IMG/VR virus record: IMGVR_UViG_3300025322_000072
Location: 1-40,784 of that record
DNA: 40,784 bases
Strand: one strand, 5' to 3'
From: a virus
Under the pieces are notes generated by a model that searched no databases, was not told where the DNA came from, and saw nothing but the letters and a program-made list of their open reading frames with translations. The position numbers and the translations under genes are program-made. Positions 1 to 40,784 of this stretch are shown here, one piece after another; position 1 is the stretch's first letter; the number at the start of each line of letters is the position of its first letter.

Positions 1-127
1 AAGCTGACCCGATGGAGGCTGATAAGTGAATCTGCCCTCCTGATTTACAGTCAGAGGGGCTCCTTTTGGGATAACCATCAACCTATTTTGCCTATCATGA
101 GTAAAGAGATGAGAGCTAGCATGAACA
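1..127. repeat. Terminal direct repeat, left copy
   Basis: These 127 bases are identical to 40658-40784. The exact length equals a common maximum assembly k-mer, and a tail gene stays open across the joined ends. I therefore read it as the overlap of a circular contig rather than as a biological terminal repeat. The unique genome would be 40657 bp. A real short terminal redundancy cannot be excluded from sequence alone. Confidence 0.95.
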
Positions 128-501
128 GTGTATTCCCAAGGATCCTCTCCCATCCTTGTATCCCCCCATGGCTTGTCCAGTGCCCATTTCCCTAGGAGAG
201 TAGCCCAGAACCCTGCAGCTGTAACTCGAATGCCTGGCTTTTTCCTGCTATTCTCAATGATAGAAGCTACAATAGATCCCTCCCATACAGCCTCCACCCC
301 TGAGAAAATAATAACCTTATCCCCAGTGTACAAATGAGACTTTCCAGCAGGATCTGCCCTGACAAAGAATGAGCAGGATCTATAGAGCCCTCCTGGGTAC
401 ATCGTGGAGAATGCTATATCGCTGATAGCCCTTTCCTCAATGAAAGGGTTAGTAGCCCCTGCCTTATTGAAAATCTGAGCAGTCAGTTTATTCTCTATCA
501 T
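1..501 (-). CDS. Tail hub-like protein, N-terminal part (gene crosses the contig ends)
   Basis: This is the 5' part of a gene that starts at ATG 501 and runs off base 1 in frame. It continues at 40657 and ends at 39593, for 521 residues in total. The start overlaps the stop of the distal tail gene as ATGA. The protein begins MIENKLTAQIFN and has a beta-rich N-terminal half with alternating hydrophobic residues. By order (tape measure, distal tail, this gene, lysis genes) it should be the tail-tip hub, comparable to gp27/Tal-like proteins that close the tail tube and carry fibres. I do not recognise a specific family with certainty. A reader using only 39593-40738 would wrongly start it at an internal TTG and lose 140 residues. 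Confidence 0.75.
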   Translation of the reverse strand, partial: MIENKLTAQIFNKAGATNPFIEERAISDIAFSTMYPGGLYRSCSFFVRADPAGKSHLYTGDKVIIFSGVEAVWEGSIVASIIENSRKKPGIRVTAAGFWATLLGKWALDKPWGDTRMGEDPWEYTVHASSHLFTHDRQNRLMVIPKGAPLTVNQEGRFTYQPPSGQL

Positions 502-3050
502 ACTAGAGCCCACCTTGGCTTGTACCAGATCATTATAGGTGAAATTGTAAGGATTGATTCTAGTTCCAATGCAGAGGCTTCTCCATTCTCGTAGGGAACT
601 ATTATCAGGTTGTTATAAAATCCAGGATGGAGCTCGAGCCTATCACCAATGGTGAATAATCGATCCCTGAAGTAATATCTAACTGTGCTGGAGATGGTTT
701 TCGAGAGGAGAGAAACACACTTGTTGCCCTCCACTAGGATAGAGCCAAAACGAGTTATGTAGTACACTGCCGAGTTCCTCAGGATCCTCAGGAGGGGTCT
801 GGGCAAGAGGATAATTTGATCTAGCCCTACATTCGCTGCAGATCCACTACTCCTCTTCATTGCGATGGCAAACCTGAACTCAAGATCATTGGGAGCCAAG
901 ACATCCAAGAGGGAGTTATCAATATTTAGGAACTTGACTGGACCAACAAAGTTCTCTTTATAGGTTGTCGTTACAATGGCACTTCTGTATTGCCCTACAA
1001 TAACCCTATCCTCTCCATTAGTAGGATCTGCAATCACGATGGCAGGGGCTAGGAGGAGGTTGGATCCAGCATCAGTCATCCGAATGGCCATATAAAATTC
1101 TGTTTCTGAAAGGGCTAGAGAAGTTGGCTTTTGGATCAACCATCCTCTAGGAGCCGTTGTCTGGGCAATGACTTCAGTGGTTCCTACTGAGACATCCATC
1201 CTGAAGGCTCCAATTGCATTGCCATCAGCGACAGAGCCGACATCTACAATAAAGCCATCCCATTTAGTCAGAAATTGCTCAGACTTGATAGAGGAGATCC
1301 TGAGCTCATTATAGGTTAGTGTCTTTGTCGTTTGATCTATATGGATAGCTAGATCCGCTGGGACATTCCCTTCAACCCCTTCAACCCAAAAGTGTCCATT
1401 CCCCCCTGAGTCCCAAAATGCAATCTTATCAATCATATGTCCTAGATCGAAAATTGCTTTGGAGGCATTGTAATAGGCTAGCACTTCTCCTGCAATCATT
1501 GGCTTATCGAATAAGGCCATCCCGAGCCAACCCCAGTCACTTTGCCCGAGATATGCCATTGATTCCATTGAGGCTCCTAGGGAGAAGCTCTGGCTGGTTT
1601 TGAAAACCCCATTCAGGTATAGCTTTATGTTACCAGAGAAGCTGGCATACTCCTGAACAAAAGCCACTTGCATAATATCCCCCTCGAGAGGGGATCCCAT
1701 GCTGAATGATGCAATCGTGGAGCTATCTGTCTTGAAGTTCACCGTGTTATTTGTATAGTCAAAATAGCCCTCGCAGGTATTTGCTACCCCAGCTAGCCTC
1801 GTTTTGAAAAAATAAGTATGGACAGGCTTGGGGGTATAGTATGAGGGAGGGATGTGCCTCCAAGTAAAGATCATGGTGAATAAGTTAGTATTTGTTGAGT
1901 GTTTTCTATAGCCGTTATAATCTTTTCCAGCTATAAGCCCTGGCTCTGAAGGGTTGGCTGACTGAGAAGTTTGAGGCACACCAGTTCCTGCAATTACATT
2001 CATAGTCCTTTTATGAACTAGTGCATTGTATGTTTTGATGCCACCGATAATATATTCAGTGGCCATTACTCCTCCAATGGTCACTGGGGAGTAATAATCT
2101 GTCATCTGTATCTTCACCGCCCAAGTTCCAACTGTCACATTGACAGCTGTGTAATCGATCTTATACCAGCCATCATCAGAGATCTTAGTTACAACTGCAC
2201 CTCCACCGAATGCCCCTACAGATACTGATATAGGAGGTACAACAGATGGAGCCTCTGTCTTCTTACAGAAAACAGTTACCAAGAAGTTGGGTATTGTGGC
2301 TCCTGTAACAGTTACATTAGTTGTCATGTATTCGTTTTGAACTGCAGAGGAGTTCCTACCTATGCGCATAGCCTTAGTGCCAAACAGAACCTCCTCTTTG
2401 TCATACACGATCTCCATAGATAGCCCTGCACTGGGTGTCCAGTTTGTCTCATCAAACTCGAATACAGGATTGGTGATATAATTCTTTACTGCATTCCTGA
2501 TACAAAATAGAGCCTCTGGCACCCCATTCTTCTCTATAGGGCTATACTGCATTGCAGAGTTTGCTAGTAGGATCTGCTGGAAAAGATTTTCAGCATAAGG
2601 CTTTACATTCAAACTTATCCTGACCAGCTGATCATTTAGGAGAACCCCCATCGGATGGGATCCCAAGGAGGTAACTGTACCAAAGACAATCTCAAAATAT
2701 TTATAAGCTCCAAATGTGCCAAAGATAGGGGCTGGAAAGGCATCTGTTTCCCTATAGAGGAGATATGTCTTTTCCTCAGCTGTTTTCCTCATCAGGATAT
2801 TCTGGATACTATTTATGATCTTATTGATAGCTCCAAACCCGACACCATGGATTGTTAGCTCTATAACGATATTTTTGTTATCAGATATCAGATCCAGATA
2901 GTCAGATCCAGCATACCTCCCTGACTGATTGGAGTCAGCTAGGGAAACATCAAACTTAGGTTCAGGCATGGAGAATGAGCTCTCCAAATATAGAGGAGCC
3001 TGATTCAAATTTATTCTTTGATCCCCATGTTCAAGTATTAGCTCTATCAT
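498..3050 (-). CDS. Distal tail protein with LamG-like adhesin domains
   Basis: An 850-residue tail protein that directly follows the tape measure gene, with start and stop overlapping as TAATG and AGGAG eight bases upstream. The N-terminal ~190 residues look like a distal tail (Dit/SPP1 gp19.1-like) module, the ring joining tail tube to tip. Residues ~195-340 resemble a carbohydrate-binding beta-sandwich. Residues ~385-545 resemble a LamG/concanavalin-like domain (YFDYTNNTVNF, IKLYLNGVFK). The C-terminal part (~560-850) is another beta-rich region. Simple Dit proteins are ~250-300 residues, so about 500 residues are inserted or appended, which suggests receptor or glycan binding on the host surface. 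Domain names rest on pattern recognition only. Confidence 0.75.
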   Translation of the reverse strand: MIELILEHGDQRINLNQAPLYLESSFSMPEPKFDVSLADSNQSGRYAGSDYLDLISDNKNIVIELTIHGVGFGAINKIINSIQNILMRKTAEEKTYLLYRETDAFPAPIFGTFGAYKYFEIVFGTVTSLGSHPMGVLLNDQLVRISLNVKPYAENLFQQILLANSAMQYSPIEKNGVPEALFCIRNAVKNYITNPVFEFDETNWTPSAGLSMEIVYDKEEVLFGTKAMRIGRNSSAVQNEYMTTNVTVTGATIPNFLVTVFCKKTEAPSVVPPISVSVGAFGGGAVVTKISDDGWYKIDYTAVNVTVGTWAVKIQMTDYYSPVTIGGVMATEYIIGGIKTYNALVHKRTMNVIAGTGVPQTSQSANPSEPGLIAGKDYNGYRKHSTNTNLFTMIFTWRHIPPSYYTPKPVHTYFFKTRLAGVANTCEGYFDYTNNTVNFKTDSSTIASFSMGSPLEGDIMQVAFVQEYASFSGNIKLYLNGVFKTSQSFSLGASMESMAYLGQSDWGWLGMALFDKPMIAGEVLAYYNASKAIFDLGHMIDKIAFWDSGGNGHFWVEGVEGNVPADLAIHIDQTTKTLTYNELRISSIKSEQFLTKWDGFIVDVGSVADGNAIGAFRMDVSVGTTEVIAQTTAPRGWLIQKPTSLALSETEFYMAIRMTDAGSNLLLAPAIVIADPTNGEDRVIVGQYRSAIVTTTYKENFVGPVKFLNIDNSLLDVLAPNDLEFRFAIAMKRSSGSAANVGLDQIILLPRPLLRILRNSAVYYITRFGSILVEGNKCVSLLSKTISSTVRYYFRDRLFTIGDRLELHPGFYNNLIIVPYENGEASALELESILTISPIMIWYKPRWALV

Positions 3051-4966
3051 TAGGCAACTCCTATTTGGATCTCTCGAGTTAGCATCCCTAACTTCTCAAT
3101 CAGGCTGTCAGCTATCTCTCTGCTATCCTTGCCATCCCCTCCTTGGATAACGATAGCCCCTGATTGAATGATAACTGTAGCACTGCGGGAGGAGCTATCT
3201 ATTGATTGTCCTCCTCGAGCCCCCATCCCAAAGAACTCATTGTTGGCCAACCCTCCTAGCCTAAAAGATAACTGGGGCAGCTCCTTTCCAACGAGCTCCT
3301 TTATAGCCTTATCAGCACCGATGAAGGTCATTTCAAAGGGGCTAGGAGAAGCCCTCTCAGCCCACTTGGGGATCTTGATTCTGCCCAGCCAATCTGCTAG
3401 GGATTGAAGCTTGTCAGTGACCCACTGGATCGCATCACGAACCCCATTGAATGCGGTTTTCAAAGGGTTGATGCCAGAGTTCCTTAGTGTAGTCATGATA
3501 GGTTCCAGAGCCTCGAATATAGGCTTCAGTTTATCCTTTACAAAGTTCCAAATAGAAGTCAGGGCAGGGAGGAGGACATTGTTCCAAGCTCCAGTTAGGA
3601 GGGTTATTGCTAGGGTTCCACCTACCTGAAGGACATCCCAGATGGCCACGAAAAGAGGCATCAGGCTAGTTTGAATAAAGTTCCATACCGCTCGAATAGC
3701 TGGCATCAGGGTATTGTTCCAGAAGTTTGTCACTGTCTGGATCGCAAGAGGTATATTGACTTGAAGCCATTCTACTATAGCTTGGAACTGAGGATATAGG
3801 TTGTTCCAAACCTCAGTTAGGACATCTCGGATCCCCAAGAAGTTTGTTGACCAGGCAGCTCCTAGAGCTCCAGCTATTAGAATAATAATCCCTATAGGGC
3901 TGACGAGAGCCCCTAGGGCAGTGCCTATAGCTCCCAAGCCAGTAATGATCGTTGCTGCAGCTAGCACCACTCCTATCCCTACTAGAGCCCCTTTGAATGC
4001 CTCGGAGTGCTCAGTCACGAATGGCTTTACATATTTGTCCACGATCTCCCCAATTTTATCCCCTAGCTTGGAGAACCAATCAACGATCTCAATAATCTTG
4101 CCAGCTATCTCTGGGCCAAAGATAGCTCCCAGAGCCTCCTTGGCTTCAGTGGAGTTCAGTCCTGCATCGAATAGAGCCGTTGCGAGGTTCCCTAGCTTTT
4201 CAGCAAACTCCATAAGTTGAGGGAGATGAGGCTCTATTACATTCTTGAAAAAGTCCATCACGACAGGGATGAGCTTCACGCCAAACCCTTCAGCAGTGTC
4301 CAGAAGTTTATTCTTGAGGATCTCTAGCTGGCCACCTAATGTCTCTCCTGCAGCTACTGCGGATCCTCCAAATTCAGTTTGAAGCTCCTTTAGGATGAGA
4401 GCCTGAGCTCCAGCTAGATCTCCTGTTTCTACCATCTTGGCAATAACTTCAGATTGAGCTTCAGTGAAGTTGACGCCAACCCTACGCAGGGCTGTAACCC
4501 CTAGAATAGGATCCTGAAGGGCTTTTCCTAGCTGGATTGCACTCCCCTTTAGATCCTGTCCAAGGGCAGCAGACATATCCAGCATTGTCTTGGTAGCATC
4601 TGGAAAAACATCCTTTCCAATATTGGTGAAAGTTAGGAGGATGTTTTCTCCAGAGAGGATTGTCTCATCAGAGAACTTTGTAACCCCTTGTAGCTGTTCA
4701 GCTAGATTTTTGGCAGCATCTGCCGTCACTCCAGCGATGCCTCCAGTAGATTGGAGAACTGCATTCAGCTGAGCCTCCACTCCCTCTGCCTGCATTGCCT
4801 CTGCCATGGCTAGACCGATGCCAGTGGTCACTGCTCCAATACCAGCAGCAGCTATCCCTAGCCCTATCCTGCCAAGTGTGTCAAAACCTTTTCCAAGGTT
4901 ACTGATAACCTTAGAGGCTTCATCCTTTGCAGTTATTAGGATCTCTACAACATTCTTATCAGCCAC
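3050..4966 (-). CDS. Tail tape measure protein
   Basis: A 638-residue protein that sets tail length and is ejected before the DNA. Evidence: it is one of the largest helical proteins in the genome and follows the G/GT chaperone pair. It has hydrophobic Ala/Gly-rich segments near residues 30-60 and 330-375, and Trp/Pro repeats (FWNNTLMP, AWNNVLLP) near 410-490. The N-terminal part carries the tape-measure-like stretch around SGENILLTFTNIG and LGKALQDPILGVTALRRVGV. Translation starts at GTG 4966, one base into the preceding TAG (TAGTG), giving MADKNVVE. Tail length by the usual ~0.15 nm per residue would be roughly 95-100 nm. Confidence 0.92.
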   Translation of the reverse strand: MADKNVVEILITAKDEASKVISNLGKGFDTLGRIGLGIAAAGIGAVTTGIGLAMAEAMQAEGVEAQLNAVLQSTGGIAGVTADAAKNLAEQLQGVTKFSDETILSGENILLTFTNIGKDVFPDATKTMLDMSAALGQDLKGSAIQLGKALQDPILGVTALRRVGVNFTEAQSEVIAKMVETGDLAGAQALILKELQTEFGGSAVAAGETLGGQLEILKNKLLDTAEGFGVKLIPVVMDFFKNVIEPHLPQLMEFAEKLGNLATALFDAGLNSTEAKEALGAIFGPEIAGKIIEIVDWFSKLGDKIGEIVDKYVKPFVTEHSEAFKGALVGIGVVLAAATIITGLGAIGTALGALVSPIGIIILIAGALGAAWSTNFLGIRDVLTEVWNNLYPQFQAIVEWLQVNIPLAIQTVTNFWNNTLMPAIRAVWNFIQTSLMPLFVAIWDVLQVGGTLAITLLTGAWNNVLLPALTSIWNFVKDKLKPIFEALEPIMTTLRNSGINPLKTAFNGVRDAIQWVTDKLQSLADWLGRIKIPKWAERASPSPFEMTFIGADKAIKELVGKELPQLSFRLGGLANNEFFGMGARGGQSIDSSSRSATVIIQSGAIVIQGGDGKDSREIADSLIEKLGMLTREIQIGVA

Positions 4967-5441
4967 TAGCTTTTCTCCTCGAGCTCCTCATTCCTTTTTC
5001 TCCTAGCCTCTCCTATAAGATTTTTGAAGATCTTGTAGCGCAAAAGCCAGAGCAATTTTTCATCAGGTCTGCCAGCTATATCCCATGGGGGGATCCCCCA
5101 ATCCTCTGCTGCCTCTAGGAGGAGCACCCACCAAGGAGCCGTTGGCATGTCATGGAGGAGTGCATGCCTTAGCCATTTCCTTTCTGAAAATTTGCAGCAC
5201 CGCCATCTAGGGAGGTGAGGAGCTCTCCAGCTAGATCATTCAACTTTTGGAGGGGCAAGCCTCCCATAATTTTTCTAGCCTCATCATAGGGGATCCTTGC
5301 CCCCTCTTCTGTGGACAGAAAACGAGACAGAACCTCAACCAGTGTCCTAGCCTTATTGTCCAACAAGTCTAGGTATTCATCCACTGTGACATTCTCTTTG
5401 ATGTCTTCTGTAGTCACTAATATTTTGTAGGTGTTTCCCAT
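4966..5441 (-). CDS. Tail assembly chaperone GT, made by -1 frameshift
   Basis: Predicted 158-residue fusion of the 90-residue G-type protein (from 5441) with the downstream -1 frame. A slippery heptamer A AAT TTT lies at 5193-5187 in the required X XXY YYZ register, five codons before the zero-frame stop region. After slipping, the frame is open through SERKWLRHALLHD into MPTAPWWVLLLEAAEDWGIPP and ends at TAG 4968-4966, at the tape measure start. In lambda-like tails, G and GT bind the tape measure and recruit tube protein. Location, size and the in-register heptamer all agree. I did not see an obvious downstream pseudoknot. An independent start at ATG 5148 is possible, but its upstream sequence lacks a good ribosome site. 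Confidence 0.82.
5169..5441 (-). CDS. Tail assembly chaperone G
   Basis: A 90-residue acidic helical protein starting MGNTYKILVTTEDIKENVT, with AAAGGAG before the ATG. It lies between the tail tube and tape measure genes, where siphophages encode the G chaperone. It is the zero-frame product, and the frameshifted longer form is described at 4966-5441. The shared part would bind tape measure protein, and in known systems the T extension binds tail tube subunits. The call comes from position, size and the slippery site, not from recognised similarity. Confidence 0.8.
   Translation of the reverse strand: MGNTYKILVTTEDIKENVTVDEYLDLLDNKARTLVEVLSRFLSTEEGARIPYDEARKIMGGLPLQKLNDLAGELLTSLDGGAANFQKGNG
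5187..5193 (-). promoter_or_regulatory. -1 ribosomal frameshift slippery site (AAATTTT)
   Basis: On the coding strand the bases read GC A AAT TTT CAG, so both P- and A-site codons can re-pair one base back. The reading frame reached is exactly that of the downstream chaperone extension. Confidence 0.8.
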
Positions 5442-5456
5442 TTCTTTTTTTCTCCT

Positions 5457-5627
5457 TTATAGCCCTAGTCCAATGTATTTGTTCAGTAGGAAAATGACGA
5501 TTGCGATGACTATCAGGGCAAGAATCACTCTCCCGAGAGGTGAAGGTAGCAAGGGTATGACATACCTATCCAGTAGCCATACGCATAGCACGACTACAAC
5601 AAGGATAATTATCAGCTCGAGTAACAT
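5457..5627 (-). CDS. Small two-helix membrane protein
   Basis: A 56-residue gene starting MLLELIIILVVVVLCVWLLD and ending IFLLNKYIGLGL. It begins with ATG 5627 after a near-perfect AGGAGGAGAA and stops at TAA 5459-5457, 16 bases before the chaperone G start. It has two strongly hydrophobic segments (about residues 3-18 and 33-50) around a short Arg/Pro-containing loop, so it should sit in the inner membrane as a hairpin. It lies between tail tube and chaperone, where no membrane protein is normally expected. It could be a holin-like, superinfection-exclusion or DNA-injection helper protein. I recognise no family. Confidence 0.75.
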   Translation of the reverse strand: MLLELIIILVVVVLCVWLLDRYVIPLLPSPLGRVILALIVIAIVIFLLNKYIGLGL

Positions 5628-5654
5628 TTCTCCTCCTATCTCCTCCTAGGATCT

Positions 5655-6653
5655 TTATGGAACTGTTGCCAGTTCGCAAACGTCAATGATCTGCGCAAAC
5701 TTAGAGGCTGTCGCATTGTAACGAGCCCTAAAGGTTCCTGTCACAATATCGTTGCCATCATCTTCATCAATCTTGCTGAACTTATCCCACTTTCCAGCTA
5801 GATTGATGAGCAGGGTTCTGAAGCTATAAGCTGTGCCAGGGGTGGTCAGGGCAGATCCTTCAAACTTCAGCTGGATCAATCTAGGAGTTTGAGCCTCCCA
5901 GTTGGCAATCTCTGCAATAGCCGTGCCGTCATACTCCAGCTTGACTTCCAAGGTTATCTCAGGCTTGGTCATTTTATTGAAGCTGAAATAGATCTGGCCA
6001 TCAGCAGTCCATTTGGCTATCAGCCCTGTTTTCACTTTTAGAGAAGCCTCGAGGAGGGTATTTGATTTCTGGGTAGTGCCCCAAGTTCCACCGATAGCTT
6101 CAATGTATAACTTTCCCTTGCTGAAAAGAATATCATCCAGAGTAGGAACTGCAACGGCTGGGGTGAAGGTAGTATTGGTCAGCTGCCTGCCTTTCCAATC
6201 TCCCGACACCATCAAATTCTCCCCAGCCTTTCCCGAGAGCTCGAATGCCTCTACAAAAGAATACTCCATCTCTTGAGCTTGCTGGTTATCCCCTCCCTCA
6301 ATGGTGTAGGTTTTCAGGGCATTGATGGCTGTGGTAGGAAAGTCATAGGTATAGATTTTCCCAGTTCCTACTCCATCAGCAGTAGGGGTTACAGTTTTGA
6401 TGCCAGCTTCAAAAATATGGAGGAGCTGTTCAAAACTAGCCTCGATGGAATCAAACGTGATACCTGCAAACTTCTTGGGGATGGAGGTTCGATCTAGCCC
6501 ACTGATGTAGCCGACATCCTCATCAGAGATTTTCACCTCCAAGAGGTTTTCGAGAGTTCCAATCCCTCGCCACATCGTGGTAGCCACTACAGCGGTGCCC
6601 GCAGTGACTTCTCTCCCCAGTTGGATCTTGCGCAAAGATTTTATACCAGGCAT
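5655..6653 (-). CDS. Major tail tube protein
   Basis: A 332-residue protein, MPGIKSLRKIQLGREVTAGT, preceded by GAGGTGAGAT. The N-terminal pattern (short basic segment, then G.E...GTA) and the beta-rich body with FDSIEASFEQLLHIFEAGI fit siphophage tail tube subunits of the longer class, which polymerise as hexameric rings around the tape measure. It sits after the connector/terminator genes and before the chaperones, as expected. It is longer than the lambda gpV core, and the extra residues probably form a surface-exposed domain. The family call is by architecture and order. Confidence 0.8.
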   Translation of the reverse strand: MPGIKSLRKIQLGREVTAGTAVVATTMWRGIGTLENLLEVKISDEDVGYISGLDRTSIPKKFAGITFDSIEASFEQLLHIFEAGIKTVTPTADGVGTGKIYTYDFPTTAINALKTYTIEGGDNQQAQEMEYSFVEAFELSGKAGENLMVSGDWKGRQLTNTTFTPAVAVPTLDDILFSKGKLYIEAIGGTWGTTQKSNTLLEASLKVKTGLIAKWTADGQIYFSFNKMTKPEITLEVKLEYDGTAIAEIANWEAQTPRLIQLKFEGSALTTPGTAYSFRTLLINLAGKWDKFSKIDEDDGNDIVTGTFRARYNATASKFAQIIDVCELATVP

Positions 6654-6661
6654 ATCTCACC

Positions 6662-6862
6662 TCACTTGTTTTCAGATTTTGGAGTTAGGCTCTTGTTCGG
6701 GTGAGCCTCTAGCTCGGATTTTTCTTGAGTGAACTCAACATACAAGCCACTTTCCAGCAGCTTCTCTTTGCCAAAGAATTTCACCTCATCGGCAGTTAGA
6801 TCTCTCGCAGGGATCCCGAACAGGAACCCCTCTCCAACCCATTTCAAACCTAGCTTTTCCAT
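6662..6862 (-). CDS. Small protein of the head-tail region, unknown
   Basis: A 66-residue charged protein, MEKLGLKWVGEGFLFGIPARDLTADEVKFFG, with a strong AGAGGAGGAGCT site. The first ~50 residues resemble short phage proteins of the kind with a GIPARDLT motif found between connector and tail tube genes. I cannot name the function. It ends nine bases before the tail tube start and is surely co-translated with it. Confidence 0.7.
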   Translation of the reverse strand: MEKLGLKWVGEGFLFGIPARDLTADEVKFFGKEKLLESGLYVEFTQEKSELEAHPNKSLTPKSENK

Positions 6863-6872
6863 AGCTCCTCCT

Positions 6873-7265
6873 CTATAGATCCTTTATACCAATTTCAAAG
6901 CGATAGCCGATTGTTTCAATAGTAGCATAAGTCATCTTGCCAAACTCCCACTTGATGTCAGTGATATTCGAGATCGTGCCATTCAGGGTAGGGTTATTCT
7001 GTAGGATTGCAGCTATTTTCTCGAGGTAGGGCACTGACTCGAGTAGGATCTTTTCAGTCAGTGACTTACTACAGTGCACCTCCAAAAAGATGGTTGATAG
7101 CTTTTTTGTCCAGCCAGCATTGATCTCAATAGTTCCTACTCTAGGATATGAGATGGCAAATGGAAATTGCTGGGCACTATCCACGAGAACTTCAGGGGCA
7201 TACTTTATACCCTGAACAGTTCTAACTAAAGTTTGGAGGGCAATAATAGTCTCATGCAATCCCAT
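6873..7265 (-). CDS. Tail terminator/completion-like protein
   Basis: A 130-residue protein starting MGLHETIIALQTLVRTVQGIKYAPE. It lies immediately downstream of the head-tail connector and upstream of the tail tube, the place of the protein that caps the tail. Its size and mixed alpha/beta look are consistent with the gpU/gp17-type terminator fold, but no decisive motif is visible. I chose ATG 7265, one base after the connector stop, with AAAGG ahead. A longer start at ATG 7298 (11 residues more, overlapping the connector by 32 bases) is possible. Confidence 0.6.
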   Translation of the reverse strand: MGLHETIIALQTLVRTVQGIKYAPEVLVDSAQQFPFAISYPRVGTIEINAGWTKKLSTIFLEVHCSKSLTEKILLESVPYLEKIAAILQNNPTLNGTISNITDIKWEFGKMTYATIETIGYRFEIGIKDL

Positions 7266-7266
7266 G

Positions 7267-7890
7267 TCATATAACCTTTCTGACGAACCCACCATCATCT
7301 AGGAGGCTCTCCACTTCTGGATCCAGCTTCTTAGTGAACCGCAATTGACTGAGCTCTATAATAACTCCAGTATCTGCAAAGCCCTGTTTTCCACGATGGA
7401 ACCAGCGAGTGGATTGAATTATCGATGCCATGGTAATTGATTCAGGAGGGGTTTGGGAGAAGCCAAATTTGCTGGTGATCTTTATAGCCTTTGGATAGAC
7501 TGGCCAAACCGCCCGAGTTCCATAGAGCCTATCAATATCCAATCTCCTGATTGGTTCTCCTCTTTGGATCGCATTCCATGGCCAAGTATGATAATCAGTA
7601 GCTGCCCAGGTTGTGTAGCTCGAGAGATCCCCATTCTCTGATACCTGTACTGTAGTAGGGGCAGCTGCCATTTCTCCAACCCAAAGCTCTAGCCCTCCTC
7701 CTCCTGAGAAGTATTCAATGCTATCGACATCAGCTGCAAAAGCTCCTGGCATTCTCCTGCAAAAGGTATCAATGGCACGGCTAGCCCTTTCGACCAAGAT
7801 CCCCAGGAGATTGGTGTATTGCTCTCCCCAATCTTGATCAGGGAGGAGGATCTTTATATCATCAGGGGTGCAATAATTTTTAGGAGCCAT
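7267..7890 (-). CDS. Head-tail connector (adaptor) protein
   Basis: A 207-residue protein beginning MAPKNYCTPDDIKILLPDQDW. The N-terminal pattern Y.TPDDIK..LP......Y...L..L...AS..ID is the start of the gp6/gp15-type head-tail adaptors that bind the portal after packaging. Residues ~60-150 carry a beta-rich segment with a Trp-rich stretch. The start lies two bases after the previous stop with AAGG as ribosome site. It is longer than the ~100-residue HK97 gp6 and so belongs to the longer connectors. Good agreement of motif and position. Confidence 0.75.
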   Translation of the reverse strand: MAPKNYCTPDDIKILLPDQDWGEQYTNLLGILVERASRAIDTFCRRMPGAFAADVDSIEYFSGGGGLELWVGEMAAAPTTVQVSENGDLSSYTTWAATDYHTWPWNAIQRGEPIRRLDIDRLYGTRAVWPVYPKAIKITSKFGFSQTPPESITMASIIQSTRWFHRGKQGFADTGVIIELSQLRFTKKLDPEVESLLDDGGFVRKVI

Positions 7891-7892
7891 GG

Positions 7893-8207
7893 CTATACCT
7901 TGTCCGAGTTCTTGACCAGATAATCATGGAATGAAGTTATCCCATCATCTGTTCCATAGGTAGCTTCAACAATCAGCCGTCTTGTTTCAGCCTGTTTCTC
8001 CTCTTTGATGAGGGTATTGGCTAGGATCCCCAGTGTCAATTCTATAGAAGCTGCTGGGGTAGGAAATGCAGTGGTGGTGATGATTACTGTGCCAGTTGCC
8101 AGATCAATCAACCTGTAATTTATAGCCGTTGGGATGGCAGGAGCTCCTAGCTTGTCCATAAAAGAAACAGTGATATAGCAAGTGGTTTTCTCTACAATCG
8201 CATTCAT
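7893..8207 (-). CDS. Hypothetical structural protein, Ig-like
   Basis: A 104-residue protein, MNAIVEKTTCYITVSFMDKLGAPAIPTAINYRLID, with an AGGAG site eight to nine bases upstream. The N-terminal 60 residues read like one beta-sandwich domain (alternating hydrophobics, GAPAIPTAINY, TAFPTPA). It sits between a long repeat protein and the connector, so a virion role is likely. Function unknown. Confidence 0.6.
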   Translation of the reverse strand: MNAIVEKTTCYITVSFMDKLGAPAIPTAINYRLIDLATGTVIITTTAFPTPAASIELTLGILANTLIKEEKQAETRRLIVEATYGTDDGITSFHDYLVKNSDKV

Positions 8208-8222
8208 CCAAATAGCTCCTCT

Positions 8223-9872
8223 TTAGCTCTCTACAAAGGTTGTAGATCTCTCCCTAAAATTATACTGCTGGGCTCTCGTTATAGAGGTGGCAGACACAGA
8301 TCTGCTAGAAAAATCAAACCTGATTTCAGCAATTCTAGCACCACCTGGCAGGAACTTTGTAAGATCCCCTATGAAGCTCAGTGCCCCAGCTAGGATCTTG
8401 CCTATCCTTTTGGAGAGCCCCCCAACAAATGATAGCCCTCCCTCTAGGAGCTTTGAAGTCTGCCTATCCAGAGATCCAGAAAACGAAACAGAGCCTCCCA
8501 AGGATTTCAGGATAGATCGAATAGAGGCTAGAGCCCCTGAGAAGGATAGAGCCCCTGTAAAGCTCTTGGAGGTTCGTTTGGCTAGATCTCCAGTGAATGA
8601 TAGAGCTCCTGTCAAGATCTTGGTGACTAGCTTTTGGGAGGTTAGGGATCCAGTGAATGAAAGGGCTCCCACCAAAGATTTTAGAACTGCCCTGACTGAA
8701 GTCACGATCCCAGAAAATGACAGGGTTCCTGTAAAGCTCTTGTAGGTTCGTTTGCTCAGGGCTCCTGTAAAGGAGAGGATCCCAGCTAGAGCTTTCCCTG
8801 ATTGCTGGGAGATCGATCCAGAGAATGAAAGGGCTCCTGTCAGGATCTTTACCACCAGCCTAATGGAACTCAGCAAACCTGAAAAAGATAGCCCACCAAC
8901 AAGATTTTTAGAAGTTTGCTTCAGTAGGGTTGAGCTAGAGGAGAGGGATCCAGCTAGGTTCTTGTTAGGGAGCCTCCCTAGTGCCCCTAGGAATGACAGG
9001 GAGCCATCTAGGGATTTTAGGGATACCTTAGAGCCTATGAGAGTTCCAACACTGGTTAGGGTGGCTGTAAAGCTCTTAGAGCTCCTTTTTACAAGGGCTC
9101 CCGAGAATGAAAGGGCTCCTGTTAAGCTCCTTTCGATCCTCTTGACTAGAGCTCCTACAAACGATAGCCCTCCAGCTAGGATCTTGCCAGCCCTCTTGGC
9201 TAGAGCTCCCGCAGGGGTTATAGCTCCTGATACTGATTGGTTGAACTGGGTTCCTGAAGGGGCTGGCTTGACTAAGATCATGAAGCCAGCCATATCCTGA
9301 GCAGAACCGCTGACTGTGAGAGTTCTGTTCACTGATGAGGTTCCAGTTAGGAGCTCCCATGCAATCACACGATGAAGCTGGTTATCTGTTTGCTCAGTTA
9401 CCTCTGTCAGACTTGCATCTTCTGTCCATGTCCTAGCTCCTCCTGATGCATCAACAGAGGCATGACATATCATTAGCATATTAGTATAGCCAGGGGTTAT
9501 GTTTCCTACATTGATAGCATTAGATGAAGCATTAGCATGGCCAGAGCTATTTGGGGTTGAGTCTGATGAATCATGTCCATCTACTCTAGTAATATCAATA
9601 ACCCAGTTACCTGCAGCTGAAAAAGTCCACGTGGGGGCCGAATCACCAGTGGCATAGTTCTTTTTATAGACCCAGGTTGCAAAATCAGCTGGGTTAGGAT
9701 CTGCCTCAACCAGTGACCAGCCAGTTGGTACATTGGTTATAGTAGCTGAGGTGGAGTTATGAATGACAAAGGCTAGGAGGAGATCCCCATTAGCCACTCC
9801 TGCAGGGAATGAGCCCTCCCCAGTGGCATCAGTTCCTGTGGCATGGCTTACAGCTTGATACGCTACAGTCAC
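8223..9872 (-). CDS. Long repeat protein with jelly-roll-like head domain
   Basis: A 549-residue protein starting at GTG 9872 (AGGAG, five-base spacer). Residues 1-~205 form a beta-rich globular domain (TGWSLVEADPNP, AAGNWVIDITRVDG). Residues ~215-515 are 16 tandem units of 18 or 20 residues with consensus K-x-L-x-G-x-L-S-F-x-G-x-L-x, ending in KR, TS or IR. The last ~35 residues (GGARIAEIRFDFSSR) are non-repetitive. Such regular beta/Gly repeats could form a solenoid or fibre. Its place between capsid/decoration genes and the connector suggests a head or neck fibre rather than a tail fibre. Function unproven. Confidence 0.75.
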   Translation of the reverse strand: MTVAYQAVSHATGTDATGEGSFPAGVANGDLLLAFVIHNSTSATITNVPTGWSLVEADPNPADFATWVYKKNYATGDSAPTWTFSAAGNWVIDITRVDGHDSSDSTPNSSGHANASSNAINVGNITPGYTNMLMICHASVDASGGARTWTEDASLTEVTEQTDNQLHRVIAWELLTGTSSVNRTLTVSGSAQDMAGFMILVKPAPSGTQFNQSVSGAITPAGALAKRAGKILAGGLSFVGALVKRIERSLTGALSFSGALVKRSSKSFTATLTSVGTLIGSKVSLKSLDGSLSFLGALGRLPNKNLAGSLSSSSTLLKQTSKNLVGGLSFSGLLSSIRLVVKILTGALSFSGSISQQSGKALAGILSFTGALSKRTYKSFTGTLSFSGIVTSVRAVLKSLVGALSFTGSLTSQKLVTKILTGALSFTGDLAKRTSKSFTGALSFSGALASIRSILKSLGGSVSFSGSLDRQTSKLLEGGLSFVGGLSKRIGKILAGALSFIGDLTKFLPGGARIAEIRFDFSSRSVSATSITRAQQYNFRERSTTFVES

Positions 9873-9899
9873 TTTAGCTCCTTATAGGCAAAATCCTCA

Positions 9900-9931
9900 G
9901 CACAGCCTGGGATGAAAATTCCAGGCTGCGC
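9900..9931 (-). promoter_or_regulatory. Intergenic stem-loop
   Basis: Eleven-base stem (9900-9910 with 9921-9931, one G-T pair) and ten-base loop, between the 212-residue structural gene and the repeat protein. There is no U-tract directly after it in the transcribed direction, so a simple intrinsic terminator is unlikely. It may be an mRNA-stabilising or processing hairpin. Confidence 0.6.
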
Positions 9932-9951
9932 AAAGGATATAAGCTAGGATC

Positions 9952-10590
9952 CTAACCACCACTATTGATAGTACAGGTATAGGTGAATTGGATCGAATCA
10001 CCAGACGCAACGTTGATCGCTGTAAAGACAGATCGATCCCAAAGAGTTCCACCTCCAGTAGCTGCCTGGGTGAAAATCCCATGCTCAGTTATAGCTCCTG
10101 CCCCATCAAAAGTTGCAGTTCCTACTGTTCGCATTTGACTAGCTGTCGGCTGGCTTTTTGTGCCAGTAGCCCGAGTACTGTCAGGGTTCAGGATCGTGGT
10201 ACTCTCTGTCCCAAGAGCCGTATCAGCTACATTCTCAGCGACAGAGCCAGTTCCACATCCATGGTAATTGAACAGGCTGAAGTCATTAGCTCCCCCATCC
10301 CAGTCATCAACTAGGAATGCCACTCCAGCATCAGTGACCAGCTTATGAGATAGGATCCCATAATTTACTCGAGAGCCATCAGCCTTTACAAGCACAGCCT
10401 TTAGTTCTGAAGTGATGGTCAAGATGCCAAAAGTTCTGGAGAGGAGTTTGGCCAGCCAGTATTGGATCCAGCCGATGATAAAGCTCCATCGGCTATAGTT
10501 CTTCAATCTCCAGCCAAGGTTAGCTTTAGGAGCCCTGATCACTTTGGTGACTAGCTCTCCTTTGAAGCCCACGGCAGAAGCCTTGTTCAT
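9952..10590 (-). CDS. Phage structural protein, probable head/virion component
   Basis: A 212-residue protein. Residues 1-~55 are basic with amphipathic or hydrophobic stretches (WSFIIGWIQYWLAKLL). Residues ~60-212 match a beta-sandwich pattern I recall from many uncharacterised phage proteins near the capsid gene (VTDAGVAFLVDDWDGGAND, YHGCGTGSVAENVADTALGTE, ITEHGIFTQAATGGGTLWDR, GDSIQFTYTCTINSGG). The ribosome site GGAGGTGATC is a ten-base match to the 16S anti-Shine-Dalgarno end, so expression should be very high. Likely a decoration or fibre-type virion protein. Exact role unknown. Confidence 0.7.
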   Translation of the reverse strand: MNKASAVGFKGELVTKVIRAPKANLGWRLKNYSRWSFIIGWIQYWLAKLLSRTFGILTITSELKAVLVKADGSRVNYGILSHKLVTDAGVAFLVDDWDGGANDFSLFNYHGCGTGSVAENVADTALGTESTTILNPDSTRATGTKSQPTASQMRTVGTATFDGAGAITEHGIFTQAATGGGTLWDRSVFTAINVASGDSIQFTYTCTINSGG

Positions 10591-10614
10591 GGATCACCTC
10601 CATTCTGGGAGTTT

Positions 10615-10638
10615 GGGGAGGCTATCTCTAGCCTCCCC
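10615..10638 (-). promoter_or_regulatory. Perfect intergenic stem-loop
   Basis: Ten-base perfect stem (10615-10624 with 10629-10638) and a four-base loop (GAGA on the transcript). It lies between the decoration-like gene and the next gene, just upstream of that gene's very strong ribosome site. No U-tract follows. Confidence 0.7.
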
Positions 10639-10646
10639 TCCCCATC

Positions 10647-11021
10647 CTACTTGTATCTGCGCTCTGCCAGGAGATAGGCACCATACAGGAAGTTCGGGGT
10701 TGTACCCCCTACAGTTCCTACCGCACGGACATATCGCTTGTTGGTCATGAAATGGATCTCAGAATTGCCAGCTGCCGTCACCTGGACAAAAGTAGCTCCA
10801 GTGATATCGGTGTAGCCTGAGCCCAAGACATCACTTTCCTGCATTTTGACATCCAGGGTTGGAGTGGTTCCTGAGACAGTATTCACCCCAAGAAAAGCCT
10901 TCATTGATCTTTTCCCAGGATTGATATAGCCTTGGAGATCCACTCCCACACCGTTGGCATTCGCTGTACGAGCCAGCGGAGGGAAAAGCTCTTTTACATC
11001 TAATTGCGATTGCGTACTCAT
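10647..11021 (-). CDS. Probable capsid decoration protein
   Basis: A 124-residue beta-rich protein directly downstream of the major capsid gene, MSTQSQLDVKELFPPLARTANANGVGVDLQGY, with GAGGAGG eight bases before ATG. The middle (GTTPTLDVKMQESDVLGSGYTDITGATF) and the end (KRYVRAVGTVGGTTPNF) are typical of small phage head proteins that bind the outside of the shell. Position, size and strong translation signal support the call. No diagnostic residue is visible. Confidence 0.65.
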   Translation of the reverse strand: MSTQSQLDVKELFPPLARTANANGVGVDLQGYINPGKRSMKAFLGVNTVSGTTPTLDVKMQESDVLGSGYTDITGATFVQVTAAGNSEIHFMTNKRYVRAVGTVGGTTPNFLYGAYLLAERRYK

Positions 11022-11061
11022 TATTCATCCTCCTCGTGGACAAAGTAGATCTAAGAGGTTT

Positions 11062-11094
11062 GCTCCTCCTCCCCAGGGGATAGGGAGGAGGAGC
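11062..11094 (-). promoter_or_regulatory. Perfect 12-bp intergenic stem-loop after the capsid gene
   Basis: Twelve-base perfect stem (11062-11073 with 11083-11094), nine-base loop, 20 bases after the capsid stop. One arm is GGAGGAG-rich, so a ribosome-site-like sequence is sequestered in the stem. There is no U-tract on the transcript. Confidence 0.75.
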
Positions 11095-11113
11095 CCGATG
11101 CTAGCCAATAAGG

Positions 11114-12484
11114 CTAGGTGGAGATCTTTTGAGCTCTGAACCGCCACGGCTGAGCAACCTCACCACCGACACGCTTGCGCCCAAGAATAACGGTGATATT
11201 GGTCTCAGCATAGATCTCTGACAATCTCTGCAGGGAGAGCCCGATGCGATCCACGATGAAGTAGCCCGAGAAGTCACCAAAGAGGATGGGGTAGTCATTC
11301 CCAGCGATGTCAGGCATAAATTCATCGTACACTACAGGCTTGCCAAGCATGCTGTCCTGATCACCTGGGGAGGAGAGCCCTCCATTCGATGCATTCTGCA
11401 TGCTGTCCCAGATATAACGAGAGTTGCCATCTTTCAGCTTGCGGGCAACTTTCGCTGTGCCTGAGTTCAGGAGCATCCGTGCATTTCTGCGGTATTGAGA
11501 GGGGAGCCCAAAGAACAGATCGATCAACCCATCGGCCAAGAGGGTTGTAGCGGAGCCCGAGACAACGGTGGGGATTTTCTCCCCAGTTTCTCCTACATCG
11601 ATGCGGGTGACCAGACCCATCGGTTTGGCAACGCCATTTCCATTGATGAAGACATCATCCTCCCCTAGGGCAAAGGCTTCACCCAAGAGATCTGAGGAGA
11701 TCCCCATCAGGTCAAAGGCACTGTCCTCTAGGACATCGTTGCTCAGAGGCATCGATGCCATAGCCGTATGGACAGGGATGGTGATCAGACCTGAGACTGG
11801 CTCAGTTACCCGATGGACAGTGGAGCTCGAGGGCACCTCTCCAGTCCAGGTCAAGCGCACGCCTGAGGTATATTTGTCATCAGTCGTGTAAACAATGCGA
11901 GGCCACTTCATCGCATCACGGCTGGTGGACATAACTCGGGCTAGAGCTCTGACCATTGCACTGGTGGCAGTTTTGCGAATGAGCTCTGTCTGATAGTCCT
12001 CTGGGACAAAGAAGCCCCCAGAGCTATCGATGCCCTCAGTGATCGTCTTGCGGTCAAGTGGGCCAAGCTGCTCCATGCCTTTGCGCATATAGCCTTCAAA
12101 GGCTCCTGGGTAGCCTTTCGACTGAACCGCCAAGGGCACGAGAAAACGAACCTGAACTTTTCTCCCTGTAGGGAGATCAACATCAACCTTGCGCCATGCG
12201 AGAGGATCCGCAGCAGGCATACCCTCGTTTGGCCCAGATTGACGCCACCCAAGATGGGCAGCTTTGGTGTCTGCGGGATCTCCTGAATAGGCTTCTCCAT
12301 CGGAGATTTTTTCAGCCTGACTGATCTGAACTTTGATCACATCGGCTTCTCCTAGAAGTTTATCCACCTTTTCACTGAGCTCCTGAGTTAGGGGAGCCTG
12401 AGCCGTTGCAGACGCCATAATCGTTTTTGCTTCAGCAATCTTGCTTGCATAGGATTGCTTGAGCTCTTTCACTTTTGCGTCCAT
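11114..12484 (-). CDS. Major capsid protein, HK97 fold
   Basis: A 456-residue protein. The N-terminal ~105 residues are coiled-coil (MDAKVKELKQSYASKIAEAKT), the delta/scaffold domain removed by the protease in HK97-type phages. From ~140 the sequence follows the HK97-family capsid: DSSGGFFVPEDYQTELIRKTA, PLSNDVLEDSAFDLMGISSDLL, EDDVFINGNGVAKPMGLV, LLNSGTAKVARKLKDGNSRYIW, ILFGDFSGYFIVDRIGLSLQR. It follows the protease gene with a strong TAAGGAGGT ribosome site. Cleavage would fall near residues 105-125, since the typical mature protein is ~300-330 residues. Confidence 0.95.
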   Translation of the reverse strand: MDAKVKELKQSYASKIAEAKTIMASATAQAPLTQELSEKVDKLLGEADVIKVQISQAEKISDGEAYSGDPADTKAAHLGWRQSGPNEGMPAADPLAWRKVDVDLPTGRKVQVRFLVPLAVQSKGYPGAFEGYMRKGMEQLGPLDRKTITEGIDSSGGFFVPEDYQTELIRKTATSAMVRALARVMSTSRDAMKWPRIVYTTDDKYTSGVRLTWTGEVPSSSTVHRVTEPVSGLITIPVHTAMASMPLSNDVLEDSAFDLMGISSDLLGEAFALGEDDVFINGNGVAKPMGLVTRIDVGETGEKIPTVVSGSATTLLADGLIDLFFGLPSQYRRNARMLLNSGTAKVARKLKDGNSRYIWDSMQNASNGGLSSPGDQDSMLGKPVVYDEFMPDIAGNDYPILFGDFSGYFIVDRIGLSLQRLSEIYAETNITVILGRKRVGGEVAQPWRFRAQKIST

Positions 12485-12505
12485 TCTACCTCCTTACAAT
12501 TTTCC

Positions 12506-13618
12506 TTAGAATAGGTGAACTGGATCACGTTCCATGATCGCAATTCTTTTGTTCAATTGCTCGGTGAGTAGTGATAACGATTTTTCATCGTCATCGGCTG
12601 GCTCAGCACTCAGCAAAATATCTGACAATACCTGTAGGGCTCCTTTTAGCTTCTCGAGGTTCCTACTGGACAAAACCCTCCCCTCCTTATAGGAGAGGAC
12701 ATCGAATATCGTGGCTGCAGCTATTAGATCCACTGCCTTATACTCGGGAGCTTCTTTTTCAAACTGTTTGTAATGCGAGGCTAGATGATCATACACAGAT
12801 CTCCTAGCATCAGAGGGGATCCCTAGCCCTCCTTTAGTAGCCCCCATCAGAGCTCCCATGGCAGATTTTGTACCTGCCCAGATAGCTGGCCCAATGCCTG
12901 ACTTAGAAGCTTGATGATGCGGGAGCTTCAAATCCCCAAAGCTCTCGGGGGGCATCTGCTCAGCATAGGCAAAGTGGGCAGCAATTCTTTTCTTTTCTTG
13001 ATCAGTAAGATCTCCCCAGTCAGCATCAGTGAAGTCATCTAGGGAGGGGGATGACCAAGAGGATCCCTCTGATGCAATTCCAGTATCCTTATAAGGAACT
13101 GCACTATGGAGAGCCTTAGAGGATGCCAAGGTGAGGGCATTCATCCCCCAAATTACATCGGATGTTTCCCAGAGCCGTAATTCATTCAGTTCACGAACCA
13201 TAACCCCAGTTGTCTTATCCTCCACATAGGAGAACTTCACTGGATCGAATGCAAAAGACATTTCAGTGATCGCTCCCTTTTTGATACCCTCGAGGATCTC
13301 ATCCCCTCTAGGTGTCTCGAGGTATTTGCGAGTGACCATAAGCCCCCCAGTGACTTCAGGGATAGCTTCTGTAATATCCTTGGGGAGCCCCTCCTTGCGA
13401 ACCTCCTCAATGTTAGTGATGACAGCCGTTGGAGGGGCAAAATAATCGTGCTGCCATAGGTGTTTCAGTCGTCTCTGATTTTCCTTCAATGTCTTCTTGA
13501 AGGCTCCTATATGGATGCGGTCATTGCCACTATCGATATTGCCGAATACAGCTGCAATACCTTTGACCGATCTCTCATCTAGGATCTCTGGCTGGTTAGG
13601 TGTAACTTTGTACTCCAT
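12506..13618 (-). CDS. Prohead protease with long C-terminal extension
   Basis: A 370-residue protein. Residues 1-~170 match the HK97 gp4/U35 prohead protease: VKGIAAVFGNIDSGNDRIHIGAF, LKHLWQHDYFAPP with the probable catalytic His, and GAITEMSFAFDPV with the probable nucleophile Ser. It matures the capsid by removing delta domains. The remaining ~200 residues are not needed for the protease fold. They contain WGDLTDQEKKRIAAHFAYAE and a helical tail, perhaps a scaffold or targeting domain. The GAGGTGATTC site precedes ATG 13618, and a TATAAT lies at 13643-13638, 20 bases upstream. Confidence 0.9.
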   Translation of the reverse strand: MEYKVTPNQPEILDERSVKGIAAVFGNIDSGNDRIHIGAFKKTLKENQRRLKHLWQHDYFAPPTAVITNIEEVRKEGLPKDITEAIPEVTGGLMVTRKYLETPRGDEILEGIKKGAITEMSFAFDPVKFSYVEDKTTGVMVRELNELRLWETSDVIWGMNALTLASSKALHSAVPYKDTGIASEGSSWSSPSLDDFTDADWGDLTDQEKKRIAAHFAYAEQMPPESFGDLKLPHHQASKSGIGPAIWAGTKSAMGALMGATKGGLGIPSDARRSVYDHLASHYKQFEKEAPEYKAVDLIAAATIFDVLSYKEGRVLSSRNLEKLKGALQVLSDILLSAEPADDDEKSLSLLTEQLNKRIAIMERDPVHLF

Positions 13619-13637
13619 GAATCACCTCACTCTTAGA

Positions 13638-13643
13638 ATTATA
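13638..13643 (-). promoter_or_regulatory. Possible -10 element ahead of protease/capsid genes
   Basis: TATAAT on the coding strand in the 74-base gap between the neck gene and the protease gene. No convincing -35 lies 16-18 bases upstream. It could serve an extra late promoter for head genes, but chance is a real alternative. Confidence 0.25.
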
Positions 13644-13692
13644 AGGTTGAAAGTGGGCTTTTCCCAGTGTCAGGATCTATTTTAGGGCTATT

Positions 13693-14208
13693 CTATTTGA
13701 AAAAATCAACGATCATTCCATCTACAGCCTTTTTGTAAATATCATATATTTTCTTCATGTTTCGATCTAGGAGATCTTGCAGGGTGTACCAGAGCCCTGA
13801 ATGGTATTGCGATTGAGGGCCACGATTGCCTTGGATCCCATCAACCTTATCCCGAGAGATAACCCAAGGGGCATACACCATCTTCGTGCCAATAACTCCT
13901 ACATAAGTCAAGTGAAAATCCCCTGCCCCTGCAGCCCTAACCTCCTTAGTGATCGATCTCCCGAGTTGAGCAGTCCTGCGGTAGGGCACTTCCATTTTCC
14001 CCTCTGCTATACTAGCCTTCACGAAAAGGGCTTGCTTGGCTGACTTGAAAGGATAGGGCTTGCCTGAGGCTGGAGGGTATGCAGGGATCTCGCTGTGGAG
14101 AAAATTAGTAGCCTCGTATGTAGCTTTGATCATATGATCTCGAGCTACATGTTGGAACTTAGTTAGATCTTTGTTATACCTAACTTGAAAGTCAAAGATC
14201 TTGCTCAT
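13693..14208 (-). CDS. HK97 gp10-like neck/minor head protein
   Basis: A 171-residue basic protein, MSKIFDFQVRYNKDLTKFQHVARDHM. Visible features typical of the gp10-like group are an N-terminal helix, a YPPASGKPYPFKSAKQ loop, RTAQLGRSIT and a GTKMVYAPWVIS segment near residues 120-130. These proteins act in head completion or neck formation. The start overlaps the stop of the preceding small gene (ATGA). Placement between MuF and protease is slightly early compared with HK97, where it follows the capsid gene. Confidence 0.6.
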   Translation of the reverse strand: MSKIFDFQVRYNKDLTKFQHVARDHMIKATYEATNFLHSEIPAYPPASGKPYPFKSAKQALFVKASIAEGKMEVPYRRTAQLGRSITKEVRAAGAGDFHLTYVGVIGTKMVYAPWVISRDKVDGIQGNRGPQSQYHSGLWYTLQDLLDRNMKKIYDIYKKAVDGMIVDFFK

Positions 14209-14384
14209 TTCATTTTCCCTTTTCTAGCCTTTTTCTGTCTAGCCCTCTCGAGCTTCAAAGCCTCCCGATGAGCACGATCCTCCCCCTCCCTAGCTCCTGG
14301 GATCATTTTCAGCCAGTCAGCATCTTCATCACTAGTGGAGAGCTCCTCCACGATCAATTTGCCATCTACAATTTTTGCTTTCAT
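14205..14384 (-). CDS. Small charged protein between MuF and neck genes
   Basis: A 59-residue gene starting MKAKIVDGKLIVEELSTSDE at ATG 14384, with AGGAGGAGCT before it, and ending GKMK at TGA 14207-14205, which overlaps the next start. The N-terminal part is acidic, including MIPGAREGEDRAHREAL, and the last ~15 residues are very basic. It may be a scaffold or adaptor peptide for head assembly. No family recognised. It fills the whole 184-base gap, so this stretch is not empty. Confidence 0.75.
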   Translation of the reverse strand: MKAKIVDGKLIVEELSTSDEDADWLKMIPGAREGEDRAHREALKLERARQKKARKGKMK

Positions 14385-14392
14385 AGCTCCTC

Positions 14393-15898
14393 CTATCTCA
14401 CCGTGGCAGTTATAAGATCATCGACTGTTCCACCACTGATAACAAACTCCCATTCATTCAAACAGCCAAATCCAGTCCTGGCAGTTCCAATAACCCTATT
14501 GGCAGGCATTATGGCCTCCATCACCACACCGTTGTACCCAGCGAACCTCTCAGCAATAGAAGCCTCTACAGTCCAGCTCTCAGCTGCATTGGCAACTTCA
14601 TCTATGCCCAGCATCATTTTATTTGGGCTGTTAGCAATCGCTGAATGTAGGGTAGGATCTACACTGACCCCTCTCCAAACGTGAACTTGGGTTATGCCTG
14701 CAGCCTTTAGCTCCTCCTGCGTATATTGGTACATTGCCTTTATGACGTCATCCACTACTTCATCAGAGTTCTGATACCCTAGTACAAGGAACTCATCCCA
14801 TAGGGTCATATCTGATTTTTCAAAAATGCTAAGGCTTTGTCTGGGTATTTTCCCTCCCCTAGACCTGATGATCAGTTCATCTGCCATCCTCTGTTCTTGC
14901 CATGGGGATAGCTTTGTCCCCAAAACCTTTGCTGTTCGAGCTTGGATCTGGAGGGATGCATAGGCATTATCGTTTGAAGTATTTGCCCATTGATGAACAA
15001 AATCATTTAGAGCAGTATAACTGACTTTGGTTCTGGAGGAGAGCTCTTGGATGAGCTTATCTTTAGATGCCCCTCGAGCAGAATAGCTTTCAACATCATC
15101 TCCTCTTTTTATGAACTCCCTACCTTGCCTGATGATATCACTGGGCACTGTCCTAGGATTTTTTGTAGCCCTATCCATTTTAGGAGGCCATGGGTCAGAG
15201 GGATTGATAGGATCTGGGGGCACTGAAGTAGTGCGCATAGAGGATCCTGGCACGACAGGGAGGAGATAGCATCGACATCTCGGATGGGCAGGTGGGCCAT
15301 CTATCGGCTGATCATCAAAATCCTCCCAGCCTCCATCTAGCCCTCCCACCATTTGCTGATCTCGTGGCCCGCAAATATCGCAAACGAGTTCATCGACTGC
15401 AGTCATCCAGCGTCTGCCTTTTATCGATCCTGCATAGGCTTCATTCCTCCATATAAGGAGATTGCCCTCAGCATAGGCTTTTGTAACCTCTGTGGAGGCT
15501 ATGAGCTCTGCTCTCTCAGGGCTGAATTTTAGGGCTAGCCTATCCTCTAGAGCTTGGAGGGGATCCCCAGACTGGATCCACTGCGATGTCTCACTTTGAA
15601 CATATTTTACCAGGTCATCAGTTATGCCTTTTATAAGAGTTCCAGCTTGATGTTCAGCATAGCCCATGGCAAACTGGTGGAGTAGATCGAATGATAGCCC
15701 TCCAGTGACTACAGCTGGGGATGGCTTATAGAGGAGATCCAGAGCCGATTGAGCCTCAATCTCCCCTTGGAATGCTGCTGCCATCTCCTGAGGGAAAACA
15801 ACCTCCCAGAGCTTCTCAGTGAAGATGTCTAGATAGGATGCCTCAAAGGGCTGGAACTCTACAAGCTCCCTTTTCTCCTCAGGCTTTTTCTTTGCCAT
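14393..15898 (-). CDS. MuF head morphogenesis protein fused to an ADP-ribosyltransferase domain
   Basis: A 501-residue protein. Residues ~80-235 are a Mu gpF/SPP1 gp7-like minor head domain: ASTEVTKAYAEGNLL, GRRWMTAVDELVCDICGPRD with C173 and C176, and HPRCRC ending at C210. Residues ~395-501 read as an ADP-ribosyltransferase of the R-S-E class: VWRGV (R409), ESWT (S441-x-T443) and NEWEFVI (E482-x-E484). The E-x-E pair is the arginine-modifying type. MuF fusions to toxin-like domains are known from phages and prophages. The enzyme would be packed in the capsid and could enter the host with the DNA, as T4 Alt does. The gene overlaps portal by 20 bases and has AAAGGAG before ATG. Confidence 0.82.
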   Translation of the reverse strand: MAKKKPEEKRELVEFQPFEASYLDIFTEKLWEVVFPQEMAAAFQGEIEAQSALDLLYKPSPAVVTGGLSFDLLHQFAMGYAEHQAGTLIKGITDDLVKYVQSETSQWIQSGDPLQALEDRLALKFSPERAELIASTEVTKAYAEGNLLIWRNEAYAGSIKGRRWMTAVDELVCDICGPRDQQMVGGLDGGWEDFDDQPIDGPPAHPRCRCYLLPVVPGSSMRTTSVPPDPINPSDPWPPKMDRATKNPRTVPSDIIRQGREFIKRGDDVESYSARGASKDKLIQELSSRTKVSYTALNDFVHQWANTSNDNAYASLQIQARTAKVLGTKLSPWQEQRMADELIIRSRGGKIPRQSLSIFEKSDMTLWDEFLVLGYQNSDEVVDDVIKAMYQYTQEELKAAGITQVHVWRGVSVDPTLHSAIANSPNKMMLGIDEVANAAESWTVEASIAERFAGYNGVVMEAIMPANRVIGTARTGFGCLNEWEFVISGGTVDDLITATVR

Positions 15899-17432
15899 TC
15901 TCCCTCTCCTTTAGGGCAGCTTGTACGTCTGGATGTCGCTGGATCTGATCCATGGCTCCCTTTAGCTGGTATTTGAAAAATGACTCGAGATCCCTCTGGA
16001 GCATTCGCTCTAGCTTCTCCCTTGTTTCTTTGTCGATGGGGTTGCCTGATTTTTCTCCTGATCGTAGTGCTTTTTCAACCACTTGATTTTCATCTTCTTG
16101 CGTTGAGTTTTCATTGGCTTCATCAGGATCTTTGTCACCCTCCTCCTCCACTGGCTTTTCAACAGGCTCTGGCTTTACAGCTTGTTGAGCTCCTCCCTCC
16201 CCAGGTGTGTGCTCCAAAGGCACTTCCATAAGGTTGAGCATCCGCAAGAAAACATCTCCAGATCTAACTGCGGCAAGGCCAATCTCTTTTCGATATTCAT
16301 TGACCGTGATACCACCCATTCTCAAACCGTTGTTAGCTTTTTCCCAGACAATGAGCCTCTCCTCCCGCAGGGCTGGAACCTCACTGAAATCCCAGTGCCC
16401 CTCTAAGTTGGAGTCACCAAATTCAGGTATCAGCTGGTTGTCGATGACGTCATTGAAGTTCTGGTAGATGGGCACCAGGGTATCCTCCCACCAAGCCAGT
16501 CTAGCCTCCTTATAGTTAGCAAAGGTGGATCGATCTAGCCCCACTTTTGCCCCTACGATAATAGGAGGCACTCGCATTGTAGCACAGATCCTAGCCTCAT
16601 TCCTCGAGTCAAGAGTTGAGAACCCCATTTCCTCAAAAGTGGATCCTGTCTTTTGATACTCAGCGTCACGATCCAGAACCGCTGGTGCGCTCCAGTTCCT
16701 AGCCCCTCCATATCGATCTGCCCACTTGCGCCTGATCTCTTCTGCCTCAGCATCACGGAGCCTCTGAGTGGTTTTGATAATACCTGGGGGAGCTCCTCCC
16801 TCTTGGAAAAAGGTTTTGATGTAATCGGTGGAGGTATTATCGATCTCCACGATCCTAGCAGCTACAGCGACTGGAGGCCACGTGTGGAAAAGGTTCAAAG
16901 GATCGAATAGCTTGAAATCAAGCACATCTCCCCTATCCAAGAATACAGGGGGCAGCCCAGGAACCGTGTACTGATAGGCTGCGATCATCTGAGTTGAACT
17001 CGGGATAGGATTGACCCAATCTGGGCGCAGTGGCCATAGGGCTATAACGTTGCCAGCGTTATCCCTTTGCTTCTCGAATATAGCCCTGCCAGCTAGCTCC
17101 TGATAAATGATGATCGATGACCAGAAGTCATACTCACTCATAAAGGGGTTAGGCTTTTTGAGGAGCCTCGCAAGAGGATGGTTCCTATCCCTGATCATCT
17201 CCTCCTTAGAGGTATTGTAGGGCTTCAAACGAACCTGACTGGCTGTACTAGCCTTTGCCGAGATACAGGCAAAGATCAGTTCATTCTTGCGCCACGCCTG
17301 ACGAACCAGGCTCTCAAAATTGACGTCAGCATAGATTGGCCTCCCCTCTTTCCAAGTCTCAACTAGAGTGACCATAGTCTTGAGGCCAGCTATCTGAATT
17401 GCAGCTCGTTGGATGAAATTCAGCTTGCTCAT
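15879..17432 (-). CDS. Portal protein, HK97 family
   Basis: A 517-residue protein forming the dodecameric vertex through which DNA is packaged. Supporting stretches are NELIFACISAKASTASQVRLKPY, HPLARLLKKPNPFMSEYDFW, LAGRAIFEKQRDNAGNVIALWPLRPD, DVLDFKLFDPLN and GGAPPGIIKTTQRL, and the C-terminal helical part with a very acidic segment near 430-455. The start overlaps the terminase stop (ATGA), and the end overlaps the MuF gene. Normal length for the family. Confidence 0.93.
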   Translation of the reverse strand: MSKLNFIQRAAIQIAGLKTMVTLVETWKEGRPIYADVNFESLVRQAWRKNELIFACISAKASTASQVRLKPYNTSKEEMIRDRNHPLARLLKKPNPFMSEYDFWSSIIIYQELAGRAIFEKQRDNAGNVIALWPLRPDWVNPIPSSTQMIAAYQYTVPGLPPVFLDRGDVLDFKLFDPLNLFHTWPPVAVAARIVEIDNTSTDYIKTFFQEGGAPPGIIKTTQRLRDAEAEEIRRKWADRYGGARNWSAPAVLDRDAEYQKTGSTFEEMGFSTLDSRNEARICATMRVPPIIVGAKVGLDRSTFANYKEARLAWWEDTLVPIYQNFNDVIDNQLIPEFGDSNLEGHWDFSEVPALREERLIVWEKANNGLRMGGITVNEYRKEIGLAAVRSGDVFLRMLNLMEVPLEHTPGEGGAQQAVKPEPVEKPVEEEGDKDPDEANENSTQEDENQVVEKALRSGEKSGNPIDKETREKLERMLQRDLESFFKYQLKGAMDQIQRHPDVQAALKERENGKEKA

Positions 17433-18748
17433 ACGTATATACCTCCATGTTTCCTATCATAGCTATTGGCATACATTGTCGCATATCTAGTAGGATCCAT
17501 CCCATGGTCATCTTTTTTGACAGGGATCTCTTTTTTGTTTTTATCGCTCCAAACATACGTCTCAAATTCACCCTCAGTATTTACAGGGCTATAATTTTCA
17601 ACAAGATCATGATCTGTCTCAACTAGGCTATCCCGCATAAGGAAAAGGGATCTAGCCTTCAATCGATCCTTTACAGCTTGGATCCCTACAGTAACTGCCT
17701 TTTCAGCAGGGATGGTTGGCCCAATTCCATTCTCCTCTAGGGTAGCACGATCCTCAGCATCCCAGTCACAAACCCAAGCCTCTATTTGCTCCTCCCCAGT
17801 TAGCTTGAGGATCTTTTCAGCATGAACTTTGACTGTCCTGCGGGTCATATAGATCTCCCTATACCTGTACATGTTGTCATCAGGGGAGATAGCCCACCAT
17901 TGAGCTACAAACGGATTGGTGTACCCAAAATCGACTGCAATGAACCTCCTCCACTCGGGAGGTATTTTGAACCTATCTACTAGATGGATGGCTGGATCGT
18001 ATTCATCATACACGAGCCCTTCAGCACTGACCCACATCCCCAGTCTGAGCCTTTTATAACGAACCCCAGAGAGGTTATCTAGCTTTGCCAAATAGGCTAG
18101 CCCTCGAGCTGTCCAAGTATTTGTCTTGTGATCGAATAGGATGGGGTTATCCTCATGCCTACTCTGCAATAATTTCAAAGTGCCCTGATCTCTCCTGTTC
18201 AGGATCCAGTGGGAGCTTGGCCCAGGGTTGCAATCTCCAAATACCTGGTTGTAAGGCATGACGCCATTCCTAGCCCGAGTTGTTAGATCCTCCCAGTCCT
18301 CCTGTGTAGCCTCTGTAGCCTCTTGAACATAGATAATATCATAATCCGTGGACATAATCTTAGAGCTCTTGTCCAAACCCCCTACGACAAGGACAGAGCC
18401 GTTGCTGAACTCATAATGCTGCTCTTGGGTTCTCCAGCGAACCGTGCCATTAGAGGGCACCACGTGTTTCTCAAAAGTCACCATGCCAGATTGCGTCAGG
18501 CTCTCCCTCGTTTTCCTGACCATAAGCCCTCGCATGCCAGGGTATTTTAGCCCGCAGATGTACAGCTTCTCGAGGCAACCCCTAGACTTGCCAGTGCCTG
18601 CTGGGCCATCGATGATGAACTCGGGATCGTGCAACCTGAACACCTCCCGAGAAGCCCCAAATGGTTCATAGGGCTTGCTCTCGGGAGGAGCCTCTAGAAT
18701 ATTCGGGAGGATCTTATTGCTGCGGGTTACAACCTCAAAATTGCTCAT
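17429..18748 (-). CDS. terL: Terminase large subunit
   Basis: A 439-residue packaging motor with ATPase and nuclease domains. Walker A is GPAGTGKS (48-55). The Walker B region is YDIIYVQEATE with E143 as the probable catalytic Glu, and GDCNPGPSSHW is the coupling motif. The nuclease domain begins at RFIAVDFGYTNPFVAQWWAI, and further acidic residues occur at VCDWDAEDRA. The start overlaps the upstream gene (ATGA). Length is typical of the compact PBSX/T4-like terminases. Headful versus cos cutting cannot be decided from sequence. The circular map would fit headful packaging. Confidence 0.95.
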   Translation of the reverse strand: MSNFEVVTRSNKILPNILEAPPESKPYEPFGASREVFRLHDPEFIIDGPAGTGKSRGCLEKLYICGLKYPGMRGLMVRKTRESLTQSGMVTFEKHVVPSNGTVRWRTQEQHYEFSNGSVLVVGGLDKSSKIMSTDYDIIYVQEATEATQEDWEDLTTRARNGVMPYNQVFGDCNPGPSSHWILNRRDQGTLKLLQSRHEDNPILFDHKTNTWTARGLAYLAKLDNLSGVRYKRLRLGMWVSAEGLVYDEYDPAIHLVDRFKIPPEWRRFIAVDFGYTNPFVAQWWAISPDDNMYRYREIYMTRRTVKVHAEKILKLTGEEQIEAWVCDWDAEDRATLEENGIGPTIPAEKAVTVGIQAVKDRLKARSLFLMRDSLVETDHDLVENYSPVNTEGEFETYVWSDKNKKEIPVKKDDHGMDPTRYATMYANSYDRKHGGIYV

Positions 18749-19149
18749 ATTTCATCAGGGTTGACGCCTGCATAGATCTTGACCAGATTGACGTTTGCCA
18801 CCAAGGGGCTATTCGGGAACACTGGGCCATCAACGTGACTATGGACAAACTTCACTAGCTCTGTCCACTGCTTGACATCCCTGATGGATAGCTTCTCTCC
18901 AGTGGCAGTCAGTGTCTCACCATTCACGATAAGATCAAAAACCATGGCGGACATAGATCTGGCATAAGTCATCCGTTTGCCAAACCCCATATGGAACCCA
19001 GACTGCCTCCCTCTGCGCTCTAGATTGCTGGCAAACTTTCTGGGGGCATTCTTCTTGTTGCGAAAGGGTCTGGCAGAGGATCCTGTGACAATCTCTCCTC
19101 CTCCTACATAATTGGCAATCGCATTTTCGTGGTCAATAGCCTCACTCAT
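18745..19149 (-). CDS. Gene in the small-terminase position, unknown
   Basis: A 134-residue basic protein, MSEAIDHENAIANYVGGGEIV. It lies directly upstream of and overlapping terL, which is the usual place of the small terminase subunit. I do not see a clear helix-turn-helix. The middle (FHMGFGKRMTYARSMSAMVFDLIVNGETLTATGEKLSIRDVKQWTELVKFV) looks like a mixed alpha/beta domain. So small terminase is an inference from position only. It is the first gene after the 19173-19202 hairpin. Confidence 0.5.
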   Translation of the reverse strand: MSEAIDHENAIANYVGGGEIVTGSSARPFRNKKNAPRKFASNLERRGRQSGFHMGFGKRMTYARSMSAMVFDLIVNGETLTATGEKLSIRDVKQWTELVKFVHSHVDGPVFPNSPLVANVNLVKIYAGVNPDEI

Positions 19150-19172
19150 GATGCTTTTTCCTTTCCAAGCGA

Positions 19173-19208
19173 AAAGTCAGCCCCCTCTCGAGGGCTGACT
19201 TTATTATA
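19173..19208 (-). promoter_or_regulatory. Hairpin plus TATAAT between early and packaging genes
   Basis: Eleven-base perfect stem (19173-19183 with 19192-19202), loop of eight, followed on the transcript by only TTTT. Directly upstream of it on the coding strand is a consensus TATAAT (19208-19203) with no good -35. It may be an intrinsic terminator of the upstream transcript. Alternatively it may be a promoter with its start inside an operator-like palindrome that switches on the packaging/structural genes. Both readings fit the boundary position. Confidence 0.55.
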
Positions 19209-19226
19209 CTTCTCGCAGGGGTTTTC

Positions 19227-20063
19227 TCAGTCCTCAGCAGGAGCTTTTTCAGCCTGGATCTTTTTCAATCCAGCAGCGATTTTGGATCTGACATCCTTAG
19301 AAACAGGAACCCCACCGATGATCACGGTCTCAGGCTTTTCTGAGGGGCTAGCCACTGTGCTAGGAGCCTTTTTAGTGGGCTTTTTCGCAGCAGGAGGGGT
19401 TTTGGTAGCCTGGGCAGGGGTTTTCGAGCCCTTAGAGGAGCCCGACTGGCTAGGGCTGGATTTTACGGCTGCCTGAGGGGCAACTTTCCCCTTAGAGGCT
19501 GGTTTGGAGGGGGCAACGACTTTGGCAGGAGCCTTAGAGGTAGCCTTGGCAGGAACCTTGGTGGCTTTGCCGACTGGGCGATCATTGGCAGGAGCCTTTT
19601 TCGCAGGAGCCTCTTTGCCATGGGTTTTCTTGGCAGGAGCCTTGGCCACTTTAGGAGCCTTGGGGGCAACGGTGCGCTCGAGGTTGCGAACCAGCTCGAG
19701 GTTCTTTTTGTTCACCGCTGCCTGAGGCACAAACCATTTATTGTTGAAGATGACTGCCCTGAAGTCATCCGTGATAGGGATCCCAAAGCCACGATTGCCA
19801 CCGCAAGCCTTGTGCCAGAACCGCCCTGCGGGGATCCCAGCCTCCTTTACAATCTCGAGAGCCTGGGCTAGAGGGAGATAGCCCTTTGGGACAACCTCCA
19901 CGCTGCGGGCAGCTTTGGTAGCCTCAGGATCTACTCCTCCCGAATAACGAGCCTCGCACTCTGGGCCAATTCCCTTTTGGATTGATTCAGGGAGGGTCAA
20001 CTCCTTGCCACAGATGCGGCAGGTGGGGCTTACACTTTTGGGGGTCACAGCTTTTGCGTTCAT
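19227..20063 (-). CDS. Zinc-ribbon protein with histone-like KAPAK tail
   Basis: A 278-residue protein from ATG 20063, chosen because AAAGGAA precedes it; an ATG five codons earlier has no ribosome site. Residues ~10-36 form a zinc ribbon with CRICGKELTLPESIQKGIGPEC, of the kind I recall as DUF6011. Residues ~50-115 are a small globular domain (GIPAGRFWHKACGGNRGFGIPITDDFRAVIFNNKWFVP). From ~125 to 255 the chain is Lys/Ala/Pro-rich (KAPAKK repeats) like histone H1 tails, ending in a short ordered helix (SKDVRSKIAAGLKKIQ). DNA compaction or nucleoid binding is a fair inference. Confidence 0.7.
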   Translation of the reverse strand: MNAKAVTPKSVSPTCRICGKELTLPESIQKGIGPECEARYSGGVDPEATKAARSVEVVPKGYLPLAQALEIVKEAGIPAGRFWHKACGGNRGFGIPITDDFRAVIFNNKWFVPQAAVNKKNLELVRNLERTVAPKAPKVAKAPAKKTHGKEAPAKKAPANDRPVGKATKVPAKATSKAPAKVVAPSKPASKGKVAPQAAVKSSPSQSGSSKGSKTPAQATKTPPAAKKPTKKAPSTVASPSEKPETVIIGGVPVSKDVRSKIAAGLKKIQAEKAPAED

Positions 20064-20104
20064 TTCAGTTCCTTTCATTGGGACAATATGAGGGTGGGTG
20101 ATTT

Positions 20105-20338
20105 TCAGTTCTTTTTGAAAGTATTTGTCTCGAGTAGGGTTTTGATTTTCCAGGCGTCTGGCATAACCTCCTTTTTGTGCAGCCGATTGACCAGATAATT
20201 GATGCGCACCTGATCTCGTTCATTTTGGGTAGCTTGGGCTAGATCTCGAGCCCCTATTTGAACATGAGCATCCAGCCAGGAATGAGTGGGAGCCCTCGAG
20301 CTATCTAAGTGGGTGAAGACAAACTTGAAGATTTTCAT
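20105..20338 (-). CDS. Hypothetical small protein
   Basis: A 77-residue protein, MKIFKFVFTHLDSSRAPTHSWLDAHVQIGARDLAQATQNERDQVRINYLVNRLHKK. The start overlaps the previous stop (ATGA), with AGGTGA upstream. Mixed alpha/beta beginning, helical C-terminal half. No motif recognised. It belongs to a run of five tightly coupled small genes after the repeat region. Confidence 0.6.
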   Translation of the reverse strand: MKIFKFVFTHLDSSRAPTHSWLDAHVQIGARDLAQATQNERDQVRINYLVNRLHKKEVMPDAWKIKTLLETNTFKKN

Positions 20339-20580
20339 GACTTCACCTGTACTCGGGGATCCTGGGAGGAGGACACAAACCCCTGAATTTGATGACGATC
20401 ATGCAGAACCAAGCCATGGGAGCTCGTGTGGACATGAACACCGCAAGTCAGGCATTCAAAAAAGTTAGCTCCCAAAAAGGTTCCACACTCCCGATGCTCA
20501 TCATTCAACTCCCGCATAATCTTGCGCTGGCTAGCCTCGGACACTTTGCTGAATTTTTCTACTATTGTAGCGTGAGACAT
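20335..20580 (-). CDS. Small Cys/His-rich protein
   Basis: An 81-residue protein from ATG 20580 (MSHATIVEKFSKVSEASQ), one base after the upstream stop, with AAAGG ahead. The second half has a possible metal site: a Cys in HRECGTF, then CLTCGVHVHTSSHGLVLHDRH, with two Cys in a CxxC and several His. It may be a zinc-binding regulator or host-interaction protein. No family recognised. Confidence 0.6.
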   Translation of the reverse strand: MSHATIVEKFSKVSEASQRKIMRELNDEHRECGTFLGANFFECLTCGVHVHTSSHGLVLHDRHQIQGFVSSSQDPRVQVKS

Positions 20581-20581
20581 T

Positions 20582-20779
20582 TTAGTCAACCTTTCCCTGC
20601 GTTATGACAGGCAATCCCTCTATATCGATGCGATACCAAGCCATGGCTCCCAATCTCAATCCGTGCCATTCCTTGCGGGAGATCAGGTCAACCCAAGTGC
20701 CTGGTTGAGATAAGTACTGGAGGACAAAATGAAAAGCTCCTGCCACTTTTCGCTTTACAACACGGTGGCTGTCGCTCAT
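20582..20779 (-). CDS. Hypothetical small protein
   Basis: A 65-residue protein, MSDSHRVVKRKVAGAFHFVLQYLSQPGTWVDLISRKEWHGLRLGAMAWYRI. Its start overlaps the previous gene's stop (ATGA). The basic N-terminus, Trp-containing core and short beta-like end suggest a folded domain. Function unknown. Confidence 0.6.
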   Translation of the reverse strand: MSDSHRVVKRKVAGAFHFVLQYLSQPGTWVDLISRKEWHGLRLGAMAWYRIDIEGLPVITQGKVD

Positions 20780-21048
20780 TTCCCCCTCCTATAGCTCGAG
20801 TTCCTTTTGACGTCAGCTACAACGTCAACGACAAGAGCCTCTGCAGCGTCATCAATCGCCTGACCAGGCTCCGTGAGGGTATTGATCGCAGTTCCCAGGC
20901 AGGAGAGGATATTTTGGGCAGTGGGGGTTAGGCTCCTATCCTGCGAGGCTGTCCAGAGCATATTGCGGATGAGACAAACCGTGTGGCGGTCTAGCTCGTT
21001 GATTTGTAAAGTTCTGGATCCATCTAGGTGTAAGATCTCTTGGGACAT
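20776..21048 (-). CDS. Hypothetical small helical protein
   Basis: A 90-residue protein, MSQEILHLDGSRTLQINELDRHTVCLIRNMLWTASQDRSLTPTAQNILSCLG. AGGAG lies before ATG 21048. It appears to be an all-helical single domain. No family recognised. It precedes, and overlaps with, the next gene in a five-gene string. Confidence 0.6.
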   Translation of the reverse strand: MSQEILHLDGSRTLQINELDRHTVCLIRNMLWTASQDRSLTPTAQNILSCLGTAINTLTEPGQAIDDAAEALVVDVVADVKRNSSYRRGK

Positions 21049-21151
21049 TTTGGGCTCCTATTTTAGGGTTGTACCTCTTGGAGGGCTATCGCCCTCAACA
21101 TTTATCTTACTACAAGCTGTCAGGAAAGTAAAGCATTTTGGGTAATGAATT

Positions 21152-21406
21152 TCAACTGAATTTTCGACTTGCCCACCCGAGTTGACGGATCTGGGAGCCC
21201 TGGTGGGGGTAGAAAATCTTGGGTGTCTTCTCAAAGCAAGTGATGCACACTCCTTTATAAGGGGAGAAGCAAAACCTCTGGCAATCGGTGCACAACGTCA
21301 GGAACCAATCCCAGTGAACAAAACATTGAGCAGCCTCCTGATAATCGGCTATCTGATAATAGGCTCCTCTACAGGCAGGGCATCGGACAGTGGGGATCCT
21401 AGGCAT
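21152..21406 (-). CDS. Double zinc-ribbon protein
   Basis: An 84-residue protein from ATG 21406 (MPRIPTVRCPACRGAYYQ). GGAGG lies five bases upstream of this ATG, which favours it over the ATG four codons earlier. Cys pairs occur as CPAC, LCTDC and VCITC, with an extra Cys/His between them, so probably two zinc sites. It is the first gene transcribed after the repeat-rich region and could be a regulator or replication accessory protein. Function not recognised. Confidence 0.65.
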   Translation of the reverse strand: MPRIPTVRCPACRGAYYQIADYQEAAQCFVHWDWFLTLCTDCQRFCFSPYKGVCITCFEKTPKIFYPHQGSQIRQLGWASRKFS

Positions 21407-21513
21407 GGCAGCCTCCATGGGTAATGTAGGGTTGAATATTTTTGGTGTGTGGCTTTTCCATAGGGCATCTCCTCTCCCCCATCCTCAGCCAGAAATCAGG
21501 ATACCCCCCTCCC

Positions 21514-21772
21514 CTATGCATAGATTTCAAGTACACATTACCCTCTACACCCCCCATGGATACAATTTTAGGGCTCGAGATCCTCCTCGAGCTAGGTTTT
21601 ACAAGGTATAGCCCCCCTTTTGCAGGGTGTAATGTAGGGGGTAATGCATAGGATAAGGAGGAGGAGCCCTCTAGAATAGAGGATCCTACCCACTTCAAGA
21701 GAAACATTTTGTCGAAAAGCCATGTGCTATGCATAAAACACCTTGACAGAATGTACCAAAATCTATGCATAG
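21514..21772. repeat. Four CTATGCATAG palindromic sites
   Basis: Perfect copies at 21514-21523 and 21763-21772, a 9/10 copy at 21727-21736 and an 8/10 copy at 21642-21651. Likely binding sites for a dimeric protein, either replication initiator or repressor. The two closest copies are 36 bases apart, a spacing that would suit cooperative binding. Confidence 0.65.
21573..21592. repeat. Short inverted repeat (GCTCGAG / CTCGAGC)
   Basis: Seven-base arms 21573-21579 and 21586-21592 with a six-base loop, inside the candidate origin. Hairpin or operator. No U-tract on either strand. Confidence 0.5.
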
Positions 21773-21785
21773 AATTTACATCCGC

Positions 21786-22076
21786 TGAGAAAATGGGTGT
21801 TTTTATGACATTTTCCCCAAAAAACACATGAGAAAATGGGCATCTCGAAAAGGCTGGAGGAGGATCCGCTGACAACGATGTCGAGAAACAGGGTGTTTTT
21901 AGCCGTAAAATTGGAAAACGATGCCAAGCTCCCTCTAGCCTCCAGCCTCCAGCCCTTTTTCCAAACTTTTTATAGCAAAATAAGGATATTTTTAGTATAT
22001 AGAAAGATGAAAAACACACTGGAGGCTGGAGGGCTGGAGGGAAGTTGACATTTTCCCACGATTTTAGCCGTAAAAT
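21786..22076. repeat. Direct and inverted iteron-like repeats
   Basis: TGAGAAAATGGG at 21786-21797 and 21829-21840. GGGTGTTTTTA at 21795-21805 and 21891-21901. TTTTAGCCGTAAAAT at 21897-21911 and 22062-22076. TGACATTTTCCC at 21806-21817 and 22046-22057, with a variant starting near 22131. GAAAATG and its complement occur in both orientations. Confidence 0.6.
21930..22042. repeat. Long inverted repeat around an AT-rich core
   Basis: Arms 21930-21951 and 22020-22042 are reverse complements except for one substitution and one inserted base. Both consist of GGCTGGAGG-type units. The 68 bases between them are strongly AT-rich, with runs of A and T. Further GGCTGGAGG copies lie at about 21852 and 22117 and inverted at about 22141. 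This is the strongest origin-like element in the window. Confidence 0.65.
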
Positions 22077-22129
22077 ACACACTTTTCTCTCCATCGTTGT
22101 CAAGATGCAAAAAGAGGGCTGGAGGTAAT

Positions 22130-22159
22130 TTGACATCTTCTCCAGCCCTCCCACATAAT
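22130..22159 (+). promoter_or_regulatory. Possible plus-strand promoter
   Basis: TTGACA (22130-22135), 18-base spacer, CATAAT (22154-22159). It points against all genes, into the 3' end of the 198-residue gene, so it would make an antisense RNA or an origin primer. The TTGACA is also part of a repeated element in this region, which weakens the promoter reading. Confidence 0.35.
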
Positions 22160-22755
22160 TAGGCTTCTAGATCCTCTTTGGTGGTTAGATCGTTAGCTCT
22201 TTTATAGCTATTTACAATGAGTTTAGCCACCAAAAGTAGATCAACATCAGAATTGAGCTCCCTAGTAGCCCTGGTCAACAGTGCATTATACCCAACAACA
22301 TCATGATTAGCACGAGCAACCCCCTCTACAACCTCCCTGACCCACAGCCTCGCAATCAGGAGAAGCTCGAATGGCCTCCATAGGGTAACCAGATCCTGAT
22401 TATAGAGCTTGAGCCACAGGATCTCGAGATCTGTAGAGGGTTCTCTCCACATTATCCTGAATTTTCTGATCGCTGATAGCTTTTTGGTGAAAGGGATGAG
22501 GTGTTCTACCACTTTATCATAAGCCAATTCAGAAATTCCATGGGTTTGGAGGATCCCGATGTTTTTCATTACTCTTGCGAGGGCTCGAGCCTCATCTTCA
22601 CTGGCATTGAGTTCTCCTTTTATGTCTGCGACAATACGATCCATTACCTCTTGCTCACGAGGATCCGTGCGCAGCCTGGACATCAAGCCCTCAAATTCTT
22701 GCCCGAGATCTCCTCCTAGATCCTGTAGCCCTTTGAAAATGTCATCCATGTTCAT
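22159..22755 (-). CDS. Hypothetical helical protein next to the origin-like region
   Basis: A 198-residue protein, MNMDDIFKGLQDLGGDLGQEF, with AAAGGAGG before the start and ATGA overlap with the upstream gene. Almost entirely helical by residue pattern. Residues ~100-150 have a hydrophobic and Trp-rich helix set (LVTLWRPFELLLIARLWVREVVEG). Its stop borders the repeat region, so an origin-binding or replication-control role is conceivable but not supported by any recognised motif. Confidence 0.6.
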   Translation of the reverse strand: MNMDDIFKGLQDLGGDLGQEFEGLMSRLRTDPREQEVMDRIVADIKGELNASEDEARALARVMKNIGILQTHGISELAYDKVVEHLIPFTKKLSAIRKFRIMWREPSTDLEILWLKLYNQDLVTLWRPFELLLIARLWVREVVEGVARANHDVVGYNALLTRATRELNSDVDLLLVAKLIVNSYKRANDLTTKEDLEA

Positions 22756-22943
22756 TTTGTGCCTCCTTTAGGGTGTTTTGCCTGGATAGGATCGAAATAG
22801 ATCCAAAATTCACGAGTTAGGAACCAGCCGTGGAACCCATTATCAAATGCCATCAGGATCCTCTTAGAGGTTATCCTGTTCACCATAGCCCGAGCTGGGC
22901 TGATTTTGTGTTTATACCATTTTCCGAGCTCTATTTTAGCCAT
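22752..22943 (-). CDS. Hypothetical small protein
   Basis: A 63-residue basic protein, MAKIELGKWYKHKISPARAMVNRITSKRILMAFDNGFHGWFLTREFWIYFDP. Pattern of a small SH3-like or beta-barrel domain (alternating aromatic and hydrophobic residues). It overlaps both neighbours by a few bases. Function unknown. Confidence 0.6.
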   Translation of the reverse strand: MAKIELGKWYKHKISPARAMVNRITSKRILMAFDNGFHGWFLTREFWIYFDPIQAKHPKGGTK

Positions 22944-23160
22944 TTTTGTCCTCTTTCAGGTTGAATTTTATGAATATCTCCTTAGATTGCGCTTCTGCCA
23001 TTTTCCAGTTATACAGGGCTAGGGAGAAGCCACAGCTGCAAGATTGATGTCGATAGACTAGGCAGTTCTCCCGATGGGAGGAGAAGTTGAGAATGATGGC
23101 CTCTGCTGTCTCCATCCAGGTGGCCAAGGCATCAAAGATTTTGTCCACCTCCTCTTCCAT
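22936..23160 (-). CDS. Hypothetical small Cys-containing protein
   Basis: A 74-residue protein from ATG 23160, MEEEVDKIFDALATWMETAEAIIL, with AGGAGG before it and two bases after the upstream stop. The open frame extends further upstream to 23319, but that part overlaps the membrane protein gene and reads as a shadow. Contains CLVYRHQSCSCGF near residues 33-45, a possible metal or disulfide site. Function unknown. Confidence 0.6.
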   Translation of the reverse strand: MEEEVDKIFDALATWMETAEAIILNFSSHRENCLVYRHQSCSCGFSLALYNWKMAEAQSKEIFIKFNLKEDKNG

Positions 23161-23162
23161 CT

Positions 23163-23414
23163 CTAGCCTCCTGCTGAGAAAACGACAACAGCCGTGGTGA
23201 TAAGTATGGCCAAGGTTAGCAGGGCTAGGAGGATCGTGCACCCGAGCAAAGATTGTGCCCTGTCTAGAGCCTTGTTTTCCTTTAGCTCCTCTAGGGAGCT
23301 CGAGATAGGTTCTCCCCAAGGCTCTGAGCTCAGGGGATGGAGGTAGGGGAGATCCCCCCCAGTGATTTTAGGCTTGAATGCCTCTTCCATTTTCTTGATC
23401 TCTTCTGTTTTCAT
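23163..23414 (-). CDS. Single-pass membrane protein, unknown
   Basis: An 83-residue protein, MKTEEIKKMEEAFKPKITGG, with AAAGGAG upstream. The soluble N-terminal ~57 residues are followed by one C-terminal transmembrane segment (CTILLALLTLAILITTAVVVF) and a short GG end, so it is tail-anchored. It lies in the early gene block, away from the lysis genes. Superinfection exclusion or membrane anchoring of replication are possible roles. Confidence 0.65.
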   Translation of the reverse strand: MKTEEIKKMEEAFKPKITGGDLPYLHPLSSEPWGEPISSSLEELKENKALDRAQSLLGCTILLALLTLAILITTAVVVFSAGG

Positions 23415-23426
23415 TTTAGATCTCCT

Positions 23427-23756
23427 TTAGTAGGGGGCAGGGGTTGGGGGAGGGGGCAAAGTGGGTAAAATCGTTGGGCTAGGGAGGCTAGGGGCTCCTA
23501 GGGTGGGTGTAGGGAAAGTAGGGGCAGGGTATCCAACCCAGGGAGGAGGATAAGCATCGAAAGGTGCGGGGTAGGGATAAGGGGCTGGATAGGCATCGTA
23601 GGGAGCTGGATAAGAGATCTCTAGCTCCTCCTGTACTGGGGGCTTGGGGGGCTTCACCCAGTGCTGCGGATCCTCCAAGATAGGAAACATGAATATAGCC
23701 AGCAGGAGCAAAATAGCTCCAATTCTCAACCACTTTTTATAGCCTTTAGGAAACAT
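23427..23756 (-). CDS. Membrane-anchored Tyr/Pro-rich (YPAP) protein
   Basis: A 109-residue protein from ATG 23756 (MFPKGYKKWLRIGAILLLLA), with GAGGAG seven bases upstream. Basic start and one hydrophobic helix (residues ~11-25), then ~80 residues of Pro/Tyr/Ala-rich chain with repeated YPAP and YPYPAP and an end PPPPTPAPY. The topology predicts an inner-membrane anchor with an extended tail outside. Such tails can span the wall or bind other proteins. Chloroflexota proteins often carry YPAP linkers, a weak host hint from memory. Expressed in the early block, so probably not lysis. Confidence 0.65.
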   Translation of the reverse strand: MFPKGYKKWLRIGAILLLLAIFMFPILEDPQHWVKPPKPPVQEELEISYPAPYDAYPAPYPYPAPFDAYPPPWVGYPAPTFPTPTLGAPSLPSPTILPTLPPPPTPAPY

Positions 23757-23997
23757 TGTCAATCTCCTCTTTGGGATCCTCTAGGATCCGCACGAAACAT
23801 TGATGCGGGAGAGGCAGTGGGTGAGGGGTGTAGTCTAGATCGTAGAATACTACAGGGATGCCCCTTTTAGCTGCCTCCAGCGATAAGGTCACGCAATGGG
23901 CGTGGCAGACGTACAAGATCTTGTTCTTTGTGCCCCTGAACCAAAAGGCTATAGGGTAGGGGCACTGTTTTACATTACTCTCCTCAGCCTTTGTCAT
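23746..23997 (-). CDS. Hypothetical small protein
   Basis: An 83-residue protein, MTKAEESNVKQCPYPIAFWFRGTKNKILYVCHAHCVTLSLEAAKRGIPVVFYDLDYTP. Start overlaps the upstream stop (ATGA). Pattern of a small alpha/beta domain with CHAHC near residue 31, a possible metal site. Function unknown. Confidence 0.6.
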   Translation of the reverse strand: MTKAEESNVKQCPYPIAFWFRGTKNKILYVCHAHCVTLSLEAAKRGIPVVFYDLDYTPHPLPLPHQCFVRILEDPKEEIDNVS

Positions 23998-24233
23998 TCT
24001 TCACCTCCTCCCTCATTGTTCATCTCAAGATCCCCAAAGCAAAAATCAATATACCCAATATATTCATCCTCTCTGGTGATTGACAAATTCTCAACCCCAT
24101 TAGGGATTACAATATCATTCGGGTCTAGCTTGGCCAGTATATCCTGGAGCTCATGTACAAATAGCCAGTGAGCTATCCTGCCCATCCCTGGGGCTTCATC
24201 TGCCTTTTCATCTTTGCTACTTCTTTTCTCCAT
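23994..24233 (-). CDS. Hypothetical small acidic protein
   Basis: A 79-residue protein, MEKRSSKDEKADEAPGMGRIAHWLFVHELQDILAKLDPNDIVIPN, with GGAGGTGAAGA before ATG. Acidic, C-terminal EEGGGEE-like end. Middle segment NLSITREDEYIGYIDF looks beta-stranded. Small acidic early proteins are often inhibitors of host DNA-binding enzymes, which is speculation here. Confidence 0.6.
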   Translation of the reverse strand: MEKRSSKDEKADEAPGMGRIAHWLFVHELQDILAKLDPNDIVIPNGVENLSITREDEYIGYIDFCFGDLEMNNEGGGEE

Positions 24234-24684
24234 TCTTCACCTCCTCTTTTTGATATCTGGCAAGAACCTCCTTGGCATCGTGGACAAAAGTAGTGTAGAG
24301 CCTCTTGAAATCAGCCCTCCCAAAATAGAAGTGGGAGGCTATTTTGAGCAACACCTCTTTATAGGCTATTCTCTCGTGATCAGCCCGAATAAAAGAGGCT
24401 TGGAACCTGCGCATATCTTTATAGTCATTACTTTGTACTGTAGTCAATGCTGCGTATTGCTCAGCGATGCGCCTCACCTCTTTTCTGAAAAATTCAGCAT
24501 TACCCTCTACAATATTGTAGGCAGCAGTGATGCGATTGACCTCTATCTCATTCCTATCTCGAGCCTGCAGCAAAAGCATATGTAGCCTGTCATTCTCTGC
24601 CTCTAGGAACTGGATCTTGGTGTGCAAGGCTCCAAATTCTTGGTCTATCTCTCCTGGGGTCATTTTGGGGTCTAGCTTGGACAT
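24217..24684 (-). CDS. Coiled-coil protein, unknown
   Basis: A 155-residue protein from ATG 24684 (MSKLDPKMTPGEIDQEFGALHTK), one base after the helicase-primase stop with AAAGG upstream. Earlier in-frame ATGs at 24702 and 24690 overlap that gene and are less likely. Residues ~15-95 read as heptad-like coiled coil. The C-terminal part (HFYFGRADFKRLYTTFVHDAKEVL) is helical. It may be a partner of the primase-helicase. Function unknown. Confidence 0.6.
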   Translation of the reverse strand: MSKLDPKMTPGEIDQEFGALHTKIQFLEAENDRLHMLLLQARDRNEIEVNRITAAYNIVEGNAEFFRKEVRRIAEQYAALTTVQSNDYKDMRRFQASFIRADHERIAYKEVLLKIASHFYFGRADFKRLYTTFVHDAKEVLARYQKEEVKNGEKK

Positions 24685-24685
24685 T

Positions 24686-27205
24686 TTAGCCATCCTTTCC
24701 ATTATCCTTTAGCTGAGGAAAAGATATAAAGTGGTCATCTTTTCCCCTGCTTTTATTATACGACTTTTCGAACACAGCTCCTAGCTCTGCCCGCAAATAA
24801 TCCCGCATAGCCGATACATGGCTCCAAAGGGCTTGCGGGGTGCTCCACCGCCATGGATGTTTCCTGAGAGCAGCGATAGGTTGGAGAGCCTGCATTAGTT
24901 CTCCAGCCGTATGCCTCTCTGCAGCCTCCTGCGGGTGGGTTCTCATCCATTCCTCTATGATAGGAGCCACGTTATATTCACTCCTGGCTAGAGCTTGCAT
25001 CTGGGAGGATCCTAGGGCTTTTAGGCCATGCTCTAGAATATTCTGGTCAACAACTCCTGTCTTCATTATCATCTTACAGAATATCACGAAGTCAGCCAAG
25101 CGCATAGGGGAGAGGAGTTGCTCCTTGGATGGAACTCTAAGGGCAGCTACTAGGGTATTCAGCTTTATAAGGAGATCCCCCCAGATAGCTGCGGCATTGC
25201 GCTGGATCCTTTTCTTGAAATCATGCTCGGGTATAAAGCTAGTCAACCTCTGGAGATCTAGCACGAGCAGCCGGCTGATCAGTGTCTCATCAGGGAAAGG
25301 CATTTGGACAGCGGTGAGAATAACGAAACAATCTGGCCTTATCCTGTAGATCTCGTTATCCTTGTATAACTTTCTGAGCTCTATATTTGCTCCTGTCGAT
25401 ATTAGGTTGAGGCTATCTACCATCCACCTTGCTCCTGATCGCTCTAGGTTGTCGAGAACCACTAGGTGATGTGCAGCGATAGAAGCCCTCCAACTATCAG
25501 GTTTGTCACTGACTGCCTGTGTTACCTCCTCTCCTAGCCCCTCTAGGATGCGTAGGATCCTGCGGGCAGCCGTTGTTTTCCCACTTCCTGCCTCTCCTAG
25601 GAGGGCTAGGATAGGTTTGGTGGGTAGGATCTCTTTGAAAAAGGTTGCTAGGAGCCAAGCCTTCAGGAGCTCCTTTTGCTTCTCGGGAGAGATAGGAGCC
25701 TTATCACTTTCGATGAAATTCAGGTCATCGACCAAGAATTTCCAAGCATTTTTAGGCTCCTCAAAATTAGGCTCTGGGATCTCTGCCCCAGTCTCATTGG
25801 TGTAAAATATATACCCGCAGTCACCGTTGTATTCAATCGTTATCTCTTTTCCATCTAATATGTACACCTCCTCTCCTCCTAGGTTGACAAATAGCCGATG
25901 CCCATCCCAAACAGATCTCCTCTTGAGCTCTATAATCTTGCCCTCAGCTAGAGACATCCGATTGATACCCTCATAGACCTGCCTGTAAAAAGGATCTGCT
26001 ATATTCAGGTGATATTCGTGATACATTTTTGTAGCCCAAATTTCACTATTGATTCTAGTCAATAGGTGGCTCTCGTTGTCAAACCAATAGGATCTCCCCT
26101 CTATAGGCTGGAGCAGGAACCTCCCTCTGTCTGCTAGATCACTCCAGATCAGCTTGATTATAGATCCTACTTTGATCCAGCTATCTCCTTTCGAGAGCCT
26201 GATCTTTTCTACTTGCCTGATTATGGAGGGCTCCGCAAGTTCTGGGATTATTCGGGTTAGGAGCACCATTGTAGCTCCTGGCAACATTTCCCCTAGCCTC
26301 GAATAACCAGCGACTGCATCCCCTCGAGCCACCTTTTTGTAGGTGTCCTCCACTGTCTTTATTCGATCCTCAATCTCAGGATCTCCTGCGACTTGGCCAA
26401 CCCGCATTATTAGATCCTTGGCAAGATCCATGGAGATCCCGATGCTTGCCATATAGCCAGCTAGGAAAAGCCCTAGCTGATGCCTCTTACCCTCCACCCA
26501 CTGTTCGGCTATAAGTTGGACAATGATCTCTGTCTTTTCTGTCTTCTCCTCCTTTAGGCTATACACCTCCTCTAGGGAGGCTCTGTAGTCTAGGAGCTCC
26601 TCTGGATCGATAATTGCCCCCTCCTCAAATCCATTGTAGGGATCGACAAAACAGGATCGATTATGAGATTTTGGGTGGATCCCTAGGGGGATCTTGATAC
26701 AATTACCAATCGCTTTGCGCTTTTCGCTTGTTTTCCCTAGCTTGTCCTGTTTAGGGTATGCCTCTACATGCCCCACTTTTCCAGGCTGTTCACTTTTAGG
26801 GAGCCCTGCCTTTTCTCGGACATATTCGGCTATCATCTTAGCATGAGCAGCTGGCATAGGCTTCTCTAGGAAAAGAAAAATATGATAGCCTTTCCCTCCA
26901 CTGAACTCCACGACATAGGGGAGATCCTCAATGTACTTTAGGAGCTCGAGAGTTATAGCTCGAGCCCCCTCCATATCGCCTGCAGCATCGATGTCCCACC
27001 CAAGCCACTTTACAGAATTTTCCTCATGATCTAGAGGATAGCTGGCCAGGGTCATAGTTCCTTTTAGGTGCTGGGCTAGGAGCTTCTCGTTGAGAGGCTC
27101 CATCGCTGGATCGTACCAGACGTTGCCTGTTTCACTCCCTATCTTGCCAACTCCATAATAGGGGTTGCCTCCAAAGATGTCCAAAAGCTGTTTTGCAATA
27201 CCCAT
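24686..27205 (-). CDS. AEP primase-polymerase fused to P-loop ATPase/helicase
   Basis: An 839-residue replication protein. The N-terminal ~200 residues match archaeo-eukaryotic primases of the TOTE-type group: WLGWDID (D71, D73), SGGKGYHIF (H108) and a third acidic site, CFVD188. The middle ~200-500 has a helical linker and a beta-rich segment. The C-terminal part has an ATPase domain with GEAGSGKTT (537-545, Walker A) and LVVLDNLERS (D585, Walker B), like D5/P4-type helicases or AAA+ loaders, followed by ~150 helical residues (TAGELMQALQPI). It would make primers and unwind DNA for the adjacent polymerase. AGGAG six bases before ATG 27205. Confidence 0.85.
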   Translation of the reverse strand: MGIAKQLLDIFGGNPYYGVGKIGSETGNVWYDPAMEPLNEKLLAQHLKGTMTLASYPLDHEENSVKWLGWDIDAAGDMEGARAITLELLKYIEDLPYVVEFSGGKGYHIFLFLEKPMPAAHAKMIAEYVREKAGLPKSEQPGKVGHVEAYPKQDKLGKTSEKRKAIGNCIKIPLGIHPKSHNRSCFVDPYNGFEEGAIIDPEELLDYRASLEEVYSLKEEKTEKTEIIVQLIAEQWVEGKRHQLGLFLAGYMASIGISMDLAKDLIMRVGQVAGDPEIEDRIKTVEDTYKKVARGDAVAGYSRLGEMLPGATMVLLTRIIPELAEPSIIRQVEKIRLSKGDSWIKVGSIIKLIWSDLADRGRFLLQPIEGRSYWFDNESHLLTRINSEIWATKMYHEYHLNIADPFYRQVYEGINRMSLAEGKIIELKRRSVWDGHRLFVNLGGEEVYILDGKEITIEYNGDCGYIFYTNETGAEIPEPNFEEPKNAWKFLVDDLNFIESDKAPISPEKQKELLKAWLLATFFKEILPTKPILALLGEAGSGKTTAARRILRILEGLGEEVTQAVSDKPDSWRASIAAHHLVVLDNLERSGARWMVDSLNLISTGANIELRKLYKDNEIYRIRPDCFVILTAVQMPFPDETLISRLLVLDLQRLTSFIPEHDFKKRIQRNAAAIWGDLLIKLNTLVAALRVPSKEQLLSPMRLADFVIFCKMIMKTGVVDQNILEHGLKALGSSQMQALARSEYNVAPIIEEWMRTHPQEAAERHTAGELMQALQPIAALRKHPWRWSTPQALWSHVSAMRDYLRAELGAVFEKSYNKSRGKDDHFISFPQLKDNGKDG

Positions 27206-27214
27206 GGCAAACTC

Positions 27215-29083
27215 CTATTGATAAACAATTTCTGAGTATTTGGTTTTCTGGGTCTGTCCTAGCTTGATCATATCTCCATAGTTATCCCCTACCTTAGCAT
27301 CAGTCAAGAATGGGATCCCAAAGAGATCTTCAACCTCCATTATCTTGGAGATAGCTCGAGCTGTTTCCTCAACTCCCTCCTCCACCACTTCTATAAGGAG
27401 CTCATCGTGGACATAGCTAACGATCCTAGCAAACCCCTCCTCCTTAGAGGAGATCCAGTGATCAGCCCTGATCGCAGCTATCGACAAAACGTCTGCGCAA
27501 CCTCCTTGGATAAGGGCATTAGCTCCCTTATACATTTCCATAGGGTTCTCTTCACGCCAATATCGCCCTGACCAATATCGCAGGTAGCCTCCCTTTTTGC
27601 ATTCCTCCTGAACAGCCTTTAGCCAAGGTTTGATCGTTGGAAAGGTTTTCCAATAATCCCCAGTTAGCTTCTGGGCTTGTTCCATCGTCATATTCAATCT
27701 GAACCGCAGGGAGCCCATGGTCATTCCATAGATCAAGCCAAACGAGATCGATTTTGCCCACTCCCGATGAACCTCATCCCTTTTGCCCCAGCATTGCTCG
27801 GCAACGTCAGCATGGACATCCCTCCCAGAGGCTAGGCTTTTCACCATAAAGGGATCTCCTGAGAGGATCCCGAACATCCTCATCTCCATCTGCTTATAGT
27901 CGATTGAGAGGATCTTGTATCCAGGTCTGGCTATAAAGCCTCTCCTGAGATTGAAGATCCCAGTGCGCTCCTCCATCTCTCCCGAGTGCGCTTGGCCAAT
28001 GAATCTGGTTCTATACTCAGAGGCTATATTTTGCAAATTAGGATCTCCACAACTCAGCCTCCCTGTCCGAGTTCCAGTCAGTTTGAAGCTCGCATGGATA
28101 ACATTATCCTTTGTATCTACTAGCTTGAGCCACTTCTTGACTGTATTCTGGAGGAGGGCTGTTTCCCTTAGAGTAGCCACTAGCTCCCCTAGGGGGTGAT
28201 TGGCTTTTTCTGTCAGGATGAAAGTGCTGGTGAGGAACTTATTGTACTTGCCTGCCTCTGGGTGACGGCTGATATCTACTCCAGCTACAATGAAGGGGTT
28301 GATGGGTCTTGGGAACCCGAGATTTTCATAGAGGGCTGCCGATAGCTGCTGATGAGATCTCCAGTTGAAGTTATAGCCGACAGCATCGAATAATTGTTGC
28401 TCTTGGATCTTTTTGACTTTTTCGAGCTCGACAACAACCTCCTCCATAACCTTGGTATTGATTTTCCAGCCACCCCTCTCTGTCTTCCATACAACCCTGA
28501 AAAATGTCATCTCCTTTGCAAACATACTTACAAGCTGCTCCTCCTCTAGCTTTGCCCAGAGAGTGGTGAACAGCTGATAAGTCACTACGCAGTCATTCAC
28601 GCAGTAGGGAGCCACAATCTCCAGTGGCCAATCCCATATCTTTTTCCTAGGAGGAGCTTGCGCTACATGTTGCCTTTTCGAGTTTGACCCCAGGAAAACC
28701 TTTTCAGCTTCTGCGAGGCTTTTCTTATATCGGCTATCAATAAGATGAACCATTATCATCGTATCAGCCAGTTGCCATTTCACCTTTCCTAGATCGATCC
28801 CTAGGAAATGCAGGTCAAATTTTAGGTTATGCCCGATGACCCATGTATCCTCTCCCCAGGCTCTAGCATATCGCCTGATGCGGATCATGTCATTATTTGT
28901 CTTGATAGGAATGTAGCCTGTAACCCCTCTAGAGGGGCAGTGAACTCCTAGCCCGATGGGTTTGTTGACCCACCAGAATAATCCGTTTGTTTCAAAGTCA
29001 ATAACGACAGGAGCTCCATCGCACTTGGCTAGCTCCTCAGCCTCTATTAGAGGCAGCTTGGCTATCAATTGTTTCTTGGCCAT
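27215..29083 (-). CDS. polA: Family A DNA polymerase with 3'-5' exonuclease
   Basis: A 622-residue replicative polymerase of the T7/Pol I type. Exonuclease motifs: VIDFETNG (D29, E31), HNLKFD (86-90), YCVND (160-164). Polymerase motifs: A, SIDYKQMEMR (D395, R402); B, R440-EWA-K444-SIS-F448-GLI-Y452; C, VHDE (559-561). The 5'-3' exonuclease is absent, as usual in phages. F448 corresponds to E. coli Pol I F762, the residue whose Phe/Tyr/Leu state has been correlated with phage lifestyle. Motif A has DYKQMEMR instead of DYSQIELR. The gene overlaps the zinc-ribbon gene by 47 bases. AAGGAG precedes the start. Confidence 0.96.
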   Translation of the reverse strand: MAKKQLIAKLPLIEAEELAKCDGAPVVIDFETNGLFWWVNKPIGLGVHCPSRGVTGYIPIKTNNDMIRIRRYARAWGEDTWVIGHNLKFDLHFLGIDLGKVKWQLADTMIMVHLIDSRYKKSLAEAEKVFLGSNSKRQHVAQAPPRKKIWDWPLEIVAPYCVNDCVVTYQLFTTLWAKLEEEQLVSMFAKEMTFFRVVWKTERGGWKINTKVMEEVVVELEKVKKIQEQQLFDAVGYNFNWRSHQQLSAALYENLGFPRPINPFIVAGVDISRHPEAGKYNKFLTSTFILTEKANHPLGELVATLRETALLQNTVKKWLKLVDTKDNVIHASFKLTGTRTGRLSCGDPNLQNIASEYRTRFIGQAHSGEMEERTGIFNLRRGFIARPGYKILSIDYKQMEMRMFGILSGDPFMVKSLASGRDVHADVAEQCWGKRDEVHREWAKSISFGLIYGMTMGSLRFRLNMTMEQAQKLTGDYWKTFPTIKPWLKAVQEECKKGGYLRYWSGRYWREENPMEMYKGANALIQGGCADVLSIAAIRADHWISSKEEGFARIVSYVHDELLIEVVEEGVEETARAISKIMEVEDLFGIPFLTDAKVGDNYGDMIKLGQTQKTKYSEIVYQ

Positions 29084-29228
29084 GGAGGAGCTCCTTTTTG
29101 GGTTCGTGCATATTCATCCAATGAACCTCATAGAGCCTCCAGAACTGGCCACAATCCTTACAGATTATGCCATCTAGGTGGAGCTCCATATTGGTTGACT
29201 GACATTGAGGACATCTAAGGTATATCAT
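29037..29228 (-). CDS. Small zinc-ribbon protein
   Basis: A 63-residue protein, MIYLRCPQCQSTNMELHLDGIICKDCGQFWRLYEV. Two CxxC pairs (residues 6-9 and 23-26) form a classical rubredoxin-like zinc knuckle. Its start overlaps the ThyX-like stop (ATGA), and its end runs into the polymerase gene. The real translated C-terminus past residue ~45 is less certain. Possibly a nucleic-acid-binding accessory factor. Confidence 0.65.
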   Translation of the reverse strand: MIYLRCPQCQSTNMELHLDGIICKDCGQFWRLYEVHWMNMHEPKKELLHGQETIDSQAASNRG

Positions 29229-30103
29229 ACTTCACCTCTTAGTAGATCCTCCTGAGTTACATAGGGGAGGTTCCATTCATCTCGAGCTATCTCTGAGATA
29301 GCTTTGCCTCTCCAGCGACAAGCACGATCAATAGAAGCATGGAACCCGCAATCCTTTCCACGCTCCCAGTTAGATCGTAGGAACTCAGCTATGCTATCCC
29401 CCATCTTCTCTCGGATCTGAGCTCGCACCTGGAAAAGGACAGCTTGCCATTCTCCAGGCTGGGCTTGGCAGCAAAGCCTTTGGCTGAAAATATTGATAAG
29501 GGATCGTAGGGAGAAGCTGACATAGATCCCTGTTAGGATATTATGCGGGAGGAGCCCCTTTGTATCTTCAGTCATTGGCATATTATGGGAGAGGTTGTCA
29601 TAGGTGACGATAGAAGCATTCACCGCATGATAATAATCTTGGAGGTTCTCCTCCCCTTGGATCCCTCTCCCGACCAAAACGTGATATCTGTTCAGCTGTC
29701 CAGCCGTGCGTAGGGAGAGTTGTACAAACGAGGTTCCAACTCTATAACGGACAATTTGATGAGTGAAGGATCTGGATACCCCACTGATCACGAACTGGAC
29801 ATGAACCATTTCTAGAGGAGTAGCCAGTCTAGTCAGCTTCATATCCTTTATAAGGCTAGCCTCTTGCTCGGGATCCCCTAGGGAGGCAACTAGCCTCTGG
29901 GTATATACCGCTGCAGCACTGCTGATTATTGTCTCAGGTTTTCCATCGATTGCGCTGGTGGAGAAGCCAGCCAAGGTTACAACGCAGGTAGGTGGCCTCC
30001 AGTAGTGGATCTCATACTCTCCCCCTTTTGGGCGAGGGTAGGTGAATTTTTTCAGGAGGGTTGCACTCGGGTGGATCTGTATCATACCAGTATTGTCAGT
30101 CAT
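29225..30103 (-). CDS. thyX: ThyX-like flavin-dependent thymidylate synthase with altered motif
   Basis: A 292-residue protein resembling ThyX, which converts dUMP to dTMP with FAD and methylene-tetrahydrofolate. Features: THQIVRYRVGTSFVQLSLR at 114-132 corresponds to the ThyX signature RHRx(6-7)SxR; SLRSLINIFSQRLCCQAQ aligns with the usual LRxLxHFFxLRxxxxAQWE segment; the C-terminal part has CGFHASIDRACRWRGKA. Differences: RHR is RYR (Y120), one extra residue lies before S125, and the final Tyr of the motif is Thr. Length exceeds the usual ~220-260. It may still make dTMP, or it may use another nucleotide. Overlaps the upstream gene by eight bases. Confidence 0.75.
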   Translation of the reverse strand: MTDNTGMIQIHPSATLLKKFTYPRPKGGEYEIHYWRPPTCVVTLAGFSTSAIDGKPETIISSAAAVYTQRLVASLGDPEQEASLIKDMKLTRLATPLEMVHVQFVISGVSRSFTHQIVRYRVGTSFVQLSLRTAGQLNRYHVLVGRGIQGEENLQDYYHAVNASIVTYDNLSHNMPMTEDTKGLLPHNILTGIYVSFSLRSLINIFSQRLCCQAQPGEWQAVLFQVRAQIREKMGDSIAEFLRSNWERGKDCGFHASIDRACRWRGKAISEIARDEWNLPYVTQEDLLRGEV

Positions 30104-30395
30104 TTCCTAGCCCTTTCCCTTTCCAGTTCTCTTCATTGATCATCATCATTCCCATGGCTGCAAAGTTGATGCAATCTATCATTGCATTCCTGACGCTGGG
30201 AGGGTTCTGGGCTCCATTCGCTGGGTGCCGAATAACGAGCATGATCAACTTTCCAGCAATGCCCACGATCTCTGCAGCAATCCCTAGGAGCCCCATTAGC
30301 TCAAAAGCAGATCCATAGCTTTTGTTGCGCTCCAAAAAGATCTGTTCAGCTTCATCGATATTGAGCTCATAGAGCTCCTTGTAATTTTTGGCCAT
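30096..30395 (-). CDS. Nmad1/DUF1599-like nucleotide-pool protein
   Basis: A 99-residue helical protein, MAKNYKELYELNIDEAEQIFLERNKSYGSAFELMG. The pattern (E)RN-x-SYG-x-AF, a hydrophobic helix with KL, then RNAMIDCINFAAMGMM fits the DUF1599 family, named nucleotide modification associated domain 1, in phages. That family resembles all-alpha NTP pyrophosphatases (MazG/dUTPase-like), with metal-binding Glu/Asp and a D-x-x-N(Y/F)A helix. The ribosome site AAGGAGG is strong. Function by similarity recalled, not proven. Confidence 0.6.
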   Translation of the reverse strand: MAKNYKELYELNIDEAEQIFLERNKSYGSAFELMGLLGIAAEIVGIAGKLIMLVIRHPANGAQNPPSVRNAMIDCINFAAMGMMMINEENWKGKGLGND

Positions 30396-30407
30396 TTTAG
30401 CCTCCTT

Positions 30408-31316
30408 TTATAGGGGTAGATATTCGATATATGACTCAACGTGATGGACATAGGGGAGGTTCAGCTTTTGGTTATACGGCTGGATCCTTGCGAATGTCCT
30501 GATCTTGCTACTCGAGGCTCTAGCTAGCAACGAGGGGTTATCCTCCCAAAGGATGACATCATTCTCCTTTCCAAGCTCACTAGCCAATAAGATCCTCCCA
30601 TCATCCATTATATGAAGTTCATCGATAGGGAGGTTGTACCTGCGGAACCAGAATAAGGTATCTTTGAAGATCCTTTTGTAGATATGGGCAGGTCTGGCGG
30701 TCACGGCTATAATGTAGTAGCCATTTCTCTGTTTGAGGTTGTCTAGAGCCACTAGGGCATCGACATAGGGCTCCAGATCCCTATAGCCCCCTGCCTCCTC
30801 ATATCGCTCCTTTAGTTTGTAATATTCTGGATACTCAAGCTCTAGAGATTCATCTAGGAGGATCGATGTCATATCTTTGGTGGGGGCTATCCCTTGCCCA
30901 GAGAGCCACTTGAGAAAAGAGGTTCTATAATCGGCTATAGTTCCATCTACATCAGTGATCAAGATCTGCCTCCCTCTTAGAGGCTCTCTGAACTCCATCT
31001 TCAGCCTGAAGTCTAGGATGTCTCCTTTTTCGTGGATAGCCTCTAGGAGATCCTCCTCTGTATAGCCCCAAGCCTGAGCTATAGAGATAGCATACTTTGT
31101 AACGTCTGCCACCTCCTCTAAGACATTGAGGGGTATAACCTTTTTGCCATCCTCATTGCGATGCCTTTTCCACTTTATAGCCTTCAGCATCTCAGCTACC
31201 TGAGAGGTTATCCCTAGGAGGTATTGCTGAGTCCAGTAATGAGGATCCTCGTGCCCCTCTATGCCAAAGATCTTTTGGTTGTACTCCCTTTGCTGTTTCC
31301 AAATTCTAGATAGCAT
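30408..31316 (-). CDS. MazG-like pyrophosphohydrolase fused to a HAD phosphatase
   Basis: A 302-residue two-domain protein. Residues 1-~105 are MazG-like, with an EMLKAIKW helix and NVLEEVADVTKYAISIAQAWGY (E67, E68, D71), the metal-binding ExxD helix that hydrolyses NTPs to NMP and pyrophosphate. Residues ~115-302 are a HAD phosphatase: motif I DVDGT (122-126), motif II T206-ARP, then ELHIMDDGRIL, and motif IV LWEDNPS. The order resembles 5'(3')-deoxyribonucleotidases or the phosphatase half of polynucleotide kinase. Together they could take a dNTP to the nucleoside. Overlaps the upstream gene by 11 bases, with GGAGG upstream. Confidence 0.8.
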   Translation of the reverse strand: MLSRIWKQQREYNQKIFGIEGHEDPHYWTQQYLLGITSQVAEMLKAIKWKRHRNEDGKKVIPLNVLEEVADVTKYAISIAQAWGYTEEDLLEAIHEKGDILDFRLKMEFREPLRGRQILITDVDGTIADYRTSFLKWLSGQGIAPTKDMTSILLDESLELEYPEYYKLKERYEEAGGYRDLEPYVDALVALDNLKQRNGYYIIAVTARPAHIYKRIFKDTLFWFRRYNLPIDELHIMDDGRILLASELGKENDVILWEDNPSLLARASSSKIRTFARIQPYNQKLNLPYVHHVESYIEYLPL

Positions 31317-32076
31317 CGATGAGATCCTCCATGGTGTAGTATGCCTCGTGTGCTAGCCTTTTCCTATTCAACTCTGCATTCCTGCCAGAGAAGTGAAGGT
31401 TGTCAGGGATCCCCTCGAGGTTTGCTGGGGCTAGCTGGGGGTGAATATCCCTGATAGTTATTACCTGATAGGGGGATCCTGCAACATCCTCTAGGTGGCA
31501 ATATTCGGTATAGATCCTCCCGAATAAATGGGATCTCCTGACCCACTTCTCCTCCCAGGTTCCATTATAGACAATTAGGTTCTGGGCTGTAGGGCTCCCT
31601 TGTTGGATCGTGACTGGGCGTGGAACCGTGAACAAGTCTGCCATTAGGGCTCCTAGAGGGAAAGTGCAAACGACAAGATCATTCACCTTACACAGCTCAA
31701 AAACCTCTTCAGTGCTCAGGGGTTCACGATCCACATAATCAAATGCTGCTGTATCTTGAAATACCTGAACAGTCCTCCAAGGAGAATAACCTAGCTCCAT
31801 ATCATATTTTCCAAAGGAGGAGCTAACTTGACCCTGAATGCTATCCCCCCATTGTTTCTGGAGGTAGATCTGATTGGTTCCAATATACGAGTAGGTGATA
31901 ACCTCCTGAGGAACTTTCCTAGCATACTGGGGAGGGATCCAGTGAAAATAAAAGGCTCCTGCAGGGCTCCTCAGGGATCCTGTACTGATGACCACTGGCT
32001 TGTAACCTTTGTCGTTACAAGCCATGACAGAAAACATTCCACTTGGCCCAAGTCCTAGGATGGCAATCTTTTTCAT
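31306..32076 (-). CDS. Flavoprotein-like Rossmann protein 2
   Basis: A 256-residue protein with N-terminal dinucleotide-binding GLGPSG (8-13) in a beta-alpha-beta start (KKIAILGLGPSGMFSVMACNDKGYKPVVIS). Near the C-terminus is NLHFSGRNAELN, which resembles the second FAD-binding motif of UDP-galactopyranose mutase/amine-oxidase-like flavoproteins (NLYFAGRxAE). Between them is a beta-rich domain. Short for the family (usual ~370-400). It overlaps its neighbour on each side (ATGA upstream) and appears related to the protein encoded just before it. Substrate unknown. Confidence 0.6.
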   Translation of the reverse strand: MKKIAILGLGPSGMFSVMACNDKGYKPVVISTGSLRSPAGAFYFHWIPPQYARKVPQEVITYSYIGTNQIYLQKQWGDSIQGQVSSSFGKYDMELGYSPWRTVQVFQDTAAFDYVDREPLSTEEVFELCKVNDLVVCTFPLGALMADLFTVPRPVTIQQGSPTAQNLIVYNGTWEEKWVRRSHLFGRIYTEYCHLEDVAGSPYQVITIRDIHPQLAPANLEGIPDNLHFSGRNAELNRKRLAHEAYYTMEDLIDAI

Positions 32077-32978
32077 TCCTCCTCCTCCTCTCCTAGGATC
32101 TCGTTGAGGATCTCGAGGGCTCTGCCATAGGAGGCTCCAAACCCGAGATCTCCTCTGACTTCAGCCTTTTGTCCGACTAGGAAAAGATTTTCAGTTTGGG
32201 GGTTAGGCTCCACCCAGGGCTGGGCTATAGGGCTGACTACAGAGTATTTGCCAAAATACTTATCACCGTCAGGGTAGTCATAGGCTGGAGGGTATTCAAA
32301 GTATAGCCTCCCTTTGAAGTATGTAGCCCTCCACCATTCATGAGTATGGCCATTCCCTCTCACTCCATTTAGGATCCTGAAGTGAGGGTTGGATCGCAAG
32401 GCTTTGGGCAGGAGGTTCCTCAGGTCATTGATATCCTCCTCCCCTAGCATTTCTCTAGGATAGACTAGGATGGGCATATTCACGATCCAACCTCTCCAAG
32501 CCCCATTCTTCTTTGCTTCATCTGTAGGAAAGGTTTGGAACACCAGATCGTGAACTAGGGCTATATCCCGAATATCCCCTGCATCCAATCGCATCGTCAT
32601 AGAAACAGATTGGTTGCCCAGGATCTTTTCAAAGTTGTCCAGATCATAGAACAGATCTTGCTTTACAGCCTCGAGCTCCTCTTGGGCTAGGGTATTGAAC
32701 ATAGGCTTGGGGATCTTCACCCCTCGCCATTTTCTTTCAACATAAGCCAGTATATCTCCTCCTAGGAGATGCTGGGGTATAGAGAAGCCCTCCATAGGCT
32801 CTGTAATTCTCGAGTCAGGGAGCCAAGGAATGAATAGGTGCTCCAACATCTCATCAGTAATTTTATGAGAGTAGATCTCTATGTCATTCGATGGAACCCC
32901 TACATCTCTCAGTGCCTGCAATACTAGAGCTCCATCCCAGCCACATCCTAGGATGCCAAACATAGCCCTTTTGCTCAT
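32073..32978 (-). CDS. Flavoprotein-like Rossmann protein 1
   Basis: A 301-residue protein with GILGCGWDGALVLQALRD (G11, G13, G16) at the N-terminus and NLFLVGQKAEVRGDLGFGASYGRALEILNEI at 262-292. The latter corresponds to the C-terminal nucleotide-contacting helix of UGM/amine-oxidase-like FAD enzymes. Between them are LFYDLDNFEKILG and a WWRATYFKGRLYFEYPPAYDYPDG segment that parallels the next protein's VRRSHLFGRIYTEY. Together they look like a duplicated pair. Ends in EEEEE. Overlaps the RuvC-like gene stop. Could oxidise or rearrange a sugar or base precursor. Substrate unknown. Confidence 0.6.
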   Translation of the reverse strand: MSKRAMFGILGCGWDGALVLQALRDVGVPSNDIEIYSHKITDEMLEHLFIPWLPDSRITEPMEGFSIPQHLLGGDILAYVERKWRGVKIPKPMFNTLAQEELEAVKQDLFYDLDNFEKILGNQSVSMTMRLDAGDIRDIALVHDLVFQTFPTDEAKKNGAWRGWIVNMPILVYPREMLGEEDINDLRNLLPKALRSNPHFRILNGVRGNGHTHEWWRATYFKGRLYFEYPPAYDYPDGDKYFGKYSVVSPIAQPWVEPNPQTENLFLVGQKAEVRGDLGFGASYGRALEILNEILGEEEEE

Positions 32979-33430
32979 TTCTCCTCCTGTCTCATTATGA
33001 GATCCTTTTGATATGTTTCCCAGATGTAATAACGAACCATTCCTATGGCATCCTTTGAATGCTGGGATCCTCTAGGGTATGTCCAGCCTCTTTTCGCTGA
33101 TACATACTTCCAATTGCCAGGAGAGATTATATAGAGCCTCCCCTTTACATCATTGCTCATCTGTAGGATAGATTGAATGACATTATTGAAAAACAGAGCT
33201 TGTTTAGGATCCCCCATAACTGCAGGGCTCCTCTCAATAAGGATCTTTTCGCAGGTGGCTCCTAGGAGCCCGACAAACTGGCCAATCTCATTTACAGAGA
33301 ATGCCTCTCGGACATCCATGGACACCACTTCAGCCCTATCCCAATAGAGCTTTATTTCAACAAAAGCTAGCCCTGTAGTAGCTCCTGGATCTATTGCCAT
33401 TACATTTAGATCATTTCCAGTCTCACCCAT
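32975..33430 (-). CDS. RuvC-like Holliday junction resolvase
   Basis: A 151-residue RNase H-fold nuclease. The acidic set is visible: AIDPGATTGLA (D14), ILIERSPAV (E66) and the final HSKDAIGMVRYY (H124, D127). It would cut branched DNA made by recombination or before packaging. AAGGAGG precedes ATG 33430, and a strong hairpin (33443-33465) lies just upstream. Slightly shorter than cellular RuvC, normal for phage versions. Confidence 0.85.
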   Translation of the reverse strand: MGETGNDLNVMAIDPGATTGLAFVEIKLYWDRAEVVSMDVREAFSVNEIGQFVGLLGATCEKILIERSPAVMGDPKQALFFNNVIQSILQMSNDVKGRLYIISPGNWKYVSAKRGWTYPRGSQHSKDAIGMVRYYIWETYQKDLIMRQEEK

Positions 33431-33442
33431 AATAACCTCCTT

Positions 33443-33465
33443 GGGGGAGGGGCAAGCCCTCCCCC
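33443..33465 (-). promoter_or_regulatory. GC-rich intergenic stem-loop
   Basis: Nine-base perfect stem of G and C tracts with one A-T pair (33443-33451 with 33457-33465), five-base loop, between the SSB-like gene and the RuvC-like gene and just upstream of the latter's ribosome site. No U-tract follows on the transcript. Confidence 0.65.
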
Positions 33466-33487
33466 CTTAGATCCTAGCAGGAGCCAG

Positions 33488-34219
33488 CTAGAATGGACGT
33501 TTGAATTTTTTGGGAGCAGCATCCTTGGGCAGGGTGGCTTTTCGTTTTACAGGAGGAGCTTTCACATGAGGTTCATCATCTTCATCCTCCTCCTCTTCAT
33601 CATCCTCCTCCTCCTCTTCTTCATCTTCTTCATCCTCATCCTCGTCAGGGGGAGGAGCCTTGCGGGAGGATTTTGCAGGAGCTTTGGCTGCAGCCTTTTT
33701 CTTGGGCTGGATCTCCTCCTCCTCTTCATCCTCATCCTCATCCTCTTCTTCAATCTCCTCTTCATCCTCCTCTTCATCCTCCTCCTCCTCTACAGCTTGT
33801 CGCTTGACGAGCTTTGCAGGAGCCTTAGAGGATTTTGAAGTGGTGCCAGTGGAGCCAGCGAGGGGCAGGAACTTCTCCACCTTGCTGCGCATCTCTCCAT
33901 CCCATTCTTGCTGGAAAACCTTTACACGGATGATCATGCCGTTGAACTTGTCCCCAGTGACTCTCCCCTTTTCAGGGGCATCGACTGCATTGAGGAACTC
34001 ATCCATTTTCCAGCGTGCTGCAGGAGAGCACGAGACATTCCCGAGTAGGGAGGTGCCTTTGAATGGGCCATCGGTGATGACAAACCGATATTGCCAGTAG
34101 GCATACCCACTTGGCCCCATCCCCTCCTCAAAGTTCTCGATGCGAGCCTTGTAGATCCCATCGGGGATCGATCCCCCAGTGCGGGTTAGATCAACTTGAG
34201 TATAACTTTGCCTGGCCAT
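33488..34219 (-). CDS. DUF669-like candidate ssDNA-binding protein with acidic tail
   Basis: A 243-residue protein. Residues 1-~120 form a beta-rich domain (GSIPDGIYKARIENFEEG, YAYWQYRFVITDGPFKGTSLLGNVS) like the DUF669/SSB-like proteins found next to Sak4 in phages. Residues ~130-235 alternate Glu/Asp runs of about 20 with Lys/Ala/Pro-rich KAPAK stretches, ending APKKFKRPF. Acidic C-tails on SSBs recruit partners and limit DNA binding. The final basic-aromatic end is unusual. Starts one base after the Sak4 stop (TAAAATG). Confidence 0.75.
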   Translation of the reverse strand: MARQSYTQVDLTRTGGSIPDGIYKARIENFEEGMGPSGYAYWQYRFVITDGPFKGTSLLGNVSCSPAARWKMDEFLNAVDAPEKGRVTGDKFNGMIIRVKVFQQEWDGEMRSKVEKFLPLAGSTGTTSKSSKAPAKLVKRQAVEEEEDEEEDEEEIEEEDEDEDEEEEEIQPKKKAAAKAPAKSSRKAPPPDEDEDEEDEEEEEEDDEEEEDEDDEPHVKAPPVKRKATLPKDAAPKKFKRPF

Positions 34220-34220
34220 T

Positions 34221-34988
34221 TTACCTCCAATATTTTGCTAGTTTAGCATAGGTAGGATTTTCAACGACTGGTGGCAGTTTGCCACTTCTATCTTTGGTCA
34301 CGTATTCAGCAGCATCAAAGGACATCATCCTAGGGCTCCCCTCCCCCTCAGCTTTGTAGAGATAGCCGACAACATCCATCATTCGACACAGGTTCCTACT
34401 CGTTTGTTTCCCTATAAGCTGGGGCTGAATAAGATCTGTGTCAAATACCTTAGAAGTTGTCTGGGCGATCATCACTACATTCATGGGCAGCCGTTTGTAG
34501 TTCCTGACCATTGTATCAAAGTCATATAGCATTTTTCCATAATCGCTTTGCCCTGGCAGGCTGTCGTAGGATCTGCGTATATTCGGGAACTCCTCTATGA
34601 TCGCTGCCATCCCTAGCTGCTGAGCTTCATTCAGTGAGTCCAATACAACGGTTTTGTACTTATGTTCACCTCCTAAAAGGAACTGATAGACTGCATCGAT
34701 TTCATCCCAGCGAGTTATACTCACCCTGTCCACTTTCCTGCGGATCGATGCCATTCCATCATCAATATCTAGGAAAAGGGCATCTGGCCAGCTTGAGGCA
34801 AAAACCGTTTTGCCTACACCACTTTCACCATACACCAAAAATCTTTTCCTAGTATCAGAGAGCCCCCCAACAAACTTCTCGAGGATGAGCTGGGGCTCCT
34901 CTCCCTCCTCTGTAGCTGTAGAGGCATTCATATCCTCCTCAGCCCATTCTTCATCTTCAGTGGGTTCTATAGCCTTTTTCTTTGCCAT
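34221..34988 (-). CDS. Sak4-like RecA-fold ATPase
   Basis: A 255-residue P-loop ATPase. The Glu-rich ~45-residue start is followed by FLVYGESGVGKTVFASSW (Walker A 54-61), LFLDIDDG, and TVVLDSLNEAQ (Walker B). This is the RecA/RadB-like single-strand annealing or recombination ATPase group called Sak4, which usually lies beside an SSB and a PD-(D/E)XK nuclease, as here. Start overlaps the nuclease stop by one base (TAATG). Role: DNA pairing in replication-linked recombination. Confidence 0.85.
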   Translation of the reverse strand: MAKKKAIEPTEDEEWAEEDMNASTATEEGEEPQLILEKFVGGLSDTRKRFLVYGESGVGKTVFASSWPDALFLDIDDGMASIRRKVDRVSITRWDEIDAVYQFLLGGEHKYKTVVLDSLNEAQQLGMAAIIEEFPNIRRSYDSLPGQSDYGKMLYDFDTMVRNYKRLPMNVVMIAQTTSKVFDTDLIQPQLIGKQTSRNLCRMMDVVGYLYKAEGEGSPRMMSFDAAEYVTKDRSGKLPPVVENPTYAKLAKYWR

Positions 34989-35839
34989 TACTCCTCCAGG
35001 TATATTCTCTTGCCAGGTTTTCTGGGCATTTTGTTCAGGATGCTCTCATTGGAACCGCTGTCATTGATCGACAGACACCCATTGTAGAATGAACAATCCC
35101 AAGAGCAATCTTTTGTTGGGTTCCGATATATTGCACCTCCATTCTTTAGGAACTCTCCTATTTCAACCCCTTGGGTAATAATCTCCTTGTAGATAGCCTC
35201 GAGCCCCTCAGGGTTGCGGTATTGCGGGATCCTTAGCACTGGCTCCTTTACAGCTATGCCACCATCTCCTATTCGGATGATGTTATAGAAAACCCCTGCA
35301 GGTTCATATCCTAGGAGATAGGAGGCTAGCATATAGATGGAGATCTGCTGGTCAAGATCCAGAGCCTTTGTTTCTACTCGTTTGAGGAACTTATGCTCAA
35401 GCAGCCAAGTCATTCCTTTGATCGTCACGATCCCATCTATGTAGCCCTTTAGCACAAGCCCATGGCCAATGTCAATATTGAACTCCTTTTCGATAGCCTC
35501 CACATTTTCAAAGTTGTCGTTATTCTTGGCAAAGTCAAAATATCGCTCGAGGGATCCCTTTAGGAGCTCATAATCAGCCATCAGATCCCCTAGGTTCTCT
35601 AGGGTGCTCTCTGCCTCATAATACTTCCATGCTACATCTAGAGCCCCAGCGGTATCTGTTCTCTCCCCTTTAGTGTAATAATAGGCTAGAGCCTTATGCC
35701 CTGCGGATCCTCTAAGGAGCCCAGCAGAGGGGAGAGGGGCATAGTTCTCTACATAGTTCAGGTAGAATTGGTACCTGCAGCGTCTGTAGCTGGCCATCAT
35801 CGTGTGAGAGATATTTATGGTAGGGATATTTTTGCCCAT
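34988..35839 (-). CDS. Cas4/RecB-like PD-(D/E)XK nuclease
   Basis: A 283-residue exonuclease-like protein. Opening: SHTMMASYRRCRYQFYLNYV (C21), H48 in GSAGHKAL. Core: KGYIDGIVTI (D135), WLLEHKF (E148, K150), and a QQISIYMLASY helix after it. C-terminal Cys set: C245-x3-C249-x5-C255. With C21 it would make the four-Cys iron-sulfur site typical of Cas4/AddB nucleases. It probably resects DNA for the adjacent Sak4/SSB pair. Not part of a CRISPR locus here. Overlaps the upstream small gene by 25 bases. Confidence 0.85.
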   Translation of the reverse strand: MGKNIPTINISHTMMASYRRCRYQFYLNYVENYAPLPSAGLLRGSAGHKALAYYYTKGERTDTAGALDVAWKYYEAESTLENLGDLMADYELLKGSLERYFDFAKNNDNFENVEAIEKEFNIDIGHGLVLKGYIDGIVTIKGMTWLLEHKFLKRVETKALDLDQQISIYMLASYLLGYEPAGVFYNIIRIGDGGIAVKEPVLRIPQYRNPEGLEAIYKEIITQGVEIGEFLKNGGAIYRNPTKDCSWDCSFYNGCLSINDSGSNESILNKMPRKPGKRIYLEE

Positions 35840-36135
35840 TGATAGGCTCCTCCTCTTTCATCCTCCCTGACAAAGATCCCTAGGGTGCAGTGATCGAATT
35901 TTCTCCCGATGAACTGTCCCATCAGGAGGCAAGTATTGACTTTTCCTACTGCGATGATCGCATCCCTACTAGGGTCAAAATCAGCCATCACTGTGGCTAC
36001 AATGGCAGAGAGATCCGTCACCTTTTCCTCATACCCAGTCGTGACAAACTTGATGCTCTCTGCCTCTCCCTTTAGCACTGAGAAGTCATGGCTGGGCTGG
36101 GCGATATAGATTGTCCTGAACTTTTTATCTGCCAT
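35815..36135 (-). CDS. Hypothetical small protein of the recombination block
   Basis: A 106-residue protein from ATG 36135 (MADKKFRTIYIAQPSHDFSVLKGEAESIKFVTTGYEE), with GGAGG five bases upstream. Alternating beta and helix (TDLSAIVATVMADFDPSRDAIIAVG). The phage versions of this alpha/beta pattern near helicases are unnamed to me. It overlaps the helicase and nuclease genes. Function unknown. Confidence 0.65.
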   Translation of the reverse strand: MADKKFRTIYIAQPSHDFSVLKGEAESIKFVTTGYEEKVTDLSAIVATVMADFDPSRDAIIAVGKVNTCLLMGQFIGRKFDHCTLGIFVREDERGGAYQWAKISLP

Positions 36136-38092
36136 TCTGTCCTCCAATGGTTTTCAATAATCCAGTAGTCAACTGTACATTTTGATCCTTTCTGTACTGG
36201 AGCACCTGGTTGATAACGTGATCGATTGTATCCCCTCCTTTAGGGGAGGTAGATAGCAGGTGAATTATATGGGGGCTATCTTTAGTTCCAATACGTCTTA
36301 CACGATGGAGGGATTGAAAATAATCATCTCCATTGTAGGATCTCTCGAGATAGATAGCCGTGCGAGCTTTGGTCAAAGTCAAGCCAAACTTTCCTACTCC
36401 TGGGTGAGCAATGATCACATCTATTTGTCCATTTTGGAACTCCTCTACAATCGATTGTCTGACTTCTTGGTTCGTGTCTCCTGTTAGGATAGCTACAGAG
36501 TGCCCAGCCTCATCTACTAGGGAGGCTAGCCTTTTAGCTGTAGCTACAAAGTTCACCCAGATGATAGCTGGGAGCTCTTCATACTCTAGCATCTCCACAG
36601 CAGCTTTCCACTTAGATGAGACATGCTCAGCTTTGTTCAGGATCCCTGGATTGGATGCCATCTGTACCAGGCGTAGGATCTGAGTTAGGATATTACCTGC
36701 AGCCACTGTATCCCCCTCGGGTAGATTGGCTAGGAGATCCTGCTCCATAGATCGATAGATTTTGTAATCACTTTCCCCCATAGGGATTTCAATATTTTCA
36801 AAGATGAACTCAGGGAGGTTCAGAACCTGATCTTGAGTTCTGCAATAATAAATATCGGCTAGATCCCTCTTTATACGATCAGCAGCATCAGGGAGGTTCG
36901 CAGCAATCTCGTTTGCCCATCCGTTGAAGATCACGTTGCAATACTCCTTAGCAAATCTCCAGTAAGATCGAAAACGTCTGGGGGATAGGAGATGGAGCTC
37001 TGCCCACATATCGTCAAAGAACCTCGTTGTAGGGGCTCCCGAGAGCTCCCAGACTATAGGGATCTTAGAGGAGAACTCTGTAAGTGTCTCAGTTCTCTTG
37101 GCTTTTCTATTCTTGATCATGACGCTCTCGTCAATGATAAGGATGTCCCAGTCGATAGCTTTGAAGCTCCCTACCTGACGAACCAGTGTGTCATAGTTTG
37201 TAACAACCCAGTTGCTCTCGGGATCCTCCCACTTAGTAGGGGAGCCGTGCCATACTGCAGCCGTTTTCTTTGACCACATCTGGATCTCTTTTCTCCAGTT
37301 ATACAAAAGGGATAACGGTGCCACGACCAACACCGCCATCCCCTTTGCCTCAGGCAAATTCTCCGCAGCCTTTATGGAGCAGACCGTCTTGCCCAACCCT
37401 GGGGCTAGAGCCAATAAGGCTTTGTCTCGGGTTCGCAAGAATTGAATTGCCTCCTTTTGGAACTGGAAAAGAACCTCGTCATTCTCAAGCTCCTCTGGCA
37501 TCTTCTGGATCTCGAGGAGTTGAGCCACTGCATCCAAAACCTCCTGCGTGATCTCGAGATCTGGAAAGGTAGCTTGGAGCTTATAGTAGCTATCTAGGGA
37601 AAAAGTATTGACCCAAGTCCAGCTCTCCCTTTGTCCTCGTTTGAACCCCCATTCCTTGCAGACATTGGTGGGGTAGATCTTTGGGACAAATTCTAGCCTT
37701 TTATCCTGATCAAACTGAACAACTCCCGATGACTTCTTTTGAACCGATGCCACCTCTGCTTTTTCAGTTCTCTCTGCGGATCTTTTCTCATAGCTCTCGA
37801 GCCAACCCAAAACCTCTGTCTTGACCCGAGTAGCCTGATAGTCATGATCGATATGCAGGATCTGCTTTTGGTACTTGGGGAGGATCTTTTGGAGGGCAGC
37901 TAGCTGTTTATGACTAGGGTATCTGCCCTCGATGATCTGCTCAGCTATAGAGGTACAGAAGTTGGCATCGGTGGAATTGAACCCAACGCCATTCTTTTCC
38001 ACCGTGCCCTGAATAACTTGCTCCTCATCAGTCTGAAAATCATACAGCCCTAGGAGGCTAGTTATAGATCTTAGTGCAGATAGGTTTTCCAT
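36125..38092 (-). CDS. SNF2/SF2-type helicase
   Basis: A 655-residue DNA translocase. An N-terminal ~115-residue helical domain is followed by a HARP-like/linker segment, then the SF2 core: PGLGKT (231-236, motif I), VVAPLSLLYNW (Ia), DILIIDESVMIKN (motif II as DESV, 321-324, not DEAH/DEAD), SGAPTT (III), and the second half with VDVIIAHPGVGKFGLTLTKA and QSLHRVRRIG (motif VI, arginine finger). First gene of the replication block after the terminator. Likely acts in fork remodelling or strand exchange. Confidence 0.9.
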   Translation of the reverse strand: MENLSALRSITSLLGLYDFQTDEEQVIQGTVEKNGVGFNSTDANFCTSIAEQIIEGRYPSHKQLAALQKILPKYQKQILHIDHDYQATRVKTEVLGWLESYEKRSAERTEKAEVASVQKKSSGVVQFDQDKRLEFVPKIYPTNVCKEWGFKRGQRESWTWVNTFSLDSYYKLQATFPDLEITQEVLDAVAQLLEIQKMPEELENDEVLFQFQKEAIQFLRTRDKALLALAPGLGKTVCSIKAAENLPEAKGMAVLVVAPLSLLYNWRKEIQMWSKKTAAVWHGSPTKWEDPESNWVVTNYDTLVRQVGSFKAIDWDILIIDESVMIKNRKAKRTETLTEFSSKIPIVWELSGAPTTRFFDDMWAELHLLSPRRFRSYWRFAKEYCNVIFNGWANEIAANLPDAADRIKRDLADIYYCRTQDQVLNLPEFIFENIEIPMGESDYKIYRSMEQDLLANLPEGDTVAAGNILTQILRLVQMASNPGILNKAEHVSSKWKAAVEMLEYEELPAIIWVNFVATAKRLASLVDEAGHSVAILTGDTNQEVRQSIVEEFQNGQIDVIIAHPGVGKFGLTLTKARTAIYLERSYNGDDYFQSLHRVRRIGTKDSPHIIHLLSTSPKGGDTIDHVINQVLQYRKDQNVQLTTGLLKTIGGQNGR

Positions 38093-38124
38093 GGATTTTC
38101 CCTTTCATTTTAGAAAATGGCTCG

Positions 38125-38157
38125 AGTGCGAGCATTTTTGCCCGCACTTAGAGTATA
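38125..38157 (-). promoter_or_regulatory. Candidate promoter with operator-like hairpin before the replication block
   Basis: TATACT (38157-38152) on the coding strand, with no strong -35. Just downstream is a nine-base inverted repeat (38125-38133 with 38140-38148, one G-T, loop of six), where a transcript would start. It is the only boundary between the lysis genes and the replication genes, so a promoter is needed here. The palindrome may be an operator. Confidence 0.45.
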
Positions 38158-38171
38158 AACCATTTCATGTA

Positions 38172-38203
38172 AAAAGAAAAGCCCCTTTGCACGGCTATTT
38201 TTT
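38172..38203. terminator. Bidirectional intrinsic terminator after the holin gene
   Basis: Short stem AGCC/GGCT (38180-38183 with 38193-38196), extended by A and T tracts with one bulge, followed by TTTTCTTTTT on the minus strand and seven Ts on the plus strand. It lies at the holin stop codon and would end the late transcript. The stem is weak but has the best U-tract in the genome. Confidence 0.6.
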
Positions 38204-38509
38204 TAGAGGATCTATAGCCCGAGCCCCTGCATACCCAGAAACAACTTTGATCACATCGTGAACTACATTAGCTCCTCTAGCCCCAATAATGCCAGTCAGG
38301 ACAAACCCGACATAAGGCACAGAGAGGGTAATGCCCACTGCTTCAAAGACATCGATCTGTCCGAGCACTGAGATTATTAGAGAAGCTAACAACGACCAAA
38401 GCATGTCCAGGTTCCATCCCTTTTCCTTATCGTAAATTGGCTTGATGCCAGTCACGATTGCTTCAGCCAGGGTGGCCATTACTAGAATTTGCTGCCATTG
38501 AAAATCCAT
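38195..38509 (-). CDS. Holin
   Basis: A 104-residue membrane protein next to the endolysin, AGGAGG before ATG. Hydrophobic segments: residues ~4-20 (weak), ~34-50 (MLWSLLASLIISVLGQI) and ~55-78 (VGITLSVPYVGFVLTGIIGA), then a helical basic end. It permeabilises the membrane to release the muramidase. Length and position are typical. No N-terminal signal. Confidence 0.8.
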   Translation of the reverse strand: MDFQWQQILVMATLAEAIVTGIKPIYDKEKGWNLDMLWSLLASLIISVLGQIDVFEAVGITLSVPYVGFVLTGIIGARGANVVHDVIKVVSGYAGARAIDPLKK

Positions 38510-38510
38510 T

Positions 38511-39302
38511 TTATCCTCCTATTTTGTAGCCTAATGTAGCTGCCCATTCTTCTAGGGCTAGCAGTCGAATAACAACCCCCTCTAGGGAGGTAGGGATAGG
38601 GAGATCCACCCAGCCCATTTCCTGCCGATAGATGGCACGATCCTCTACAGTCACATCCAGATCGACATCACCAGCCACGATCCCAGCTACAGTTCCTTTT
38701 GCGCTCCACTGCCACAGCTTTGCTATTGTCCATGGCTTGGGCACTAAGGGCTGGAGGAGCTCACTTGAGACAACAGTTCTCTCGAGGGAGGCTATAACGG
38801 TTTTGATGTCTGTCCGTTTGTCGTAGGGATAGGAGGCTGCCCATAGGTGACGGTTTTCATTCACCACCCATTGCTGAGTCAAACCTCCATTAGGCTCCCA
38901 GAACCATTTGCCAGTGTAGATCCCCATTGGAACTTTATGCGGGATTGTCTGATCTGCATAGAGGCAGAAGTTGTGAGCCATGTCAAAGATCCTACTAGTG
39001 GGCAGGATCCCTCCAGTGCTCTCGACATCGCAGAAGTGATTACCCTCTCCATAGTCTAGAGCTAGTTGGGTGTTCATGACCAGCAATTGTTGCCTGTAAT
39101 CGTATGCTGGCATGAAGTAGTGATAGGCATACCTCTTTAGTTTGCCACGAAACAAACTCCAGTAGTATTGAAAAAGAGGATCCTTAGTGAGGCCATACGA
39201 GGCTCTACACAGAACCCCTTCATAGCCCTGAGCAGCTACTTTAGCTGCATCGGCTGGTGAGCCATCCCATTTTGAGATATCAATCAATTTCATTCTCTGC
39301 AT
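38511..39302 (-). CDS. GH25 muramidase endolysin
   Basis: A 263-residue lysozyme, hydrolysing the N-acetylmuramyl-beta-1,4 bond of peptidoglycan. Family GH25 features: MKLIDISKWDG (D8) at the start, RYAYHYFMP, HFCDVESTGG (D92, E94 as the catalytic pair), PMGIYTGKWFW, and LWQWSAKGTVAGIVAGDVDLDV near residues 192-213. The last ~35 residues (SLEGVVIRLLALEEWAATLGYKIGG) look like a short C-terminal helix that may bind the wall or oligomerise. No signal peptide, so export is via holin. AGGAGG before ATG. Confidence 0.93.
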   Translation of the reverse strand: MQRMKLIDISKWDGSPADAAKVAAQGYEGVLCRASYGLTKDPLFQYYWSLFRGKLKRYAYHYFMPAYDYRQQLLVMNTQLALDYGEGNHFCDVESTGGILPTSRIFDMAHNFCLYADQTIPHKVPMGIYTGKWFWEPNGGLTQQWVVNENRHLWAASYPYDKRTDIKTVIASLERTVVSSELLQPLVPKPWTIAKLWQWSAKGTVAGIVAGDVDLDVTVEDRAIYRQEMGWVDLPIPTSLEGVVIRLLALEEWAATLGYKIGG

Positions 39303-39320
39303 TTTATCCTCCTCTATAGA

Positions 39321-39596
39321 TTATGGACTAGGTGGGTGACTGATTATGAGATCCCAAATAGCAGTGCCTAGGATCCCAATTACAAAAATGACAATCGCCC
39401 AGGCTAGCTTCTTTACATCCTCCATCATCTTCTTTAGGATAATGATGTCAGTCAAGATGCCAGGGGTTCCATTGAACCCATAGATAGCCCTTTTCAGCTC
39501 TTTTATTTCATTGGTTCTATTCTCCCCTTGTTTCTCCAGATCCTCTATGCCTGATAGAAGCTGGCCATTGGTAATTGGTTTTTGAATAGGGGTCAT
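39321..39596 (-). CDS. XhlA-like coiled-coil membrane protein
   Basis: A 91-residue protein, MTPIQKPITNGQLLSGIEDLEKQGENRTNEIKELKRA. N-terminal ~55 residues are a coiled coil; one C-terminal transmembrane segment (LAWAIVIFVIGILGTAIWDLII). This layout is that of XhlA/hemolysin-like accessory lysis proteins. It overlaps the tail hub gene (ATGA) and precedes the endolysin. Role: helper of holin/endolysin action. Confidence 0.72.
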   Translation of the reverse strand: MTPIQKPITNGQLLSGIEDLEKQGENRTNEIKELKRAIYGFNGTPGILTDIIILKKMMEDVKKLAWAIVIFVIGILGTAIWDLIISHPPSP

Positions 39597-40784
39597 GATT
39601 GTAAGTTCCTTAGTAAGTTATTCTTGGCTAGAATATAGACAAGATTGTCAGGGATCCCACATCTGATAGTTAGCTCCTTTCGAGCATCACTGTAGTCTGT
39701 ATCTGATATAAGGAATGTGAGCCCTGTTTCAGATATTTCACTTTGGAGGATATTCTGGATCCTCAATCTTTTCCCTGCACGGACATAAGATGCAGGGAGC
39801 TCGAGCCCATCCTTGGTGCGGATCCAGTCACGGATCTTGATGGAGCTCGAGATGTAATAGCTAGGCTCCTTATGAGTAGCCAGGAACCTCTTGGCAATAT
39901 TAGTTGCATTAGCTGAGCTTGATGTTTGCGCTCTAATGACATAGGCTCTCCTGCCATACTTAGTTATAGAATCATCATTCTTCAGGTTGGCATCGGTGAG
40001 GGGGGAGATAATTCTTTTTATCCCTACTTCATCATTATACTCTGCTACAATCCAGTTATAGATATCATCTCCATCTAGCCCTAGGGAGAATGGCAGTACA
40101 ACGTTAGGATCCTGAGCATCGATGACATAATCCCAATCAGTTAGGCTAGGATATGACTCAATAGCTAGGACAGGTTTGCCGTCAGGGGATGGGGACATTA
40201 CAGAGGGGAGGAGGAATGGGGCTATAGAATTGAACGAGCTATCGCCATACCCAGCTGCCTCAGTTAGGATCCACGACAGAGGCTTGAAGCCATCAGAAAT
40301 AAAGGGCAGGATGGCATTTCCTATTTGCGGGAGATATGCCCAGGTGCCATTCAGATCCGTGCAAAAGGTTATTAGATCTTTACATATCTCGAATATGTTC
40401 AGATCCCCTGTCTCTGTATATACCACCACCCCAGTGAATTTTCCAAAAACAGTTCCATCCCCTGGAGGGGTGAAGGAGCTATTGGCTAGGATCCTTAGCA
40501 GTACACGATTGCTAGCAGTTCCCAGGGTTATATCTTGAGCAGAGGATCCTGAAGTGGTGCTACTGTATAGGGTTACACTATTATGAGCATCGAAACATTG
40601 GATCGTAAAATCTCCAGCTCCCTCTTGGAGCTCTGCAGTGAATTTTATTCTTTTTATAAGCTGACCCGATGGAGGCTGATAAGTGAATCTGCCCTCCTGA
40701 TTTACAGTCAGAGGGGCTCCTTTTGGGATAACCATCAACCTATTTTGCCTATCATGAGTAAAGAGATGAGAGCTAGCATGAACA
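39593..40784 (-). CDS. Tail hub-like protein, C-terminal part (continues at base 501-1)
   Basis: The 3' portion of the 521-residue gene whose start is at 501. The unique part is 40657-39593. Bases 40784-40658 repeat the segment at 127-1. The frame reads MVIPKGAPLTVNQEGRFTY across the junction. This half has a beta-rich domain up to ~residue 270 and a segment near FSLGLDGDDIYNWIVAEYNDEVG typical of hub domains (gp27/Tal-like), then a helical/beta end (RGRRAYVIRAQTSSSANATNIAKRFL-like; key residues only). Overlaps the XhlA-like gene. Confidence 0.75.
   Translation of the reverse strand, partial: VHASSHLFTHDRQNRLMVIPKGAPLTVNQEGRFTYQPPSGQLIKRIKFTAELQEGAGDFTIQCFDAHNSVTLYSSTTSGSSAQDITLGTASNRVLLRILANSSFTPPGDGTVFGKFTGVVVYTETGDLNIFEICKDLITFCTDLNGTWAYLPQIGNAILPFISDGFKPLSWILTEAAGYGDSSFNSIAPFLLPSVMSPSPDGKPVLAIESYPSLTDWDYVIDAQDPNVVLPFSLGLDGDDIYNWIVAEYNDEVGIKRIISPLTDANLKNDDSITKYGRRAYVIRAQTSSSANATNIAKRFLATHKEPSYYISSSIKIRDWIRTKDGLELPASYVRAGKRLRIQNILQSEISETGLTFLISDTDYSDARKELTIRCGIPDNLVYILAKNNLLRNLQS
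40658..40784. repeat. Terminal direct repeat, right copy
   Basis: Exact copy of 1-127. See the left copy. It shows the contig closes on itself. Confidence 0.95.

Follow-up and report, generated by a model that had tools for sequence, protein, structure and literature searches.

Known and predicted palindromic origins in described phages and plasmids

Origins of replication are rarely known for uncultured phages. Among the described systems, Streptococcus phage Sfi21 carries a region (302-bp noncoding element, phage-encoded resistance) that is stated in PMC6356513, citing Foley et al., to work as an independent origin. In our palindrome scan, the annotated Sfi21 origin (34487-34784), which adjoins the D5-type primase, was found to contain a 251-bp palindrome (91 bits vs 37; DNA fold z -8.3); its A/T core is flanked by inverted AGTAACTA-type repeats. 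The archaeal plasmid pRN1, which has an AEP-SF3 replication protein, cannot replicate without the stem-loop located downstream of ORF904 (PMC4234260), and it was proposed from this system that AEP/D5-type replication proteins assemble at stem-loops. This stem-loop is about 100 nt long with a large loop, and it lacks the iteron arrangement that many plasmids typically have. A stem-loop was also predicted 3' of the replication gene of Bordetella phage BIP-1 (Berkner et al. 2014, PMC4234260), and the prediction matches the site of the strongest palindrome that we found in that genome (133 bp with inverted GTTTGCCTC units, 88 vs 57 bits), which lies about 450 bp 3' of the AEP/SF3 gene.

The locus described here is a large intergenic gap in a phage genome, and we consider it most probably the replication origin of this phage, of the palindromic AEP/D5 kind. 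An earlier note, made from the sequence alone, had called it origin-like. We find that description well supported because distant relatives keep a palindrome in the same place with different sequence and because the experimentally studied Sfi21 origin has the same anatomy; pRN1 offers a further precedent. What is new is that the palindrome keeps a conserved position at a gene junction apart from the proposed initiator gene, that pairing is conserved although sequence is not, and that the same scan recovers an experimentally supported phage origin.

Several features are common to this locus and the described systems. As in Sfi21, a long imperfect palindrome carries inverted tandem arm repeats around an A/T-rich core, and both D5-type primase and Prim-Pol functions are encoded. 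However, the two regions have no sequence similarity, the Sfi21 origin lies directly 3' of its primase rather than 2.6 kb off, and primase and helicase are separate proteins in Sfi21 where a single 839-aa protein is found here. The likeness to pRN1 lies in a replication protein with AEP and SF3 domains and a winged helix, the last a probable one here, and in a palindrome on the 3' side of its gene (PMC4234260), whereas pRN1 is archaeal, its stem-loop adjoins the gene, and necessity is proven there for what is a candidate here. BIP-1 differs in the shorter distance to its gene and in its Prim-Pol and PriCT_2 domains, as opposed to the AEP-TOTE type seen here, and its origin is a predicted one. 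RSF1010 offers a looser parallel, in that RepB' is an AEP-fold primase starting at the ssiA/ssiB hairpins (PMC4234260), but this plasmid uses separate RepC and RepA proteins, iterons and short single-strand initiation hairpins.

The intergenic palindrome and its genome setting

The window, meaning the whole 40,784-nt stretch of DNA that was analysed, looks like a complete circular phage genome, with a 127-bp terminal repeat that gives a circle of 40,657 bp. The minus strand carries nearly all of the clear genes. A helicase, an exonuclease, a Sak4-like annealing protein, ThyX, the family A DNA polymerase and the 839-aa primase-helicase make up the replication side, and the large terminase subunit (TerL) with the probable small terminase (TerS) just ahead of it marks the packaging side (Table 1). 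Close relatives were limited to records of the same phage in viral collections, all of them 100% identical. No DNA match to an isolated phage was obtained for the part of the window at 17.2-25.0 kb, and no sequence relatives of the gap were found among phages or among plasmids.

Table 1. Positions in the window of the intergenic gap, its repeats and the landmark genes
Feature	Position	Strand	Remarks
Intergenic gap, proposed origin region	21419-22158		flanked by the genes of the 198-aa (22159-22755) and 88-aa (21152-21418) proteins
Imperfect palindrome, 233 bp	21870-22102		centre ~21986; outer arms TGACAACGATG / CATCGTTGTCA
A/T-rich core, candidate unwinding or loop region	21957-22016		80% A+T
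Two overlapping GGCTGGAGG units, left arm	21939-21954	-	
Two GGCTGGAGG units, right arm	22024-22040	+	
Outlying GGCTGGAGG copy, left of palindrome	21852-21860	+	
TTTTAGCCGTAAAAT copy 1, left arm	21897-21911	+	
TTTTAGCCGTAAAAT copy 2, right arm	22062-22076	+	
Small hairpin	22114-22150		arms GAGGGCTGGAG / CTCCAGCCCTC at 22114-22124 and 22140-22150
CTATGCATAG exact site 1	21514-21523		
TAATGCATAG, partial CTATGCATAG site	21642-21651		8/10
CTATGCATAA, partial CTATGCATAG site	21727-21736		9/10
CTATGCATAG exact site 2	21763-21772		
Large terminase subunit (TerL), landmark	17429-18748	-	
Probable small terminase gene (TerS)	18745-19149	-	named by its place before TerL and conservation in relatives
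Proposed initiator, 839 aa	24686-27205	-	AEP (TOTE-type) primase, helical linker, D5-like SF3 helicase, probable C-terminal winged helix
Replication-module DNA polymerase of family A, with 3'-5' exonuclease	27215-29083	-	

The gap is, as the earlier note had it, the single large stretch of the genome without a credible gene. A 251-aa ORF does run across it on the minus strand (21399-22154), extending from beside the upstream stop until it overlaps the following start, and could be taken as a protein-coding gene. However, its codon score was -0.03 compared to 0.1-0.2 in clear genes, its composition is odd and Cys-rich, and no family match was found. Some small genes score equally low, so the codon score alone is not conclusive against this ORF; taking these features together, we regard a coding function as very improbable.

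The feature noted at this site is real and larger than first described, since the inverted GGCTGGAGG arms around an A/T-rich core are the inner part of one 233-bp palindrome that is 72-74% self-complementary. It is the strongest palindrome genome-wide and far above chance, with a self-alignment of 116 bits compared to at most 31 in shuffled sequence and 34 for the next best in the genome. Its single-stranded DNA fold reached z -9.5, and no further copies were found in the same genome. By A+T content, the central 60 bp of the core rank in the top 0.01% among the 60-mers of the genome.

The smaller repeats were more mixed. Six of the nine genome copies of GGCTGGAGG fall inside 274 bp, in and beside the arms (Poisson P ~6e-11, calculated post hoc), and a scan with the GGCTGGAGG pattern returned contigs of this phage and apparently unrelated ones. 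At least six repeat families had been proposed for the gap; many of these are short two-copy matches of the type that chance produces. Four CTATGCATAG sites had been counted, but two of these are exact and two partial. All of them lie outside the palindrome, and no recurrence of the sites elsewhere was found.

The earlier note recognised no known initiator and offered the 198-residue neighbouring protein as a possible carrier of this function. This protein had no family match, and tblastn found no counterpart of it in the distant relatives; it is therefore a poor candidate, whereas the 839-aa protein, combining an AEP primase with a D5-like SF3 helicase, is a recognisable one. Its gene is on the same strand at 2.6 kb from the palindrome, with small genes in between and the palindrome on its 3' side. 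The AEP domain was matched by PF22548 (E 1.6e-22), a DUF5906 match fell below the cut-off, and both the primase motifs DxD and SGGKGYH and the SF3-type Walker A/B motifs GSGKTT and VLDN are conserved. In a structure model of medium quality (pTM 0.43), the protein resembled the CAPP Prim-Pol (Z 14.1), and residues 325-835 resembled the poxvirus helicases D5 and MPXV E5 as well as AsfvPrimPol (Z ~8); RepB' is also in the structure list. Residues 747-828 were modelled as helices and a beta hairpin (pLDDT ~80-89) with no clear separate match, and from this model the C-terminal ~80 residues are probably a winged helix.

Other features of the window were also recorded. A minus-strand protein at 19227-20078 combines an N-terminal Cys motif (CRICGKELTLPESIQKGIGPEC) with a long tail of Lys, Ala and Pro; in several relatives its homologs are encoded close to the palindrome or to the terminase genes. 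The minus-strand gene at 23427-23762 encodes a proline-rich protein with YPAP-type repeats and no known family, and the one at 30408-31316 (minus strand) appears, from weak Pfam scores, to be a fusion of a MazG/dUTPase_2-like N-terminus with a C-terminus resembling a 5'-nucleotidase (NT5C). Two contigs from metagenome 3300025289 that are identical to the phage end at most 6 bp apart at 23173-23180, a site roughly 1.1 kb away from the palindrome.

Palindromes at the replication/packaging junction of relatives

Relatives were found through alignment of the primase and comprise distant phages in which the complete replication module has the gene order seen here, with primase identities of 38-44%. 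The palindrome scan covered either the near-whole contig or the junction only, and a shuffle null was run for five of them. The junction palindromes scored 50 bits in G002 (null maximum 34), 94 in G003 (38), 105 in G004 (40) and 131 in G007 (34); the palindrome of G008 scored 85 bits (40), and those at the junctions of G011 and G035 scored 94 and 70 bits without a null of their own. The comparison with relatives, which the earlier note had suggested as a check, thus showed seven relatives to have a palindrome there as well, with unrelated letters.

In eight genomes with the shared replication module, this phage included, a long palindrome lies on the side of the primase toward TerS. It is the strongest palindrome (or the strongest among those scanned) between primase and TerS in this phage and in G002, G003, G004, G007, G011 and G035; in G008 it lies between the primase and a homolog of the window ORF at 19227-20078, near the contig end. 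For the seven genomes with both bounds known, all seven with their strongest palindrome in this interval, the chance product was ~7.5e-5. Where the spacing was measured, the palindrome stood 2.7-6.6 kb upstream of TerS, while its distance to the replication gene reaches ~26 kb in one relative. No long palindrome was found in G001, which has the same module and a different terminase, and the contigs of some relatives end before reaching the junction. A perfect 56-bp palindrome in G005 (L196:16858-16913) was not counted, as it sits at the very contig end and may be an assembly artefact; it is probably an assembly fold-back, with a hairpin end as the alternative.

A MAFFT alignment of the palindromes recovered no real homology outside the A/T-rich cores, which were present in six of the seven palindromes measured. 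The arms differ between genomes and self-complementarity is kept, so it is the dyad itself that is conserved and not its letters. This pattern of sequence change argues for a function of the dyad. Of 13 cores, 9 contained AAAGTT/AACTTT as a possible shared motif; since the best hexamer did equally well in 21% of shuffles, this motif is not claimed. The inverted ends TGACAACGATG/CATCGTTGTCA and the divergence of the arms to ~72% could also reflect a recent, non-functional insertion or inverted duplication of the MITE-like type. However, no target duplication was seen in the flanks and no copies occur elsewhere in the genome, and palindromes with unrelated sequences occupy the same place in seven relatives. 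Because of this positional conservation an insertion is disfavoured, and we rate it as highly unlikely.

Palindromes of like anatomy near D5/AEP-type genes were also encountered more widely, in Mae-JY02, Javan51, MaInes, G028, G029 and G032. In Mae-JY02 the palindrome is 29 bp 3' of the D5/AEP-type gene, in Javan51 about 50 bp 5' of it, and in MaInes it occupies the gap between replication and packaging genes. The top palindrome of G028 is 9 bp 3' of a D5-type gene, and inverted TTGCCCTAA-type repeats lie just 3' of the helicase gene in G032. Scanned parts of JCL1032, Lilbooboo, Prithvi and PIN1, which have AEP- or SF3-type genes, did not contain a long palindrome, and the one in Armstrong was only weak. 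Judging from these positives and negatives among isolates, a palindrome near D5/AEP genes is common and not universal, and the placement in Javan51 means that a site directly 3' of the replication gene is not universal either.

The position near the terminase genes raises the question of whether the palindrome is, or adjoins, a cos/pac site or a concatemer junction cut by terminase, with TerS encoded 2.7 kb downstream here. The spacing to TerS given above fits such a role, the palindrome is nearer TerS than primase in the largest genomes, and the contigs of G002, G004 and G008 end in the palindrome region. However, the distance between contig end and palindrome varies among these, and other contigs break off within TerL or primase. 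Dagobah, which has the best-matching TerL of an isolated phage, has terminal repeats and lacks such a palindrome at that place. Among 47 TerL loci chosen regardless of primase, palindromes of at least 70 bits were found at just three, one of which (G029) has a D5-type gene alongside; with so few positive loci and none in Dagobah, the idea that the palindrome simply tracks TerL was rejected. It was also noted that the palindrome adjoins a replication gene in BIP-1, Sfi21, Mae-JY02, Javan51, G028 and G032. A packaging site is consequently an improbable explanation in our assessment. As a separate observation, the relative with the closest TerL outside the AEP group (54%) has a perfect 42-bp palindrome (L010:2324-2365) some 0.5 kb upstream of this gene.

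Transcription, GC skew and a possible route of initiation

With the main genes all on the minus strand and the gap dividing replication from packaging genes, the palindrome might instead act in transcription, either as an extended RNA hairpin or as an array of operators at an early/late boundary, governing the late operon. The transcribed strand folds strongly (z -9.8), and in G003 the arm motif is repeated in a second palindrome. No intrinsic terminator was found, though, and in the window no Rfam family reached the gathering threshold, with sub-threshold miRNA hairpin matches only. G-U mismatches exceeded A-C mismatches across relatives by 40:26 on the transcribed strand; this slight excess was not significant, and selection on RNA rather than DNA was not adopted on this basis. 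A control element would also leave the A/T core and the likeness to the Sfi21 origin unexplained, and the features in its favour are compatible with an origin that is also transcribed. We therefore hold a purely regulatory role to be unlikely.

Further results bear on the origin reading. Speaking against an origin are the 2.6 kb that separate palindrome and replication gene, which do not adjoin, the phages with AEP- or SF3-type genes whose scanned parts had no long palindrome or a weak one, and the lack of one in G001. GC skew, another check that had been suggested for this region, showed no significant break in the window (p = 0.24) and was inconsistent in G003 and G007, and here it counts neither for nor against an origin.

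If the gap is an origin, initiation might proceed as follows. The 839-aa protein would use its C-terminal domain and SF3 beta-hairpins to bind the inverted repeats in both arms, so that two SF3 rings could load on the arms facing each other. The A/T core would then melt, or the arms would extrude as a hairpin, and the AEP domain may prime both exposed strands. Extension by the family A polymerase would allow two forks to leave the origin.

More tentatively, we suggest that the origins of AEP/D5-type phages might be set by architecture (inverted repeats, a long imperfect palindrome and an A/T core) and not by sequence. In the AEP-TOTE branch, the origin may be loose from the initiator gene and held at the replication/packaging border, and a palindrome scan alone could perhaps find the origins of uncultured phages. 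The present case ties a positionally conserved, sequence-unrelated palindrome to a recognisable primase-helicase as candidate initiator and tests the pRN1-derived proposal of protein assembly at stem-loops. Since the same simple scan recovers the Sfi21 origin, origin prediction is testable across AEP/D5-type phages.

The second palindrome of G003 (L201:3837-3960) is related to the first, with the arm motif ACGGGAAAACTTTACCCCG in common, and lies about 3 kb before the helicase gene; it is possibly a second origin or a regulatory copy. The same genome carries at least four intergenic copies of a promoter-like GGCCAAAAGTACTATTTGCGGGAAAAGTTTACTGGCGTACAATA (L198:5292, 6183, 7663 and 8420), which partly resembles the palindrome arm.
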